Source: Flavipsychrobacter sp. (lineage in GTDB: Bacteria; Bacteroidota; Bacteroidia; Chitinophagales; Chitinophagaceae). Taken from it: DNA of 64,000 bases. The first letter of the stretch is position 1. Each line of letters begins with the position of its first letter. The stretch covers positions 1 to 64,000 of the forward strand of contig JAEUVZ010000026.1 in assembly GCA_016786665.1 (NCBI GenBank), given 5' to 3'. Below the pieces are notes generated by a model. That model ran no database searches and was not told where the DNA came from. It saw nothing but the letters and a program-made list of their open reading frames with translations. The position numbers were made by a program, and so were the translations under genes. This document shows positions 1 to 64,000 of this stretch, piece after piece.

Positions 1-659
1 AATACCGCTTTCATGCCTCTTGATCGCAGATACTATCTGACTTTCTGTAAATAGTGATTTCTTCATCGTTTGTTAGTTTAAAGTTAGAACTATCTCTAAT
101 TTTCAACCAACGAACCTTGGGGAAGCTTACAGCACCAATAAACTTAGAAACGATTGAATCAATTTTAAATTCTACTGCTGTAGTAAATGAACCGCCAATC
201 TCTTTTCCGCAAGCGAACTCATTCGAAAGGGTAATTAATTTATGTGAATTACTTATTGAAAAGGTCAGTTTAACTCGGCAAGACATTACCAACAACTACG
301 ATTTTGATGCAAGGCAGACAAATTACTATACAGATGCCGGCAGATACTTGGGATTAATTGAAAAGCGCAGTGAAAACACCCAGATAGTTTTCACTTTGTC
401 TGATTTAGGATATAAGTTATTCAAAAAGCCCTTTAGAGAACGACAGCTTGAGTTTGCTAAATTGATTTTATCTCATAAAGCATTTAAGAAAACACTAGAA
501 CTATATTTTAAAAAGGCGGAAATACCTACGCAAACTGACGTTGTGGAAATAATGAAAGAGAGTAAAATATACAACGTTAATTCCGAAAAAACCTTTTTCA
601 GGCGAGCTTCTACTGTGACAAAATGGATCAATTGGATAATTGAGTTAGTGGAAGAGTAG
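1..659 (+). pseudogene. Decayed C-terminal part of a putative type II restriction enzyme-like protein
   Basis: From about base 110 the reading frame encodes a block I recognise from a family of putative type II restriction enzymes (often mislabelled 'translation elongation factor'). Visible landmarks are ISFPQANSFERVI, the winged-helix-like NYDFDARQTNYYTDAGRYLG, ERQLEFAKLILSHK and the terminal FFRRAST..WINWI. Upstream the family-like residues are split over other frames: frame 1 (bases 1-51) gives MPLDRRYYLTFCK then TAG, and frame 2 (about 50-112) gives DFFIV..FKVRTISNFQPTN with an internal TAG at 71-73. This suggests two frameshifts and a stop. The gene's 5' part lies outside the window. Alternatively, GTG at 54 starts a free-standing 201-residue protein. 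The stop at 657-659 abuts the stop of the convergent gene. Sequencing error cannot be excluded. Confidence 0.55.
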
Positions 660-2627
660 CTATAGGATAGATCTTCTGTAAAAAGCTGAAAAAGAATTGG
701 CTAATAACTTATGTCGAGAAATTACTCGAATTGTGGATTGTGTAGTTTTTTCGATTAATTTATAATTATTCGAATCAACCTCTAAAGCTAAATCCAATGT
801 TCCAGTTATTAAGCCCTTCATTATTTGAGCACAAGACTCTACAGACCTCGTCACAAGAATACCATTCAAAACCCCAGTACTTAATATAACTTGTAAAGCC
901 AAAGGGTGTACCTCCTTAAAAATACGCGCACGCTTTCCAAAATTAATAGTCGTTGCCACAAGCATATTTATTAGGTCTGATTTAATCTCAATAGGGACAA
1001 TAGCATTTTCTCCAGCTATTGCTTTTCTCATCCAGGACGTGAATTTCGTAACCTTTGCTTTGTCTTCAATTCTCTTTTCAACTTCTCCATATAGATCAAA
1101 ATCTGCCCAATGCAACGCTACTGCTTTACAAAAACTTAGATCCACCGCCTTCTCTAACATAACAGTTAAGAGTTTACCGAGCAGCCTTTCCTGATCAACA
1201 GATTCATCAACATTATCAACAAAATCTTTGTCGTACAATGATATGGAATCTAATAAAGTAACTCTATTCCATGTACTCATCACCTCCGAATCTATTTTTT
1301 CATCTGGCATCAGTAATTTTGGAACGTAGACAATTACAGGCTTTCCTTGACCTAAAGAGACTGAGGCCTCCGAATCTTTACCAAAAGTATCTTCTTTCTG
1401 AGCCATGTATATACAAAAATCGGCCCGTTTAAGCATTAGCGCTTCTACTAAACCCTTTGCAATTCTATCTTCAATCCAAGACTGTGTAGGATTAAAATAT
1501 CTCAATTTAAGGGGTCGAATGTCTTCATGATCAAAAAGTGATTTGACAAAATTATTTACTGATATAAAATCTGCATCTGACCGCATTGAAGTTGCTACGT
1601 AGACATCCATAAAGTCAGCACTGAGATAATTTGTCAAATTCTCATAGGCCATTTTTTGAGTCTGTTCCATTTCTTGGATATTGGTCCCATCATCAGGGCG
1701 AATAAACTTAGCTTCTCGCTCTAAAGTTTCAGCACTTGGGCTAAAAAGCGGAGAAAAAAGGCCATGTTCTATTTTAGAATTAAATTTTCTAAGTAATGAA
1801 TCATACTTACTTCTACGCTTCTCGGAATACTCAATAATATTAAGTTTGCCTTTTTTTATTTTATCAGCAAGCTCTAACAAGAAATCGGAAAGATCTTTTC
1901 TCTCGACATCTTCCTGTTTTACCCTACTAGCTGCTATATAACCCAAGTATGGTAATTTTTCATCTGAAATATTATTAATCACGTTCCATTCAGTCCTTTT
2001 TCGGTAATGTTCGTCAGAACTTCCTTCTAAAGGTCTTAATAAGGTTAAAAGATCATTATTCGAGTTAAGCCTTAAATAGGCCTCTTCAAAAGAACTAAAA
2101 AGTCTTATAGCTTCCTTCTGATATGCCTTGACTTTATTTTCAAAAGCTAATAAAGATTTAAAACCTTCTGCGGTTATATACCTAGCAAAAAAAGCGTCTG
2201 TAGTTTTATAAATATCATAAAAGACTAAAATTCTACAGAACGTATGATACGCCTGCTCTGTCGTATAAGTATTCCTAAAAATATCTTCAATTAAGTTATC
2301 TACAACTTCAATTATTGAACTGTCTTGATTTGACAATGAAACTGGTAATCCTACCAATTCGCTTAAATAACTTTCAAAGTCTAATCGATTAACAGATTTT
2401 GGATCAACTAATGGATGCCAATATTTTTTGGGAATATCTAAAAAATGACAAATGTACTCCAACTGCTCGGGTTGCGGAATTCTAAGTCCCTGCTCAAGAT
2501 GCGCTATTGTAGACCTATTAACACCCTTGCCAATCGATTTTGCTAAATCTTGTTGTGTAATATTCCTATGTTCTCGCGTTGCTTTTACAAGGTCGCCAAG
2601 AAGCTCCTTTGAGAAAAAAGTGTTCAT
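660..2627 (-). CDS. XRE-family HTH protein fused to a nucleoside 2-deoxyribosyltransferase-like (TIR-related fold) domain
   Basis: 655 residues from ATG at 2627; a TTG five codons upstream is a less likely start. Residues about 8-65 form an XRE helix-turn-helix (ITQQDLAKSIG, STIAHLEQGLRIP). A long mostly helical region follows to about 335. Residues about 340-440 read like a deoxyribosyltransferase fold: strand plus DVYVATSMR, then ADFCIYMA and SEASVSLGQGKPVIVYVP, resembling the 'E-x-G-x-A-x-GKPV' segment of that family and of TIR-like NAD or nucleotide hydrolases. The last 150 residues are unassigned and could be a sensor. No signal peptide or membrane span, so cytosolic. AT-rich relative to most of the window, beside a decayed restriction-like gene: an anti-phage effector is my inference, and transcriptional regulation alone is the alternative. 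Confidence 0.75.
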   Translation of the reverse strand: MNTFFSKELLGDLVKATREHRNITQQDLAKSIGKGVNRSTIAHLEQGLRIPQPEQLEYICHFLDIPKKYWHPLVDPKSVNRLDFESYLSELVGLPVSLSNQDSSIIEVVDNLIEDIFRNTYTTEQAYHTFCRILVFYDIYKTTDAFFARYITAEGFKSLLAFENKVKAYQKEAIRLFSSFEEAYLRLNSNNDLLTLLRPLEGSSDEHYRKRTEWNVINNISDEKLPYLGYIAASRVKQEDVERKDLSDFLLELADKIKKGKLNIIEYSEKRRSKYDSLLRKFNSKIEHGLFSPLFSPSAETLEREAKFIRPDDGTNIQEMEQTQKMAYENLTNYLSADFMDVYVATSMRSDADFISVNNFVKSLFDHEDIRPLKLRYFNPTQSWIEDRIAKGLVEALMLKRADFCIYMAQKEDTFGKDSEASVSLGQGKPVIVYVPKLLMPDEKIDSEVMSTWNRVTLLDSISLYDKDFVDNVDESVDQERLLGKLLTVMLEKAVDLSFCKAVALHWADFDLYGEVEKRIEDKAKVTKFTSWMRKAIAGENAIVPIEIKSDLINMLVATTINFGKRARIFKEVHPLALQVILSTGVLNGILVTRSVESCAQIMKGLITGTLDLALEVDSNNYKLIEKTTQSTIRVISRHKLLANSFSAFYRRSIL

Positions 2628-2686
2628 ATATAGGCTTATCAATGGATACCTTACAAATATATATTTTAATAAATAAAAACAAAAGA

Positions 2687-2806
2687 ATGTTACACATCTT
2701 AGATATGCCTCTCCCGCAAATTTTGCAAATTATTCTAACTACCCCCCAGGTTAAAGAAATGTTAGAACCGCTGGTGGTGCAAACCTCTGGCAAGTGTTTT
2801 TCGTAG
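2687..2806 (+). CDS. Possible 39-residue peptide of unknown function
   Basis: A short frame divergent from the XRE gene, with ATG at 2687 and the segment LPQILQIILTTPQVKEML near its start, which looks helical. I do not recognise a family. It is followed 11 bases later by another short frame and then by a strong terminator, which argues that something here is transcribed rightwards. There is no clear Shine-Dalgarno sequence, but that is usual in Bacteroidota. It may be a remnant rather than a gene. Confidence 0.25.
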   Translation: MLHILDMPLPQILQIILTTPQVKEMLEPLVVQTSGKCFS

Positions 2807-2817
2807 CTATTTTTTAG

Positions 2818-3021
2818 ATGGTAAAACCTGTAGTGGAATGTCAAAAACAACAGGAAAACAGCACCGCCAGGGAAACGAAGATCCTGGCGAGTGAATTAAC
2901 TAACCCGTCTCCTGCTTTCAGGGAGGAAGAGCGACAGGAAGACGAACAACGCCGGCGTTGGCTGATTTTCGAAGCCCAGCGCACCGGCATGGTAGAAGGC
3001 CTGCAAAAGCCTGAACCATAA
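2818..3021 (+). CDS. Small charged hypothetical protein
   Basis: 67 residues, strongly charged and probably helical in the middle (EEERQEDEQRRRW). No family recognised. A hairpin with a seven-T tail begins 10 bases after the stop, which supports a real transcript ending here. It could be translated with the short frame at 2687-2806 as a small operon. No signal peptide, no membrane span. Its base composition is closer to the core genome than to the AT-rich gene on its left. Confidence 0.35.
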   Translation: MVKPVVECQKQQENSTARETKILASELTNPSPAFREEERQEDEQRRRWLIFEAQRTGMVEGLQKPEP

Positions 3022-3031
3022 CGTGTTACAT

Positions 3032-3059
3032 CCCCGCGCTACCACGTGGGGATTTTTTT
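3032..3059 (+). terminator. Rho-independent terminator
   Basis: Stem CCCCGCG / CGTGGGG (one G:T pair) around loop CTACCA, followed by A and seven T. It ends the rightward transcript carrying the small frame 2818-3021. Confidence 0.7.
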
Positions 3060-3243
3060 ATGGCCAGCCGCCTCTTCGCACACACCCACCCGTTCCCCAA
3101 GCCCGGAAAACCAGCCCCTGGCCCTACCCATAAAAGCCCTGCAACAACCTCGCGTGTGGATATCTCCCCCGCCCCCCTGGCCCGGAAAATTCGTAACTTA
3201 CCACTACCAGTTACCGTCCAAACGAAACCCATACTACCACCCA

Positions 3244-3390
3244 AAAACTGAAAACGAAAAACTAAAAACTGCTAACCGCTAACTGCCAACCGCCAACTGA
3301 AAACTGCCAACTGAAAACTGCTAACTGAAAACTGCCAACTGCTAACTGAAAACTGCCAACTGCTAACTGCTAACTGCTAACTGCTAACTA
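3244..3390 (+). repeat. AACTG heptad repeat block
   Basis: About twenty imperfect 7-base units of the form AACTGnn (AACTGCC, AACTGCT, AACTGAA) run head to tail in non-coding DNA. Shorter copies of the same motif occur at 11948-11975, 12085-12137 and 25485-25510, each touching a stop codon. There is no spacer diversity, so this is not a CRISPR array. Between 3060 and 3243 I see no gene. Confidence 0.85.
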
Positions 3391-3538
3391 AAGAACTACA
3401 AACTGTACCCGTCTGCTGCTATACTGAAAATGTATGATACCATGATGTAAGTAAAATGTAACTAAACGGCACCAAAATGATAGCAAAAAACTAAAAATGC
3501 ATTGATAATCAATCAATTACAAAATCACCTACCCTGCA

Positions 3539-3571
3539 CGATGTAACTATAATGTAACTATAGTTACATCG
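3539..3571. promoter_or_regulatory. 13-base inverted repeat, possible operator
   Basis: CGATGTAACTATA (3539-3551) and its exact reverse complement (3559-3571) flank the 7-base spacer ATGTAAC. The left part also repeats directly at 3444-3469 with a few changes (GATGTAAGTAAAATGTAACTA). The site lies about 70 bases upstream of a -7 box and 150 bases before the start of the secreted protein gene at 3725, a position suited to regulator binding. The binding protein is unknown. Confidence 0.45.
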
Positions 3572-3639
3572 GCCTCCCGCCCCGTCGGCTACAATTCCCG
3601 TTTCAGTAGGCACCCAGGTGCATTACCAAAGCCAACATA

Positions 3640-3647
3640 TATTTTTG
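3640..3647 (+). promoter_or_regulatory. Bacteroidota -7 box (TATTTTTG)
   Basis: A match to TAnnTTTG about 78 bases before the start codon at 3725. No clear -33 TTTG element is present at the expected distance, so confidence is limited. Confidence 0.4.
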
Positions 3648-3724
3648 AGAAAAAGCGCTCATTGTCAGCGAAATGTAATATCTTAACAGTACTAATTATT
3701 CCAAAAAAGTTAATAACAACTTCT

Positions 3725-4582
3725 ATGAAGAAAAGAATTCTACTATTTACGACCTCTATCGTCCTCCTCTCCGGCGCTATTATGAGTTATAATGCGGGGC
3801 CTGTTACTTCAGGGCTGGGCAACCGGACCGGCAGCCAGGGGAGCATAGCCAACTGCGCAGGCGGCGGCTGTCATGCCAGCAACAATAGCGCTACATTCCT
3901 CTCCGTCACCCTGGGCGACTCTGTTACCGGGCTACCCATAAACGGCGGCTGGCAACACGATAAAACCTATAAAGTGACCGTTGGTGGCACCAGCGCGGGC
4001 AAAACAAAATATGGTTTCCAGCTATCCGCTGTTTACTTTGATGGCTCTGCCGAAGTACAGGCAGGTACATTTACTATTATCTCCGGCACCGATGTTTCCG
4101 TTAAGCCCAGCGGCAACCTATCTATCGTAGAGCACAATCAGAAACTGAATATGAACCTAGGTGCCTATGCCTATACAGTATATTGGAAAGCGCCCCCTAC
4201 CGGCGCTATGGATAGCGTTCGGTTCTATGCCACGGCCAATTGCGTAAACGATGACGGCAGTACCGCCGGCGACCAGCCCAATAGCATCAGGCAAGCGTAC
4301 CACCGCCAAACTACATCCGTAGCCGAGGTAAACGCCAATATCAGGCTGAGCGCATTCCCCAGCCCGCTCACCAACCAGCTCACCATAGCCATGGAAGGCG
4401 CTGAAAAAGGCCAGTACACCATCAATGTATTTGATGCTACCGGCAAAGTTATCAGCACCCAAACCGAGCAGGTAAGCGGTAACTACAGCACCACACTCAA
4501 TACCGCATCGTGGGCCGCAGGCATGTACCACGTGCAGGTAAAGCACGGCGCCGCGCAAAAGACCATCGCTGTAGTGAAATAA
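3725..4582 (+). CDS. Secreted choice-of-anchor-V domain protein with T9SS type A sorting domain
   Basis: 285 residues from ATG at 3725, chosen because it begins the signal peptide (MKKRILLFTTSIVLLSGAIM); the longer frame from 3662 would bury it. A Cys-rich motif follows the signal (C-AGGG-CH, a CX4CH arrangement), then a beta-rich Reeler/choice-of-anchor-V-like domain to about residue 200. The last 75 or so residues are a T9SS sorting domain (AFPSPLTNQLTI, ATGKVIS, WAAGMYHVQV). It is probably exported by the Sec system and then surface-attached or released by T9SS. A paralogue follows directly. Whether the CX4CH site binds haem is unknown. Confidence 0.85.
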   Translation: MKKRILLFTTSIVLLSGAIMSYNAGPVTSGLGNRTGSQGSIANCAGGGCHASNNSATFLSVTLGDSVTGLPINGGWQHDKTYKVTVGGTSAGKTKYGFQLSAVYFDGSAEVQAGTFTIISGTDVSVKPSGNLSIVEHNQKLNMNLGAYAYTVYWKAPPTGAMDSVRFYATANCVNDDGSTAGDQPNSIRQAYHRQTTSVAEVNANIRLSAFPSPLTNQLTIAMEGAEKGQYTINVFDATGKVISTQTEQVSGNYSTTLNTASWAAGMYHVQVKHGAAQKTIAVVK

Positions 4583-4606
4583 ATAAATTATATAAATATA
4601 TAATAT

Positions 4607-4646
4607 ACAAAGGCCGCCCCACCCGGAGCGGCCTTTGTTATTTTTT
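4607..4646 (+). terminator. Rho-independent terminator
   Basis: Perfect stem ACAAAGGCCGC / GCGGCCTTTGT with a 10-base loop, then TATTTTTT. It separates the two paralogous secreted-protein genes, so each is probably transcribed alone. Confidence 0.9.
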
Positions 4647-4717
4647 AGGCCTTTTTGCACTCATTTCGGCCACATTATCTTATTTTTATAGCTAATATCA
4701 TCATTACAAGCTTCCCT

Positions 4718-5599
4718 ATGCTCAAAAAAGTACTCCTTTTCACCACCCTTATCTTCGGCGTTGCCATCGCGATCATGAGCAACGAGAACGGCCTCGCCCA
4801 CATCAACAACATGAACCGCACCGGCTCCGATGGCTCCGCTACCATAGGCTGCGGCGGCAACAATTGCCACAACGGCGGCCAGTACCTCAACGACAGCGTT
4901 CCGCCCCACCTCACCGTCCTCGATGTGTTCTCCAATCCCGTCAACTGCTTTATGCCGGGCAATACCTACATCATCAAGCTGCGCGGCTCCTCCAATGCAC
5001 CCAAGTGGGCGTTCCAGGCCTCTGCCTCCCACCTCGATAGCAGCGGCAACCGCTATCCCGCCGGCTGGATAAGCGGCCAGTCGCCCTGGTCGTGGGATGT
5101 ATTTGTGGGCAACTACTCCGTAGTGGAGCAAAAACAAAAACTCACCGTGGTAGACAACATGATGGAAACCACGCTCTTCTGGCTGGCCCCCACCATGCCC
5201 ATAGTAGATACCGTCTACTTCAGCTTCACCATACTGAACTGCAACGACGATGGCACCATAGACGGCGACAACTCCAATACCTACATAGATACCCTCGGCC
5301 ACTGGACCCCGGAGACGGTATCGCTCAACGAACCCTTCCGCTTTGATGACGGGCTGAAGATAAAAGCCTTCCCCAATCCACTCACCGACCGCCTTTTCGT
5401 GGGGCTCGATAACCTGCCTACGGGCAAGTACGCACTCAGCGTGTTTGATGTGCGCGGCCGTGTGCTGAACCGCCAAGAGGTGGAAGGAGGCAGCTATACC
5501 GCCGCCACCGTAGACGCTTCCAACTGGGCCGCCGGCGTGTACCATGTGTTGGTGAACAAAGACGGCTTTAAAAAGACGGCGCTGGTAGTAAAACAATAA
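4718..5599 (+). CDS. Secreted choice-of-anchor-V domain protein with T9SS type A sorting domain (paralogue)
   Basis: 293 residues from ATG at 4718, which starts a signal peptide (MLKKVLLFTTLIFGVAIAIM). Organisation matches the gene before it: NRTGSDGS, a C-GGNN-CHNGG motif (CX4CH), a beta-rich anchor-V-like domain, and a C-terminal sorting domain (AFPNPLTDRLFVGL, WAAGVYHVLV, KKTALVVK). The two proteins differ widely between the shared motifs, so the duplication is not recent. The shared CX4CH and NRTGS motifs are the best clue to function. Likely cell-surface; function unknown. Confidence 0.85.
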   Translation: MLKKVLLFTTLIFGVAIAIMSNENGLAHINNMNRTGSDGSATIGCGGNNCHNGGQYLNDSVPPHLTVLDVFSNPVNCFMPGNTYIIKLRGSSNAPKWAFQASASHLDSSGNRYPAGWISGQSPWSWDVFVGNYSVVEQKQKLTVVDNMMETTLFWLAPTMPIVDTVYFSFTILNCNDDGTIDGDNSNTYIDTLGHWTPETVSLNEPFRFDDGLKIKAFPNPLTDRLFVGLDNLPTGKYALSVFDVRGRVLNRQEVEGGSYTAATVDASNWAAGVYHVLVNKDGFKKTALVVKQ

Positions 5600-5641
5600 C
5601 CTGCACCCACCTCCCTTTCCGGTCCGGCGAATGCAGGTTAT
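5597..5641. terminator. Possible hairpin between convergent genes
   Basis: TAACCTGCA and its reverse complement TGCAGGTTA surround a roughly 27-base loop starting at the stop codon of the secreted protein gene. The stem is short for its loop and lacks a T-run, so it is weak support for termination. Confidence 0.3.
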
Positions 5642-5662
5642 ACTGCTTGCTATTTTATATTG

Positions 5663-7201
5663 TTACAGTGGTATGTTGCCGTGCTTGCGTTTCGGCATTT
5701 TCGCCACTTTGTGCTCCAGCATTTTAAATGCCTTTATCAGCTTGCTGCGCGTTTCTGAAGGCAGTATCACCTCGTCTATAAAGCCACGGGCGGCAGCGCC
5801 ATAGGGGTTGGCGAATTTCTCGGTGTATTCCAGTTCCTTCTCTTTCCACTTGGCATCGCGGTCGGCGGCCTCGCCTATCTCTTTTTTAAAGATGATCTCT
5901 GCAGCGCCTTTCGCGCCCATTACAGCTATCTCAGCGGTAGGCCATGCGTAGTTCATGTCGGCACCTATGTGCTTGGAGTTCATTACGTCATACGCACCCC
6001 CGTAGGCTTTGCGGGTAATTACGGTCACCTTGGGTACGGTAGCCTCGCTCAGTGCATAGAGCAGTTTGGCGCCATTGGTGATAATGCCGTGCCACTCCTG
6101 GTCGGTACCGGGCAGGAAGCCGGGCACATCTACCAGCACCAGCAGCGGGATATTAAAGGCATCGCAGAAGCGGGTAAAGCGGGCGCCCTTCTTGCTGGAC
6201 TCTATATCCAGTACGCCGGCCAGGCTGGCGGGCTGGTTGGCCACTATACCTATGCTGCGCCCGGCTATGCGTGCGAAGCCCACCACTATATTCTGCGCAT
6301 ACTCCTTATGCACCTCCAGGAACGATTCGGAGTCGGTTACTTCTTCTATTACTTCCTTTATATCGTAAGGCTGGTTGGGATTCTCCGGGATAATGCCGTC
6401 CAGTTTCGCGCGGCTTTCATCGCCGGCATCGTAGGGGTACACGGGAGCGTCCTCTTCGCAGTTCTGCGGCATGTAGCTCAGCAGCTGCTTGATGTTCTCT
6501 ATACACTCTATCTCGTTGGCGCAGGCAAAGTGCGTTACGCCCGACTTAGACGCGTGCGTCTGCGCACCGCCCAGTTCTTCGCTGGTTACGGTTTCGTGCG
6601 TTACGGTCTTTACCACGTTGGGGCCGGTCACAAACATGTAGGAAGTATTCTCCACCATCATGATAAAATCGGTGATGGCAGGCGAGTAGACCGCACCACC
6701 CGCGCAGGGGCCCATAATGGCCGATATCTGCGGTACCACGCCCGAGGCCTGCACATTGCGGTGAAATATATCGGCGTAGCCACCCAGCGATACTACCCCT
6801 TCCTGTATGCGCGCGCCGCCGCTATCGTTGAGGCCTATCACCGGTGCACCGTTTTGCATAGCCAGGTCCATTATTTTGCATATCTTTTCGGCATGTGTTT
6901 CGGAAAGGCTGCCGCCAAACACGGTGAAGTCTTGCGAAAACACATATACCAGCCTGCCGTGTATGGTACCATAGCCGGTAACCACGCCATCGCCGGGGTA
7001 TATTTCCTTTTCCATCCCGAAGTCCCGGCTGCGGTGAGTTACCAGCATACCTATTTCTTCAAAGGAACCTTCGTCCAGCAGCAACTGGAGGCGCTCGCGT
7101 GCGGTGAGCTTGCCCTTCTTATGTTGTGCTTCTATTCGTTTATTGCCTCCACCTTTAAGGGCTTCGGCCTTCTTTTGCTGCAATACAGATACTTTGTCCA
7201 T
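5663..7201 (-). CDS. Acyl-CoA carboxylase, carboxyltransferase beta subunit (propionyl/methylmalonyl-CoA type)
   Basis: 512 residues, the usual length for PccB/MmdA. It moves CO2 from biotin to an acyl-CoA, probably propionyl-CoA. Landmarks: [11 protein letters not shown] near the start, [10 protein letters not shown] and [13 protein letters not shown] in the N-terminal crotonase-like half, and [12 protein letters not shown] and [10 protein letters not shown] in the C-terminal half, ending in KRKHGNIPL as in many homologues. No biotin carboxylase or biotin carrier gene lies in the window, so partners must be encoded elsewhere. The subunit could alternatively belong to a sodium-pumping decarboxylase; sequence alone does not settle this. 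Confidence 0.92.
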
Positions 7202-7244
7202 AATATCTTTAATAGAGGGACAAACCTACTGCAAAATAGGGAAA

Positions 7245-7406
7245 GAACCTCACCCCGGCCCTCTCCATAAATGGAGCGGGGGGACCTGCGGGGGCCGTCC
7301 TATCCTTGCAAGGTGAGCATATGGCAGCAACAACCATATTACATGAATGTATAGGCTGAGGGGTGAAGTATCGCTCGCCTTTTAAGGAGCGGGTTGGGTG
7401 AGGTTC
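7245..7406. repeat. Paired inverted palindromic repeat (REP/BIME-like)
   Basis: GAACCTCACCC (7245-7255) and its exact reverse complement (7396-7406) bound a segment that holds the palindrome CTCCATAAATGGAG on the left and CCTTTTAAGGAG on the right. The same composite, ACCCCG..GGCC.CTCCATAAATGG, recurs inverted at 43082-43195. No coding potential is seen between 7202 and 7430. Confidence 0.7.
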
Positions 7407-7430
7407 AATACCTTTGCATAAATTAGTGCT

Positions 7431-7913
7431 ATGATACGGATAATGGGATTGGTGGTGGCGCTGGCAGCTACTGTAGCCAGCTACGGGCAGCAGGTACCCT
7501 CCTACAAGGCGGAAGATGTGGTGCGGCGAACCAGCCATGCCGATACCGTGTATGTAGTGAACTTCTGGGCTACCTGGTGCGGCCCCTGTGTAAAGGAACT
7601 GCCGGCATTCAGCAAGATAGACGAGCACTACAAAGACCAGCCGGTAAAAGTGCTGCTGGTATCGCTGGACTTTAAAGAAGATTATCCGCAAAAAATCGCG
7701 GGATTCATAAAAAAGAAAAAGTTGCAGCCGGAAGTGGTGTGGCTGAATGAAACGAACGCGAATGAATTTATACCAAAGCTGGAAAGTAGCTGGTCGGGCT
7801 CTATACCGGCAACGCTGATACTGCACCAGCGCACATCGTACCGCATCTTCCAGGAAGGGCTGGTAACAGAGGCCCAGCTAAAGAGTATAATAGACAATCA
7901 ACTAGCGCGCTAA
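7431..7913 (+). CDS. TlpA-like thioredoxin-fold protein, exported
   Basis: 160 residues. Residues 1-19 are a signal peptide ending near SYG-Q. The thioredoxin active site is ATWCGPC (Cys50 and Cys53), with the conserved cis-proline region GSIPATLI near residue 130. Proteins of this kind act in the periplasm as thiol reductases or in cytochrome c assembly. There is no extra N-terminal anchor domain, so it is a compact member. The FUSC transporter gene follows after 7 bases and may be cotranscribed, though a functional link between them is not evident. Confidence 0.88.
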   Translation: MIRIMGLVVALAATVASYGQQVPSYKAEDVVRRTSHADTVYVVNFWATWCGPCVKELPAFSKIDEHYKDQPVKVLLVSLDFKEDYPQKIAGFIKKKKLQPEVVWLNETNANEFIPKLESSWSGSIPATLILHQRTSYRIFQEGLVTEAQLKSIIDNQLAR

Positions 7914-7920
7914 CAACGGA

Positions 7921-10092
7921 TTGGCAAAATTCGCACCATACAAGCAACTGAGTAAACTGATAGCCGCCGAAGCCTTTGAGCCTACGCTGGCGTGGGGCGT
8001 GCGTATGGCTATCGCCGCTACCGTACCCCTGCTGTGGGGGCTGTATACCGGTAATGTAACTCCGGCTATGTTCATTACGCTGACCGCGGAGTGCATCTGC
8101 TGGGTGGAACTAAAAGGCACCTTCGGGCAACGGGTGCGCACCCTTTTCGGTGGCGCTTTTCTTTCTGTATTCTTCGCGCTGCTGGGCACCGTTACGGGCG
8201 TAAGCACCTGGCTGAGCATCGGCGCCATGCTGGCGGTAGCGTTCATCTCCAGCCTGTTTAAAAACCTGGGCGACCGGGGCAGCGGACTGGCTATATGCGT
8301 GTACCTGTTGTTTATCTTTTGCAACGCTTACCCGGTTGCCGATCTTAACGGGCTGGAAGCGCGGACACTACAGGTGCTGACCGGAGCGGGATGGACGATA
8401 TTCATCAGCATCCTCACTACCGCCTTTATGCCGGCCAAGCAGGCCTACCGCCGCTCTATCGCCATTATATGGAAAAACATAGCGGCACTGGTGCAGACGG
8501 CCGGCAAGGGGTGGACGGAAAAATCGCGCAGCAGCCTCCGCCAGCTATACCTGAAAGAAAAGGAAGTGCGCACCTCCATCAATGCCTCTTTCGCCTTTCA
8601 CGAAAAGTCCGCCGACCAGGTAAGCCGCAAAGACAAAGCCGAGTATCACCTGGCACAGCTACGCAAAGCATCGGCACTGGTAGCCACTCACATTATCAAC
8701 ATCAGCGAAGAGGCGGAGCTCATCAGCCGCAGCCAACTGGATGCTTCCACCCGAATGCAGCTAGCCTCTCTATCCAACGCGCTGCAGCAAACCGCCGAAC
8801 GCATGGCCATGTACATAGCCACCCTGAAGCCTGAGGAAAAACTGCTGCTTACCTCGCGCGTCAGCCGCATCAACAAATTGCTGCTGCTGATGAAGAACAG
8901 CCCCTTTACCGGGGAAGAGGCCACCACCGCGGCGCTGGAGCGTATCGTGCACCTGGCCGGGCGCACGCTGAAGCTGATACAAAGCTGCATTAACCGCCTG
9001 GAACTGGTAGGGGAAGACCTGCCGGTATTCCGCTCTTACTCGCTGGTAAAAACACTGTTCACCCTGCACCCGCGCCACTGGATACAGAACCTGAAGCTGC
9101 TGTTCAACTTCAATACATTTACTACCCGCTATGCCGCGCGCGCCGCCCTGGCAGCCGCCATAGCCATGTTCATATACAAGTGGTTCGATATATACAAGGG
9201 CTACTGGCTGCCGTTCAGTGTCATCATAGTACTACAGCCATACTTCGGCGCTACCTTCCGGAAATCGCTGGAGCGCATCATAGGCACCGTGGCCGGTGGC
9301 ATAGTGGGCGGCTCGCTGCTGTATGTGCGTACCGGCATCTACCTGAACGAAATACTGCTCTGCCTGTCGTTCATCTTTATGATATACTACCTGCGGCGCA
9401 ACTACGCCATAGCTGTATTCGTGGTAACGATAAACCTGGTGCTGCTCTTTAACCTGGAAGAAGAACTGGAACCGATAGTGATAGTCACCCGCACCCTGGC
9501 CACCGCTGGTGGCTGCGGGCTGGCCGTACTGGCGGGCTTCGCCTTTCTGCCGCACTGGGACAAGAAATGGCTGCCCATACACCTGGCCAAAGCCATATAC
9601 GTGAACTACGAATACTTCATCGCTTCTTTCTTTTCCAGCGGGGTAGACCGTAACTGGACGAAATACAAACGCAATGCCGAATCGGACAACAGCAATGTGT
9701 TTGACTCCTTTAACCGGTACATGGAAGAACCATCGGTAAAAAAGAAACACTACGCCAACTACTACCAGCTTATCACCCACAACGTGCGCATAACCCGGGA
9801 ACTGAACAACATACAACTGGAGCAGGACAACCGCAGCACCGGCCAGCTGGCAACCGCCACCGAGCCACAGCAACAACTGATAAACGACTGCCTGGAATGG
9901 TATAACAAAAACATAGAAATGCTGCGCGTGATAGACCCCGGGCTGCAGGTAAAACTATTGCCGGGCGACCCCGGTTTCCGTACCGCATTCCTGCTGACGC
10001 GCTCGCAGGAAGTGTACACCGCCAAACTGCTGATAGAGCTGAAAGAGATGTACTACGACCTGCAGAAACTGATAGAAAAAGCATCGTCTTAA
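7921..10092 (+). CDS. FUSC family inner-membrane protein (YccS/aromatic acid exporter-like)
   Basis: 723 residues with the two-halves plan of the FUSC family. There are membrane segments at about 27-165 (GVRMAIAATVPLLWGLY onwards), a long cytosolic helical part, a second membrane block at about 400-545 (RAALAAAIAMFIYKWF, FGATFRKSLERIIGTVAGG, TLATAGGCGLAVLAGFAF), then a cytosolic tail. The start is taken as TTG at 7921 because the next in-frame ATG falls inside the first membrane helix. Family members export aromatic acids or similar compounds, but the substrate here cannot be told. Close spacing to the thioredoxin-like gene upstream and the gene at 10110 suggests one operon. Confidence 0.88.
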   Translation: MAKFAPYKQLSKLIAAEAFEPTLAWGVRMAIAATVPLLWGLYTGNVTPAMFITLTAECICWVELKGTFGQRVRTLFGGAFLSVFFALLGTVTGVSTWLSIGAMLAVAFISSLFKNLGDRGSGLAICVYLLFIFCNAYPVADLNGLEARTLQVLTGAGWTIFISILTTAFMPAKQAYRRSIAIIWKNIAALVQTAGKGWTEKSRSSLRQLYLKEKEVRTSINASFAFHEKSADQVSRKDKAEYHLAQLRKASALVATHIINISEEAELISRSQLDASTRMQLASLSNALQQTAERMAMYIATLKPEEKLLLTSRVSRINKLLLLMKNSPFTGEEATTAALERIVHLAGRTLKLIQSCINRLELVGEDLPVFRSYSLVKTLFTLHPRHWIQNLKLLFNFNTFTTRYAARAALAAAIAMFIYKWFDIYKGYWLPFSVIIVLQPYFGATFRKSLERIIGTVAGGIVGGSLLYVRTGIYLNEILLCLSFIFMIYYLRRNYAIAVFVVTINLVLLFNLEEELEPIVIVTRTLATAGGCGLAVLAGFAFLPHWDKKWLPIHLAKAIYVNYEYFIASFFSSGVDRNWTKYKRNAESDNSNVFDSFNRYMEEPSVKKKHYANYYQLITHNVRITRELNNIQLEQDNRSTGQLATATEPQQQLINDCLEWYNKNIEMLRVIDPGLQVKLLPGDPGFRTAFLLTRSQEVYTAKLLIELKEMYYDLQKLIEKASS

Positions 10093-10109
10093 TAATGTAG
10101 CTTCGCTGT

Positions 10110-10697
10110 ATGAATTACTTAGGCCACGCCGTGCTGTCGATGGGCGACCCCGATATACTGACAGGCAACCTGATAGGCGACCATGTAAAAGGCCGGCTGG
10201 CGCTGGACCACTACCCCAGCGGCATACGCAGGGGAATAGAGCTGCACCGGAAGATAGACCAGTACACCGACGAACACCCGGCAACCCAGCGCGCCAAGCT
10301 GCTGTTTCGTGAGCACTACCGGCTGTATGCCGGCGCTGTAATGGACAGCCTGCTGGACCACTACCTGGCCAACGACCCCAGGCACTTCGCCAACCCCGCC
10401 AGCCTCCTGGCCTTTAGCCAGGAAACCTATGCCAAGCTGGAAAGCAACCAGCAATACTTTCCAGAAAAGTTCGCGGCCTACTTTCCGTATATGAAAGAGC
10501 ACAACTGGCTCTATAACTACCGCACTATGCGCGGGATGGAGCGCTCGCTGCAAGGGCTGTACCGCAGGGCGCAACACATGCCCCCGCCCGATGAAGCGTA
10601 TAAAACATTCGTTATTAACTACTACCACCTGAACCAGTGCTATTATGAATTAATTGACGATGTGATTACCTTTGTTAAAATTGAGTTAAAGGCCTGA
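10110..10697 (+). CDS. Acyl carrier protein phosphodiesterase-like protein (AcpH/DUF479 family)
   Basis: 195 residues, matching the AcpH family length. The first residues MNYLGHAVLS, the segment GNLIGDHVKG and GIELHRKIDQYTDEHP followed by MDSLLDHYLA are typical, with several His and Asp residues that could bind metal in the HD-like fold. In E. coli this enzyme removes 4'-phosphopantetheine from acyl carrier protein; activity in Bacteroidota members has not, to my knowledge, been shown. It follows the FUSC gene by 17 bases, and its stop codon lies in the left arm of the terminator hairpin. Confidence 0.8.
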   Translation: MNYLGHAVLSMGDPDILTGNLIGDHVKGRLALDHYPSGIRRGIELHRKIDQYTDEHPATQRAKLLFREHYRLYAGAVMDSLLDHYLANDPRHFANPASLLAFSQETYAKLESNQQYFPEKFAAYFPYMKEHNWLYNYRTMRGMERSLQGLYRRAQHMPPPDEAYKTFVINYYHLNQCYYELIDDVITFVKIELKA

Positions 10698-10722
10698 TAA
10701 GGGAAGTCAGGCTTTTATTTTT
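10692..10722 (+). terminator. Rho-independent terminator overlapping a stop codon
   Basis: Stem GCCTGA / TCAGGC with a 9-base loop and a T-rich tail (TTTTATTTTT). The stop TGA of the AcpH-like gene is part of the left arm. The tail overlaps a TATTTTTG -7 box for the next gene. Confidence 0.8.
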
Positions 10723-10723
10723 G
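10716..10723 (+). promoter_or_regulatory. Bacteroidota -7 box (TATTTTTG)
   Basis: A TAnnTTTG match 24 bases before the ATG at 10748. It shares bases with the T-tail of the preceding terminator. No good -33 element is seen. Confidence 0.4.
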
Positions 10724-10747
10724 CAAGGGTCGGAACAAAACATACTA

Positions 10748-11947
10748 ATGCTGAGAATAACACGTACATCTATTGCCGCTTCTATATTATCCGTAGTACT
10801 TATAGCCTGCAACCCCGGTGCGGAACCCGCCAGGGCTTACCCTCCCCGCCACCACGACCTGCCCCGCAAGGCGGCAGTGCCCGCCAGCCTCTCCTACGAC
10901 ACTACCTCCCGCGAAAGCAGGTATATCATAGAACGGCTGGACTCGTTCTACACCCAGCAGCAGCGCGCAGGCTTCAACGGCAGCGTGCTGATAGGCTACA
11001 AAGGAAATGTGATATACGAGCGTTACTATGGCTATGCCAACCGTGAAGGCCTGCAACGCCTCTCGCCCAACAGCAGCTCGCAACTGGCTTCCACTTCCAA
11101 AACCTTTACCAGCGCCGCCATACTGTACCTGTATGAGAATAACTACCTCGACATCAACGACCCGGTAAGCAAATACCTGAAAGGGTTCCCCTATGCCGGC
11201 GTCACTATAAAGATGCTGCTGGACCACCGCTCCGGACTGCCCGACTACCTGAAGTTTACCTCGCGGTACAAGAAGAACACGCGCATCCCCATCACCAGCG
11301 ACGATGTGCTGGATATCATGATAAAGTACCGCCCGGCGGCGGAGTCGAAGCCGAATACGCGGTTCAAGTACTGCAATACCAACTTTGTGATGCTGGCCTG
11401 CATTATAGAAGAAGTATCGGAAATGCCCTTCGCGCACTTTATGAAGACCTACATTTTTGACCCCCTGGGAATGAAGAACACCTTTGTGTACAATCCTGAC
11501 CACGGTCTGCCCAGCAACGCAGCCATCAGCTACAAAGCCAGCTGGGTGCGCGAGCCGGACATGTTTGCCGATGGCGTAAATGGCGACAAAGGCATCTACA
11601 GCACCGTGCGCGATATGTACCGCTGGGACCAATCGCTGTACAACAACGACATACTGAGCAACGAAACCATGGAACTGGCTTATGGCCCCTGCTCGTTTGA
11701 GAAACCGGGCGTGAAGAACTATGGCCTGGGCTGGCGGATGCTGTGCTACCCTAACGGCAACAAGATAGTGTACCACAATGGCTGGTGGCATGGCAACAAC
11801 ACGGTGTTCTACCGCTTTATACAAGAGAACCTGACCATAATAGTGCTGGGCAATAAGTTTAACCAAAGCATCTACCGGCAGGCACCGGTAGTGTACAGCA
11901 TAGTGAAAGGGAAGCCGGTAGGCAGCGGTTTTGATGATGAAGAGTAG
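10748..11947 (+). CDS. Serine hydrolase lipoprotein, class C beta-lactamase/DD-peptidase fold
   Basis: 399 residues from ATG at 10748. A lipoprotein signal ends at VLIAC with Cys21 as the predicted lipid site. The beta-lactamase-like fold shows the SxxK motif at Ser115-Lys118 (STSK), a YxN-type motif (YCNTN) and a late HNGWWHG motif in place of KTG. These are features of the serhydrolase/esterase EstB group, so peptidase, esterase or amidase activity are all possible. It sits in the envelope, probably on the periplasmic side of a membrane. It appears monocistronic, between a terminator before it and a 21-base-pair hairpin after it. Confidence 0.88.
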   Translation: MLRITRTSIAASILSVVLIACNPGAEPARAYPPRHHDLPRKAAVPASLSYDTTSRESRYIIERLDSFYTQQQRAGFNGSVLIGYKGNVIYERYYGYANREGLQRLSPNSSSQLASTSKTFTSAAILYLYENNYLDINDPVSKYLKGFPYAGVTIKMLLDHRSGLPDYLKFTSRYKKNTRIPITSDDVLDIMIKYRPAAESKPNTRFKYCNTNFVMLACIIEEVSEMPFAHFMKTYIFDPLGMKNTFVYNPDHGLPSNAAISYKASWVREPDMFADGVNGDKGIYSTVRDMYRWDQSLYNNDILSNETMELAYGPCSFEKPGVKNYGLGWRMLCYPNGNKIVYHNGWWHGNNTVFYRFIQENLTIIVLGNKFNQSIYRQAPVVYSIVKGKPVGSGFDDEE

Positions 11948-11975
11948 TTCAGTTTTCAGCTGACAGTTAACAGTA
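11948..11975 (+). repeat. AACTG-type repeat copy at a gene end
   Basis: CAGTTTTCAGCTGACAGTTA begins three bases after the stop codon. It is the reverse-complement form of the heptads at 3244-3390, so relative to the gene it reads the same way as the copies after guaB and the histidine kinase gene. Confidence 0.6.
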
Positions 11976-12004
11976 TCTTTTTTTAGCAGTTTTCAGAGCA
12001 AGTA

Positions 12005-12050
12005 AGATAAAAGAAATGCTTCAGCATCCGCTGAAGCATTTCTTTTATCT
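12005..12050. terminator. Bidirectional terminator hairpin, 21-bp perfect stem
   Basis: AGATAAAAGAAATGCTTCAGC and its exact complement enclose the 4-base loop ATCC. The A-rich and T-rich flanks within the arms can act in both directions, serving the serine hydrolase gene from the left and guaB from the right. Confidence 0.9.
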
Positions 12051-12084
12051 ATAATAATCATCAACCTCCTGCTAAATGGGAATT

Positions 12085-12137
12085 GCCAACTATTAACAGG
12101 GTATTACAAACTAAAACTGTTAACTGCCAACTGAAAA
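12085..12137 (-). repeat. AACTG-type repeat copy downstream of guaB
   Basis: Contains AACTGTTAACTGCCAACTGAA and a degraded second copy. It touches the stop codon of guaB on the minus strand. Confidence 0.6.
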
Positions 12138-13607
12138 CTACCTGCTGTAATTCGGTGCTTCCTTAGTGATCACCACATCATGCGGGTGGCTTTCGGCCAT
12201 GGAGGCTGAAGTGATACGGATAAACTGCGCATTATCGTGCAGGGCTTTGATATCCCTGGCGCCGCAGTAACCCATACCGGCGCGGAGGCCGCCTACAAAT
12301 TGCTGCACTATCTCGTTCAGGTTGCCCTTATAAGGAACGCGGCCCACGATACCTTCGGGAACCAGCTTCTTAATGTCGGCTTCCACATCCTGGAAGTAGC
12401 GGTCTTTAGAGCCCTCCTGCATGGCCTCTACCGAGCCCATACCGCGGTATGATTTAAACTTACGCCCTTCGTATATAATAGTTTCGCCGGGGCTCTCTTC
12501 GGTGCCGGCAAAGATGGAGCCCGCCATGATGGTAGAAGCACCAGCCACCAGCGCCTTTACCATATCGCCGGTATAGCGGATACCGCCATCGGCTATTACG
12601 GGAACGCCTTTCTTTTTCAGTTCGGCGGCCGCTTCTATAATAGCGGTGAGCTGCGGCGCACCCGCCCCTGTTACTACGCGCGTAGTGCAGATAGAACCGG
12701 GGCCTACACCTATCTTCACGGCATCGGCTCCGGCATCGGCCAGCGCCTTAGCGCCCGCCGCGGTGGCCACGTTGCCGGCTATTACATCCAGCGTCCGGAA
12801 TTTTTTCTTTACCTGCTTCACCATATTGATAACGTGTACCGAGTGACCGTGGGCGCTATCCAGTGTTATCACATCGGCTCCCGCGGCCATCAGCGCCTCT
12901 ATGCGCTCCATTGTATCGCCGGTAATGCCTACCGCGGCACCTACCATCAGGCGTCCATTGGCATCTTTGCAGGCGTTGGGGTGGCTTTTGAGGTTTATGA
13001 TATCGCGGAAGGTGATGAGGCCCATCAGCTTGCCCTTTTTATCTACTATGGGCAGCTTTTCTATTTTGTATTGCTCCAGTATTTTTTCGGCCTTTACCAT
13101 ATCGGTGCCGGAAGGGGCTGTTACCAGCTTTTCCCTGGTCATTATCTCGCTCACCTTTTTGCGCGAGTTCTTCTCAAAGCGCATATCGCGGTTGGTGAGG
13201 ATGCCTACCAGTTTGTGCTGCGCATCCACTATCGGTATACCGCCAATGCGGTTATCGTTCATCAGGCGGATGGCATCGGCCACGGTGGCGTCGGGGGTCA
13301 GGGTGATGGGGTCTACAATAAGACCGCTTTCCGAGCGCTTCACTTTGCGTACCTGTTCGGCCTGGCGCTCTACACTCATGTTCTTGTGCAGAATGCCTAT
13401 ACCCCCTTCGCGGGCCAGGGCTATAGCCAGGCGCTGTTCGGTAACGGTATCCATTGCAGCGGAAACCATGGGTATATTTATCCGGATATTGCGGGTTAAC
13501 TGTGAAGTGAGATTTACCTCTCGCGGAAGGACTTCTGAATAAGCGGGAACAAGGAGCACGTCATCGAAAGTGAGGCCCTCGCCGTAGAATTTAGATTTTG
13601 CAGCCAT
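12138..13607 (-). CDS. guaB: IMP dehydrogenase
   Basis: 489 residues from ATG at 13607; the in-frame TTG two codons earlier is less likely. It oxidises IMP to XMP with NAD, the committed step of GTP synthesis. The TIM-barrel start is [18 protein letters not shown]. Two CBS domains sit at about residues 95-205. The catalytic loop is [15 protein letters not shown] with the active-site Cys, then [10 protein letters not shown] and the flap region [16 protein letters not shown]. All key residues are present. It is convergent with the serine hydrolase gene and has its own promoter region of about 150 bases shared divergently with the PaaK-like gene. Confidence 0.97.
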
Positions 13608-13757
13608 GTGCAAAGATATAACGGGGAATTGAATTTTTAAAAACTGGTTTTTCCTATGGGGTTATAGGGAGCTGAAAAGGCTTGCCCAGCAAGGGTATAG
13701 CTTGAAAATTAGCCGTTTTCGGTAACATATATTTACTTTACACAAAATTTACCCCGC

Positions 13758-15053
13758 GTGCATTTCAATCCCCACCTCGCTTATCAGCCGCTTGCGGCAC
13801 AGGATACTTACCAGTCGGCAGCGCTCAGAGAGCTACTGGTGTACCTACAGGGCCATTCCCCCTTTTACGGGAGGCTGCTCCGGGAGCATGGCGTAGCCAT
13901 TGATACCATACAGTCGCTGGCGGATATGCAGTACCTGCCTACCACCAGCAAGAGCGATATGCAGGAGCACAATTGGGATTTCCTGTGCGTGCCCTCGGCG
14001 GCGGTGAAGGAATACACGGCCACATCGGGCACTATGGGGCGGCCGGTAACGATAGCATTGACGGAGAGCGACCTGGACCGCCTCTCGTACAACGAGCAGC
14101 AATCGTTCCTGTGTGCGGACGGCCAACCGGAAGATACCTACCAACTGATGCTGACGCTGGACCGCCAGTTTATGGCGGGGATAGCTTACTACCAGGGCAT
14201 ACGGAAACTGGGGGCCTCTCTGGTGCGTACCGGTCCCGGGCTGCCGGCCATGCAGTGGGATACCCTGCTGCGCCTGCAGGCCAACAGCATAGTGGCCGTG
14301 CCCTCCTTTATGCTGAAGCTGATAGAGTATGCACAGGAGCACCAGATAGACCTGCACCACCAGCCCGTAAAGAAAGCAGTGTGCATTGGCGAAAGCCTGC
14401 GCAACGGCGACTTTGAACTGAACGCGCTGGGCGAAATGATACACCGGCACTGGCCAATAAAGCTATACAGCACCTACGCCTCTACCGAGATGCAGACGGC
14501 CTTTACCGAGTGCGGTGCGGGGATGGGCGGCCACCAGCAGCCCGACCTGATAATACTGGAGGTGCTGGACGACCACGACAAGCCGCTGCCGGCAGGTGAA
14601 TATGGGGAGGTGGCGGTTACCACGCTGGGCGTGGAAGGGATGCCACTGCTGCGCTACCGCACGGGCGACATCTGCACCTACTACGATAGTGTGTGCTCCT
14701 GCGGACGCCACTCGCGCCGGCTGAGCCCGGTGCTGGGCCGCAAGCAGCAGATGATAAAATACAAGGGCACCACGCTGTACCCACCCGCAGTGTTTGACAT
14801 ACTGAACAATATTCCTTTCGTAAAAGAGTATGTGGTGGAGGTGTTCACCAACGAGATAGGGACGGATGAGCTGAAGCTGCACCTGAACACTCCCCTGCCG
14901 GTGGACGATTGTGAAATGAAGCTGAAGCCGCTGCTGCAATCGAAACTGCGGGTGGCACCGCTGCTGCATTTCCACTCTGCCGCCGACATGCAGCAAATGC
15001 AGTTCCCCGCGGGAAGCAGGAAGCAGGTGAAGTTTTTGGATAATAGGGGGTGA
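13758..15053 (+). CDS. PaaK-like phenylacetate-CoA ligase family protein
   Basis: 431 residues from GTG at 13758. It is an adenylate-forming enzyme: the phosphate-binding loop is TSGTMGRPV (about 89-97), the later YASTEMQTAFTECG and RYRTGDICTYY motifs match the family, and KYKGTTLYPPAVFDIL is the C-terminal hinge of PaaK. A CSCG pair of cysteines precedes the hinge, as in many PaaK proteins. It should activate an aromatic or other carboxylic acid to the acyl-CoA via an acyl-AMP, but the substrate is unknown: no phenylacetate oxidation genes are nearby. It is the last core gene before an AT-rich accessory segment. Confidence 0.88.
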   Translation: MHFNPHLAYQPLAAQDTYQSAALRELLVYLQGHSPFYGRLLREHGVAIDTIQSLADMQYLPTTSKSDMQEHNWDFLCVPSAAVKEYTATSGTMGRPVTIALTESDLDRLSYNEQQSFLCADGQPEDTYQLMLTLDRQFMAGIAYYQGIRKLGASLVRTGPGLPAMQWDTLLRLQANSIVAVPSFMLKLIEYAQEHQIDLHHQPVKKAVCIGESLRNGDFELNALGEMIHRHWPIKLYSTYASTEMQTAFTECGAGMGGHQQPDLIILEVLDDHDKPLPAGEYGEVAVTTLGVEGMPLLRYRTGDICTYYDSVCSCGRHSRRLSPVLGRKQQMIKYKGTTLYPPAVFDILNNIPFVKEYVVEVFTNEIGTDELKLHLNTPLPVDDCEMKLKPLLQSKLRVAPLLHFHSAADMQQMQFPAGSRKQVKFLDNRG

Positions 15054-15079
15054 ACCGGGATTCGGAGGTATTAAATTGA

Positions 15080-15308
15080 CTTACCAAGCTTATTTCTCCT
15101 TTCCGTCTTTGCCCGCCCGGCCATGATCTTTCGGGCGGGAGAGGAACGCCTGTCCGCCGACTAGGAGGAAAGCAATCTCGTAAGCGCGTTCTTGCTCGTG
15201 TAGGGTGTCCGGCCTAAGGCCTTTTCTACTATTTAGACACGGGTGCCCTGCGGAACACCCGCGCCAGTGAGGTACTAATAGGAAAGGGAGCTTGTTTGCT
15301 CCCTTTTT
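15080..15308 (+). ncRNA. Candidate structured RNA
   Basis: A GC-rich, gene-free segment inside AT-rich surroundings. Its ends pair: CAAGCT..CTCCTTTCC near 15083-15103 with GGAAAGGGAGCTTG at 15281-15294. Inside lie stem CCCGCCCG/CGGGCGGG, GGCC-TAA-GGCC, GTGTC/GACAC and GGGTG..CACCC. A T-tailed hairpin follows. It lacks the signatures of tmRNA, RNase P RNA, 5S RNA and SRP RNA. It could be a 6S-like RNA or a dispersed palindromic repeat; I cannot tell which. Strand is chosen from the terminator and is uncertain. Confidence 0.35.
15284..15308. terminator. Bidirectional terminator
   Basis: Stem AAGGGAGC / GCTCCCTT with loop TTGTTT and a T-run on the plus strand. An A-rich left side lets it also serve the minus-strand gene that ends at 15307. 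Confidence 0.75.
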
Positions 15309-15513
15309 AATTCATTATTTCTTTTCTCACGTTTTTTATTTCGGTAGACAGTCGCTCGACTTCTTCCTTTTCCTTTTCATATTCAGCAATTAGTTCATCA
15401 TCATCTTCAAAGTTCTCATTGGACTGTATTGTTTCTAGTATTTTTAACGACTTTTTTAGATGTTCTGCCATCTCCGTTACAAGTCGAATGTATAACTCCC
15501 TTGGTTGTTCCAT
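15307..15513 (-). CDS. Small coiled-coil hypothetical protein
   Basis: 68 residues, AT-rich like the large gene to its right. It is nearly all helix, with heptad-like spacing of Leu and Ile and many Lys/Glu (KKSLKILETIQ, EKEKEEVERLSTEI), so a coiled coil is likely. No signal peptide or membrane helix, and I do not recognise a family. It faces away from the HD/Hsp90-like gene, with a 200-base gap holding a palindromic repeat, so the two could share a divergent control region. Functional pairing with that gene is speculation. Confidence 0.55.
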   Translation of the reverse strand: MEQPRELYIRLVTEMAEHLKKSLKILETIQSNENFEDDDELIAEYEKEKEEVERLSTEIKNVRKEIMN

Positions 15514-15601
15514 ATGTCTAAGTTAATTATTTTGCCCAACTGGTATATAGTTACCCTCAAGAGGGGATGTACAGGGCGAGCGAAGAATAGATGTGCTTTG
15601 T

Positions 15602-15685
15602 TGGTATCGCCAATCTCGAGGTTGGCCACCGGTGGGACGTAGAGAAACTCTACGCCCAGCAGGGGTATTATCGATATACGCAATG
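15602..15685. repeat. Dispersed GC-rich palindromic element
   Basis: Two hairpins in tandem: CCAA-TCTCGAGG-TTGG, then TGGG-A-CGTAGAG-AAA-CTCTACG-CCCA (11 paired bases with one bulge). I have the impression of having seen very similar elements scattered in other Bacteroidota genomes. It lies in the gap upstream of the 999-residue gene, and no promoter could be picked out with confidence. Confidence 0.6.
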
Positions 15686-15726
15686 TTGCCTATATTTTTT
15701 ACATTTATATCATATAGAATTACACT

Positions 15727-18726
15727 ATGCTAGACGATATTATAGAACTTCCAATTTGGAAACACTACAAAGGACTGAGTAACAAACAGGAATTCAGCCT
15801 TGAGCGCCTTTTTGAAACCCCCTACAGTTTGCTCGACAGATACTACGAAACATTTCCTCATTATACGCTACACAACAAACAACACTTAAAAAATGTATTG
15901 AGAATCATTGGAGAAATTTTAGGAGACAAAGTTAAAGAACTCTCTGAACTGGAATGTCTAATAATTATTATAAGTGTTGGTTATCATGACATTGGAATGG
16001 TTTTTGCAAAAAGTGAACTTAAGAATATTAGTCAGGAATTAAGCTTCATACATTTTCTTGATAAAAACTTAAAGGCTAAGCTAGAGTATGAAGAAAATGG
16101 TTCAGAATTATCCGAAAATCTCGCTGAATGGTATTGTCGTTGGATGCATGCTAAACGTGTTTGGAACTTCATAAATCATTTCGATCAAAATAAATGGAAG
16201 AATATTTCTCTTAGAACTAGTGTTGGTAATATTTGTGAGAGCCATAATGAAAGTGCAGATTTCTTAAACAACAAGGAAAAGTTTCCAAGGAACTTTTTAG
16301 GGGAAGCCGATTTGTGTTTCTGTGCTATACTGCTCCGCCTAGGCGACATTTTAGATTTTGATAGCACTAGGACACCAATTAGTGTCTATGAATTCTTAGA
16401 CCTCGATAGCCCTAAAAATGACGCTGAGGAAATCAGCAAAAAAGAATGGAACAAGCACTTAAGTTCAAATGGATTTTCTATAAAACATGAAAACAACAAT
16501 ACTGACCTTCTCTTTATAGCAGGACCAGAACACCCACAAGTAGAAAAAAATATCCACAATTTTCTTGACATAATTGACAACGAACTATACGAATGTGCTG
16601 TGTTATTAGAGAGTTGTTCAGACAAATGGAGAAAAATACAACTCCCTAAGAAAATTAACAGAGGAGGAATCATTTCAACAAACTACAAGAAAGGTGATTA
16701 TCGCCTTTCCTTGGACGAGAAACAAATTATTCATCTGTTAACAGGTGAAAATTTATACTCTAATAACTATATTTTCATTAGAGAATTGTTGCAGAATGCA
16801 ATAGACACTAGCAGGATGAGAGAATATCACCAGCATAGTAACGGAGATTTGGGTTTCAAAATTAGCCCCGTGGAAATCAATACATGGGTTGATGATAAAG
16901 GGTTTCGATGGGTCAGATTTGATGATTTTGGCATGGGTTTAAACGAATACATTATTCAAAACCATCTTTTAAAAAAAGGAAACTCATTTTACAAATCAGA
17001 TTTCTTTAAACTTCAAAAAAATCACTACAAAAAAACCATAAAAAAAGACTTTACGCCGATAAGCAGATTTGGGATCGGTCTTTTATCTTGTTTTATGCTA
17101 GGTGATACTATTGAAATTAATTCAAGATCTATAGCGATAAAGCAAACAAATACTGTCGAGCAAAAAATCCGTTTGTCAATTAATGGATTGGAAGGTCAAT
17201 ACTTCATGCAAATAGATAGCGAAAATCACACGCCACTTCCTATGCCTAATATCAATCCAGAAAATTCGTTTAGGAACGAATTTGGGACAAGTATAGCGGT
17301 GAGAATAAGTAGTAAAAAAGATTCACTACATTTTGAAAAACAACTAAATGAAGTCCTTAATGAAATTGTCCTTTGTTCACCAATTGACATATATCTTTCT
17401 GGGAAAAAAGTAAATATTGGTTTTGATATCCTAGACGAGCAAATTGTCGACTATTCATATATCCCATTTACACCTTTGCAAAAAAAGGAAATTGAAAAGA
17501 CAATTGACTTTGAAATCAACTCAGATATGGGGATTGAAATTATACCGATAGACTTAACATCTAATTGCCCTAATAATAATCTGAAAGGTCAAATAGCAAT
17601 TATACGGTTGAAATGTAGTTATCTTGAAGAACATAATTTACCTGTAAATACTTCTTATTCTTTTCACTTCTCAAAAAGTGCATTTCGCATAACATTTGAA
17701 AAAAACACATTCACTAATGGTAATAAAGATACTAAAGTCAGGTCGTTGTCTTTCTTCAATGAATTAAACACGCTAATTCAAACAAAAAATCTCAATAAAT
17801 TTCTAAGTCCTCAATACAACCACTCGAACTATCGTAACTACCTACATCTAATTCATAATGGAATTAATATTCCAAATTTTAGCGAAATCAGCGAACATAT
17901 CAAACTCCGTTTCGTGGATGGTTTGTTTGATTATAATAGTCGTATAAATCGAGGCGATTGGAGGCAAGCTATTTTCTACACAGGTTTGATTTATCTTCAA
18001 GATGACCTAATTCCAAACCTCACTGTCGCCAGAAATTCCATCAAAGGATTTAATTTCAGCATTTATTCAAACCTCGTCTATGGCTGCAGACAATTGAATG
18101 AATTCAGGAGAAACAGTAGTAACCCTTTTGATTTCTTTGATTACATATATGAACACTTCCCTATTTCCGAAATTAAAACAGATTATTTAATAATAAATGG
18201 ATATTGGAACGATGAGAAAATCATACCTATATATGGTCATGGCTTTGTTTCGGTAAATGATATAAAATTACTACTTGAAAAAAATTCTGTTGAGTTGGAC
18301 TATAAATATAGAAGCAGTGGCTTTGTAGTTACCTTGTTTCGCGCCCTTGTAGAATTGAACTTTGAAGTAGAGTTTGATGTTAAAGATGTAAATAGACCAA
18401 GATTTTATATTAAGTCTTCTAAACAAATCAACATGACAATATCAAGCATTGATTCATATGGGCCAATGTTATTTGTAAGATTTGACGGCGATGATATGTT
18501 GTATTGTTCTGACATGGTAAATATCAATCACTGGCTCCCAACATGGATGTATAGTAACCAAAAAATTCTAATTGACAACTATGAAACGTATTTTCTAAGT
18601 TTATACAACTATATCAAAGACAAAAACATTCATAGCATAAATAGCATCCTAAATCACTTTCGGAAAGTGCTAACTCATTCCGCTCCCCCTAACTTAGCAA
18701 TATCTGACCTCGACTATCCACATTGA
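15727..18726 (+). CDS. HD-domain plus Hsp90-like ATPase protein (HD-CE type), putative conflict-system protein
   Basis: 999 residues, AT-rich. Residues about 40-290 form an HD phosphohydrolase domain: His near 45-53, YHDIGM (His87-Asp88), MHAKR (His141), ESHNES (His173) and GDILDFD (Asp207). Residues about 330-480 form an Hsp90-like ATPase: FIRELLQNAID (N-box), FDDFGMGL (G1) and SRFGIGLLSCFMLGD (G2). The remaining 500 residues are unassigned, with beta-rich stretches. HD domains joined to Hsp90-like ATPases have been described as 'HD-CE' parts of NTP-dependent biological conflict systems. Action in phage defence is inference from that family and from the island context. No signal peptide, so cytosolic. 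Confidence 0.8.
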   Translation: MLDDIIELPIWKHYKGLSNKQEFSLERLFETPYSLLDRYYETFPHYTLHNKQHLKNVLRIIGEILGDKVKELSELECLIIIISVGYHDIGMVFAKSELKNISQELSFIHFLDKNLKAKLEYEENGSELSENLAEWYCRWMHAKRVWNFINHFDQNKWKNISLRTSVGNICESHNESADFLNNKEKFPRNFLGEADLCFCAILLRLGDILDFDSTRTPISVYEFLDLDSPKNDAEEISKKEWNKHLSSNGFSIKHENNNTDLLFIAGPEHPQVEKNIHNFLDIIDNELYECAVLLESCSDKWRKIQLPKKINRGGIISTNYKKGDYRLSLDEKQIIHLLTGENLYSNNYIFIRELLQNAIDTSRMREYHQHSNGDLGFKISPVEINTWVDDKGFRWVRFDDFGMGLNEYIIQNHLLKKGNSFYKSDFFKLQKNHYKKTIKKDFTPISRFGIGLLSCFMLGDTIEINSRSIAIKQTNTVEQKIRLSINGLEGQYFMQIDSENHTPLPMPNINPENSFRNEFGTSIAVRISSKKDSLHFEKQLNEVLNEIVLCSPIDIYLSGKKVNIGFDILDEQIVDYSYIPFTPLQKKEIEKTIDFEINSDMGIEIIPIDLTSNCPNNNLKGQIAIIRLKCSYLEEHNLPVNTSYSFHFSKSAFRITFEKNTFTNGNKDTKVRSLSFFNELNTLIQTKNLNKFLSPQYNHSNYRNYLHLIHNGINIPNFSEISEHIKLRFVDGLFDYNSRINRGDWRQAIFYTGLIYLQDDLIPNLTVARNSIKGFNFSIYSNLVYGCRQLNEFRRNSSNPFDFFDYIYEHFPISEIKTDYLIINGYWNDEKIIPIYGHGFVSVNDIKLLLEKNSVELDYKYRSSGFVVTLFRALVELNFEVEFDVKDVNRPRFYIKSSKQINMTISSIDSYGPMLFVRFDGDDMLYCSDMVNINHWLPTWMYSNQKILIDNYETYFLSLYNYIKDKNIHSINSILNHFRKVLTHSAPPNLAISDLDYPH

Positions 18727-18733
18727 TTCCGTT

Positions 18734-18756
18734 ACCGCAAGTGTCCTATTTGCGGT
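18734..18756. terminator. Short hairpin between convergent genes
   Basis: ACCGCAA / TTGCGGT with a 9-base loop and no clear T-run. A weak terminator candidate between the accessory gene and the epimerase gene. Confidence 0.4.
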
Positions 18757-18788
18757 GAGAAAAAACAGCAGTTAATTCCGTAAATCCC

Positions 18789-19706
18789 TCACCCCACCAC
18801 ATCCCTCACCGCATCTTCCAGTTTCTCAAAGCGAAACTTAAAGCCGGAGCCGAGGAGGCGTTTGGGGGTTACCCAGCGGCTTTTTAGTATGAGTTCTGTT
18901 TCGGTGCCGATGAGGAGGGCGCCTATTTCCAGCAGCCAGGCGGGTGCGGGCAGACCGATGGGCATTTTGCAGGCCTGGCGGAGGTGGCGCATGAGTTCTG
19001 CATTGGTGACAGCGCTGGGCGCCACGCAGTTGATGTGGCCCTGCAATTCGGGGTGCTGCAGCAGCCATTCGGTAATGCGGGCTACGTCGTGCTCGTGTAT
19101 CCACGATACGTACTGGCGGCCGTTTCCTTGTTTGCCGCCCAGCCCGAAGCGCACCATGTTCCGCAGGCGTGGGAAAACGCCATCGCGGCGGCCAAGCACG
19201 ATGCCCATGCGCAGGGCCACCTTCCGGGTGGCGGGTGTGGGCGCGGCGTAGAAGGCTTCCTCCCAGCGGTTGCAGACATCAATAGAGAAGCCCGAGCCTA
19301 TCTCACCGGTTTCTTCGTCTTGCGGGCGGTCTTCGGCGTGCCGGTAGATAGTGGCGGAGGTGACATTTATCCAAAGGGCGGGCGGCGCGGCGCAGGCAGC
19401 TATGGCCCGGCCCAGCAGCGTGGTGGGTACTACCCGGGAACTGACTATCTCACTACGGTTCTTCTCGTTGTACCGGCAATTCACGTTCTTCCCGCAGAGA
19501 TTGATGAGCATATCGGCGTGCTCCAACTCCTGCACCCAGGGGCCTTCACGAAGGGCGTCCCAAACCACGGTGCGTATGTTGCCCCGGGGCAGCGCCGGCC
19601 TGCGGCTAAGCAGCACCACCTCCACACAGCGTGGACTGTAATACTCCGCCAGTACGGAGCCGAGGTAACCGTTTCCCCCGGCGAGGACTATCTTATTGGC
19701 TATCAT
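18789..19706 (-). CDS. TIGR01777 family SDR-type NAD-dependent epimerase (YfcH-like)
   Basis: 305 residues. The nucleotide-binding start is VLAGGNGYLGSVLAE. INLCGKNVNCRYNEKNR is a hallmark of the TIGR01777 group, then NVTSATIYRHAEDRPQDEETG, RMGIVLGRRDGVFP and YVSWIHEHDV. The C-terminal DUF1731-like end (PAWLLEIGALLIGTETELIL, RLLGSGFKFRF) is complete. The substrate is unknown for this family. It starts one base before the stop of the membrane protein gene upstream, so the two are cotranscribed, probably with the GbsR-type regulator at the head of the operon. Confidence 0.92.
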   Translation of the reverse strand: MIANKIVLAGGNGYLGSVLAEYYSPRCVEVVLLSRRPALPRGNIRTVVWDALREGPWVQELEHADMLINLCGKNVNCRYNEKNRSEIVSSRVVPTTLLGRAIAACAAPPALWINVTSATIYRHAEDRPQDEETGEIGSGFSIDVCNRWEEAFYAAPTPATRKVALRMGIVLGRRDGVFPRLRNMVRFGLGGKQGNGRQYVSWIHEHDVARITEWLLQHPELQGHINCVAPSAVTNAELMRHLRQACKMPIGLPAPAWLLEIGALLIGTETELILKSRWVTPKRLLGSGFKFRFEKLEDAVRDVVG

Positions 19707-19707
19707 G

Positions 19708-20277
19708 TTATCCGAGTATGAAGATGATGACTAATACTATTGCGCGGTAAAGCAGCCAGGTGGCCGTCATGAGCCAGCCCAGGCGGAGGATGGTGCTGCG
19801 GCGTATGTGCTCCAGCAGCATGAGGCCCGCCAGCGCCAGGAAGTAGCAGACATAAGCCAGGGGCGGCGGCGGTATCAGCCGCGCCATACACATGCCCACT
19901 ACCAGCATGAGTGATGCGGCGAAGGAAATGGTCATCATGTTGCCGAGGTAGTCCCACAGCTTAGCCGGGCGGAAAAATGAAATAACAATGGCCTGGAAGA
20001 TAATCTGCCCGCCACAGACGAGGTACTCCCTGTACGGGTGCCCCGGTGGCACGGTGGGCTCCATGAGCGGCGCATAGAGGGTGAGGATGAAAGAAGAGAG
20101 CCACCAGGTAGCCAACAGGTATGCGATGCGGAAGCCCACGTGAACCTCGGGTATGGTATCGAAGGTTTCGCGGCGGGCCACGGGAAAGACAACGCGGTAG
20201 TTGTACAGGAGGAACTCATAGAGCACACTGAGCAGCCAGGTAAGCGGCGTGGTAATGGTCTTTAGTGTCTTGCTCAT
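19708..20277 (-). CDS. Hypothetical multi-pass membrane protein
   Basis: 189 residues with about five hydrophobic segments (for example VGFRIAYLLATWWLSSFIL, IIFQAIVISFF, ISFAASLMLVVGMCMARLI, LAYVCYFLALAGLMLL, LLYRAIVLVIIFIL). No recognised domain. It sits between a GbsR/MarR-like regulator gene and a TIGR01777 epimerase gene on the same strand, with the epimerase start one base beyond its stop. Translational coupling and a shared role under that regulator are likely. An inner-membrane location is predicted. Confidence 0.7.
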   Translation of the reverse strand: MSKTLKTITTPLTWLLSVLYEFLLYNYRVVFPVARRETFDTIPEVHVGFRIAYLLATWWLSSFILTLYAPLMEPTVPPGHPYREYLVCGGQIIFQAIVISFFRPAKLWDYLGNMMTISFAASLMLVVGMCMARLIPPPPLAYVCYFLALAGLMLLEHIRRSTILRLGWLMTATWLLYRAIVLVIIFILG

Positions 20278-20333
20278 AACCTTTTGTATTGTATTTTCAG
20301 AAAATAATGAAATTATATCATCAAAAAAAAGTG

Positions 20334-20840
20334 CTACTTGAACACTTTAAAAATAGACCCCCAAAACCAGCTTTCTTCAGCTTTAAACATGCTCTCCAGT
20401 CCTTTGTTCACATTCTTGGCCAGCTTGTTGATGTTGGTAACCGAGGTCTTGAAGGTTTTGTAGGCGGGGTCTTTATCATCGCCCTTCACCACGCTGAGCT
20501 CGTTAAGCACTTTTATCATAGGGTCTAGCTCACGCTTCTTGCGCTCCTGTGCTACCTGCTTTGCTATCTTCCAGGTGTCCTTCTCGGCAAAGAAATATTC
20601 TTTTCGCTCGCCGGGCTTGTGCTGCTTTTCCACCAGTCCCCAGTCTATGAGGTCGCGGAGCGTCATGTTAGCGTTTCCGCGGGAGATGCTGAGGGCTTCC
20701 ATCACCTGCTCGGTGGTGAGTGGTTCGTGGGCTATCAGCAGCAGGGCGTGTACCTGCGCCATGGTGCGGTTGATGCCCCATTCAGAGCCTATCTTCCCCC
20801 ATGCCTCTATAAACTTCTGCCTTGCCTCGTTGAGTTCCAT
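20334..20840 (-). CDS. GbsR/MarR family transcriptional regulator
   Basis: 168 residues. The winged helix is clear: WGINRTMAQVHALLLI, PLTTEQVMEALSISRGNANMTLRDLIDWGLV (recognition helix) and a beta wing KPGERKEYFFAEKDTWKIA. The C-terminal half is helical and probably dimerises. GbsR-type proteins respond to small molecules such as choline; the ligand here is unknown. It is the first gene of a minus-strand set with the membrane protein and the epimerase, which it may regulate. Its upstream region (20841-20948) is short and shows no obvious operator. Confidence 0.88.
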   Translation of the reverse strand: MELNEARQKFIEAWGKIGSEWGINRTMAQVHALLLIAHEPLTTEQVMEALSISRGNANMTLRDLIDWGLVEKQHKPGERKEYFFAEKDTWKIAKQVAQERKKRELDPMIKVLNELSVVKGDDKDPAYKTFKTSVTNINKLAKNVNKGLESMFKAEESWFWGSIFKVFK

Positions 20841-20948
20841 AGGATAAAGGTAGGAAAGTTTTTCAAAGTTTCAATAATTAGTGAAAGTTATTTAGGAACT
20901 AATTTTTAGGTATTTATGGGTTAAACTGATTGGACCGCGTCTCTCCTA

Positions 20949-22136
20949 TTAGCCGTTCACTGCTTTGCAGGCCAGCCAGGCCATCATCCCTACGCCTACC
21001 CTTAGCGCGTTCTCGTTGATATCGAAATGCGCGTTGTGTACGGGTGCGGTAAATTCCTTGTCATCGGTATTGGTGCCTATACGGAAGAAACAGCCGGGTA
21101 CATGGTGCGTGTAGAAGCTGAAGTCTTCACCAGCCATGCGCGGGCTGAGTGTCTTTACCTGCTCCGCGCCCATGTATTCCCTGCCCCAACCTTCTGCCCG
21201 CGCTGTCAGCTCCGGGTCGTTGAAAAGGGAAGGATAGCCCACGGGTATCTCGACAGTAGCGGTAGCACCATAGGCGGCACAGGTTTGTTCGGTTATTTTC
21301 TTTATCCAGTCGTGGGCCTCGTAGCGCCATTTCTCATCCATAGTACGGAAGGTACCGAGTATCTCCACGCTGTCGGGTATCACGTTGGTAGCGAAGCCTC
21401 CTGATATCTTACCGAAGGTGAGCACCGACGGGATGAAGGCTGTTGCCTTTCGGGAAACCACTTGCTGCAGGGCCACTATTACCTGCGCCGCAATCGCTAT
21501 GGGGTCAACGGCCTGGTGTGGCAGCGCGGCATGTCCGCCTTTGCCGTGTATGGTAATGTATATTTCGTCGGCACTGGCCATATACTGCCCAGCCCTAAAA
21601 CCGACCGTGCCGCAAGGCAGGTGCGGGTACACGTGCAGGGCGAAAATCGCTTCCGGTCTGGGGTTCTCCAGCACGCCATCTTTTATCATCAGGCTGGCGC
21701 CCCCGGGGTGCTTTTCTTCCCCGGGCTGAAAGATGAGCTTTATCGTCCCCTCCCATTCATCGCGCAGCTCGTGCAGTATTTTGGCGGCGCCCAGCAGGCA
21801 GCTGCTGTGTACGTCGTGGCCGCAGGCGTGCATTACGCCATCGTTCTGCGAGCGGTAGGGCGTATCGTTGCGCTCCTGTATGGGCAGGGCGTCCATATCC
21901 GCGCGTAGTGCGATGCAGCGCTTTCCGGGGTTCCTGCCTTCCAGCAGGCCCACTACACCCGTGCCGGCTACGCCCGCCTGGTGCTTAATGCCCCACTCTG
22001 TGAGTTTCTTTGAAATGAAAGATGCAGTTTCGTATTCCTGGAAAGAGAGTTCCGGATGGGAATGGATATGATGGCGGATGGCCTGTACCTCTGGGAAGTA
22101 CTCCTCTGCCTTACTGCGTATCTTAGTTATCATCAT
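20949..22136 (-). CDS. M20 family amidohydrolase (N-acyl-amino acid/hippurate hydrolase-like)
   Basis: 395 residues, full length for the M20D group. Metal and catalytic motifs: IRHHIHSHPELSFQEYETA, HACGHDVHSSCLLGAAK, FQPGEEKHPGGASLMIKDG and the late MAGEDFSFY. The dimerisation domain spans about residues 185-300. These enzymes hydrolyse N-acylated amino acids or similar amides, and the exact substrate is not readable. There is no signal peptide, so cytosolic. Its start overlaps the end of the SPOR-domain gene by 11-14 bases (two adjacent ATGs), implying translational coupling. Confidence 0.93.
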   Translation of the reverse strand: MMITKIRSKAEEYFPEVQAIRHHIHSHPELSFQEYETASFISKKLTEWGIKHQAGVAGTGVVGLLEGRNPGKRCIALRADMDALPIQERNDTPYRSQNDGVMHACGHDVHSSCLLGAAKILHELRDEWEGTIKLIFQPGEEKHPGGASLMIKDGVLENPRPEAIFALHVYPHLPCGTVGFRAGQYMASADEIYITIHGKGGHAALPHQAVDPIAIAAQVIVALQQVVSRKATAFIPSVLTFGKISGGFATNVIPDSVEILGTFRTMDEKWRYEAHDWIKKITEQTCAAYGATATVEIPVGYPSLFNDPELTARAEGWGREYMGAEQVKTLSPRMAGEDFSFYTHHVPGCFFRIGTNTDDKEFTAPVHNAHFDINENALRVGVGMMAWLACKAVNG

Positions 22137-22572
22137 TTTCCTTGTGCGTCCGTATGTTTCGGTGTACTACTATATCCGGCACTATCATGCAGGGATTGTA
22201 CAAGGTACTTAATTGGCGGTACAAATCCTGCGCTTCCTCCCTTGACTTAAAGTCGCCCACCTTTACCCGGAACTGTGGCGACACATAGGTCATGTAGGTC
22301 TGTATGTGTGGAAAGCGGCGCATAAAGTCTACTTTTATCTTTGTGGCCTTCGCCCGGTCGTTGCCGCTGTATATCTGCACCCGGAAGCCGCGTCCTGAAT
22401 AGATACCGCTACCGCCCCCGGTGCCTTTGCTCTTTTTCAGCAGTATATCCAGGCGGGGGTCGGCGTGCAGCACGGTATTCATCGCCACTACCTCCACGGT
22501 AGTATCCGCCTCCTGCGCCACCGATACCTGTGCCACACAAAGCAACGCCACTATGTAAAAAAGTTTCTTCAT
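22123..22572 (-). CDS. Exported SPOR-domain protein
   Basis: 149 residues from ATG at 22572. The signal peptide is MKKLFYIVALLCVAQVSVAQ. After a low-complexity Gly-rich linker, residues about 63-140 match a SPOR domain (GFRVQIYSGNDRAKA, FRVKVGDFKSREEAQDLYRQL). SPOR domains bind denuded glycan strands of peptidoglycan, often at division sites, so a periplasmic location at the septum is likely. It overlaps the M20 hydrolase gene downstream. Upstream lies a hairpin that separates it from deoC. Confidence 0.88.
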   Translation of the reverse strand: MKKLFYIVALLCVAQVSVAQEADTTVEVVAMNTVLHADPRLDILLKKSKGTGGGSGIYSGRGFRVQIYSGNDRAKATKIKVDFMRRFPHIQTYMTYVSPQFRVKVGDFKSREEAQDLYRQLSTLYNPCMIVPDIVVHRNIRTHKENDDN

Positions 22573-22623
22573 CAATTCTATTTTTATCTCTTCCAGCTCC
22601 CCTCCTGTTTCCAGGAGGAGATG

Positions 22624-22654
22624 CCGATAAAAAATGGCTTCGCTTTTTTATCGG
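22624..22654. terminator. Bidirectional terminator downstream of deoC
   Basis: CCGATAAAAAA / TTTTTTATCGG with a 9-base loop. The T-run is inside the arm. It ends the icd-deoC transcript on the minus strand; a second small hairpin (CTCCTG/CAGGAG) lies just beyond. Confidence 0.75.
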
Positions 22655-22680
22655 CCGGGGTGGTCAGCACAGCGACCGGG

Positions 22681-23340
22681 CTACCCCAAACCGCTCTCCC
22701 TCACTATCTCCATACTTGCCGAGCAGCCCAGCCGGGTTGCCCCTGCGGCTATCAGCTCTTTTGCAAACGCAAAGGTACGAATACCTCCCGAAGCTTTTAT
22801 CGCGATGGTGTCAGGCAGATGCCTGCGCATCAGCTTAACCGCATCTACGGTAGCGCCCACCTGCGCATAGCCGGTAGAGGTCTTCATAAAGTCGATGCCC
22901 AGGGGTGCGTACAGCTCGCAGCACTTAGCCAGTTCCGCATCGGTCAGTATGCCGCTTTCTACTATTATTTTTACGCTCCTGCCCGCCTTGTGCGCCCGTT
23001 CGGTACAGGCTTTCACTTCGTGGTGCAGGTAGGCATGGTTGCCATTCCTGAGCGCCGCAATGTTGTGCACTATATCCAGCTCGTCGGCGCCATCGGCTAT
23101 GGCCTGTTCTATTTCGTTCAGTTTCGCCTCCGTGGCGCTGTACCCAAAAGGGAAACCAATAACGGTAGCAACTTTTACGTTGCTACCGTTGGTCAGTTCT
23201 TTTGCTGCTTTCACAAAGTAAGGCGGCACACATACCGCCGCGAAACTTTGTGCTACTGCCTCCGCACATAGTTTTTCAATGTCGGCCAAAGTCGTTTCCG
23301 GCTTCAGTACCGTATGGTCTATGTAGGAAGCGATATTCAT
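22681..23340 (-). CDS. deoC: Deoxyribose-phosphate aldolase
   Basis: 219 residues, the normal length. It cleaves 2-deoxyribose 5-phosphate to acetaldehyde and glyceraldehyde 3-phosphate. Landmarks: IDHTVLKPETT near the start, CVPPYFVKAAKEL, TVIGFPFGYSATEAK, the region DFMKTSTGY with the Schiff-base Lys, and IKASGGIRT near the end with the second conserved Lys. It starts one base after the stop of icd and is surely cotranscribed with it, an unusual pairing in function but clear in layout. Confidence 0.96.
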   Translation of the reverse strand: MNIASYIDHTVLKPETTLADIEKLCAEAVAQSFAAVCVPPYFVKAAKELTNGSNVKVATVIGFPFGYSATEAKLNEIEQAIADGADELDIVHNIAALRNGNHAYLHHEVKACTERAHKAGRSVKIIVESGILTDAELAKCCELYAPLGIDFMKTSTGYAQVGATVDAVKLMRRHLPDTIAIKASGGIRTFAFAKELIAAGATRLGCSASMEIVRESGLG

Positions 23341-23341
23341 C

Positions 23342-24610
23342 TTACAGGTTCTTAATCAATTCTTCTGCAAACTCGCTGGTCTTCAGCAGGGTCGCATCAT
23401 TCATCAGGTTGTAGAAGTCAACAGTTACGCGCTTGCGCTTGATGGTAGTGCTCAGCGATGCGGTAATGCATTCGGCAGCTTCTTTCCAGCCCATATACTC
23501 CAGCATCATCACGCCACTCAGCAGCAGCGATGATGGGTTCATGGTATCGGTATTTGCAAAGCGTGGCGCTGTACCATGTGTTGCTTCAAACACGGCATGG
23601 CCAGTGTTGTAGTTGATGTTCGCTCCCGGGGCTATACCTATGCCACCCACGGCAGCGGCCAGCGCATCAGAGATGTAGTCGCCGTTCAGGTTCAGCGTAG
23701 CCACCACCGAATAGTCTTGCGGGGCCAGCAGTATCTGTTGCAGGAAGTTATCGGCTATCACGTCTTTCACTATCAGTTTACCCGATGCTTCGGCTTTCTT
23801 CATGTTGGCATTGGCTACATCTTCCCCTTCGGTCTTGCGGGCTTTTTCCCATTGCCCCCAGGTATATACCTGGTCTCCAAACTCACGCTCCGCCAGATCG
23901 TACCCCCATTGCTTGAAGCCACCTTCGGTAAACTTCATGATGTTTCCTTTGTGTACTATCGTTACCGAAGGGCGTTTGTGCTCCAGCGCGTACTTGATGG
24001 CGGCGCGCACCAGGCGCTCTGAACCATCTTTAGATACAGGCTTTACGCCGAAAGAGGTTGTTTCCGGGAAGCGGACTTTTTTTATAGCACCCAGTTCGGT
24101 GAGGAACTTGCGCATCTTCTGGGCTTCGGGGCTATCGTAGTTGAACTCAATACCCGCATATATATCTTCGGTATTCTCGCGGAAGATCACCATGTCCACT
24201 TTCTCCGGGTGTACCACGGGAGAAGGCACCCCATGAAACCAGGTAACCGGACGCAGGCAAACGAACAAGTCCAGTTCCTGGCGCATCGCTACGTTCAGCG
24301 AACGGATACCGCCCCCAATCGGGGTAGTCAGCGGACCTTTGATGGATACCAGGTATTCTTTGGCGGCATCCAGCGTTTCCTTAGGCAGCCATTCGCCCGT
24401 TTGGTTGAATGCCTTTTCACCGGCCAGGATTTCCTTCCACTCTATTTTGCGCTTGCCGCCGTAGCATTTTTCTACCGCCGCATCCAGCACTTTTTTACTC
24501 GCTCCCCATACATCAGGGCCTATACCATCGCCCTCTATAAAAGGAATAATAGGATTATCGGGTACATTCAGTTGCCCGTTATCGCCCATGGTTATCTTCT
24601 GTGAAGCCAT
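23342..24610 (-). CDS. icd: NADP-dependent isocitrate dehydrogenase (E. coli Icd type)
   Basis: 422 residues. It decarboxylates isocitrate to 2-oxoglutarate in the TCA cycle. Motifs: [14 protein letters not shown], the substrate loop [23 protein letters not shown] whose Ser is the regulatory phosphorylation site in E. coli, [49 protein letters not shown] with the metal-binding Asp residues, and THGTAPRFA. It heads a two-gene transcript with deoC. No kinase/phosphatase AceK gene is in the window. Confidence 0.97.
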
Positions 24611-24746
24611 AATATGTTGCTTAAGTTTATTTTGAGATGCGCGCGAAGTTAAGGCAAAACAGGGTAGGATAGAAAGAAAAATGATAATAAATAAGGGCGG
24701 TGCAGCTATATTAAGAAAAGTACTATTGGGATGGGTTTGTAAACAA

Positions 24747-25367
24747 CTAAAGGCTATCTAAATAGCATTCGAAAAATGCCCGTTCTCTATAAATTGTAGT
24801 ATTGCTATGATCTTTAGGCCACTCATTGAATCCCTCTCTGTGCGACTTTAGTTCTCCAGTCTGAGAAACGTAACTATGATTAACGATCTCTTCTATATCA
24901 TCTACTGAATAGTTATCCGGCATTTGAAAAAATTCCCAACGAAAGGCAGTGCCAAAACCAAAATACTTTCCGTCTTTCATTCTTGCAGAAAATCCAGTCC
25001 AACTCATAGTTGTTTCACCTTGAATTTGTCGTTGAATATTTAATGGAAAGGCGAAACGGCTTTTTTCAACTCGTGCTATATCATAGTAATTTACACAATT
25101 ACCCTTCGTTACGAAATTTTTTACGATATCATAATAGCCTAAACCTGAAGAACGGGAGAAAACAGATTTGCCTGTTTGTTCTTCTTTAAAGCGGCGGATT
25201 GCAAGGTTTACAGTTTTTCCGGAATTGCGAAAGATGACACAAGGAAGAAATGTTCCATCAATAAGATAAACAGAAGCTCTATACCCAGAACCAAAAAAAG
25301 TGTCTTCTAAAGGTTCGATATGCTCTTTAAGAAATTTTATTATTTCTTGTTCGGGTAATGGTGTCAT
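24747..25367 (-). CDS. Hypothetical protein, AT-rich
   Basis: 206 residues, no signal peptide or membrane helix, and no family I can name. The N-terminal part ([25 protein letters not shown] followed by [12 protein letters not shown]) looks like an alpha/beta fold. There is an ordered C-terminal half with many aromatic residues ([13 protein letters not shown]). Base composition is lower in GC than icd and the kinase gene around it, suggesting a later arrival. It stands alone on the minus strand with a perfect 12-bp palindrome upstream at 25427-25454. Confidence 0.65.
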
Positions 25368-25426
25368 TAAGCTAAAATAGATATTCGTTCAGATGTTGAC
25401 AAATCAATAAATGAGAACTATTTCCT

Positions 25427-25454
25427 CCGTTGTTGGCCGCGTGGCCAACAACGG
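25427..25454. repeat. Perfect 12-bp inverted repeat
   Basis: CCGTTGTTGGCC and GGCCAACAACGG around loop GCGT, 73 bases past the end of the histidine kinase gene and before the hypothetical gene on the same strand. No T-run follows, so termination is possible but not certain. Confidence 0.6.
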
Positions 25455-25484
25455 CCAAAGCCACGGCGATACATCATACTGCTA

Positions 25485-25510
25485 ATTGCAAGCTGCCAAC
25501 TGAAAACTCA
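25485..25510 (-). repeat. AACTG-type repeat copy downstream of the kinase gene
   Basis: CAAGCTGCCAACTGAAAACT directly follows the stop codon (minus strand) of the sensor kinase gene, the third gene end in the window with this motif. Confidence 0.55.
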
Positions 25511-26563
25511 TTACTCCGCTTTTTCCAAGGTAAACCCGAACGAACTTCCTACCCCCAGCTTACTGCGTACATTCACGGTCTGCCCGTGGGCTTCTACTAT
25601 GTGTTTTACAATGGCTAAACCAAGGCCAGTTCCCCCGATGGCACGGCTGCGGCTGCGGTCGGCCCGGTAGAAGCGTTCAAAGATGCGCGGAAGGTGTTCT
25701 TCCCCTATTCCCGGCCCCTCGTCGGATACTTCGGTAAATACGTGTTTGCCGTCTATCTCATATACTCCGGTCGTTACGGTGGCATGCTCTGGTCCGTACT
25801 TTATGGCATTTTCCACCAGGTTGGTGAGTACCTGCCTAATCTTTGGCTTATCCGCATTTACCGTTATGGGGCGTTCGGTGCCCTTTTTCAGGTCCAGTGT
25901 TACGTCCTTCTCTTCGGCGCGTAATTGCATTTCTTCATACACCTCCTTTACCAGGTCTTGCATCACGAAAGTTTCCTGTATGATAGGTATGCGTCCCGAT
26001 TCCAGTTTCGATATTTCGTCCAGGTCGTCTACCAGCCGCGCCAGCCGCTCTACGCTGCGCGAGGCATTGGCCAGGAATTTTTTGTTGACGGCAGGGTCTT
26101 CCAGTGCTCCGCCCAGCAGCGTATCTACATATCCCTGTATGCTGAAGATGGGGGTGCGGAGTTCGTGCGCCAGGTTGGAGAGGAATTCTTTGCGGAATTG
26201 CTCATTGGCACGCAGCAGGTCTATTTCATCCTTCTTTTGGGTGGCCCAGCGCTCCACGTCTATGCTTACCTGGTCTATCGACTTCTGCGGGAGTATCTTC
26301 TCGTAGAAGAACTCTTCTTTCTTTGTGGCCTTTGTCTGGTAAATGAATTTGTAGATGAGCTTTATTTTCCGGTATATAAAGCGCTGCAGGGTATAATGAT
26401 ACAGGTAGTAAATGATAATGAACGTAATGGCGAATACTATCAGCGGAACATACCACTCCGGCCTGAATACCAGGCTCAGCAAGGCATTCACGGTAGATAT
26501 TATCAGTGCGGTAATGAAGGAAAGCAGCCGTGGCGACAGATTCTTGGTATCCAGTACAGACAT
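25511..26563 (-). CDS. Sensor histidine kinase, PhoR-like
   Basis: 350 residues. Two membrane helices in the first 55 residues with a very short periplasmic loop, then a linker, a HisKA domain with the phospho-acceptor His133 in LAHELRTPIFSIQGY, and the HATPase domain: NLVENAIKYGPE (N box), DEGPGIGEEHLPRIFERFYR (G1/F) and GGTGLGLAIVKHIVE (G2). The lack of a PAS or large sensor domain suggests sensing through a partner or in the membrane. It follows the response regulator gene by 11 bases, as in PhoB-PhoR pairs. Confidence 0.92.
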   Translation of the reverse strand: MSVLDTKNLSPRLLSFITALIISTVNALLSLVFRPEWYVPLIVFAITFIIIYYLYHYTLQRFIYRKIKLIYKFIYQTKATKKEEFFYEKILPQKSIDQVSIDVERWATQKKDEIDLLRANEQFRKEFLSNLAHELRTPIFSIQGYVDTLLGGALEDPAVNKKFLANASRSVERLARLVDDLDEISKLESGRIPIIQETFVMQDLVKEVYEEMQLRAEEKDVTLDLKKGTERPITVNADKPKIRQVLTNLVENAIKYGPEHATVTTGVYEIDGKHVFTEVSDEGPGIGEEHLPRIFERFYRADRSRSRAIGGTGLGLAIVKHIVEAHGQTVNVRSKLGVGSSFGFTLEKAE

Positions 26564-26574
26564 ACAGTACTAAG

Positions 26575-27261
26575 CTACTCCATTTCAAACTTATAACCTA
26601 CACCTTTTACGGTGGTTATAAGGTCTATACCTACCTTCTGGCGTATCTTGCGTATGTGTACGTCTATGGTGCGGTCGCCCACTATCACATCCGTTCCCCA
26701 TACGCGCTGCAGTATCTCGTTGCGGAGGAATACCCTTCCAGGTTTGGAAGCCAGCAGTTGCAGCAGTTCAAATTCCTTTTTGGCCAGCAGTATTTCCTGC
26801 CCTTTGTAGGTAACGGTAAACTTGGTCTTGTTAATTTCCAGCTCGCCGAATACCATTTTTTGTTCCTGGTCGTCGTCTTTCCGGAATCGGCGCAAAGCGG
26901 CCGATATTCGGGTGGAAAGCAGTTCGGGCTTTATGGGCTTGGCTATATAATCGTCGGCACCCAGTTTCAGGCCTTCTATCTCCGAGCGTTCGTCGCTGAG
27001 CGCGGTGAGGAAGATGATAGCCGTCTGGTCAAACTCGTGCATCTGGCGCAGCTCTTTCATCGTTTCGCGTCCATCTTTCACGGGCATCATTATGTCCAGC
27101 AATATCAGGTCGGGGCGAAAGTCTTTGGCCTTGCGGATGGCCTCCATGCCGTTCTGTGCGGTGGTGATGCTGTAGCCTTTGCTTTTCAGGTTATAACTGA
27201 GAAACTCCACTATATCCGGTTCATCATCCACTATCAGTATCTTTCCGGGTAACACTTCCAT
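26575..27261 (-). CDS. OmpR/PhoB-type response regulator
   Basis: 228 residues from ATG at 27261; a longer frame upstream lacks family similarity. The receiver domain has Asp12-Asp13, the phospho-acceptor Asp56 in LILLDIMMPVKDG, and Lys in YIAKPIKPELL. The winged-helix effector domain spans about 130-228 (KKEFELLQLLASKPGRVFLRNEILQRVWG, RTIDVHIRKIRQKVG, VKGVGYKFE). It forms a two-component pair with the kinase gene that follows. The pair resembles PhoBR in domain layout, but no phosphate genes are nearby, so the signal is unknown. Confidence 0.93.
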   Translation of the reverse strand: MEVLPGKILIVDDEPDIVEFLSYNLKSKGYSITTAQNGMEAIRKAKDFRPDLILLDIMMPVKDGRETMKELRQMHEFDQTAIIFLTALSDERSEIEGLKLGADDYIAKPIKPELLSTRISAALRRFRKDDDQEQKMVFGELEINKTKFTVTYKGQEILLAKKEFELLQLLASKPGRVFLRNEILQRVWGTDVIVGDRTIDVHIRKIRQKVGIDLITTVKGVGYKFEME

Positions 27262-27317
27262 ATTTGTTTCCTGCGATTCGGACACAATATTAGAATTTAA
27301 CGCTGTTAACAATGATA

Positions 27318-27362
27318 AATGCCACGTTATGTAATTGTTACCAATTAACATAACATGGCATT
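27318..27362. terminator. Long imperfect hairpin
   Basis: AATGCCA..GTTATGT..AATTG pairs with CAATT..ACATAAC..TGGCATT around loop TTAC, with one mismatch and one bulge. It lies between the end of the coiled-coil membrane gene and the promoter region of the response regulator, so it may terminate, or may bind a regulator. Confidence 0.5.
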
Positions 27363-27383
27363 AATGTACAACAAACTTTCGGC

Positions 27384-28343
27384 TTATTTCAAAGCTACGG
27401 TGCCGTTGCCTATGCGGTAGCCTTCGTTGTAAATCTCTATTTTGTAAGTGCCCTTCTGGTAGGTATTGCCCTGGTGCCAGTCTACATTCACACCATTTAC
27501 TGGCTGGCCTTGCTTTAATGCTACCTGCTTGGCCAGGGTATAGTTGAGCGAGGAGCCGTCTACCAGCGTAGTAACTCCTGAACCATAGGCCGCGTTGCTC
27601 AGCACCGTACCATCGGGCCCGGTGATGCGCAGGAAGAGGTCTTTGTTGCCATCATCGGCTATGCGGTTCTCGTCTATATCGAAAGTGATGCGCAGCAGGT
27701 CGGTGCGTTTTGCTTTGGTCGTTTCGGTTTCCTTTTTTCCTCCCTTGCGCAGGTCTACCGGCACCATGCGTATGTTGGAAGCGTGTAATACAGAGCCTAC
27801 TTTCTTAATGGCAATATTCTGCGCCACAGTAGAGTCACGCTCCTGAGCGAGCACTTCGTTCTTGTTGCTCAGGTCGGTGTTCTCTGTTTCCAGCATGGCT
27901 ATGCGTTCTTCATACTCGCGCGTCTTGCTGTTCAGGTTGGCGATGAGGTCGCGGGCCTTGGAGAGATCGCTGGCGGTAGCTTTTTCGTTATCCAGTATTT
28001 TTTTAATGCGCGTCTTCAGGGCCTCCACTTCCGCTATACGGTCTTTCAGGGAGCTGTCCTTTTGCATGTTCTGCGTCAGCAGGTCATCCAGGCGCTTAGC
28101 CGCTTCATCATACTCCTGTTGAATCCGCTCACGGTCGGTGGAAGTAGAATCTAACTGGGCCTGCGTCATATCCTGCGTTTGCTTCAGGTTGCTGTTGTTT
28201 ACAAATTGCCAGATGCATACCCCCAGCAGCGCCACTATCACTACCCAGTAGATAGCAGTGCTTCGCTTAGGTGGCGGAGTGTTGTTAGCCGGTTGCTTTT
28301 GCGGATTGTCCTGAGATAACGGACTATTTGTTTCCTGACTCAT
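27384..28343 (-). CDS. Single-pass membrane protein with coiled coil, Bacteroidota-type hypothetical
   Basis: 319 residues. A polar Pro/Gln-rich N-terminus (about 1-28), one membrane helix at about 29-48 (AIYWVVIVALLGVCIWQFV), then a long coiled coil to about 185, and a beta-rich C-terminal domain (LLRITFDIDENRIAD, DLFLRITGPDGTVLS, YKIEIYNEGYRIGNGTV). The topology suggests the coiled coil and C-terminal domain are periplasmic. I know similar proteins as conserved hypotheticals in this phylum and no function is established. It precedes the two-component genes on the same strand but is separated by a hairpin. Confidence 0.75.
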   Translation of the reverse strand: MSQETNSPLSQDNPQKQPANNTPPPKRSTAIYWVVIVALLGVCIWQFVNNSNLKQTQDMTQAQLDSTSTDRERIQQEYDEAAKRLDDLLTQNMQKDSSLKDRIAEVEALKTRIKKILDNEKATASDLSKARDLIANLNSKTREYEERIAMLETENTDLSNKNEVLAQERDSTVAQNIAIKKVGSVLHASNIRMVPVDLRKGGKKETETTKAKRTDLLRITFDIDENRIADDGNKDLFLRITGPDGTVLSNAAYGSGVTTLVDGSSLNYTLAKQVALKQGQPVNGVNVDWHQGNTYQKGTYKIEIYNEGYRIGNGTVALK

Positions 28344-28402
28344 AAGTATTTAACGATTAGTTGATTAATTTCGATTACAAATATAGATTTTCTGTCCGCC
28401 TA

Positions 28403-29125
28403 ATGGAACAGCTTAAGAATATCCTTTTCATCGACATAGAAACCGTGCCATGTGTGCCTGAGTTCAGTTTGTTAAAAGACAGCCTGCAGGCAGAATGGGT
28501 AAAAAAAGCCAAATACGTGAAAAGCCCGGTGGAAAAACCCCTGGACCCGGCCGAGCTATTCGTGGAGCGTGGCGGCATATTTTCCGAGTTCTCCAAGGTA
28601 GTCTGCATCGTGGTCGGTTCGCTGGTGCAGCAGGAGGGTGCCTGGAAGCTGCGGCTCAAATCGCTGGTACACGATGACGAAACCCAATTGTTAAATAATT
28701 TCTGCGACGTTCTGGCGCGGTTCCGCAGGAATTTCCCCGATTTGAGGTTTTGCGGGCATAACATTAAAGAATTTGACATCCCTTTCCTCTGCCGGCGAAT
28801 GATCATCAACGGAGTGCCGCTGCCCGACTGCATGCAGCTAAGCGGGAAAAAGCCCTGGGAAATCAACCACCTGGATACCCTTGAGTTGTGGCGCTTTGGC
28901 GATTACAAGCATTTTACGTCGCTGGCTTTGCTGGCGGCGGTATTGGATATACCTTCGCCAAAGAACGACCTGGATGGCAGCATGGTGGGCAGCGTGTACT
29001 GGAAAGACAAAGACCTGGAACGCATAGGCCGCTACTGCATACAGGATGTGCTTACCACGGCCAAGGTATTCCTGAAACTGAAGGGGGAAACCATAGCGCC
29101 CGAACCGATAATAGTGACCGACTAG
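28403..29125 (+). CDS. 3'-5' exonuclease, DnaQ-like (PolB-exonuclease-like group)
   Basis: 240 residues from ATG at 28403, which begins MEQLKNILFIDIETV; upstream in-frame ATG at 28361 gives an unlikely extension. DEDD-type exonuclease motifs are visible: FIDIET (Exo I), GHNIKEFDIPFLCRRM (Exo II) and YCIQDVLTT (Exo III, Y..D). This resembles the 'predicted 3'-5' exonuclease related to the PolB exonuclease domain' family. Role in DNA repair or RNA processing is unproven. holA begins one base after its stop, so they are one transcript. Confidence 0.85.
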   Translation: MEQLKNILFIDIETVPCVPEFSLLKDSLQAEWVKKAKYVKSPVEKPLDPAELFVERGGIFSEFSKVVCIVVGSLVQQEGAWKLRLKSLVHDDETQLLNNFCDVLARFRRNFPDLRFCGHNIKEFDIPFLCRRMIINGVPLPDCMQLSGKKPWEINHLDTLELWRFGDYKHFTSLALLAAVLDIPSPKNDLDGSMVGSVYWKDKDLERIGRYCIQDVLTTAKVFLKLKGETIAPEPIIVTD

Positions 29126-29126
29126 C

Positions 29127-30146
29127 ATGACCGCCGACTTAAAGAAACTTTTTCAATCGCTGCAAGCGAAACAATACGCCCCCGTGTACCTGGTAGATGG
29201 CGATGAGCCGTATTACCTGGACCTGATCACGGACTATTTTGAGCACCAGATACTACAGCCCGGCGAGCGGGATTTTAACCTGATGGTACTCTACGGCAAG
29301 GATGTGGAATGGGCCGATGTGGTGAATGCCTGCCGTCGATTCCCCATGTTTGCCGAGCGCCAGGTGGTGATACTGAAGGACGCCGCCCAACTGAAGGGGT
29401 ACAATGAGCTTGCCGGCTACCTGGAAAACCCGGCACCTACCACGGTGTTCCTTATAGAACACCGCGGCAAGAAATCGGACGGGCGGAGCAAGACCACCAA
29501 ACTGGCCAAAGACAAGGGCTTCTACCTTACCTCTGAAAAAATTAAAGACGAGCATGTGCCCGGCTGGATACAATCGTACGGGAACGAAATCGGATTCCAG
29601 GTACCGGAGCGCGAAGCGCAGATATTGGCTACCTACCTGGGCAACGACCTGCAGAAGATAGCCAATGAAATAGAGAAAGTGCGCATTAACGTTCCGGAAG
29701 AAAAGGCGCTGACCGCGCAGCTAATACAGAAATATATCGGCATCAGCCGTGAGTATAACGTGTTTGAGTTCCCCGAGGCGGTGACCGGCACCGACCACGA
29801 CAAGCTCTTCCGCATGCTGGCCTACTTTGTAGCCAACCCGAAGTCGGCACCGATGCCCCTGGTCATTGGTTCGTTCTATAATCATTTCAACCGGCTCTAC
29901 CAGGCCAATTTCCTCACCGGCAAAGCCGAGAAGGAGGCCGCGGCAGCCCTGGGCACCTGGCCGGGCAAAGCCCGCGAGATAATGGCTACTACCCGCCACT
30001 GGCCGCTGGTCCGAGTGGAGCATTGCCTGCTGCTGCTGGGCAAGTACTCTACCATGGCCGTGGGCATAGACAGCAATACCCCCGATGGTGAACTACTGAA
30101 AGAGATGGTAGGGAGAATGATCGCTAATGCTCCGGTGATTCAATAG
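29127..30146 (+). CDS. holA: DNA polymerase III delta subunit
   Basis: 339 residues, normal HolA length. It is part of the clamp loader that opens the beta sliding clamp. Landmarks: the N-terminal APVYLVDGDEPYYLDLITDYF, RRFPMFAERQVVILKDAAQL, a middle region LGNDLQKIANEIEK, and the C-terminal EYNVFEFPEAVTGTD followed by the collar helices (GSFYNHFNRLYQANFL). The canonical Walker A motif is absent, as expected for delta. It is translationally adjacent to the exonuclease gene, giving a DNA-metabolism pair. Confidence 0.95.
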   Translation: MTADLKKLFQSLQAKQYAPVYLVDGDEPYYLDLITDYFEHQILQPGERDFNLMVLYGKDVEWADVVNACRRFPMFAERQVVILKDAAQLKGYNELAGYLENPAPTTVFLIEHRGKKSDGRSKTTKLAKDKGFYLTSEKIKDEHVPGWIQSYGNEIGFQVPEREAQILATYLGNDLQKIANEIEKVRINVPEEKALTAQLIQKYIGISREYNVFEFPEAVTGTDHDKLFRMLAYFVANPKSAPMPLVIGSFYNHFNRLYQANFLTGKAEKEAAAALGTWPGKAREIMATTRHWPLVRVEHCLLLLGKYSTMAVGIDSNTPDGELLKEMVGRMIANAPVIQ

Positions 30147-30207
30147 CTGAGTGGCTCAATAAGGCGTACGGAAGAAAGTGGGAGGTAAGTGCTGCTGCTG
30201 TTGTTTG

Positions 30208-31416
30208 CTATCTACCAATGGCTTTAATGATACTTCGGCTTACGAGGAATAAGAGCACGAGGGCGCTGAGTGCGAGGGCCGCCCATACCGGCCAGCCAGG
30301 GATGTAAGATATAGCGAGGTTCTGCTCCTTTACGTATTGGGCGGCTACTACCTGGCCTATGGTGGCCAGCAGCATGGAAACAATAAGCACGCCAATCAGC
30401 AGCGGGAAGAAGCGCCCTATCATGAACCGGCCCAGGTAACGGGGGCTGTACCCTAGCTGGGTAAGGAGACTGATGGATTGCTGCGCCCTGGATATGGTAA
30501 GCTCTATAAAAAGGACGAATACCAGTGCGCCAATACCCAGCAACAGTATGGCCAGGAAACCGGTAGCGGCGGTAACTATCTCTACTATGGAGCGTACCTT
30601 GTTCCAGCGGAGCTGCTCGGAGTTGGTGCTGTACCCTTTGGCTTCCAGGTATTGGGCGAACGTTTTATCGGAGGGATCTTTGGCTTTAACTATAAGCCGC
30701 GAAGGTGGCGTGAAGGACTGCCCCGCGTACCGCTGGTTGCCATAATCGATAAACGACTGCGGTACCAGCACCGAGGTTATCCGGTCGGAGAAACCCACAA
30801 CCTGCGCTATGTAAGAATCGGGGCTCCCCTTGGGCCCCACGCGCAGCTCAAAAGCCAGTGCCTTGATAGTAGCAGCCGATAGCTGCGGCAGGCCCTGGCT
30901 GGGCGCAAAACCGTAATTATACAAATCCATGAACTGGGCCGAGATAATAATGGGCACCCGTGCTGAGCTGGGGTCCCAATGCCAATCTTCCGGGCGGTTG
31001 TCGATAAAGCGGTCTGGAACAGCTTCTACAAACATATCAGTCGCAAAGCCTACGTTGGCATTGAGGATGGCATACACGGGGAAGCGATTGGAGGTAAGCT
31101 GGCCTACGTCCTGCACTTGCGGTGCGCGGCGCAGCGAGTCTATCTGCTCTTCGGTAAAAAGGCTGGATTTCAGGTTTCCCATCATGCTACTGGTTACCGT
31201 TTTGCTGACCGTAAGGAACGTACTCCCCAGGCTATCGTTCTGCTCGCGGCCGTGCAGCAACTGCTGAAAGTTCCACCATATCATCACCGATAGCAGCAGC
31301 AGCGTGGTACCCACACATAACGACACGAGCGACGCCCACAACCTGCCGGAGCCTTTTGAGTGACGCAGCAATAACTTTTGCAGCAGTTTAGGTACATTCT
31401 TTTGTCTTACAGCCAT
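30208..31416 (-). CDS. ABC transporter permease, FtsX/MacB-like
   Basis: 402 residues with the FtsX family plan. There is a first helix at about 28-50 (LWASLVSLCVGTTLLLLSVMIWW), a large periplasmic domain at about 51-280, then three helices in the last 130 residues (ILLLGIGALVFVLFIELT, FFPLLIGVLIVSMLLATIGQ, PVWAALALSALVLLFLVSR). Such permeases usually do not import solutes but move lipoproteins or act mechanically across the envelope. It overlaps the ATPase gene by 10 bases, so the two form one transporter. Substrate unknown; no periplasmic partner gene is adjacent. Confidence 0.85.
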   Translation of the reverse strand: MAVRQKNVPKLLQKLLLRHSKGSGRLWASLVSLCVGTTLLLLSVMIWWNFQQLLHGREQNDSLGSTFLTVSKTVTSSMMGNLKSSLFTEEQIDSLRRAPQVQDVGQLTSNRFPVYAILNANVGFATDMFVEAVPDRFIDNRPEDWHWDPSSARVPIIISAQFMDLYNYGFAPSQGLPQLSAATIKALAFELRVGPKGSPDSYIAQVVGFSDRITSVLVPQSFIDYGNQRYAGQSFTPPSRLIVKAKDPSDKTFAQYLEAKGYSTNSEQLRWNKVRSIVEIVTAATGFLAILLLGIGALVFVLFIELTISRAQQSISLLTQLGYSPRYLGRFMIGRFFPLLIGVLIVSMLLATIGQVVAAQYVKEQNLAISYIPGWPVWAALALSALVLLFLVSRSIIKAIGR

Positions 31417-32051
31417 AACTTCTTTGTGTAGGGGAAATATTCGTTCTCGTCCAGGTCGGCCAGCAGGAGGCCGGCGTTGTTGGCCTGCACCACTTCCAGT
31501 ATCAGTTGCCGTGCCTTGTCTCGGTTGTTCCTGTCCAGGTGGCTGAAAGGCTCATCCATCAGCAGCCAGCGGAACGGCTGCAGCAACGCCCGGATGATGG
31601 CGATGCGCTGCTGCTCTCCGTAAGAAAGCGTGCTACCGAGCGACTGCTTTTTGGCAGACATACCGAGTCGTTCCATCCACGCGGAAACCTGTTCTTCTGA
31701 AACCGTGCCGGCCAGTTCGCGCTTCACCTGGAGGTTCTCCCAGGCGGTGAGCCCGGGAAACAAGCGCATGTCCTGGAAGATAACAGAGACACCGGTGGTG
31801 CGCAGCTCTGAAAGGAAACCGGCACTGGCCTGCGTGATGCGGGTATCGCCCCACTGCACGGAGCCTTCATAGTCGGTACGGAGCCCGTACAGCGTGTGCA
31901 CGAGGGTTGTTTTGCCCGTACCGGAAGGCGCCTGGACAAAGATGTACTCACCGGCATTCAGCTCCAGGTGCTGTTTCCAGATACCTGACTTGTGATTCTC
32001 CACCTTTTCCCTCAGTGGCACCGGCACTACCCCATTCATGACTAACCTCAT
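31407..32051 (-). CDS. ABC transporter ATP-binding protein (LolD/MacB-like group)
   Basis: 214 residues. Walker A is APSGTGKTT (41-49), Q-loop FQDMRLFPGLTAWENL, the signature is LSYGEQQRIAIIRAL (142 on, differing from LSGGQ at two positions), Walker B is LLMDEPFSHLD, and a switch region follows. It is the energising partner of the FtsX-like permease, whose start lies within its end. The altered signature LSYGEQ still keeps Ser and Gly, so ATPase activity is expected. A second ATG at codon 5 is an equally possible start. Confidence 0.9.
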   Translation of the reverse strand: MRLVMNGVVPVPLREKVENHKSGIWKQHLELNAGEYIFVQAPSGTGKTTLVHTLYGLRTDYEGSVQWGDTRITQASAGFLSELRTTGVSVIFQDMRLFPGLTAWENLQVKRELAGTVSEEQVSAWMERLGMSAKKQSLGSTLSYGEQQRIAIIRALLQPFRWLLMDEPFSHLDRNNRDKARQLILEVVQANNAGLLLADLDENEYFPYTKKLWL

Positions 32052-32173
32052 AGCGGAACTTGCTTCTCTAATAGTTTTTTAACCGTTCAAAAGTAAGGAT
32101 TTGGCCTGCTTTTATTAAATTTAGGATAGTGACGAAGACCGCGTGCGGGCAAAATCAATAAAAAGAGACAACC

Positions 32174-33961
32174 ATGGGAGCAATACAGCGGATATTTGAC
32201 ATAGTGGCGCGCCGGGCCGAGCAACAACCGGACTCGGTGCTGCTGGCGGCCAAAGAAAACGGAGGCTGGCGCACCTACTCTACCAAGGAAGCCTGGCTTA
32301 CCGCCCGGGCGCTTTGCGGGGGACTGCTGGCCCTGGGCATTGACAACCAGGTGCTGGAACCGGAGCAGCAGGAAAAAATAGCCATTCTATCGCCCAACCG
32401 GCCGGAATGGCTGATGACCGACCTGGGCGTGCAGCTATCGGGCGCGGTACTGACCCCTATATACCCTACCATAAGCCCCAAGGAGCTCAGCTTTATACTA
32501 AACGAAGCCGAGGTAAAGAAACTATTTATAGCCAACGCCGACATATACGAGCGCTACCGGGAGGCACTGGAAGCGGTGCCTACGCTGCAACACATCTTTT
32601 CGTTTGACGAAGTACCCGGCGTAGCACACTGGAAGAGCCTGACTGAAAAAGACCTGCCCCCGGACACCTCGGTAATGGAACGTATAAGCGCGGAAACACT
32701 GGCCACCATCATCTATACCTCGGGCACTACCGGCGACCCTAAAGGAGTAATGCTGAGCCACCGCAACATAGTGAACAACGTGTATGACTCCATGCCCGCC
32801 TTTACCTTTGCGCAAAAAGGTGAAAAGGCACTGAGCTTCCTGCCGCTGAACCACATCTTTGAGCGGACGGTGAGCTATATATACATAGACGCGGGCCTTT
32901 CCATATACTACGCGGAAAGCATGGAAACCATAGGCGAAAACCTGAAAGAAGTGAAGCCGATGGTATTCACCACCGTACCCAGGCTGCTGGAAAAAGTGTA
33001 TGAGAAGATACTGACCAAGGGGCTGGAACTGAAAGGAATAAAGCGGGCGCTCTTCTTCTGGGCGCTGGAGCTGGGCAAGCGATTCGACAACGTACAACGC
33101 GGCAACTGGTGGTACCGTCTGCAACTGAACCTGGCCAATAAGATAATCTTCAACAAATGGCGGGAAGCGCTGGGGGGCAACGTAAAAGCCATCGTAACCG
33201 GCTCGGCGGCCTGCCAGGAACGGCTGATAAGGATATTCACCTCCGCGGGCATTGTTATCATGGAAGGGTATGGGCTAACGGAGACCTCGCCGGTGGTATC
33301 TGTTAACCGCTTTGAAAGCGAGGACCGCCGTGTAGGCAGCATAGGCACGCTGATAAAGAACGTGGAAGTAAAAATAGCCGAAGACGGCGAAATACTGGTA
33401 CGGGGCAGCCTGGTAATGATGGGCTACTACAAAAAACCGGAATTGACGGCTACCGTAATAGACAACGAACGGTGGTTCCATACGGGCGATATAGGACAAT
33501 GGGTAGAAAACCGTTTCCTGAAAATAACCGACCGGAAGAAAGAAATCTTCAAAACATCGGGAGGTAAGTATGTGGCCCCGCAGGTGGTGGAGAACAAGAT
33601 GAAGGAAAGCCCCTACATAGAGCAGATGATGGTGATAGGGAGCGGGCGGAAGTTTGTAGCGGCCCTGATAGTACCCTCGTTCTCCAACATACGCAAGTAC
33701 CTGGAGACGCAGAAAACAATCGCTCCTGACAGCAACACGGAACTCATAAAAAAGCCAGAAGTACAGGAGCTGATACAGAAGCAGATAGAGAAATACAACC
33801 CGCTTTTCAGCCACCCGGAGCAGGTGAAGAAGTTTGCGTTGCTGGCCCGTGAATGGTCTATAGACGGTGGGGAGCTGACTCCTACCTTAAAAACCAAGCG
33901 AAAGGTGATAGAACAAAAATACCAAAAGGAAATAGAGGACATATACGGTGCGGAGCTGTGA
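32174..33961 (+). CDS. Long-chain acyl-CoA ligase (AMP-forming, FadD15-like)
   Basis: 595 residues, the usual length of this group. It activates fatty acids to acyl-CoA through acyl-AMP. The P-loop is YTSGTTGDPKGVMLSHRNI (181 on), followed by FLPLNHIFERTVSYIYI, TTVPRLLEKVYEKI, MEGYGLTETSPVVSVN, GEILVRGSLVMMGYYK, and FHTGDIGQW with ITDRKKEIFKTSGGKYVAPQVVE as the hinge and C-terminal Lys region. The protein has no signal peptide and is probably peripheral on the inner membrane. It appears monocistronic, divergent from the ABC transporter genes. Confidence 0.95.
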   Translation: MGAIQRIFDIVARRAEQQPDSVLLAAKENGGWRTYSTKEAWLTARALCGGLLALGIDNQVLEPEQQEKIAILSPNRPEWLMTDLGVQLSGAVLTPIYPTISPKELSFILNEAEVKKLFIANADIYERYREALEAVPTLQHIFSFDEVPGVAHWKSLTEKDLPPDTSVMERISAETLATIIYTSGTTGDPKGVMLSHRNIVNNVYDSMPAFTFAQKGEKALSFLPLNHIFERTVSYIYIDAGLSIYYAESMETIGENLKEVKPMVFTTVPRLLEKVYEKILTKGLELKGIKRALFFWALELGKRFDNVQRGNWWYRLQLNLANKIIFNKWREALGGNVKAIVTGSAACQERLIRIFTSAGIVIMEGYGLTETSPVVSVNRFESEDRRVGSIGTLIKNVEVKIAEDGEILVRGSLVMMGYYKKPELTATVIDNERWFHTGDIGQWVENRFLKITDRKKEIFKTSGGKYVAPQVVENKMKESPYIEQMMVIGSGRKFVAALIVPSFSNIRKYLETQKTIAPDSNTELIKKPEVQELIQKQIEKYNPLFSHPEQVKKFALLAREWSIDGGELTPTLKTKRKVIEQKYQKEIEDIYGAEL

Positions 33962-34065
33962 TGCTGTGGCGTATATGATGCCGGGACGTGCTGAGGTTAT
34001 CGGGTAGCTTTGTGGTTTGTTGGACTGGGTGCCACCCCGTTCGCAACATCGGGTAAGCCGGGTCG

Positions 34066-34102
34066 CCAACGTCTCCTACAAGCAGGCGGGAGAGGACGTT
34101 GG
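34066..34102. repeat. Palindromic intergenic element
   Basis: CCAACGTC and GACGTTGG flank a 21-base centre containing AGGCGGGAGAGG, a string also found in the structured segment near 15137. The gap 33962-34195 otherwise shows GC-rich, non-coding DNA. Confidence 0.45.
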
Positions 34103-34195
34103 GTTTTGTGCGAGCACTACAAACGGGTTGTCACATTTCTCAGCAAGCCTTCAGCTCCCGCTCAGGCCTACAATCATGGTTGCGTCGTGCGTACG

Positions 34196-34654
34196 TTATA
34201 TCATAGCTGCTCCCATAAGGCCGAAGGCAGATCCTGCTACAAAGAGCAGCAGGAATATGAGTGTGAGGATGCCGAGGTACTTGAACAGGGAACCGAGTTG
34301 CGCGAAAGCGGTGTCAAGGCGGTCCTGATCGGAGGTGTACAGGGCCGGCTTAATCAAGCGTTCGAAACGGATAAGCGAGTATATAGGATAAACAGTGAGT
34401 AGTACGCCTACGATGAGCATAATCCAATACCATAGTATAACTGTTTTCAATTGGCCTGTGTTTCCGTAAGAGGCTGCCATTGCCGATATCCGGGACATTA
34501 TATAGGCGAAAAAACCCACCACCAACAGGATGTATATGATAGCTACATAGCCCAGGAACTTGCCCCACCGGCTCACTTCCAGCAGATTGGATTTACCACG
34601 GTCGCTGAGCTGGAGGCTGAAAACATCTTTCTCGCTGCGGAATGAATTCTCCAT
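34196..34654 (-). CDS. DUF5362-like membrane protein
   Basis: 152 residues. After a polar 30-residue N-terminus there are about three to four membrane helices (FLGYVAIIYILLVVGFFAYIM, VILWYWIMLIVGVLLTVYPIYSLI, YLGILTLIFLLLFVAGSAFGLMG), with a short helical segment between the second and third (LDTAFAQLGSLFKY). This resembles small DUF5362 proteins of Bacteroidota, which have no known function. It is the only gene between the acyl-CoA ligase and proS, and hairpins upstream separate it from proS. Confidence 0.65.
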   Translation of the reverse strand: MENSFRSEKDVFSLQLSDRGKSNLLEVSRWGKFLGYVAIIYILLVVGFFAYIMSRISAMAASYGNTGQLKTVILWYWIMLIVGVLLTVYPIYSLIRFERLIKPALYTSDQDRLDTAFAQLGSLFKYLGILTLIFLLLFVAGSAFGLMGAAMI

Positions 34655-34687
34655 GTGTTATAATTTGCCGCAAAATAGAAAAAGAAA

Positions 34688-34714
34688 CAGGTAACCGCAA
34701 TGGCTACCTGTTTT
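34688..34714. terminator. Hairpin upstream of the DUF5362-like gene
   Basis: CAGGTA / TACCTG with an 11-base loop and T-rich DNA on both outer sides. It may be a second terminator for proS or an attenuator in the leader of the next gene. Confidence 0.45.
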
Positions 34715-34770
34715 GATTCATTTTTCCAGTTCCATTTGAAATAGAACAGGGACAGTCGCAAGCCTGCACT

Positions 34771-34800
34771 AAAAAAGGCTGACCAAAAAATTGGCCAGCC
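34771..34800 (-). terminator. proS terminator
   Basis: On the minus strand GGCTGGCCAA-TTTT-TTGGTCAGCC (one mismatch) is followed by six T. It begins about 24 bases after the stop codon of proS. Confidence 0.85.
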
Positions 34801-34823
34801 CGTCACTATTTTTTAATACCGGC

Positions 34824-36305
34824 CTAATACGCTCTTGCGAATAGTACACGTTCTTTAGATGCATTACCGGTAAGCACACACTTGCCTTCTTCCTGCTCAT
34901 TGTTCAGCGGAATGCAGCGTATGGTCGCTTTGGTCATTTCCTTTATCTTGTCTTCTGTTGCGGGGGTGCCGTCCCAGTGAGCGGAAACAAAGCCTCCCTT
35001 CTCGTCCAGTACCTTTACAAATTCTTCCCAACTGTCGACCCTCGTAATATGCTCATCGCGGAACTTCTGCGCTTTGTGGAACATATTGCTTTGAATATCG
35101 GCCAGCAAGGTTTCTATCGTACCGCTGAGACCATCCAGGGAAACCGTTTCTTTGGTCTTTTCATCGCGGCGGGCCACCTCTACTACATTGTTTTCCAGGT
35201 CGCGGGCACCAATGGCTATACGCACCGGTACGCCACGCAGCTCATACTCGGCAAACTTCCAACCCGGGCGGGTGGTGTCGTCGTTGTCGTACTTCACCCG
35301 TATGCCTTTGGCCTTCAATTCCTTTATGACAGCGGCGGCGGTATCGTCTATGCGCTGGCTGGCTTCGGCATCTTTCTTATTGTAAATAGGCACTATCACC
35401 ACCTGCAGCGGCGCCAGCTTCGGCGGCATTACCAGGCCCTGGTCATCGCTGTGCGCCATTACCAGCGCCCCTATCAGCCGGGTAGATACACCCCAGGAGG
35501 TAGCCCATACGTGGTCTATCTTATTTTCCCTATCGGTGAACGTAACATCGAACGCCTTAGCAAAGTTCTGACCCAGGAAGTGCGAGGTACCAGCCTGTAA
35601 CGCCTTACCATCCTGCATCATGGCTTCTATGCAATATGTATCCTCCGCTCCGGCAAACCGCTCATTTGCCGTCTTCACGCCCTTTATCACCGGCATGGCC
35701 ATATACTCCTCCGCGAAGGTGGCGTAGACCTCCAGCATTTTTTCGGTTTCCTCTATGGCTTCCTGGCGGGTAGCGTGGGCCGTGTGGCCTTCCTGCCAGA
35801 GAAACTCAGCAGTACGCAGGAACAGTCGCGTACGCATTTCCCAGCGCACGACATTGGCCCACTGGTTCACCAGTATGGGAAGATCGCGGTACGATTGCAC
35901 CCAATTCTTATACGTACTCCAGATAATGGTCTCGGATGTTGGACGAACAATCAGTTCTTCTTCCAGTTTTGCTTCCGGGTCTACTATTACACCACCACCA
36001 TTCGGGTCGTTCTTCAGGCGGTAATGGGTCACTACGGCGCACTCTTTGGCAAAGCCTTCTACGTGGGCCGCTTCCTTGCTGAGGAAGCTCTTCGGTATGA
36101 AGAGCGGAAAATAAGCATTCTGGTGCCCGGTCTCTTTAAACATGCGGTCGAGCTGGTCGCGCATGTTCTCCCACAAACCGTATCCATATGGCTTTATCAC
36201 CATACAACCGCGCACTGCCGAATAGTCAGCCAGTCCGCCCTTGAGAACCAAGTCGTTATACCATTGTGAATAATCTGTATCTCTTGAAGTTAAAACGCTG
36301 CTCAT
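34824..36305 (-). CDS. proS: Prolyl-tRNA synthetase (short, archaeal/eukaryotic-like type)
   Basis: 493 residues. It charges tRNA-Pro with proline. The class II core shows motif 1 ([24 protein letters not shown]), motif 2 ([25 protein letters not shown]) and motif 3 ([27 protein letters not shown]). An anticodon-binding domain follows and the C-terminal zinc-like domain ends in ERVLFARAY. The editing insertion of the long bacterial form is absent, which is normal for Bacteroidota. Divergent from the low-complexity protein gene at 36401, with a 95-base shared upstream region. Confidence 0.96.
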
Positions 36306-36400
36306 ATCAAATTTGGCATACTTTTCGTTATATTCCTATGGTGGAATGCCGCAAATGTAGTAATTTCACTAAAGGATTTCTTACGCTAAATCAACAAATA

Positions 36401-37639
36401 ATGAAACGTATACTAATGATAGGCTCTATGCTCATCGGTTTGGGAGTAAACTCCGGTTTCGCCCAGAGCGCCGACGCGTATGATGACATCTATTTTAGCA
36501 GCAAGGATGCGAAGAAAGAAGCTAAGAAAGAAGCACAGCAAGAGCAGCAGCAAAGACAACAACGGCCACAGAGCAGCCAGTCGCAAGACCGGTATGATGA
36601 TGGCTCTTATTCTACTTCGTACAATGGCAACACGGTAAGCTCCGATGAGTCGGAATATACCGAGTATGACAGCGATGAGAGCTCGTACGCCGGCAATATC
36701 CGCCGGTTTAACTATCCCATGTACGGGATGGGGTACTATAACTCATTCAACAACCCGTACTGGTACGACCCCTACTGGGGTGGCTGGAACTCAGGATTCG
36801 GCTGGGGCAACCCGGGCTGGAGCGTTGGGATAGGTATGGGTTATGGATATGGCTTTGGCGGACCATACTGGTCATCAGCATGGGGCTGGAACTCGTGGTA
36901 CGGATACCCCGGCTTCTACAGCTACTGGAATTCCCCTTACTATGGCTGGGGCGGTTGCTATGGCTTTGGCAATTACTACAATGGATACTGGAATGGCTAT
37001 TATGCCGGTGTAAACGGTTTTGGTACCTATGGCACCCGCAACGTGGTAAACTATGGCCCCCGCTACTCAATGAACAGCATCCGCAACAACTCTATGCGCC
37101 CTTCGGGCAACCTGGGAGGCAGGGGCTTTAATACCGAGCGCCCTACCGGCCTGCGCACGACTAACGCTACCAACACCAACCCTGGCAACAGCGTGCGCGG
37201 TGGCGGCGGACGAGAGTTTAATAACGGACGCCCCAACTACAACAACGGCAACCGGATAGACCGGCCCAGCCGCGGTTCGTTCTCCACCAGCGAGAACAGT
37301 ATGAACCAGGGTGGCGCGCCAGTACAGAATACCCGTCCTGTCCGCAACAACAACAACAACTTTAACAATGGTGGCGGACGCAACTATAACAACAGCGCCC
37401 CCGTGTATAACAACAACGGCGGTGGCCGGAACATAGAGCGCGGTGGCGGTGGTCGCCAGATAAACCAGGGCAGCCCCAACAATGGTGGTGGCCGGAACTT
37501 TAACAGCGGCGGCTCCAACTCTGGCGGACGCAGCAGCTTTGGTGGCGGTTCCAGCTCAGGTGGCGGACGTAGCTTTGGCGGGTCTTCCGGCGGTAGCGGT
37601 GGCCGTAGCTTTGGTGGTGGCGGTGGTGGCCGCAGGTAA
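36401..37639 (+). CDS. Exported low-complexity Gly/Asn/Tyr/Ser-rich protein
   Basis: 412 residues from ATG at 36401, which starts the signal peptide (MKRILMIGSMLIGLGVNSGFAQ); the frame upstream lacks any such signal. After the signal come a Lys/Glu/Gln-rich stretch, an acidic Ser/Asp/Tyr segment, a Trp/Tyr/Gly-rich part with many WYDPYWGGW-like runs (about 95-215), then Asn/Arg/Gly-rich repeats ending in GGG-SFGGG and a final GGRR. No folded domain is recognised. It is probably periplasmic or surface-exposed and disordered, perhaps phase-separating or matrix-forming, but this is inference. Similar Gly/Tyr-rich exported proteins are common in this phylum. Confidence 0.75.
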   Translation: MKRILMIGSMLIGLGVNSGFAQSADAYDDIYFSSKDAKKEAKKEAQQEQQQRQQRPQSSQSQDRYDDGSYSTSYNGNTVSSDESEYTEYDSDESSYAGNIRRFNYPMYGMGYYNSFNNPYWYDPYWGGWNSGFGWGNPGWSVGIGMGYGYGFGGPYWSSAWGWNSWYGYPGFYSYWNSPYYGWGGCYGFGNYYNGYWNGYYAGVNGFGTYGTRNVVNYGPRYSMNSIRNNSMRPSGNLGGRGFNTERPTGLRTTNATNTNPGNSVRGGGGREFNNGRPNYNNGNRIDRPSRGSFSTSENSMNQGGAPVQNTRPVRNNNNNFNNGGGRNYNNSAPVYNNNGGGRNIERGGGGRQINQGSPNNGGGRNFNSGGSNSGGRSSFGGGSSSGGGRSFGGSSGGSGGRSFGGGGGGRR

Positions 37640-37661
37640 CCATACCCCACACGGAACACAA

Positions 37662-37669
37662 TATATTTG
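37662..37669 (+). promoter_or_regulatory. Bacteroidota -7 box (TATATTTG)
   Basis: A TAnnTTTG match 114 bases before the FadL-like gene and immediately before a hairpin. No clear -33 element. Confidence 0.35.
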
Positions 37670-37670
37670 C

Positions 37671-37703
37671 ACCACGCTATACATTATGTAGCGTGGTGTT
37701 TTG
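37671..37703 (+). terminator. Hairpin after the low-complexity protein gene
   Basis: ACCACGCTA / TAGCGTGGT with a 9-base loop and GTTTTG after it. A likely terminator for the gene at 36401, although the T-run is short. Confidence 0.6.
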
Positions 37704-37782
37704 CTAAAAAGACGGCACAGTCTTTGATTTATGGCAGAGGAAGGCTATGCTAACAGCCGGACAAGCACAAATAACCAACCGT

Positions 37783-39285
37783 ATGAAGAACAGATATTTA
37801 CCGCTGATGGCTACACTAGCCCTGGGAACAGCGGCCCTGACAGCACAGGCACAAGACGAGACAGACGCATTGCGATATGGCCAGCTCTCCCCGATGGGCA
37901 CCGCCCGGTCTACCGGCTTTGGTAACGCGCTGGGCTCAGTAGGCGGCGACTTTACCTCGCTGAGCGTGAACCCAGCGGGTATAGGCGTGTACCGCACCGG
38001 GGAAATGACCTTTACCCCTTCTATAAAAATAAACTCAGCGCGGGGCACCTACCTGGGCACCTCTGCTACCGACGACGCCACCCGCTTCAACATAAACAAC
38101 TTCGGGATGGTGTTTACCAATGCGAAGAAAGGACAGCGGTATGATAAGGCTAAGTGGAAGACTACCTCGTTTGGCATCGGTTTTAACCGGCTGGCAGATT
38201 TTCACCGGAACTACGCTTATACCGGCTACAACAGCGGCGCCTCCAGCAGCAGCGGGAGCGAAGTATTCGTAGCTGATGCCAATAATCTATCCCTCGCCGA
38301 TTCGGCACAGCTGGGCAACACCAACCGGCCGGCAGGGCTTGGCTATCAATCGTACCTGATAAACTACGATGGCGTTAACAACTCCTTCTATACCGTGGTT
38401 CCCTATGTATCGGGCATACAACAGAGCCGCAACGTATCAGAACGCGGGCGCTACAACGAGATGGTGCTTTCCTTTGGGGGCAACTACATGGAAAAGCTAC
38501 TGCTGGGTGGTACCGTGGGCATAGACATGCTTCGCTACCGCCGGAGCAGTACGTATACCGAATCGACCGACCAGCCGAACCCGGACAATTTCTCCAGCTA
38601 CACGATGACGGATGAACTGCTGACCAAAGGAACGGGCATTAACCTGAAACTTGGCTTTATCTATAAAGCGACCGACCAATTCCGGTTTGGCGCAGCAGTA
38701 CACACCCCTACCTACTTTAGCCTGACGGACGAATACAGCACGAGCCTGCGCTCCCAGGTAGACTTCTACTCCAATAGCGCCTCCTCTGACATAGGACTGT
38801 ATAACTATACCTACAGTTCGCCGTGGAGAAGCGTGCTGAGCGCTACGGGCATCATGGGTAAAGTAGGATTCATTTCTGCCGATGTGGAATTTGTGGGCTA
38901 CAACACCTCGCGCTTTTCGTTCAATATAGAAGAAGCCGACTACGAACGTTTTATTAATCAAAGCATCCGCAACTCCTACAAAAGCGCCACCAATATACGC
39001 GTGGGCGCCGAGGTAAGGCCTACCGACATACTGATGGTGCGCGCGGGCTTCGGGTACTATGGTTCTCCGTATAAAAACAGTGCTGTGAACGGCGACCGTA
39101 TAGACATTTCCGCCGGTATCGGGTTTCGCTTCCAGGATTGGTTCCTGGATTTCGGGCTGGTGAACAGCAGCTATAAAATAGCAGAGCAACCCTACCTGCT
39201 GCCTTACCCCGAAGTGGTAGTACCTACCGCCACTATAAAGCACAACCGCAACAACGCGGCGCTGACGATAGGGTTTAAGTTTTAA
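37783..39285 (+). CDS. FadL/OmpP1-like outer-membrane beta-barrel protein
   Basis: 500 residues from ATG at 37783. The signal peptide is MKNRYLPLMATLALGTAALTAQAQ. The N-terminal plug-like segment (ALRYGQLSPMGTARSTGFGNALGSVGGDFTSLSVNPAGIG) is typical of OmpP1/FadL/TodX proteins. Many alternating beta-strands follow, and the last residue is an aromatic Phe (LTIGFKF), as required for outer-membrane insertion. These proteins carry hydrophobic compounds such as fatty acids across the outer membrane, and the substrate here is unproven. It is monocistronic, ended by a strong hairpin. Confidence 0.85.
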   Translation: MKNRYLPLMATLALGTAALTAQAQDETDALRYGQLSPMGTARSTGFGNALGSVGGDFTSLSVNPAGIGVYRTGEMTFTPSIKINSARGTYLGTSATDDATRFNINNFGMVFTNAKKGQRYDKAKWKTTSFGIGFNRLADFHRNYAYTGYNSGASSSSGSEVFVADANNLSLADSAQLGNTNRPAGLGYQSYLINYDGVNNSFYTVVPYVSGIQQSRNVSERGRYNEMVLSFGGNYMEKLLLGGTVGIDMLRYRRSSTYTESTDQPNPDNFSSYTMTDELLTKGTGINLKLGFIYKATDQFRFGAAVHTPTYFSLTDEYSTSLRSQVDFYSNSASSDIGLYNYTYSSPWRSVLSATGIMGKVGFISADVEFVGYNTSRFSFNIEEADYERFINQSIRNSYKSATNIRVGAEVRPTDILMVRAGFGYYGSPYKNSAVNGDRIDISAGIGFRFQDWFLDFGLVNSSYKIAEQPYLLPYPEVVVPTATIKHNRNNAALTIGFKF

Positions 39286-39321
39286 ATCCCCGCGCTCCGT
39301 AAAAGCGAACTTTTTTATAAC

Positions 39322-39355
39322 AAGCCCCCATCCGGCAAATGCCGATGGGGGCTTT
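39322..39355 (+). terminator. Rho-independent terminator
   Basis: AAGCCCCCATC-CGGC-AAAT-GCCG-ATGGGGGCTT, a near-perfect stem of about 15 pairs, followed by TTC. It ends the FadL-like gene. Confidence 0.85.
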
Positions 39356-39548
39356 CTAGTGCTTAAGAGCCTGGTGCTGCGATGTGACAGAGTGTAATCT
39401 TATGATTTCTTTGCTATAAACCATGAGCCCCGGCTGGGCTGGTTCAGGCCGATGGGACTTACTGCTACCCGGCCCTGGCAGGGGCTTTTGCACCGCGAGG
39501 GGAATAGGTAATGGCACAGTTTTTAGCCTGCTAGTGTAAAACGCAACT

Positions 39549-39884
39549 ATGGAACTTCCGCAATTCAATGACGAACGCACCGAAATGAACACCAGCAGCG
39601 CAGTAATCAATAAAATGGTGAAGAAAGGATATACCGAGTGTTTTAAAGTAGAACGCAAAGGCCTTTACGCGCCCTCAAGGGAACGGTATTATGAACCGAA
39701 AGACGTGCGCATTGTAAATTTCTACCGGTTTGAAGGTGACTCAGACCCTGCTGACAATGCCATACTCTATGTGATAGAAACCAGCGATGACCTGAAGGGC
39801 ACACTGATGGATTCATATGGAGCAGAGGCCGACCGCACTATTACCCAGTTCATGGACCAGGTAGAAGGAATACACAAGAAATAG
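39549..39884 (+). CDS. Small conserved Bacteroidota protein (family often labelled 'phosphoribosylpyrophosphate synthetase')
   Basis: 111 residues. The pattern MVKKGYTECFKVERKG, then NFYRFEGDSDPADNAILYVIETSDDLKGTLMDSYGAEAD, is that of a small phylum-wide family often named PRPP synthetase in databases. The name is not credible for a protein of this size with no PRPP-binding motif. No signal peptide or membrane helix, so cytosolic. Function unknown. It stands alone, 260 bases after the FadL-like gene. The gap 39356-39548 shows nothing else I can name. Confidence 0.75.
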   Translation: MELPQFNDERTEMNTSSAVINKMVKKGYTECFKVERKGLYAPSRERYYEPKDVRIVNFYRFEGDSDPADNAILYVIETSDDLKGTLMDSYGAEADRTITQFMDQVEGIHKK

Positions 39885-39904
39885 GAACGATGGGGATGTA
39901 CCAC

Positions 39905-40114
39905 TTACTGTGGTATCGGAATTTTACGAGATTCGTACTCCGCCTTCAGTGTTTCTACTGAGCGCCCGTGCAAGCGCTCGTTGGCAATGTATGTAGCGCC
40001 GCAATAGAAAAGAACCCGCTTAAAGCTACTATCGTACTCATCGTTGCGAACGATAAAGTAATGCTGCTCATCGGGCAGGAAATATTTTTGGTGATCGACC
40101 GGCGTGGTTTGCAT
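39905..40114 (-). CDS. Small hypothetical protein
   Basis: 69 residues, convergent with the preceding small gene, with 20 bases between the stops. The sequence is mixed and aromatic (YFLPDEQHYFIVRNDEYDSSFKRVLFYCG) and looks like a real folded protein rather than chance coding. No family recognised, no signal peptide or membrane helix. Its upstream region has no clear promoter match. Confidence 0.45.
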   Translation of the reverse strand: MQTTPVDHQKYFLPDEQHYFIVRNDEYDSSFKRVLFYCGATYIANERLHGRSVETLKAEYESRKIPIPQ

Positions 40115-40241
40115 GGCAATTAAAATTTTGGAATGCTCCCTCGTGGTGCACCTAGCACAAGTTAGCGCTATATACGCTGGTAAACTAATTTATTATCCGT
40201 CCGTCACCACTTTATGGCAAACTGGAAATTATCTTTCTACG

Positions 40242-40943
40242 TTACCGCCGCCGCAGGCACTTCCGGATAGCCAATATGTGAAGGAACATGGCCAGGGGCA
40301 TAAAGACCGCGGCGATATACAGGTACGGAACAGTAGTGAAACCCGGCTGTATGGGCGGCGAGTCGTATCCCCACAACTGTGGCTTCATTACCAGGGTATT
40401 GAATATGACCACCACATTGGCGAGTAACAAGAGACAAACCACGTTCCAGGCCAGGACCAACCCGCGCGCAATCCTCTTTTTGTGCCATAACCAGGCAATC
40501 AATGGAGCGCTCAGGCCGGCAAGGATATCAAAATTCCAACCTTCGAATGTTACTTCTTCGGGAACGAGCCCTTTGGTGTACACCCCCCAGATGAGCAACT
40601 CTACAAAAATCCGGAAAGACTGCATGCCGATAACTGCGGAGAGGGAAAACCCGTCGATAAGTGGCAGAGTTCTTCTTACCAAATGAAAGATGGTGATGAT
40701 TGTGAAAGCCGGCAATATGATGAACAGCAAAATGGACGGCGGGGACTTCAATTCTTTAAATGCACCTGCCGACACCATAATGCTCAGATAGATGACCCAC
40801 AATATTATGAACCCACCATATCTTAACTGCACAGCGGCGGCACCACGCTCGCCGCTGCCGGCACATAGCGCGGCTTTTCTGAAAGCGATACCCAATGCAG
40901 CGGTAATGACGATGAACAACGCATAAAAGCCAGCCTCCAGCAT
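40242..40943 (-). CDS. Hypothetical multi-pass membrane protein
   Basis: 233 residues with about seven hydrophobic segments (for example AGFYALFIVITAALGIAF, FIILWVIYLSIMVSAG, ILLFIILPAFTIITIFHLV, VVCLLLLANVVVIFNTLV, LYIAAVFMPLAMFLHILAI). The short loop IDGFSLSAVIGMQSFRIFVELLIW is conserved-looking. I do not recognise a named family, although similar proteins exist in Bacteroidota. Inner-membrane location is predicted. It is divergent from the topoisomerase subunit gene. Confidence 0.7.
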   Translation of the reverse strand: MLEAGFYALFIVITAALGIAFRKAALCAGSGERGAAAVQLRYGGFIILWVIYLSIMVSAGAFKELKSPPSILLFIILPAFTIITIFHLVRRTLPLIDGFSLSAVIGMQSFRIFVELLIWGVYTKGLVPEEVTFEGWNFDILAGLSAPLIAWLWHKKRIARGLVLAWNVVCLLLLANVVVIFNTLVMKPQLWGYDSPPIQPGFTTVPYLYIAAVFMPLAMFLHILAIRKCLRRR

Positions 40944-41082
40944 AAAAACGATTGAAATAAGGTATAAATATATAGCGTAGCTGCGAACATATCCACAAAA
41001 GCGGCATAGTGGCCGATAGTTAAATACCTTGCAGGCACTACCGCGACAGCGGAAGCGACAGGGAGATAATTTTATATATAAG

Positions 41083-43077
41083 ATGGCTGGAATGAAGAAA
41101 AATCCACAGAATAAAGGTGGTAAGGTGGAAAAGCAGGCTGAAAAGTACGCGGCAAAAACTATTTCTTTGCAAAAAGCAAAGAAGCAGGAAATGGCAGACG
41201 CGCAGAATCAATATACGGAAGATAGTATCCGGTCGCTGGACTGGCGGGAACACATCCGCCTACGCCCCGGTATGTATATAGGGAAACTGGGGGATGGCAG
41301 CAGTATGGACGATGGCATCTACATACTGGTGAAGGAAGTGATAGACAACTGTATAGATGAATATACTATGGGCTATGGTAAAAAGGTGGAACTGAGCATA
41401 GCCGACGGAACGGTAACCGTGCGCGACTACGGGCGCGGGATACCCCTGGGCAAAGTAGTGGACGTGGTGAGCAAGATAAATACCGGCGCGAAGTATGACA
41501 GCAAAGCCTTCCAGAAATCGGTGGGGCTGAACGGTGTGGGTACTAAAGCCGTGAATGCACTGAGCAGCTACTTTAAAGTAGAGGCCTACCGGGAGGGAAA
41601 ATCGAAAGCGGCGGAATTCTCTAAAGGTGAACTGACGAAAGAACATAAAGAAACTGCTACTAACGAAGCCAACGGCACCTTTGTGCAGTTCACCCCGGAT
41701 GATAGCGTTTTCCGGAAATACCATTTTATACACGAGTATGTAGAGAACCAGCTATGGAACTATTGCTTCCTGAACGCCGGTCTGCAGATAATATTTAACA
41801 AGAAAACCTTTGTATCCAAGAACGGCCTGCTGGACCTGCTGCAACGCAAGACCAACCCCGACAACCTGCGCTACCCTATCATCCACCTGAAGGGTGAGGA
41901 CATAGAAGTAGCCATTACCCACACGGGCGACTATGGCGAAGACCTGTACTCGTTCGTGAACGGGCAACACACTACCCAGGGTGGCACCCACCAGGCGGCT
42001 TTCCGCGAGGCGTTTGTGAAAGTAGCGCGCGACTTCTTTAAAAAGGACTACGACGCTTCAGACATCCGCCAGAGCATCACGGCGGCTATATCGGTGCGCG
42101 TGCAGGAGCCTGTGTTTGAGTCGCAGACCAAAACCAAGCTGGGCTCACAAATAGTATATGAAGGCGGGCCATCGATGAAATCGTTCGTGCAGGAATTCCT
42201 CTCCCGTGAGCTGGACAATTTCCTGCATAAAAACCCTGCTACAGCAGATGCACTAAAGAAACGCATAGAGCAAAGCGAGCGCGAGCGCAAAGAACTTTCC
42301 GGCATCCGCAAGCTGGCCAATGAACGCGCCAAGAAAGCCAACCTCCATAACAAAAAACTTCGCGACTGCCGCATTCACCTGAATGCAGAGCCCCCCAACA
42401 AGGGCCGGGAGGAATTCATACAGAAGCAATTGGAGTCGACGATATTCATTACCGAGGGTGACTCTGCGAGCGGTTCCATCACCAAAAGCCGGAACGTGGA
42501 GTCGCAGGCGGTATTCAGCCTGCGCGGTAAGCCGCTGAACTGCTACGGCCTCACCAAGAAAGTAGTGTATGAGAACGAAGAGTTCAACCTGCTGCAGCAT
42601 GCGCTGAACATAGAAGAGGGGCTGGATGGGCTGCGCTATAACAACATAGTAATAGCCACCGATGCCGATGTGGACGGCATGCACATACGCCTGCTGCTGA
42701 TGACGTTCTTCCTGCAGTTCTTCCCCGACCTGGTGAAGAAGGAGCACGTGCATATATTGCAGACCCCACTCTTCCGGGTGCGAAACAAGCAGAAAACCAT
42801 CTACTGCTACAACGATGAAGAACGCAGGAAAGCGATAGCTGAACTGGGCAACAAACCGGAGATAACGCGCTTTAAAGGGTTGGGCGAAATAAGCCCCGAA
42901 GAGTTTGCACAGTTTATAGGCGATGACATGCGCAAAGACCCGGTATTGCTGAGCCACGACGCACAGATACAAAAACTGCTGGAGTACTACATGGGCAAAA
43001 ACACGCCCCAGCGGCAGACATTTATCATTGACAACCTGAAGGTGGAGAAAGATTTGGAAGAGGTGCTGGTGAAGTAA
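41083..43077 (+). CDS. parE: Type IIA topoisomerase subunit B (topoisomerase IV ParE-like)
   Basis: 664 residues from ATG at 41083. The N-terminal GHKL ATPase shows [38 protein letters not shown] and [14 protein letters not shown]. The TOPRIM domain holds [13 protein letters not shown] and [15 protein letters not shown], and the C-terminus carries [14 protein letters not shown]-like and [14 protein letters not shown]. Length and the Lys-rich 45-residue leader fit a Bacteroidota topoisomerase IV or second GyrB. ParE versus GyrB cannot be fully settled here, because the partner A subunit gene is not in the window. Confidence 0.9.
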
Positions 43078-43081
43078 TACC

Positions 43082-43195
43082 CACCCGGCCTCCCCACGAG
43101 CGGGGAGTAGCAAAATAAGAAGAGGTAGCAACAATGTTGCTACCTCTTTTCTATAAACACATCTCCTCCCCATTTATGGAGAGGCCGGGCGGGGT
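43082..43195. repeat. Inverted REP-like elements flanking a terminator
   Basis: CACCCGGCCTCCCCACGAGC (43082 on) and the inverted copy CATTTATGGAGAGGCCGGG (43168 on) surround the hairpin at 43121-43147. The second copy matches the element at 7250-7290 on the other strand. The unit ends two bases before the stop codon of the TonB receptor gene. Confidence 0.65.
43121..43151. terminator. Bidirectional terminator
   Basis: AGAGGTAGCAAC / GTTGCTACCTCT, 12 perfect pairs around AAT, with TTTTC on the right and A-rich DNA on the left. It serves the topoisomerase gene and the TonB receptor operon. Confidence 0.85.
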
Positions 43196-43196
43196 C

Positions 43197-45470
43197 TTAT
43201 TTTATCCTATACCTCAAACCCATATAAATATTCCTGCCCATTACCGGGCCCCAGGCCATGGAAGCATCAAAGCCGGCACCAAAAGGACTGGCCGCACCAA
43301 GAATGGCATCGTGCTGCATGAAGTTGGTGAGGTTCTCGCCGCCTAAATAGACTTCAAAGTTCTCGCCAAAGCCTTTCGTTACCTGCGCATTCATCTGCAC
43401 GAACGAAGGCGAATAACCATTCACCACATCCGGTGAATGATTGTGGTGCTGTACCGGCACCCGCTTCTGTCCCGTCCAGTGAATGGTATAATCGAACTTC
43501 CACTTGCTGCGGGTTTCGTAGGCGATATTGGCAAAAGCACGGTGTGCTGCTACCAGCGGGCGAGCCTTTAACTCGCCGGCATAGTCGGTCTTTACATCAT
43601 ACCAGCGGTAAGCCAGGCGCACATCCAAATTGTGGACGACCTCGTAGTCGGCCTGCACCTGGAAGCTGTGCGCAAACGACTGCCCTGCCAGGTTGTAGAA
43701 CCGCACAAAATGCGGGTCTTCTACATCTACCACCACCTGGTTGGTAAACTGGGTATAGTAATAGTCCACGCTTACGGCTCCATCGCGGTAATCGAGCATA
43801 AACTTTTGCGTCAGGTTGATGCCTGTGTTCCAGGCTACCTCCGCATCCAGGCCATAGGCTTTATTGCTGCCATCGCCATAGATAAGCAGTTGCCTGTTGC
43901 TGGCCAGGTAGCCCATATTCTCGGCTATGATGTTGGCCGTGCGTTGCGCGCGGCCGATAGAAGCGCGGATAGCAGTGTTCTCTACCGGCGCATAGCGCAG
44001 GTGCAGGCGCGGGGTAACGAACGCACCGTAGAGATTGTGATAATCGCCACGCAGGCCGGCCACCAGGTTGAACTTAGCCAGGTGGCTGTACGAGTATTCA
44101 GCAAACGCACCCGGCACTATCTCGGTTCGGGTATAGCCGGAACCCAGCACCTTCTCGTTGTAGTTGTCCACTATATTACTCAGCCCTGCTTTTATCACGT
44201 GATTGGTATTGCTGATGTATGATTGGTAAATGAGGTTGGCATAGATACTGTTCTGGGTAGCATCGTAGCGCCGTGTACCGTATCGGGCGTCCTGGCTGTG
44301 GGTAGACCCGGCCAGTTGCAGGCCCATGCTGGTAGCGGGACGGCGGAAGACCCTGCCTATTTTCATCCATCCCTCCAGGCGCTGCGTGTTCAGCTCAAAG
44401 CCCCAGGGCTTACCTGCTACCTGCTCGGTATTCCGGGTATAGTCCCATTGGCCACCCGTATTGGTCACATAGGTACCTTTCACCCCACCCTGTATCTCCC
44501 ATCCCTTTGGCGAGAAATAATACCAGCGGTTGAGCCCCACGAACTGCTCTCCCATGGGCTGATCCAGGAACCCATCTCCATTCTGGTCTACCTTCATCCA
44601 TTGGGATCGTCCGTGCAGCATGAGGTTCGTGGAGAGCTGATCGTCGAACTTATGATTGTACACAACATTCCCTTCCGATCGGCCCTGGGTATTCTGGTAG
44701 AGATTAAAGAGCCATTTATCAGCTTCGTCCGCAAATGGCTTTATGAGCTCTACGTTTATCTGCCCGGCCACACTTTCGTAGCCGTTCACCACACTCCCCG
44801 TACCCTTGCTCAGCTGCATCCCTTCTATCCAGGTGCCCGGGGTGAACGTGAGGCCGGTAACCGATGCCAGCCCCCGCACATCGGGGATATTTTCGCGGGT
44901 AATGAGCGTGTAGGGGCCGGCGAGGCCCAACATCTGTATTTGCTTGTAGCCCGATACCGCATCGGTAAACGCTATATCTACCGATGGTGTGGTTTCAAAG
45001 CTTTCGCTCAGGTTGCAGCAGGCGGCTTTCATCAGTTCCTTAGCGCCTATGCGCTCGGTCTTGATGGTTTCTATCATGCTTATCTCCGTGCTTTTCTTCC
45101 GCCGGGCAATCACTACCTCCTCCAGGTTCCGGGGAATGTTCAGTATTACCTCCACCACATCCTTTCCCGGGGTTAGCAATACCGTATCGGGTTCATACCC
45201 TACATAACTAACAACAAGGGTATGAACCGTGTCAGCCAGCGCGAGGGAAAAAGCACCATCGTCGGCGGAATACACAGACTGTCTTGTTTGGGGAGCCGCT
45301 ACCAGCGCTCCACCCAGGGGTGCGGACCGCCCCTTGCTATCGCGTTCTTTCACCATACCTCTTACCGTTCTGCCGGACTCCTGCGCAGAGACCTTGTGGC
45401 AAAGCAGTAATAAAGCAGCTAAATGAACTACACTAAAGAATGAGCGCGACGCTATTCGTCGTCCTCGCAC
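43197..45470 (-). CDS. TonB-dependent outer-membrane receptor, probably metal-related
   Basis: 757 residues from GTG at 45470, which overlaps the HMA-protein gene by 19 bases. The signal peptide ends near HKVSAQ. A carboxypeptidase-like regulatory domain (about 30-115) follows, then a plug domain with VDIAFTDAVSGYKQIQMLGLAGPYTLIT and GTGSVVNGYESVAGQINVEL, and a 22-strand-type barrel ending in YMGLRYRIK with a near-terminal aromatic pattern. Its operon neighbours bind metal ions through Cys pairs, so a copper- or zinc-related substrate is inferred. It lacks SusD, so it is not a typical glycan importer. Confidence 0.92.
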   Translation of the reverse strand: MRGRRIASRSFFSVVHLAALLLLCHKVSAQESGRTVRGMVKERDSKGRSAPLGGALVAAPQTRQSVYSADDGAFSLALADTVHTLVVSYVGYEPDTVLLTPGKDVVEVILNIPRNLEEVVIARRKKSTEISMIETIKTERIGAKELMKAACCNLSESFETTPSVDIAFTDAVSGYKQIQMLGLAGPYTLITRENIPDVRGLASVTGLTFTPGTWIEGMQLSKGTGSVVNGYESVAGQINVELIKPFADEADKWLFNLYQNTQGRSEGNVVYNHKFDDQLSTNLMLHGRSQWMKVDQNGDGFLDQPMGEQFVGLNRWYYFSPKGWEIQGGVKGTYVTNTGGQWDYTRNTEQVAGKPWGFELNTQRLEGWMKIGRVFRRPATSMGLQLAGSTHSQDARYGTRRYDATQNSIYANLIYQSYISNTNHVIKAGLSNIVDNYNEKVLGSGYTRTEIVPGAFAEYSYSHLAKFNLVAGLRGDYHNLYGAFVTPRLHLRYAPVENTAIRASIGRAQRTANIIAENMGYLASNRQLLIYGDGSNKAYGLDAEVAWNTGINLTQKFMLDYRDGAVSVDYYYTQFTNQVVVDVEDPHFVRFYNLAGQSFAHSFQVQADYEVVHNLDVRLAYRWYDVKTDYAGELKARPLVAAHRAFANIAYETRSKWKFDYTIHWTGQKRVPVQHHNHSPDVVNGYSPSFVQMNAQVTKGFGENFEVYLGGENLTNFMQHDAILGAASPFGAGFDASMAWGPVMGRNIYMGLRYRIK

Positions 45471-45808
45471 TTGTGTTCTTTATAGGCGCAGCAGGTGGGT
45501 AATTTTTTATAGGCGGGGTCGTTGGCGTCTACCTTTACCAGGTCAGACTCATGGCCTACCCTGGCAACGCTGGTCAGTATCGCTTCGGGATTGGTTTTGC
45601 CGGCATCGTAGGTGAGGGTGAGGTTTTGCGAGTGTTTATCCCACTCTACCCTTTTTACGCCTTTAATGAATGCTGCCGCCTCTATGCGTTTTTTGCAGCT
45701 ATTGCAGTTACCCAGCACCTTGTGCTTCTCGGTTACTACGCCTTTGTTCTGCGCTATGGCAGATACGGATATAAATAGGATGGAAAGAAAAAGAATGACC
45801 TGTTTCAT
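45452..45808 (-). CDS. Exported heavy-metal-associated (HMA) domain protein
   Basis: 118 residues from ATG at 45808; a TTG three codons upstream is less likely. Signal peptide MKQVILFLSILFISVSAIAQ. The HMA fold carries the metal site GNCNSC (Cys35, Cys38), and the tail adds a Cys-Cys pair and another Cys (TCCAYKEHKCEDDE), giving a possible second metal site. HMA domains bind Cu(I), Zn(II) or similar soft metals. It is the second gene of the HYC_CC_PP-HMA-TonB receptor operon, and a periplasmic metallochaperone role is inferred. Confidence 0.9.
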   Translation of the reverse strand: MKQVILFLSILFISVSAIAQNKGVVTEKHKVLGNCNSCKKRIEAAAFIKGVKRVEWDKHSQNLTLTYDAGKTNPEAILTSVARVGHESDLVKVDANDPAYKKLPTCCAYKEHKCEDDE

Positions 45809-45864
45809 TGTCTTCAATATTATGGTTCAATAAAAAAATGCTCATTACCTGTAAGGGTAACGCA

Positions 45865-46272
45865 CTAACCATAATACGTGAAACGGGAATGGAGTTTGTA
45901 AAGAGGCAACGACTGCCATAGCCCGGGAGGGGCGTTGGCATGATGTACTTTGGCAATATGGTGTACGGAGATATCAGCGTAGTAGCTGTCGTACTGCGGA
46001 AGCGGCAACACTACATGGAGCGAGCTGAGCTTCAGCTTATATATTTCATTGCTGTTCTGATCTTGTACCACCTTGGCGGTCACAACTTCGTCTTTGCAGC
46101 AATCGTCAGGCTCTTCGCTTTCGTCTCCACACCCGCTATCCTCACAACCGGCCGACTCCGTATAAACGCCTATGGACACCAGGCTGGAACCGCAATAGTG
46201 CGCATAGTAAACTATACCCGATACGGAGAGCAGGTAGAGAAACAGGAGCGGTATTACGAGGTACTTTTTCAT
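45865..46272 (-). CDS. HYC_CC_PP family protein
   Basis: 135 residues from ATG at 46272. The three name-giving motifs are present: HYC after the N-terminal helix (AHYCGSS, Cys27), a CC pair in an acidic loop (DDCCKDE, about 58-59) and APPGLW near the C-terminus. Two more Cys lie in the acidic stretch (GCEDSGC). The N-terminal helix (YLVIPLLFLYLLSVSGIVYY) is a signal peptide or membrane anchor. The family is found in Bacteroidota, commonly beside HMA proteins and TonB receptors, and its function is not established. First gene of the metal-related operon. Confidence 0.9.
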   Translation of the reverse strand: MKKYLVIPLLFLYLLSVSGIVYYAHYCGSSLVSIGVYTESAGCEDSGCGDESEEPDDCCKDEVVTAKVVQDQNSNEIYKLKLSSLHVVLPLPQYDSYYADISVHHIAKVHHANAPPGLWQSLPLYKLHSRFTYYG

Positions 46273-46369
46273 TACCGTACAGCACAAAGATACAGGTGTA
46301 ATTGTTAATAAAATAAAAAAGCGGTTATAAGTTACCGGAAGGGTGATTTGCGCTATTTTGTACCGTATT

Positions 46370-46765
46370 ATGACCAATCCTTTTGCAACCGGAGCCATTA
46401 AGACGTTCAGCCACGTGGTAACACCGGCCGACTCTGCCACCTTTGAAAGCGGCCAGGTACACGCTGTTTATTCCACATTCGCGCTCTGCAGGGATGCGGA
46501 ATGGAGCGGGCGCTTATTCGTACTGGAAATGAAAGAGGAAGGAGAAGAGGGAATAGGCAGCGGAATTACCGTAAAGCACATATCCCCCGCCCTTCCGGGG
46601 CAGGAAGTTCTCTTTACCGCGACGCTCATAGAGGTAAACGGGAATGAAGTAGTAACGGAATACATAGCCACAGTTGGCGGACGGGTAATTGCAGAAGGCA
46701 CCCAGTGGCAGAAGATAGTGAAGAAGGAAAAATTGGATAGGTTGTTTGAATCGCTGGCCACCTAA
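46370..46765 (+). CDS. Thioesterase-like hotdog-fold protein (FlK-like)
   Basis: 131 residues from ATG at 46370, beginning MTNPFATGAIKTFSHVVTPAD. The pattern of SGQVHAVYSTFALCRDAEWSGRL, SGITVKHISPALPGQEVLF and AEGTQWQKIVKKEKLDRL fits the small thioesterase family that includes fluoroacetyl-CoA thioesterase. The usual acidic catalytic residue is not certain from reading alone. It probably hydrolyses a small acyl-CoA. Divergent from the metal operon and convergent with the SGNH hydrolase gene, 14 bases apart. Confidence 0.75.
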   Translation: MTNPFATGAIKTFSHVVTPADSATFESGQVHAVYSTFALCRDAEWSGRLFVLEMKEEGEEGIGSGITVKHISPALPGQEVLFTATLIEVNGNEVVTEYIATVGGRVIAEGTQWQKIVKKEKLDRLFESLAT

Positions 46766-46779
46766 AGGGAAACGCTGGT

Positions 46780-47379
46780 TTACTTTAACACCCTTGATAC
46801 CTCTGGCAGTAATCGTTCCGCCCATACCTGGTATTCCTTCCCGGATGGATGGAGGCCATCTTCGGCGAGGTATTCTTTGGCAGTTCCATTCTTGCGCGTA
46901 CTGTCGGTAATATCAGTAAAGTGGCACTTGTGCATAAGGGCGATGTGCTTGCAGGCGGCGTTATAGGCGTCAATTTCTGTCGCTACTTTAGCGCGGTCTT
47001 TCCCTTCAGCAAATGGTGTCACACCCCAATCGGGTATGGATACCACGAACACATTTTGGGTATGGCCATTGGCAAAGACGATCGCCTGGTCGAGCAGCTG
47101 GGTGAATTCCTCGCGGTAATTCTCCACGCTTCGCCCGCGATATTGGTTATTGACACCAATGAGCAAGGTCACAAATGTGAAGGTTTCGTGCAGGTTGTGC
47201 TCACGAATAGAGGCCGCCAGTTCATCTGTTGTCCAGCCGGTCTTAGCAATGATAACAGGCTGCGTTGTTTTTATTCCATCTGCATTGAGGAGTTCCACCA
47301 GTTGATGCGGAAAATTTTCCTGCATGGGAACCAGTTCCCCGATTGTATATGAATCGCCTAAGGCTAAGTATGTGTGCAT
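46780..47379 (-). CDS. SGNH/GDSL family hydrolase
   Basis: 199 residues from ATG at 47379. Block I is ALGDSYTIGE with the catalytic Ser10, block III is LIGVNNQYRG with the conserved Asn, and block V is EDGLHPSGKEYQVWAE with Asp and His. No signal peptide, so cytosolic, which favours an acyl-ester or lysophospholipase-like role over secreted acetylesterase. Convergent with the thioesterase gene. Upstream lies a 200-base gap that seems to hold a broken small gene. Confidence 0.9.
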   Translation of the reverse strand: MHTYLALGDSYTIGELVPMQENFPHQLVELLNADGIKTTQPVIIAKTGWTTDELAASIREHNLHETFTFVTLLIGVNNQYRGRSVENYREEFTQLLDQAIVFANGHTQNVFVVSIPDWGVTPFAEGKDRAKVATEIDAYNAACKHIALMHKCHFTDITDSTRKNGTAKEYLAEDGLHPSGKEYQVWAERLLPEVSRVLK

Positions 47380-47394
47380 TATCGCAAAATTTGA

Positions 47395-47580
47395 ATTTTT
47401 CAATTAGCCCTTTCCTGTTTACTGCCCGCTTCAGGGCTTCTTCACGAGATACAATACCGTATTCTCTTATATTTACTAACGGCCTCATTAAGCTTATCAA
47501 CTCCCCTCCATTTTCCGATTATCTTATCAACAGAAAATTTTTCAGATTGACTTTTCAACAGCGTTGTAACGTCAGCCTTC
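47395..47580 (-). pseudogene. Possible frameshifted remnant of a small gene
   Basis: Reading leftwards from 47580, one frame gives LDVTKADVTTLLKSQSEKFSVD followed by KIIGKWRGVDKLNEAVSKYKRI, then stops. The next frame over continues as REYGIVSREEALKRAVNRKGL and IEKFKF. Each piece looks like protein, and a single frameshift near 47468 would join them. There is no ATG start. It may equally be chance coding in the gap between the aldehyde dehydrogenase and hydrolase genes. Confidence 0.3.
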
Positions 47581-47587
47581 GTAACAT

Positions 47588-48961
47588 CTAATTAATAAAT
47601 ACGGTCTTTATATTCGTGAACTCACGTATCCCAAATATACTCAATTCCCTGCCATAACCGCTTTGTTTCACCCCGCCGAAAGGCAGGCGCGGGTCGGAGT
47701 GCACGAACGAATTGACAAAGCAATTACCCGCCTGCAACTGCGTAGCGGCAATCTCTTCTGCACGCTTGCGGTTCCTGGAAAATATACCTGCCCCCAGCCC
47801 ATAGATGTTGTCGTTGGCTATACGGATAGCATCCTTTTCGTCTTTGGCTTCAATGATGCTCGCCACAGGGCCAAACAATTCATCATCGTAGGCCGGCATA
47901 CCGGGCTTCACGTTGGTAAGTACAGTAGGCGGATAGAACGCGCCCTCCCCTTCGGGTAGGTAGCCGCCACAGAGCAACTTCGCCCCTTTGGCTATACTCT
48001 CCTCTACCTGCCGGTGGAGTGCATCGCGGAGGTCTACCCGGGCGAGCGGCCCTATTTTGTTGTTCCGGTCCAGCGGGTCACCAAATGCGGCGGCTTTCAT
48101 AGCAGCCACCACCGCTGCTTCAAATTCTTTCCGGACAGCCTTAACGGGTATAAACCGCTTTGCCGCCACGCAGCTTTGGCCACTATTAATGAGGCGGCCA
48201 TCCACACATGTCTTTACCGCCAGCTTCATGTCGGCATCTTCCAGTATAATGTAGGCATCGCTGCCTCCCAGTTCCAGCACCTGCTTCTTTATGTAGCTGG
48301 CGGCCGTGGCGGCTACTTTCTTTCCCGCCTCCGTGCTACCGGTAAGCGTAATGGCTGAAATTTCAGGACGGGCGATTATACCGGCTATTTCAGAAGAAGC
48401 CAGTAGCAGCGTTTGAAACAGCCCTTTGGGCGCGCCCGCTTTTTTCATCACTTCCGCTATTGCCAGCGCACAGCCGCTCACATTAGAGGCGTGCTTCAGC
48501 AGCATCGCATTACCCGCCATCAGCGCGGGCGCCATAGCCCTGAACACCTGCCAGTACGGAAAATTCCAGGGCATGATGGCCAATACTACCCCCAGCGGCT
48601 GGTAACTCACATAGCTCTTGCGGGCATCTGTCTCTACCAATTCATCCCGGAGGAATCGAGGCCCCTCTTTGGCATAAAACTCAAACGTACGGGCGCATTT
48701 CTCCACCTCATCAAGACTCTGCTGCAACGGCTTGCCCATTTCGGCCGTCGCCAGCCGGGCCAGGCGTTCCTTATCCCTTTTTAATTCCGCCGCTACTGAC
48801 CGGAACAACTTCCCGCGCTCTTTGTGGGTGAGTACCCGCCAACCTTCAAATGCCTTCTGGGCCTGCTTCAGCGCCTTGTCCGCTTCCTCCGCGGTGGTCG
48901 CCTTGTAATTGCCTATCTCCTTTCCGGTAGCCGGGTTCACCGAGCTGAACGTATGTGCCAT
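47588..48961 (-). CDS. NAD(P)-dependent aldehyde dehydrogenase (succinate-semialdehyde dehydrogenase-like)
   Basis: 457 residues. The fold and key residues are present: VLAIMPWNFPYWQVFRAMAPALMAGNAMLLKHA (cofactor site), LTGSTEAGKKV, the catalytic base Glu in LELGGSDAYIILEDAD, the catalytic Cys in NSGQSCVAAKRF, and FGPVASII and FGGVKQSGYGRELS near the end. It is most like the GabD/Sad group, which oxidises succinate semialdehyde, but substrate prediction from sequence is uncertain. It is monocistronic on the minus strand. Confidence 0.93.
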   Translation of the reverse strand: MAHTFSSVNPATGKEIGNYKATTAEEADKALKQAQKAFEGWRVLTHKERGKLFRSVAAELKRDKERLARLATAEMGKPLQQSLDEVEKCARTFEFYAKEGPRFLRDELVETDARKSYVSYQPLGVVLAIMPWNFPYWQVFRAMAPALMAGNAMLLKHASNVSGCALAIAEVMKKAGAPKGLFQTLLLASSEIAGIIARPEISAITLTGSTEAGKKVAATAASYIKKQVLELGGSDAYIILEDADMKLAVKTCVDGRLINSGQSCVAAKRFIPVKAVRKEFEAAVVAAMKAAAFGDPLDRNNKIGPLARVDLRDALHRQVEESIAKGAKLLCGGYLPEGEGAFYPPTVLTNVKPGMPAYDDELFGPVASIIEAKDEKDAIRIANDNIYGLGAGIFSRNRKRAEEIAATQLQAGNCFVNSFVHSDPRLPFGGVKQSGYGRELSIFGIREFTNIKTVFIN

Positions 48962-49015
48962 TCTATGCCTGTATTTTTAATAAAGTTAAGCACGCCCCGG
49001 GTACAAAAGGTTTAC

Positions 49016-49023
49016 TAAATTTG
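49016..49023 (+). promoter_or_regulatory. Bacteroidota -7 box (TAAATTTG)
   Basis: A TAnnTTTG match 72 bases before the phosphohexomutase start codon, followed by a small hairpin CCCGT-ATAA-ACGGG in the leader. No convincing -33 element. Confidence 0.4.
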
Positions 49024-49095
49024 ATGCCCGTATAAACGGGTGTATATTACAGGCTTTAATATGCCTGGCCAGTAACCAGAAACTTAATTTAGCAG

Positions 49096-50502
49096 ATGCA
49101 AACAGAGAAAATAAAATTCGGCACCGATGGATGGCGTGCAATAATAGCTCAAGACTTTACCGTATATAATGTAGCGAGGGTATCGCAGGGGCTCGCCGAC
49201 TGGCTGAACGGGCGCGGCAAGGACGCCTCGGTAGTAGTGGGACACGACTACCGCTTTGGTGGCGCCATGTTTTGCGAGGCGGTAACAAAGGTGCTTTGCG
49301 CCAACGGAATAAAAGTGCTACTGGCCCAGGGGCCTATCAGCACTCCTATGATATCGTTTGGCGTACTGAAGCTGAACGCACAGCAAGGCGTGGTGATCAC
49401 CGCATCGCACAACCCGCCCTCGTATAATGGTTATAAACTGAAAGGAGCGCATGGCGGGCCATCAAGCCCGGCAGACATAGCCGCAGTAGAAAACCTGATA
49501 CCGGAGGAAGTAACCATACCCCAGGAAGGCCTGGCACATTGGGAAAAAGCGGGACTGCTGGAATACGTAAACCTCGAGGACATGTATGTTAGCTACCTGC
49601 AGGAGAAATTTGACTTTGACGCACTGGCAAAATCGCCGTACAAGCTGGCTTATGATGCGATGTTTGGCGCAGGACAGAACGTGATACGCCGCCTGCTGCC
49701 CAACGCCGTACTGCTGCACTGCGATAACAACCCGGGCTTTCACGGACAAGCGCCGGAGCCACTGGATAAAAACCTGCAGGAACTGGCCCGTACCGTGGCT
49801 TCCACCCCCGAAATAAAAATAGGCCTGGCCACCGATGGCGATGCTGACCGTATAGGGCTGTACGACGAGGACGGGAACTTCGTAGACGCGCACCACATTA
49901 TACTGCTATTGATTCACTACCTGCACAAGTACCAGGGCATGAACGGCAAAGTAGCCATTGCCTTCTCCACTACCGACCGCGTGAAGCGCATGTGCGAGGC
50001 ATACGGGTTGCCGATAGAAATTACACCTATCGGGTTTAAGTACATCAGCGAGATAATGGTAAACGAAGACGTGCTGGTGGGTGGCGAAGAAAGTGGGGGT
50101 ATAGCCGTGAAAGGGCATATACCCGAGCGGGATGGTATATATGACGGCCTGGTAATCTATGAATACATGACCAGGAGCGGCAAAACCCTGAAACAGCTTT
50201 GCGAAGAGGTGTATGAAGTAGTAGGCCGCTTTGTGTATGAGCGAAACGACCTGACGATTGAGAACAGCCTGAAAGAACGCATCATAAAGAACGCAGCCGA
50301 TAACCAATACACGCAGTTCGGCAAGTACACCTTCAACCGTATAGAAACCATAGATGGCATTAAGTATCACCTGGACAATGGCGGATGGGTACTGCTGCGC
50401 GCTTCGGGAACAGAGCCGCTGCTCCGCGTATACGCCGAAGGAAACAGCAAGGAAGAAACCCTGGACATACTGGAAGACGTGAAGAAAACGATCCTTGCCT
50501 AA
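49096..50502 (+). CDS. Phosphoglucomutase/phosphomannomutase family protein
   Basis: 468 residues. It converts hexose 1-phosphate and 6-phosphate. The N-terminal motif is FGTDGWRAIIAQDFT, the phosphoserine loop TASHNPPSYNGYK has the catalytic Ser104, the metal loop is DGDADRIG, the sugar-binding loop is GGEESGG, and the phosphate-binding loop RASGTEPLLRVYAE lies near the end. All four domains are complete. Which hexose or amino sugar it prefers cannot be read. A strong terminator follows, shared with the transaldolase gene. Confidence 0.94.
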   Translation: MQTEKIKFGTDGWRAIIAQDFTVYNVARVSQGLADWLNGRGKDASVVVGHDYRFGGAMFCEAVTKVLCANGIKVLLAQGPISTPMISFGVLKLNAQQGVVITASHNPPSYNGYKLKGAHGGPSSPADIAAVENLIPEEVTIPQEGLAHWEKAGLLEYVNLEDMYVSYLQEKFDFDALAKSPYKLAYDAMFGAGQNVIRRLLPNAVLLHCDNNPGFHGQAPEPLDKNLQELARTVASTPEIKIGLATDGDADRIGLYDEDGNFVDAHHIILLLIHYLHKYQGMNGKVAIAFSTTDRVKRMCEAYGLPIEITPIGFKYISEIMVNEDVLVGGEESGGIAVKGHIPERDGIYDGLVIYEYMTRSGKTLKQLCEEVYEVVGRFVYERNDLTIENSLKERIIKNAADNQYTQFGKYTFNRIETIDGIKYHLDNGGWVLLRASGTEPLLRVYAEGNSKEETLDILEDVKKTILA

Positions 50503-50525
50503 GCGAAGAACGGGAACAAAATAAC

Positions 50526-50554
50526 AAAGGCCTCCGATGAACGGAGGCCTTTTA
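50526..50554. terminator. Bidirectional terminator
   Basis: AAAGGCCTCCG / CGGAGGCCTTT around a 5-base loop, between the convergent phosphohexomutase and transaldolase genes. Confidence 0.9.
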
Positions 50555-50574
50555 CTTTATGGTTGTCGCATTAA

Positions 50575-51228
50575 TTATTGCATAGATTTGGCGTCCTTCA
50601 GGAACTGCTCCAGGCCGATGTCCGTCAGGGGGTGTTTCAGCAGTCCGAGAATGGAGCTGAGCGGGCAGGTACATACATCCGCGCCTGCCTCCGCACAGCG
50701 GACGATATGAAGCGGATTGCGGATAGAAGCCGCCAGCACTTCGGTCATAAAGCCCTGCGCATTGTATACGCTCACTATCTGCTCTATCAGCTGAACGCCG
50801 TCCCAGGAGCTATCGTCTATACGGCCTATGAAAGGCGATACGAACGTAGCACCCGCCTTGGCCGCCAGTATCGCCTGGCCCGCTGAGAACACGAGTGTAC
50901 AATTGGTTTGTATTCCATTATCGGTAAACCACTTAATGGCTTTGATGCCATCCTTTATCATAGGTACCTTAACTACTATATTGGGGTGAATGGCCGCCAG
51001 CTTCTTGCCTTCTTCTACTATCTCGGCAAAGGTGGTACTCAGCACTTCAGCACTGATAGGGCCATCTACCATTTCGCAAATGGTTTTGTAGTGCTGCGCT
51101 ATAGCCGCCTCGCCCTTTACTCCTTCCTTCGCCATCAGGGTAGGATTGGTGGTAACCCCGTCCAAAATCCCTAACTCATTCGCTTCCCGTATCTGGTCTA
51201 AATTGGCTGTATCGATAAAAAATTTCAT
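50575..51228 (-). CDS. tal: Transaldolase (small, FSA/TalC-like)
   Basis: 217 residues from ATG at 51228. This is the short decameric type: MKFFIDTANLDQIREANELGILDGVTTNPTL begins the barrel, the Schiff-base Lys is in IVVKVPMIKDG, and NCTLVFSAGQAILAAKAGATFVSPFIGR and AADVCTCPLSSI-like segments follow. It moves dihydroxyacetone units between sugar phosphates in the pentose phosphate pathway. Fructose 6-phosphate aldolase activity is an alternative for this subfamily. It is convergent with the phosphohexomutase gene. Confidence 0.94.
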   Translation of the reverse strand: MKFFIDTANLDQIREANELGILDGVTTNPTLMAKEGVKGEAAIAQHYKTICEMVDGPISAEVLSTTFAEIVEEGKKLAAIHPNIVVKVPMIKDGIKAIKWFTDNGIQTNCTLVFSAGQAILAAKAGATFVSPFIGRIDDSSWDGVQLIEQIVSVYNAQGFMTEVLAASIRNPLHIVRCAEAGADVCTCPLSSILGLLKHPLTDIGLEQFLKDAKSMQ

Positions 51229-51335
51229 GTAAATCCGTTTCAGGGACAAAAATAGCCAATAAAAGCTGCCGGAAACGTTAAGATATCAACATGTAGAAAG
51301 CGTGGGGAAAACTCTGCCGACCGGGCATAAAAAAA

Positions 51336-51433
51336 CTGGCAAGTTACTCACATCGCGCCGCTACAACCACCCACCCTTGCTACATTCCTGTCCTGGGGGA
51401 TTCAGTAGGAGCTGGCCGTATAAGACTTGCCAG
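51336..51433 (-). ncRNA. ffs: Signal recognition particle RNA, bacterial small type
   Basis: About 98 bases on the minus strand. The ends form a perfect stem (CTGGCAAGT with ACTTGCCAG). The apex has the SRP domain IV signature CCCAGGACAGGAATGTAGCA with the GGAA tetraloop and its asymmetric internal loop. Seven T follow the 3' end at 51335-51329, and a TACCTTTG -7 box sits just upstream at 51439-51446. It partners with Ffh (not in the window) to target membrane and exported proteins. It lies in the gap between the transaldolase and PGI/PMI genes. Confidence 0.92.
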
Positions 51434-51438
51434 GGCGG

Positions 51439-51446
51439 CAAAGGTA
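51439..51446 (-). promoter_or_regulatory. SRP RNA promoter -7 box (TACCTTTG)
   Basis: A TAnnTTTG match whose last base is 5 bases upstream of the predicted RNA 5' end, the expected spacing for this phylum. Confidence 0.65.
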
Positions 51447-51500
51447 AGAAGGTTTTTGACATTTTTTGTAATTATTTCATTGGAATATTTCCAACAACAA

Positions 51501-51520
51501 GGCCCCGCTGTCGCGGGGCC
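51501..51520 (-). terminator. Terminator after the PGI/PMI gene
   Basis: GGCCCCGC / GCGGGGCC around TGTC, 33 bases past the stop codon. On the minus strand a T-rich stretch (TTGTTGTTGG) follows. Confidence 0.75.
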
Positions 51521-51553
51521 TGCAAATAAATGTATTTATAAATGAACCAGGCT

Positions 51554-52537
51554 TTACGATTTGGCCAAAGACCCCTTCAGGAAGTCAATCACCTTTACTT
51601 CCATGGCATCTACCTCATGCAGGTCGGCTAGGTACACCGACAGCCAGTCGGTCAGGTGAATAAAGTAGAAAATACGCTCCCAATAGCTCTTACCTTTTGA
51701 GTACAGCTCAATGATATTAGGGGTGTACTTTTTAATAATTTTCTTGTTTATCTCCATACGGGTCTGCACACGTTCGTAGTCGCTATCGTTGCGGAGCAGC
51801 AATACCACCTTGTTGGGGTCTTTGTCTTTCCAGCCCACCAGCTCGTTGTGGTTCATTTCGGGTATAGCCCCGTGCCATGCCAGCATTTTGGCGTTCTCGT
51901 TTATCTGCTGGCGGATGCGGATAGCCAGGCCTTCATAATCGGCGGCGGAGTAGATAATCGGCAGTTTGCCATTAAGCTTTTGCGCCAGCGATTTCGCTTT
52001 CTTCTGCATGTCCTTCTTCTCGGCATCCAGCAGCTTTACCGACGCCTTTACATTGCTCACGAACTCACCGGAGATAAGATCGAAATACGCTAAGGTGTAC
52101 AGCACCTGCACCATAGAATACCCGATGCACGCACGTGGCGGCATACCGGCCGGCAACAGTATGCAATCTATTTTCTTTTTGCCTGCTATGGTGGCTATCT
52201 CACCTCCGGAGGTGATGCATACCACCGTCGCCTTTACTTTGGCCGCATGGCGGAGCGCAGCTACGGTCTCTTCCGTATTGCCGGAGTAAGACGATACTAT
52301 TACCAGTGAATCCTTATTGACAAACGCAGGGAGGAAATAGTCTTTGTTAACGATAAAAGGAATTTTCATTTTATCGAACACGTAGTTCTGCACAATGGAG
52401 CCACCAATACCACTTCCCCCCAGGCCGGTAAGGATTACATTGCTGAAGTCTTTCTTTGCTGCTTTAAAACGGTAATTTTGTCCGATGATAAGGGCTTCTT
52501 TCAATTGATTGGTAAAGCTGTCAATTAGTTGCTTCAT
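51554..52537 (-). CDS. Bifunctional phosphoglucose/phosphomannose isomerase
   Basis: 327 residues. Two SIS domains: the first with LTGLGGSGIGGSIVQNYVF and VSSYSGNTEETVAALRHA, and a C-terminal PGI/PMI-specific half with MPPRACIGYSMVQVLYTL, NENAKMLAWHGAIPEMNHNELVGW (catalytic Glu and His) and HEVDAMEVKVIDFLK. The family interconverts glucose 6-phosphate or mannose 6-phosphate with fructose 6-phosphate. With the phosphohexomutase and transaldolase genes nearby it forms a loose sugar-phosphate neighbourhood. Divergent from yraN, with only 20 bases between start codons. Confidence 0.9.
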   Translation of the reverse strand: MKQLIDSFTNQLKEALIIGQNYRFKAAKKDFSNVILTGLGGSGIGGSIVQNYVFDKMKIPFIVNKDYFLPAFVNKDSLVIVSSYSGNTEETVAALRHAAKVKATVVCITSGGEIATIAGKKKIDCILLPAGMPPRACIGYSMVQVLYTLAYFDLISGEFVSNVKASVKLLDAEKKDMQKKAKSLAQKLNGKLPIIYSAADYEGLAIRIRQQINENAKMLAWHGAIPEMNHNELVGWKDKDPNKVVLLLRNDSDYERVQTRMEINKKIIKKYTPNIIELYSKGKSYWERIFYFIHLTDWLSVYLADLHEVDAMEVKVIDFLKGSLAKS

Positions 52538-52557
52538 ATTCTCATTTCCTATTTTCG

Positions 52558-52914
52558 ATGGCCAAACATAACGAAACTGGATTAAAAGGCGAGCAAATAG
52601 CGGAAAACTTTTTGCTAAATAAAGGGTATCAAATCCTACACCGCAACTGGCGTTCGGCCCGTAAGGAGATAGACCTTATCGCCCTGCGGGAAAACCTGCT
52701 GGTATTCGTAGAGGTGAAGACTCGGAAAAACTTCTACTATGGCTTTCCGGAAGAGTTTGTAGACGTTAAAAAACAGGCACTTATGAAGGAGGCCGCGGAG
52801 GCATTTGTAACCGAACATCCTCAATACATGGAGATACGGTTTGATATTATCAGCATACAACTGGAAAAAGGACAGGTGAAGGACCTCACCCACTTTGAGG
52901 AGGCTTTCTATTAA
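52558..52914 (+). CDS. YraN family (UPF0102) endonuclease-like protein
   Basis: 118 residues, normal length. The family pattern is complete: GLKGEQIAENFLLNKGYQILHRNWR, then the PD-(D/E)XK-like core EIDLIALRENLLVFVEVKTRKN. A restriction-endonuclease-like fold is expected, and nuclease activity or a role in recombination has been suggested for the family but not generally shown. It is in the same direction as the YiiX-like hydrolase gene, 17 bases away, and divergent from the isomerase gene. Confidence 0.93.
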   Translation: MAKHNETGLKGEQIAENFLLNKGYQILHRNWRSARKEIDLIALRENLLVFVEVKTRKNFYYGFPEEFVDVKKQALMKEAAEAFVTEHPQYMEIRFDIISIQLEKGQVKDLTHFEEAFY

Positions 52915-52931
52915 TTAGTAACTTGCGGTTT

Positions 52932-53564
52932 ATGAAAATGATATTAGCGGCGGTGGCCCTGCTGCTGTGCATCGGGCAGGCGCGTGGCCAACAGGATCTG
53001 GCGCTGCGGGAAGGAGATATAGTGCTGCAGAAGATACCCTGCGGCAACCTGTGCGATGCCATTATAGAAACTACGCCCTGCCAGGAAGGGCGGATGTTTA
53101 ACCACTGCGGCATCGTACACTTTGACGGAGGACTGCCCTACGTAATAGAGGCCATAGGCAAAGAAGTAAAGCAAAACCCGCTACCCGACTTCCTGAAAAG
53201 GGATAGTTCTGCCACGCTGTATGTGGCCCGGCTGAAGCCTGAGTATGCCAGCCATATAGAACCTGCCATTAAGAAAGCCATCATATACCTGGGCACCCCT
53301 TACGACGATGCCTTTGTGCCGGGAGATGATGCCCTTTACTGCTCGGAACTGGTATATCACTGCTACCGGAAAGGATACACCCCCAGCCTCTTCCCTTTAT
53401 CGCCCATGACATTCAAGTCGAAATCGGGTAAAACATTTCCTGCGTGGACGGAATATTACAGCAGCCTGAAGAGAGAGATACCTGAAGGGTTGCCCGGCAC
53501 CAACCCCTGTGCCATTGCCAACTCAGAGGTAGTGACATTGCTCACCTTCACTCTATACCGATAA
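52932..53564 (+). CDS. YiiX/YebB-like N1pC/P60 family cysteine hydrolase, exported
   Basis: 210 residues from ATG at 52932; the TTG at 52923 is a less likely start. Signal peptide MKMILAAVALLLCIGQARG. The domain has the motif EGDIVLQ, a catalytic His in NHCGIVHFDGG, a Glu in YVIEAIG and the Cys in LYCSELVYHCYRKGY, the circularly permuted papain-like arrangement. Such proteins are amidases or peptidases of the cell wall or of lipoproteins. Periplasmic location expected. Cotranscribed with yraN and ended by a strong hairpin. Confidence 0.85.
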   Translation: MKMILAAVALLLCIGQARGQQDLALREGDIVLQKIPCGNLCDAIIETTPCQEGRMFNHCGIVHFDGGLPYVIEAIGKEVKQNPLPDFLKRDSSATLYVARLKPEYASHIEPAIKKAIIYLGTPYDDAFVPGDDALYCSELVYHCYRKGYTPSLFPLSPMTFKSKSGKTFPAWTEYYSSLKREIPEGLPGTNPCAIANSEVVTLLTFTLYR

Positions 53565-53568
53565 AAAA

Positions 53569-53592
53569 AGCGGCTCCTACCGGAGCCGCTTG
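53569..53592. terminator. Bidirectional terminator
   Basis: AAGCGGCTCC / GGAGCCGCTT around TACC. Seven A to the left make it work for the minus-strand genes too. Confidence 0.85.
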
Positions 53593-53605
53593 TAATAAAA
53601 ACGCA

Positions 53606-53905
53606 TTATCGCTTTTTCGCCTTTCCCGGCCGCTGGGAGCGGCTGCCGCCCCCCGTGACCTTAGCGGGCTTTGCCGGGGCAACCTGCTTCTGCGATGCGG
53701 GCGCTTCCACCGGCAAGGCATTTACACTACCGCCTGTAGATACGGAAACAGAAGGCCCCGCGGGTGTACTTGCCGCCGGCGCGGCGTCTACCGTAGCTAC
53801 CGGTGCCTGAACCGGGGGAGTGTACGGCTTTCCCTTTCCTGACTGGGCCAGTGCCAGTGACGACACCATTACAAATGCCCCTGATAATAATATCCTGCTC
53901 TTCAT
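53606..53905 (-). CDS. Small exported Pro/Ala-rich protein
   Basis: 99 residues. Signal peptide ending SLALA-Q, then a Pro/Ala/Val-rich stretch without predicted fold and a strongly basic tail (SRSQRPGKAKKR). No family known. It follows the repeat protein gene by 7 bases on the same strand and is probably cotranscribed. The basic tail could bind polysaccharide or nucleic acid, but this is speculation. Disordered proteins of this kind are common in the phylum's periplasm. Confidence 0.6.
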   Translation of the reverse strand: MKSRILLSGAFVMVSSLALAQSGKGKPYTPPVQAPVATVDAAPAASTPAGPSVSVSTGGSVNALPVEAPASQKQVAPAKPAKVTGGGSRSQRPGKAKKR

Positions 53906-53912
53906 ACTTTTC

Positions 53913-55502
53913 CTATTGAACTATGCTGTAGAAATCGGCTGTACCACTGCACACCCATGTCTTATTGATACCGGAGTTATTGGTAATGTAGAATACCAGG
54001 ATGTCTCCGGTGCTGATAGCAAGCGGGTTACCCGACAAGTCAATATCGTATTTCTGTGCTATCTCTGTGGAGCCGAAGTTGAGCGTACAGCTACCTACCA
54101 GGCTACCCGTTGGGATAATGTTCTGAATAGTATTGCCGCAGGAACCGGAAGAAAGATTGGGATACCTGTATATAGATACCAGGTAGGTACCTGCCTGCAG
54201 AACCGTTTGCGCTACCCAGCCCGATGCACGTACAAAGAACACATCGCGCTGCGCCTGGTAGAAGGAACCGGAAACAATAACCTGTGCGCCCATATTTACG
54301 CCGGGCACGCCGGTGCTGTTCCAGGTAAGGCCGCTGTAGCCTACTATAGTAGTGGTGCCTGAAGGCTGGTTGTTACCGTTGTTGGCACAAGGCACGGAGA
54401 AGTAAGCCCTGGGAGCCGTCCACGCAGGGGCCGAGCTGCCGTTGGACCGAAGGTACTGGCCTGTAGTACCGGCACCGGTAAACGCAGCAGGAGCCGCGCC
54501 CGTGCCATACATAACACCACCCGAAGTACCCTGCACATCTACCGTGAGCGGAGTAGTACCCAGCACGCGGGAGGTACCGTTGTTCACTACGATAGTAGAA
54601 GAGGTGGCCGGCTGCACATTGCCTGTGGTGAGTGTGGAGTTGGCATTCACCCATTGCGGCGTGCCACCCATGGTAGGCGTTGCCAGCACCTGGTTGGCCG
54701 ATGTGCTTGGTCCGGTAAATGCGGATGACGCACCTGTACCATACATAACGCCTCCCTGCGTACCTACCACATCTATAACGGCGTTTCCGGAGCCTACCGT
54801 CTGGCCACCACCGTTGGTCACGTTCACCACGCTGCTGCCGGTGATGCTGGAGGTAGTAAGGGTAGTATTGGGCGACGCCCACATAGGAGCGCCACTGCCG
54901 CCGGAAACCAGCACGTCGCCATTGTTGCCCACGCCGGTAAAGTCGGACGAAGCACCGGTACCATACATGACACCACCGGAAGTACCGGCTACATCTATAC
55001 TCATCGGGTTGGCCCCTACCACCTGGTTAGCGCCGTTAGAGACATTCACTACCGCGCTTCCGGTAACATTAGACGGCGTAGACCAGGTAGGTGCGCCGCC
55101 GCCTACCGGGGTGGTGAGCACCTGGTTGTTAGCGCCTGCAGGCGGCAAAAACACACTGGGGTTCCCCGTGCCCTGTCCTATCAGCAGCCCATTGAGCGTT
55201 CCCTGCACATCGCCGCTGCTCGATACCATGGTCCATACCGGCACCATAGGTGTGCCACTATTATAGTAAAAGCCGGGGGCGTTATCGGTCTGGAAAATCA
55301 GCAGGCCGGTAGCCGGCATCGGGATGCCATTCCTGTTGGCCTGGGTCATGCGTGGCACCAGTACTCCTTTGTCGGTGCTCTTTACATCCAGCATAGCGCT
55401 GGGGTCGGCCGTGGAGCCATCGGCATTAACACCTACATTCTGTGCAAATGAAGTAACGCTAAGGGTTACCATCGCTATTGTGAGCAGTTTCTTTATTAAC
55501 AT
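53913..55502 (-). CDS. Exported repeat protein with three ~75-residue repeats
   Basis: 529 residues. Signal peptide MLIKKLLTIAMVTLSVTSFAQ, then a common Bacteroidota motif (PSAMLDVKSTDKGVLVPRMT, seen in fibre- or adhesin-like proteins). Residues about 145-360 hold three imperfect repeats whose marker GGVMYGTGA occurs near 176, 250 and 328. Each unit includes a VVNVSNG-like strand and an AGTSGG turn. The last 165 residues differ and contain two Cys. A beta-structured surface fibre or adhesin is inferred. No T9SS sorting domain is seen at the end, so export beyond the outer membrane is uncertain. Confidence 0.75.
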   Translation of the reverse strand: MLIKKLLTIAMVTLSVTSFAQNVGVNADGSTADPSAMLDVKSTDKGVLVPRMTQANRNGIPMPATGLLIFQTDNAPGFYYNSGTPMVPVWTMVSSSGDVQGTLNGLLIGQGTGNPSVFLPPAGANNQVLTTPVGGGAPTWSTPSNVTGSAVVNVSNGANQVVGANPMSIDVAGTSGGVMYGTGASSDFTGVGNNGDVLVSGGSGAPMWASPNTTLTTSSITGSSVVNVTNGGGQTVGSGNAVIDVVGTQGGVMYGTGASSAFTGPSTSANQVLATPTMGGTPQWVNANSTLTTGNVQPATSSTIVVNNGTSRVLGTTPLTVDVQGTSGGVMYGTGAAPAAFTGAGTTGQYLRSNGSSAPAWTAPRAYFSVPCANNGNNQPSGTTTIVGYSGLTWNSTGVPGVNMGAQVIVSGSFYQAQRDVFFVRASGWVAQTVLQAGTYLVSIYRYPNLSSGSCGNTIQNIIPTGSLVGSCTLNFGSTEIAQKYDIDLSGNPLAISTGDILVFYITNNSGINKTWVCSGTADFYSIVQ

Positions 55503-55531
55503 GTTTTTCGTTTTTCGAGTTAAATGATGTG

Positions 55532-56899
55532 TTAGAGTTTAGAAATTTTTATGGGCGACTCGCTCAGGCCATTGAGCCGTATATAGTAGGTAGCCGCCGG
55601 TAGCGTGGCAATATCCCAGGTTACCCGGTTAGAGCCCGCCTGCGGCTGTACTTCTTTTGTGGCAATCAGCTTGCCCTGTACATCCAGTAGCTGAAATGAC
55701 AATGGCTTTATTTCAGTACAAACAAAATCGACCACTACTTTATCCGTCACAGGATTCGGGTACACGCTGAGCGTAGTGACACCGTCCAGGTTCACCCGTA
55801 TCGTTTTGCTGTACGATGGATGGTTCATGTTGTCGTACATCTTCAGCCGGTAGTAGTTGGCGCCCCGCTGTGGTTTCGTATCCAGCATGTCGTAGGCCAC
55901 CTGGAAGCTTCCTTTTTTCGACTCCAGGCTTCCCAGGCGGGTAAACGTAGTACCGTCTTCCGATTCCTCTACATCGTAGCGGAGGACGCTAAGGTCGTTG
56001 GCCACCTCCCATTGCAGCAATACCTGTGCATTCACCAGGCTGCCGTGGAACGACAGCAAGCGGATAGGTAATGTGTTGTTCTGCGAGCTGGTAAGCGTAA
56101 AACGGCCCAGCGTATCAATACCATTCTTTGTGAGCACATTGTTAGCCATATCCAGGTTATCTACACCCAGCAGGTTCCAGTAGCCCATCGGTACGTCGCG
56201 GGCCGACATAGCCAGCTCTGACTCGGTAATGCCAATCAGCTCATGGTCCAGGTAATGGAAATTGAGAGCGGCATTAAGGCTGGCGTTCCCCGATGAGGGA
56301 AGAAAATCGAAATAGCGCGCAATACCGATACCACTAAGAGTACCCGTTTGCTGCACATGGCCGCGGCGTATGAGTGTAGTGCCCAGGTTGCCCGGCGTGG
56401 TTAGTTCTATGCCAATGTTGCCGGGGTTTGCGTTGGTGGGTGCATTAAGTGTTTCGGTGCGCAATACCCAGCCACCTGTGAGCCCGGTAATATAGGAGGC
56501 GTTACCCTCGCCCACTATGGTACCCGTAGTGCCGAGGTCAAGATTGAAATTGTTCAGCTCCACGTGATGGCTCAGCATGTTCAGGTTGTTGGATACGGAT
56601 ACATCTGTATTCAATACCACATCGCTGGTAGCCTCGTCCAGGGTCATGTTGTAAAGCCCTACGTTGCTTCCGTAAATGCCGGTAGCGGCAGACGAGCCCG
56701 AGAACTTAACCGTACCGGTGCCGGGAGCGAACGTGCCATCCTGGTGCAGGTCGCAATTGGAAAGTACCAGGAAAGCGTTGCCACTGACGACTACCTGGGT
56801 GGACGGCGTGACATACAAACCCTGCGCTAAAGAGGGCGGTTGCCCTATGGCTAGGAAGGAGCTGAAATAGAGCAGCTTAATCAGATGGTTTCTAATCAT
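55532..56899 (-). CDS. Exported protein with T9SS type A sorting domain
   Basis: 455 residues. A signal peptide (RNHLIKLLYFSSFLAIGQPPSLAQ) precedes a beta-rich N-terminal region with repeated short NxDxxxG-like strands (about 30-250). An Ig/FN3-like part around 280-360 (LPIRLLSFHGSLVNAQVLLQWEV, YYRLKMYD) follows and the C-terminal sorting domain starts near 378 (SVYPNPVTDKVVVDF, LLDVQGKLIATKEV, LPAATYYIRL). It is likely cell-surface attached through T9SS. Function unknown. It lies 29 bases upstream of the repeat protein gene on the same strand, so they may form one operon. Confidence 0.85.
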   Translation of the reverse strand: MIRNHLIKLLYFSSFLAIGQPPSLAQGLYVTPSTQVVVSGNAFLVLSNCDLHQDGTFAPGTGTVKFSGSSAATGIYGSNVGLYNMTLDEATSDVVLNTDVSVSNNLNMLSHHVELNNFNLDLGTTGTIVGEGNASYITGLTGGWVLRTETLNAPTNANPGNIGIELTTPGNLGTTLIRRGHVQQTGTLSGIGIARYFDFLPSSGNASLNAALNFHYLDHELIGITESELAMSARDVPMGYWNLLGVDNLDMANNVLTKNGIDTLGRFTLTSSQNNTLPIRLLSFHGSLVNAQVLLQWEVANDLSVLRYDVEESEDGTTFTRLGSLESKKGSFQVAYDMLDTKPQRGANYYRLKMYDNMNHPSYSKTIRVNLDGVTTLSVYPNPVTDKVVVDFVCTEIKPLSFQLLDVQGKLIATKEVQPQAGSNRVTWDIATLPAATYYIRLNGLSESPIKISKL

Positions 56900-57167
56900 A
56901 GCATAGAAAAGTTTTGAGTGGTGAAGAATGTTATGTTGCTAAATAGGTGTTATTTCTATATAAAATTAACTATAAAATGAGGAGAATTCCAAACAATTTT
57001 TAATAATTCTTTAACATAAACCGTTGGTTAAAAAATAGGTAACTACCGGCTGGAAGGCAGTAAAATCAATCAATGGAGCAGGAAAAGGGGATAAAAAGCA
57101 GTCCCCCCCTGGCAGGAGGTAGCGATAATGGCGGGGTGATATTAGCCGCAAAAAAGGAACACAGCCG

Positions 57168-57908
57168 TTAGGCCAGCATTACAGCCTTCTCGAAAATGAA
57201 ATTGTTGCAATAAGGTTTTTGGCCCTCTACCTGGTGCTTACGGAACTCAAAAAGGGAAAGGTCGCGCTTTTCAGTACCGCAGATAAAGTAGCCGTTGTAG
57301 CCCAGGTGGCGGAGGTACTGAAAGGTTTCCCGAACCTGCTCCTCGCCTATGTGGCGGGCCTCGCACTCAAATATGATAGCAGGATGGTGCGCCAGCAAGG
57401 TTTGCTCGCCGCCTTTGAACACGCGCAGCTCGTTGCCCTCTACATCAATCTTCAGGAAATTGGGGCGGATATTGTAGCGGCTGCAATAGCTATCCAGTGT
57501 CTCGGTACATACCTCTTCCTTTATACCGTATTCCTTCTGCCCGTTGGGGGCTATGGTAGCACCCGGGGATGTGAACTTTCCCTTAGCGGCAGGGATGAAC
57601 AGGGTAACCGAGCCTTCCTTATCGGATAAAGCCAGGTGCTCTACTGTTACATTGTCCCATTGCAGCAGCTTTTTCAATCGTGTGATGTACTGGTGCAGCC
57701 TGGACTGTGGCTCAAAGGCATAGACCGCTCCACTCTTCCCCACCTGCTGTAGCATCAGGTAGAGGTATCCCGCCTTGTGCGCGCCAATATCCAGCACTAC
57801 CTGGCCCGGCTTCAGTACCGATTCAATGTAGGCTATTTCGCCTACGTCGTTTCTTGTTTTGTACTTGTTGGCGCGGTACTTCAGCTTCAGGAGTTCCAGT
57901 AATTTCAT
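57168..57908 (-). CDS. FkbM family methyltransferase
   Basis: 246 residues from ATG at 57908, chosen because upstream residues are Arg/Pro-rich and lack family similarity. The SAM-binding region reads LKPGQVVLDIGAHKAGYLYLMLQQVGKSGAVYAFEP, and the FkbM domain ends with FLKIDVEGNELRVFKGGEQTLLAHHPAIIFECE. These enzymes methylate hydroxyl groups on sugars or polyketides, often in surface glycan synthesis. No other glycan gene is nearby except the beta-helix protein gene just upstream, whose stop lies 38 bases before its start. Confidence 0.9.
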   Translation of the reverse strand: MKLLELLKLKYRANKYKTRNDVGEIAYIESVLKPGQVVLDIGAHKAGYLYLMLQQVGKSGAVYAFEPQSRLHQYITRLKKLLQWDNVTVEHLALSDKEGSVTLFIPAAKGKFTSPGATIAPNGQKEYGIKEEVCTETLDSYCSRYNIRPNFLKIDVEGNELRVFKGGEQTLLAHHPAIIFECEARHIGEEQVRETFQYLRHLGYNGYFICGTEKRDLSLFEFRKHQVEGQKPYCNNFIFEKAVMLA

Positions 57909-57946
57909 ACAAGGCGGTGGTATTGGCTGCAATATACGATAGCTTT

Positions 57947-59401
57947 CTATCTTGCCCCGGGCCTGTCTATATCCCGGCGGCCAGAAAACTCTACGCCTTC
58001 GGCTATACACTCTTTAGCGCGCGCGCTGCCGGAGGCATTAATGAACGTACAATTGCGGAGCAGGAATTTCGCGTTCTTCGGGTCGCTGCTCACCAGGTAA
58101 TAAAATTTCTTCCGGCGCGCGGTAAACACACAACTGTCGAAGGTGGTTCGTTTGCCGTCGGCTATCTCTACCAGGTACTCGCCGTAGAGGCCGGGCTTAT
58201 CATCTTCAAAATGGCATTTGGTAAAGGTCGTTTCCATACCTTTCATGTTCCCGGAATAGCTGTGCACAACAGCGCCCGCTATACGGCATCCGGAAAAACG
58301 AAAGCCGGGATGCGTGACCCATATACTCCAGAAAGTAGTACCCCGGAAGATGCAATTATTAAACCGCACGTCCTGCGCGGCACGATACTCGCGTGCATCA
58401 TACAAATCAGCTATCATACCCACACCCGCGTTATCTTCAAACCGGCAGTTACTGAATTCGGCGTCCTTCACCAGCCGGTAGGCCCCTATATGCGGGTCAG
58501 ATTCCGGCTCTATATCCAGCCCTGCGCCAGGAGCAGTAGAAAGGGGCTTGCCCAGGGAACGGTTGATAGCCCTGCCGGTTTTACTGAAGGAACATTCCCG
58601 GGCGGTGAGCCCTGCTCCCCCGGTCCAGCTAAAGCCCTGCCTGCCGTTGTATAGAAAATCGCATTGAACCAGGTTGATGTTCTGCGATTGTACTTGTTCC
58701 ATTGTTGCGGCTGTAGTATTCCGAACCTGCAAACCATCTACCGCAAACCGGCTTACCTCCAGAAATTCCAGGTCGGCGCCGGTAACATCCACCAGGGCTA
58801 TACCCGACTGCCCCGCCTGTAACCCATCTGCCGTAACAGGACCTCCTATAATGTGTGCGGGAAGATTGCCATCCAGTTCCAGGTGGCGGATGCGAACGCC
58901 GGAACACCGCTCCATATATACCGCATCGCCAATCAGCGCTACCTTCCCTGCTGGCGGCACCACGCCTTCGGGCATGGGCTTTCCACGCTCAAAACTGCCC
59001 AGCAGAAGGCTATCGGCAAAGCGAATGATGGTACGCCCCCCCGTATCTGCACCTACAATCTCGATATTGCTGCAACCGGAAAGATAAATGACGGGGATGC
59101 CCAGCTTGTAGTAAGGATTCTGGTACGCATCGTCGCAAAGGAAACGGTAAGAGAGTGGCACCAGCGCGCCGTAGTCCATCTGCCGGCCAACAAGGTAGGT
59201 GCCTGCCGGAATGATGAGCCGCCCGTTCCCCTTGCGCTCGTTAAAAAAACGGCAGGCATCGGAAAATGCCTGGTGGTCGTTGCTCCGGCCATCGCCAAGC
59301 GCTCCAAAATCGGACTTAATATTCTTCACCACGAAAGCATCCTGCGACCAGGAGGCGACCGCAAACAGCAGGCAACATAGCAAAGCAATAGCACGGCTCA
59401 T
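57947..59401 (-). CDS. Exported right-handed beta-helix protein (pectate lyase-like fold)
   Basis: 484 residues. Signal peptide ending VASWS-Q, then NIKSDFGALGDGRSNDHQAFSDACRFFNERKGNGRLIIPAGTYLV style start, the hallmark of the pectate lyase 3/glycoside hydrolase 28-like family. Repeated parallel beta-helix turns follow (VYMERCSGVRIRHLELDG, LVDVTGADLEFLEVSRFAV, VRFNNCIFRG). It probably binds or cleaves a polysaccharide, but no catalytic triad could be assigned. No T9SS sorting domain is seen. It is in line with the FkbM gene, so glycan-related function is possible. Confidence 0.8.
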   Translation of the reverse strand: MSRAIALLCCLLFAVASWSQDAFVVKNIKSDFGALGDGRSNDHQAFSDACRFFNERKGNGRLIIPAGTYLVGRQMDYGALVPLSYRFLCDDAYQNPYYKLGIPVIYLSGCSNIEIVGADTGGRTIIRFADSLLLGSFERGKPMPEGVVPPAGKVALIGDAVYMERCSGVRIRHLELDGNLPAHIIGGPVTADGLQAGQSGIALVDVTGADLEFLEVSRFAVDGLQVRNTTAATMEQVQSQNINLVQCDFLYNGRQGFSWTGGAGLTARECSFSKTGRAINRSLGKPLSTAPGAGLDIEPESDPHIGAYRLVKDAEFSNCRFEDNAGVGMIADLYDAREYRAAQDVRFNNCIFRGTTFWSIWVTHPGFRFSGCRIAGAVVHSYSGNMKGMETTFTKCHFEDDKPGLYGEYLVEIADGKRTTFDSCVFTARRKKFYYLVSSDPKNAKFLLRNCTFINASGSARAKECIAEGVEFSGRRDIDRPGAR

Positions 59402-59433
59402 TGGCTGCGAAGCTACGATAATGGCCCGACTCC

Positions 59434-59961
59434 TTACTTGATAGTGGCTGTGATGGACAAAGACACGTTATCCTTTAGGGTAGCAGTGCTTTTGCCTACC
59501 CCAAAGTCCAGCCGGTTCAGTGTGAAATTGCTGGAAATAGCATATCCGCCGTCGGCGTTTTTGCGGGCTTTAAAGGGTATCGTCATGGGCTTGGCCACCC
59601 CTTTTATCGTCATAGTGCCTTTGGCGTAGTAAGTACCGTCCTTTTCGGTGACTGAAGTAGACCTGAACCGCACCTGCGGGTGCGCCGCTACATTCAGGTA
59701 TTTATCTCCTTTCACATCTTTATCGCGCATGTTATTGTCGGTATCAAATGTATTGGCAGTTACATACACGTCTATCACCGTAGCCTCAGGCTTTGCCGGA
59801 TCAAACTGCGCGGTGCCATTGATAGGCCCAAACTTGCCCTCACACGTACCCGCCCAATACTTTATAGAAAAGAGGGTGCTTCCGCTCACCACCCTGGTGG
59901 CTTGAGCACCCGCCTGCCCGGCAAACATCAACAGCCCGGCCAATAGTCCCAATAGCTTCAT
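59434..59961 (-). CDS. YceI family periplasmic lipid-binding protein
   Basis: 175 residues. Signal peptide MKLLGLLAGLLMFAGQAGAQ, then the YceI lipocalin-like barrel: SIKYWAGTCEGKFG, IDVYVTANTFDTDNNMRDKDVKGDKYLNVAAHPQVRFRST, GTMTIKGVAKPMTIPFKA, and the end DFGVGKSTATLKDNVSLSITATIK. The family binds amphiphilic isoprenoid-like molecules, and its function in Bacteroidota is mostly unknown. Located in the periplasm. It precedes the beta-helix gene on the same strand by 32 bases and may be cotranscribed with it. Confidence 0.92.
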   Translation of the reverse strand: MKLLGLLAGLLMFAGQAGAQATRVVSGSTLFSIKYWAGTCEGKFGPINGTAQFDPAKPEATVIDVYVTANTFDTDNNMRDKDVKGDKYLNVAAHPQVRFRSTSVTEKDGTYYAKGTMTIKGVAKPMTIPFKARKNADGGYAISSNFTLNRLDFGVGKSTATLKDNVSLSITATIK

Positions 59962-60130
59962 GATACTAAGTTAGTTTTTCTGCCGTAAACCCGGCTATAT
60001 AGCCTCAAGCCAAAACCATGCCTTAAAATCTGAAAAAACGCTATTTCTCTAAAGACATTTTTTGATTATTTTGCATCTGTAAAATCCACCGTCTCAATAA
60101 CATTAAAAAAATGTATCTCCCACCTGGGGG

Positions 60131-62101
60131 ATGCCTAAAAAGCCCATGAGAAAAATTGTTACCCTCAGCACGCTTATCGTATTATTTTCCCTCCAGGCCC
60201 GCGCACAGGTAGACAGCACGATAGGCCTGAACGTTTCCGGAAGTGCGGCCAACAATTACCGCAGCCTGGCACATGCCCTTTGCGATGGTGTGGCCGGCGA
60301 CAGGATGAAAGTAAACGCCATCTTCAACTGGATAACCCACAACATAAAGTATGACGTGAAACAGTTGGAAAAAGCCACGCTGGAACCGGACAAAGTAGAA
60401 ACGGTACTGAAAAAACGCAGAGCTGTATGCGATGGCTACTCAAAGCTGTTTGTGGCGCTTTGTGAAGAAGTAGGGATAAAAGCGGTGCAGGTGGAAGGCT
60501 ACGCTAAGGACTGGACCTTTGACAATGGTGACCAATTCTACATTCCCCGCCACGCCTGGAACGCAGTGTACGTGGAAGGAAAATGGCAACTGGTGGAGCC
60601 TACATGGGCCGCGGGCTACATAACCCAGGAACCCGGGTGGCTGAAAAAACTGTTCACGAATACCAAGAAAAATCCCCTGGCCGCTACGGGTAAGCTGAAA
60701 TTCAAATTCCGGTACAATCCCCAGCACTTCCTGATGGACCCGCTCACGTTCCGCAAAAAACACCTGCCTACCGACCCGCTGTGGCAGCTTACGGACTCTA
60801 TGATGCCCATCGCGGTATTTGAAGCCGGCGACAGCGCGATAGAGCGATTTAATACCGCCTACCCCACCCTGGTGCAGAACATGCCTGAACTAGACCGCAT
60901 TAACAAACTGGACGAATGGAAACGCAGCCAGGAAGTAGCGGAACGCGTAACTAACTACAACCCCCGTTACCGCCTGGAAATGGCCTTTAAGCACCACGCC
61001 GACGCCCTGGACTCGCTCAGCACCTCCCTTAAAAACGGGGGCACGTCGGGACAGGCGCTGCTGATAGCGAAAGACGAACTAAAGAAATCGGAGAAAGAAA
61101 TCAGCACCCAGAAAAGCACTATAGGGGTAGAATACGCGGCACTGAAGAAGAAAAACAAAACCAAAAGCCTGCAAGCGAAAGAACACATCCGCATACTTCG
61201 CAGTGATACCAAGCGACTGATAGCCAGTTGCAAATCGAAAGCCACGGTTGCCAACAACCGCTACAAAGGTGTGATAAACAAAGAGAAGGCCGCAATAAAG
61301 AAAAACGACGCCCTCGCTACGGCCAAATCGGCGCCACCGGCAGTGAAAGGAAAGGAAGAAGACCCTAACTCGCCCGCACTGGTAGCTATAGAAGAAAATG
61401 TAGCCATGAGCATGGGCAAAATACAGGACCTGCAGGAAGACCTGGCTACCCGCAACGCTATAATAGCCGAGAACAAACGGAACAACGATAAGAAACTGGA
61501 CTCGCTGGTGCAGTGCTTTATGCTTTGCGATTCTGCCCTGGTAAAGGAAACCATCGCCCGGCTAAATATGCACGATGATTACGATGACGAAGTAATTGTA
61601 TGGAGCAACATGGTGAAACAATACCGCCTGCAAGACCTGGACTCGATGCAAAAATACTTTATAGCCGGCTACGACACAGTGCTGCAGCAGTATGAAGCCG
61701 CCCGCGCGCTGCACTGGAACCAACTGGAAGAATATCGTAAAAGCATGAAGGAGTTTGACAAGTACCGCCGCAAGAACATGAGCAATACCACGTTCCTTTC
61801 TCAGTACAACACGATAGTGAGCGACTACAACAAGAGCAACGAAGCCTACATGCAGCTGATAAATGATTTCGCGCTGTACATACAGGAAAACAAGAGCCTG
61901 TTCCCCAATATCATTAACCTGTATAAGCGCCAGGAGAAGCTGGCAGAATACATGGAGAAATCGGAGGACACCCGCAAAAAGCTGGAAGAAAAATACCTGA
62001 CCGAAAAAGAGTCGTTCGACAAAAAGGAAAACGAAAAGCAAATGAAGTCGGTGAAAGAAAGCACCCGAAAGCTGGAGAAGATGCTGATGAAGAAAGCCTG
62101 A
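60131..62101 (+). CDS. Exported transglutaminase-like protein with long coiled coil
   Basis: 656 residues from ATG at 60131; ATG at 60146 is also possible and keeps the signal peptide (MRKIVTLSTLIVLFSLQARA). Residues about 45-165 form a transglutaminase-like core: RRAVCDGYSKLFVALCEEVGI with Cys100, RHAWNAVYVEGKWQLVEPTW with His141, and Glu156 where most relatives have Asp. After a Tyr-rich linker, residues about 270-650 are almost all helical and charged, with a Lys/Glu-rich end (EKESFDKKENEKQMKS). Such exported proteins may hydrolyse or cross-link peptides. The coiled coil suggests binding to a partner or surface. Confidence 0.8.
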   Translation: MPKKPMRKIVTLSTLIVLFSLQARAQVDSTIGLNVSGSAANNYRSLAHALCDGVAGDRMKVNAIFNWITHNIKYDVKQLEKATLEPDKVETVLKKRRAVCDGYSKLFVALCEEVGIKAVQVEGYAKDWTFDNGDQFYIPRHAWNAVYVEGKWQLVEPTWAAGYITQEPGWLKKLFTNTKKNPLAATGKLKFKFRYNPQHFLMDPLTFRKKHLPTDPLWQLTDSMMPIAVFEAGDSAIERFNTAYPTLVQNMPELDRINKLDEWKRSQEVAERVTNYNPRYRLEMAFKHHADALDSLSTSLKNGGTSGQALLIAKDELKKSEKEISTQKSTIGVEYAALKKKNKTKSLQAKEHIRILRSDTKRLIASCKSKATVANNRYKGVINKEKAAIKKNDALATAKSAPPAVKGKEEDPNSPALVAIEENVAMSMGKIQDLQEDLATRNAIIAENKRNNDKKLDSLVQCFMLCDSALVKETIARLNMHDDYDDEVIVWSNMVKQYRLQDLDSMQKYFIAGYDTVLQQYEAARALHWNQLEEYRKSMKEFDKYRRKNMSNTTFLSQYNTIVSDYNKSNEAYMQLINDFALYIQENKSLFPNIINLYKRQEKLAEYMEKSEDTRKKLEEKYLTEKESFDKKENEKQMKSVKESTRKLEKMLMKKA

Positions 62102-62123
62102 TGCGCCTGCTGAATGATATACC

Positions 62124-62154
62124 GAAGTCCCCCGAAAAGGGGACTTCTTTTTTT
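62124..62154 (+). terminator. Rho-independent terminator
   Basis: GAAGTCCCC / GGGGACTTC around a 6-base loop with seven T after it, 22 bases past the stop codon. Confidence 0.9.
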
Positions 62155-62222
62155 GCGCAATGGTGCGGAAGAAACCATTTGTGGCACAATACTTTTAGAC
62201 ATACCTCTATAAAAGCAGTATT

Positions 62223-62438
62223 ATGAAAAAAGCAGCATTGATAATAACGACAGGTATAGCGCTGGCGCTGTCGCCGGCTTGCAAAAAGAAAGAACGTGGT
62301 GTATGCTACTGCTCGTACCTGAGCGGTGATAAAAAAGAGTACAACCTATCCTCGCTGAGCCGGTCGCAACAGACAGACTCCTGCTATGTACTGGATGGCT
62401 ATGCGGAGAATTTTGCCGGAAGCTGCAAACTCAAGTAA
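62223..62438 (+). CDS. Small Cys-rich lipoprotein
   Basis: 71 residues. A lipoprotein signal ends at LSPAC with Cys20 as the lipid site, followed by KKKERGV and three to four more Cys (YCSYLSGD, DSCYVL, AGSCKLK) that could form disulfides. No family known. The stop codon overlaps the end of the convergent DUF92 gene by 8 bases. Location is periplasmic, tethered to a membrane. Its small size and Cys content suggest a structural or binding role only. Confidence 0.6.
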   Translation: MKKAALIITTGIALALSPACKKKERGVCYCSYLSGDKKEYNLSSLSRSQQTDSCYVLDGYAENFAGSCKLK

Positions 62439-63144
62439 GCCACAGCCATATAAGCGCTACCGCCGCCGCCACCGTTGTATTTAAGAAATTGACAACGTTG
62501 TTGCCCACAATGCCCGATCGTTCCCAACTGGCCCCCAGCAGCGAATCGGCCAGGTTCCCTAAGGTACCCGCTACCACCACACCCAGGGCGGGTAAAAACC
62601 CTGCGCCCGAACCAAGGATGAAAAGGGTTGCGATGACTATGCTGCCTGCCAGGCCGGCCAAAGTCCCTTCCAGGCTTATTACACCATTCGCTCCCCTGGC
62701 ATCGCTGCGCCAGGTAAGTATATTGTAGAACCGCTTTCCATAAACTGTTCCCAGCTCAGAGGACACCGTATCGGATACGGCCGAGGATGCCGCCGCTGCC
62801 ACTACCACCAGTGCGTGCCCCGCGTAAGCGGGCAGTATCCATGCTGCCAGGCCAGCCAGGGCTGCCATTCCGCCATTAGCTATTACCTGCGCCATGTTCC
62901 GCCTGCCTCTTACCGCTTCTGCCACCCCAAGTTGCTCCTTCACTTTGCGGCCGGTGGCTGTAGCGGCTACTGCCAGCATAAAGAAACCACCCAACAGCAC
63001 CACCCCTGTAAGCCCGGTACCTAAAAACAAGAGTGTAGCTATCCCCCAACCGGCTATAGCCCCTCCAGGGGTGAGCTTACGCGCCGCCGCGGAGAGAAAT
63101 GCGAGAAAGGCTATGCTTGCCAGGATAACGGCCTTGAACATCAT
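62431..63144 (-). CDS. DUF92 family membrane protein
   Basis: 237 residues, using one of two adjacent ATGs (63144 or 63141); the upstream residues include a Cys- and Met-rich stretch and no family match. About six membrane helices are visible (FKAVILASIAFLAFLSAAA, IATLLFLGTGLTGVVLLGGFFML, and others). The DUF92 pattern includes DTVSSELGTVYGKRFYNILTWR and AGTLGNLADSLLGASWERSG. The plant relative VTE6 is a phytyl-phosphate kinase, so a role in isoprenoid or lipid metabolism is possible but unproven in bacteria. Inner membrane. Confidence 0.85.
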   Translation of the reverse strand: MMFKAVILASIAFLAFLSAAARKLTPGGAIAGWGIATLLFLGTGLTGVVLLGGFFMLAVAATATGRKVKEQLGVAEAVRGRRNMAQVIANGGMAALAGLAAWILPAYAGHALVVVAAAASSAVSDTVSSELGTVYGKRFYNILTWRSDARGANGVISLEGTLAGLAGSIVIATLFILGSGAGFLPALGVVVAGTLGNLADSLLGASWERSGIVGNNVVNFLNTTVAAAVALIWLWLT

Positions 63145-63163
63145 ACAAGTGCCAAGATATACA

Positions 63164-63191
63164 AAAATGCCCGCGACCAGCGCGGGCATTT
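63164..63191 (-). terminator. Terminator after the YHYH-domain gene
   Basis: AAATGCCCGCG / CGCGGGCATTT around a 5-base loop, with T-rich DNA on the minus strand side. Confidence 0.85.
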
Positions 63192-63206
63192 GAGGTGGAG
63201 CTATTG

Positions 63207-64000
63207 CTACTCTTTCGTTACCTGTACTTTTCGGCTGATGGTTTCCTTACCGTTGGAAATAGTGACCAGGTATGTTCCGTCATACTCCGTCCGCAGATCG
63301 AAGTAAGCAATCGTGCTTCCCTGGTGCAGTGTGGTTTCCTGCACCAAACGCCCCTGCATATCATACAGGCGTACCACGAAACTCTCCTGCATTACATTGG
63401 GTATCTGTATCGCCAGCAGGTCGCTGGCCGGGTTGGGGAATACGGTCACCTTCAGGTTTGCCGCCTCGCTAGCGGGAACGGATGTAGGTGTGTATGTGGT
63501 AACACTTTCGGTAATACCGGTCACTTTCTGGGCTGTTTTCATACCGTAGAAGGTAGGCCCTACTGCATAAGGGTAGGCCGAATTCCAGTTCGCATCTACC
63601 GTGCAGAAGTAGGCATAAATGCCCTGTGGATACTCCGGTGTAATGCAGAAGCGGCCATTGTGCTCATCCAGGTAGTCGGGGGCGGTATTGGCGACAAATT
63701 CATAATCTTCACGGAAATACCCTAAGGGATAGGTACCGTTTACGGCAGGGCCATCGGTTACATCTGTACCATCGGCGTAGTGTGTCCTTACCGTTATATT
63801 GCGCAACTGGTAAGCCGACTTCATGCGGACAACGCCGCCGGTTCCGTCTGTATTTTTATAACCATAGGCTCCGTATATCGGGAAGCCATCATAAGCAAAA
63901 CCCAGCAGCGGCGAATGCACCGCGCTGTCCACTACATACAAGCCATCGGCTGCATACAGGTCGCATACGTTGGATATCACTACCAGGTCCAGGTTAAAAG
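63207..64000 (-). CDS. YHYH-domain protein with T9SS type A sorting domain (5' end missing)
   Basis: At least 264 residues; the frame is open to the window edge, so the start, and probably a signal peptide and the first half of the domain, are missing. The YHYH-like segment is visible as HSPLLGFAYDGFPIYGAYGYKNTD, followed by NGRFCITPEYPQGIYAYF. After a linker, the T9SS sorting domain runs at the end (KVTVFPNPASDLLAIQI, LYDMQGRLVQETTLHQG, YDGTYLVTISNG). YHYH proteins are exported and of unclear function, and some occur near metal-related genes. Likely cell-surface. Confidence 0.85.
   Translation of the reverse strand, partial: FNLDLVVISNVCDLYAADGLYVVDSAVHSPLLGFAYDGFPIYGAYGYKNTDGTGGVVRMKSAYQLRNITVRTHYADGTDVTDGPAVNGTYPLGYFREDYEFVANTAPDYLDEHNGRFCITPEYPQGIYAYFCTVDANWNSAYPYAVGPTFYGMKTAQKVTGITESVTTYTPTSVPASEAANLKVTVFPNPASDLLAIQIPNVMQESFVVRLYDMQGRLVQETTLHQGSTIAYFDLRTEYDGTYLVTISNGKETISRKVQVTKE

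Follow-up and report, generated by a model that had tools for sequence, protein, structure and literature searches.

A protein that joins an HD phosphohydrolase to an Hsp90-type ATPase in a single chain raises the question of what a chaperone-like motor might be doing beside an enzyme expected to act on nucleotides. Such a gene lies in the window, a 64,000-nucleotide stretch of a Flavipsychrobacter sp. contig, and a preliminary description had suggested that its product is an NTP-dependent conflict protein. To assess this suggestion, we analysed the gene and its locus, its domains and catalytic residues, its relatives, and the genes found beside them.

An intact, AT-rich gene in a variable slot

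The gene at 15727-18726 is a single uninterrupted ORF on the forward strand, with an ATG start, no internal stops and the 999-residue product given in the preliminary description, while the opposite strand contains many stops and no open frame. It is flanked by flxY, a flexirubin gene, on the left and by a yfcH-type epimerase-like oxidoreductase gene on the right. Both flxY and the nearest relatives of the protein mark the host as a member of Bacteroidota. The gene is AT-rich, as had been remarked, with a GC content of 33% (GC3 0.314) against ~60% in its neighbours (flxY, GC 0.586 and GC3 0.752; yfcH, GC 0.615). No Rfam match was found near the gene, PADLOC returned no family for the protein at E 0.1, and no PHROG model matched it.

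A terminator-like hairpin and a small divergent ORF lie between flxY and the inserted gene (Table 1), and two intergenic pieces, 15170-15269 and 15607-15666, recur elsewhere in the host genome (C32, C76, C39, C53, C55 and C59). Neither a partner effector nor any further defence gene lies next to the window copy, and its flanking genes include no nucleotide cyclase. The flxY gene is present in four of four congeners, with different sequence after it; in one of them (G001), a GIY-YIG-like ORF and a 1021-residue LRR-Roc/COR-TIR protein (L108:3264-6329) come after it. Since the content downstream of flxY differs among congeners, the slot is variable, and in G001 it held another conflict-type gene. 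The right flank (yfcH and an M20 peptidase gene) sits elsewhere in the congener genomes. The window also contains a second AT-rich patch (54-2642), which encodes two proteins on opposite strands, one whose match is to the C-terminal end of a model for type II restriction enzymes (REase_II, E 1e-55; DUF7226), the other a 660-residue HTH protein.

Table 1 Features of the gene, its locus and the 3-TM partner family. Positions are those of the window, except where a locus is named.
Feature	Position	Strand	Remarks
HD-CE/Hsp90-like ATPase gene, 999 aa	15727..18726	+	Intact ORF; GC 0.329
Terminator-like hairpin between flxY and inserted gene	15281..15308	+	
68-aa divergent ORF adjoining gene	15307..15513	-	Sub-threshold Pfam match at most; no TM segment
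HD-CE metal-dependent phosphohydrolase domain, residues 43-287	15853..16587	+	PF24391, E 2.3e-45; genome-level match with same coordinates
H49-N50-x-x-H53 motif	15871..15885	+	H-x3-H columns invariant; spacing as in class I phosphodiesterases
H87-D88, HD dyad	15985..15990	+	Invariant columns
H141, further candidate metal ligand	16147..16149	+	Invariant column
H173, further candidate metal ligand	16243..16245	+	Invariant column
D207, last HD metal ligand, in LRLGDILDFD	16345..16347	+	Invariant column
Hsp90-like N-terminal ATPase domain, residues ~327-564	16705..17418	+	Profiles, hhalign, predicted fold
N box, E353-L-L-Q-N357	16783..16797	+	GHKL catalytic Glu and Mg-binding Asn; E and N invariant
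G1 box, D400-F-G-M-G404	16924..16938	+	D, G, G invariant
G2 box, F448-G-I-G451	17068..17079	+	F, G, G invariant
Probable Hsp90-like middle (S5/transducer) domain, residues ~565-805	17419..18141	+	Whole model compared with TRAP1 N and middle domains
R769, candidate catalytic Arg	18031..18033	+	In D-x-L-x-P-x-L-x-x-[SA]-R; invariant in 14 members
C-terminal region, residues ~806-999	18142..18723	+	Ends in two long helices; pLDDT 80-95 at end
3-TM family copies	L140:11114-11578, L146:11585-12100, L152:11030-11512		Three predicted TM segments
3-TM family copies	L133:9666-10142, L165:8708-9376	-	Three predicted TM segments

Two conserved active sites in one chain

Profile searches recovered both of the domains named in the preliminary description. 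The Pfam HD-CE family matches the N-terminal part of the protein at 155.8 bits, against a curated cut-off of 27, and the expected metal ligands are in place: H53, H87, D88, H141, H173 and D207 are invariant, as is H49, both in an alignment of 20 diverse homologues, with identities down to about 16-20%, and in a 17-row alignment of closer relatives. The spacing of the HD-domain motif H-N-x-x-H (49-53), the HD dyad and D207 resembles that of class I cyclic-nucleotide phosphodiesterases. When the HD profile was searched against the PDB, 11 of 13 weak matches were phosphodiesterase (PDE) domains, at E values of 0.04-0.9 that are below significance, and no HD of the SAMHD1/dGTPase type appeared; likewise, 7 of 17 members weakly match PDEase_I (best E 0.015). 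This PDE-like spacing is a hint, read from sequence, at the substrate of the HD domain, and being closer to cyclic-nucleotide phosphodiesterases than to dNTPases, it would suit a signalling role better than a depletion role.

The second domain is related to the N-terminal ATPase domain of Hsp90 and HtpG. NCBIfam profiles match residues 327-479 with E values of 9e-20 and 2.5e-15, a PDB search aligned the domain with HtpG (2ior, E 7e-11), and hhalign against HtpG proteins of related genomes gave 99.4% probability over residues 343-560. The predicted ATPase fold superposes on the TRAP1 N domain with a Z score of 18.4 (2.6 A, 180 residues). All three nucleotide-binding boxes anticipated in the preliminary description are present, and E353, N357, D360, D400, G402, G404, G449 and G451 are invariant in the same two alignments. 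Because both active sites are kept at ~16-20% identity, their conservation is not due to chance. The protein nonetheless falls short of the HtpG equivalog cut-offs, scoring 56 against 371 bits (NF003555) and 70.7 against 455 (NF010683). In a fold search among viral proteins, the main matches were phage RIIA lysis-inhibition proteins, which have the Hsp90-like ATPase fold in common with it.

A probable Hsp90-like middle domain

The preliminary description had left 500 further residues unassigned. We modelled the whole protein with AlphaFold2 from the 17-row alignment (mean pLDDT 74) and compared the model with the N and middle domains of TRAP1, obtaining a Z score of 22.1 over 311 residues (4.2 A), in an alignment that runs ~240 residues past the ATPase region and into the TRAP1 middle domain. 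At the place corresponding to the Hsp90 motif DxxDLPLNvSRE, which carries the catalytic arginine, the window family has D-x-L-x-P-x-L-x-x-[SA]-R, with D759 and R769 invariant in 14 of the 14 members that reach the region. On the other hand, hhalign of the C-terminal 440 residues against HtpG gave no middle-domain match, and residues 556-999 folded alone reached Z scores of at most 4.1, with Piezo helices at the top, followed by Hsp90 middle domains and GyrB/TopoIV transducers at Z ~3. With the isolated fold weak and the profile silent, the assignment draws on the whole model and the arginine motif, which together suggest that residues ~565-805 are probably an Hsp90-like middle domain with R769 as candidate catalytic arginine. 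The unassigned portion thereby shrinks to the residues beyond ~806, for which fold searches gave no clear match.

Accessory distribution across phyla

Full-length copies are absent from all four congeners, and among 119 relatives there is one, in a Flavipsychrobacter-type MAG, at 35% identity; conservation at this locus is therefore not seen among close relatives. Beside that Flavipsychrobacter homologue lies a gene for a 1390-residue protein with weak nSTAND/NACHT matches (L139:3001-7170). A profile-guided scan found 17 loci in Bacteroidota, Chlorobiota, Bacillota, Actinomycetota, Cyanobacteriota, Pseudomonadota and Poribacteria, so that at least seven phyla are represented among the close relatives. 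Some of the HD-CE/Hsp90 genes are split in two ORFs (L150:7983-11077 and L096:7056-10394), through a frameshift or a natural split. A minority of Bacteroidota genomes encode looser HD-CE plus HATPase proteins, whose C-termini vary.

In a tree of the relatives, the window protein groups with proteins of Sediminibacterium and Flavipsychrobacter, its nearest relatives being in Chitinophagaceae at ~35% identity, and the tree as a whole does not sort by phylum, its starred branches forcing at least two changes for Bacteroidota. More distant members are plasmid-borne in several phyla, and Shedu, type I restriction, integrase, AbiEii, SIR2, TIR and Abi genes lie near the plasmid homologues. Single-sequence scans of genome contigs and of viral contigs found no relative, nor did an alignment-based scan of the viral contigs; the empty viral scans lend no support to viral carriage. 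A housekeeping role was rejected on this distribution; the window gene was probably acquired horizontally and is accessory.

Effector-type genes adjoin homologues

Neighbourhood analysis of homologues, which the preliminary description had proposed as a check, revealed recurrent effector-type neighbours. SLATT_2 genes adjoin three actinobacterial homologues (E 1e-18 to 4e-36), and in each of these three genomes (7-12 Mb) the adjoining gene is the sole SLATT_2 found; in Phytohabitans, where the main gene is in two ORFs, SLATT_2 follows the second. A SLATT_2 gene was also seen in a Thiotrichaceae genome (L166, G593:C185), with no HD-CE/Hsp90 gene near it on the stretch read. In Cohnella, the genome's sole CAP12/Pycsar-type TIR gene lies 4 bp upstream of the homologue, and TIR-type genes occur near homologues in a Tannerellaceae MAG, in a Chitinophagaceae-family genome and on a Zymomonas plasmid.

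The third partner is a small family with three predicted transmembrane segments (3-TM), with no Pfam family above cut-off, whose genes lie directly 3' of the homologue in an alphaproteobacterium, a cyanobacterium and an actinobacterium, and adjoin a homologue on a Pantoea plasmid. Adjacency served to define the family, which makes chance estimates for its first three neighbours unfair; fair tests are the genome-wide searches made for the partners, that for the 3-TM family showing five copies across 18 genomes or records, all adjoining HD-CE/Hsp90 genes, and the fifth copy itself, which was found blind in Paractinoplanes maris (G597) and overlaps the end of a second HD-CE/Hsp90 gene not seen before. 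Neither at the window nor at the loci of the closest sister genes is there a recognised partner, and no cyclase was recognised among the annotated partner genes at the homologue loci inspected.

Discussion

Our analysis favours, with modest confidence, reading the window protein as an accessory protein of immunity, its HD nucleotide phosphohydrolase gated by an Hsp90-type clamp. This reading is supported by the domains and their invariant residues, the patchy spread, the AT-richness, the TIR gene in the same slot of G001 and the effector neighbours of relatives. Against it speak the solitary position of the window copy, the missing PADLOC match, the PDE-like spacing of the HD motif and the weak signal of the middle domain in isolation. 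In the mechanism that we envisage, the clamp, formed by the N and probable middle domains, would sense a cue linked to infection, and its ATP-driven closure would switch on the fused HD-CE phosphohydrolase, which would then hydrolyse nucleotides and stall either phage replication or the host cell. The window protein and its sisters in Bacteroidota would act alone, while in other lineages the same switch may be coupled to a second effector, be it a SLATT or 3-TM membrane protein or a TIR protein. For the window protein, we infer the trigger, the direction of gating, the nucleotide substrate and the antiviral effect. The earlier suggestion of an NTP-dependent conflict protein is thus consistent with an accessory gene in a variable slot, with multi-phylum and plasmid-borne relatives and with effector adjacency, short of being proven by them.

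The chief rival takes the HD domain to be a signalling phosphodiesterase that makes or removes a regulatory nucleotide, with the effector a separate protein, encoded next door (SLATT, 3-TM or TIR) or, for solo copies, elsewhere in the genome. The H-x3-H, HD and D residues are indeed arranged as in class I PDEs, the weak structural and PDEase_I matches point the same way, and for proteins such as SLATT_2 and CAP12/Pycsar-type TIR, gating by nucleotides is to be expected. However, the PDE similarity stays below significance, no annotated partner gene was recognised as a cyclase, and a recognised partner is missing for the window gene and those closest to it, which disfavours this alternative at the window in particular; we regard it as possible, though doubtful.

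A non-immune Hsp90 paralogue, acting in chaperoning or stress with the HD domain as a regulatory element, would account for the homology of the N domain to HtpG and for the predicted Hsp90-like N and middle core, but the genome carries its own HtpG, the HtpG cut-off of 371 bits is far off, and a chaperone would not be expected to be patchy in its spread, to sit in an AT-rich island, to be carried on plasmids or to adjoin effectors, so that we judge such a role very improbable. Least probable in our view is that the gene is recently captured cargo, inactive or unexpressed: dispersed genomic repeats lie upstream and a partner is missing, yet the 999-residue frame is intact and every catalytic residue is kept at ~35% identity to the nearest relatives.

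The pairing of domains is not new. Nicastro, Burroughs, Iyer and Aravind, writing in NAR in 2023, reportedly predicted by computation that HD-CE is coupled to HSP90-related modules, with HD-CE said to be a nucleotide-degrading immune effector and HSP90 an analogue of STAND; the remark in the preliminary description that families of this layout have been proposed as defence components agrees with this prediction. The HD-CE/HSP90 pairing having already been predicted, the window gene adds a member: like the predicted conflict systems, it combines HD-CE and an Hsp90-like ATPase in one chain and is accessory, mobile and patchy. With HtpG and Hsp90, the protein has in common the N-terminal ATPase domain and probably a middle domain with a catalytic arginine, but it differs from them in its extra N-terminal HD domain, its different C-terminus and its accessory rather than universal occurrence.

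Among characterised systems, Clover offers a precedent for a regulated HD hydrolase, since its phage-defence effector CloA is an HD dGTPase switched by dTTP and p3diT (PMC12265719), and by analogy this would support the immune reading. The likeness between Clover (CloA and CloB) and the predicted role of the window protein lies in an HD nucleotide hydrolase under allosteric control; in contrast, the window locus is without an NTase partner, Clover is without an Hsp90 module, and the HD subfamily and the pattern of metal ligands differ. CBASS and Pycsar use the same effector types as are found beside homologues (Cap12/PycTIR TIR and SLATT), but no cyclase was recognised at the homologue loci inspected and there is none at the window locus. 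A literature search found no experimental work on the HD-CE/Hsp90 family, and a limited one found no description of the 3-TM partner family or of what is probably an Hsp90 middle domain carrying the candidate arginine.

Returning to the immune reading, a more specific and tentative version, which we hold to be rather unlikely as it stands, is that a complete Hsp90-type clamp serves as a pathogen sensor that, on binding a client or on closing, gates a PDE-like HD domain and thereby a nucleotide signal, with effectors exchangeable by lineage (SLATT, TIR or an obligate 3-TM partner not named before) and the HD domain acting alone in Bacteroidota. The partners gathered here (SLATT_2, 3-TM and CAP12-type TIR) show which operons to clone first. 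In plants and animals, Hsp90 helps immune receptors; if the proposal is true, the Hsp90 machine would itself do the switching, in one chain with an enzyme that cuts nucleotides, and the family would provide a testable case of chaperone ATPases as sensors.
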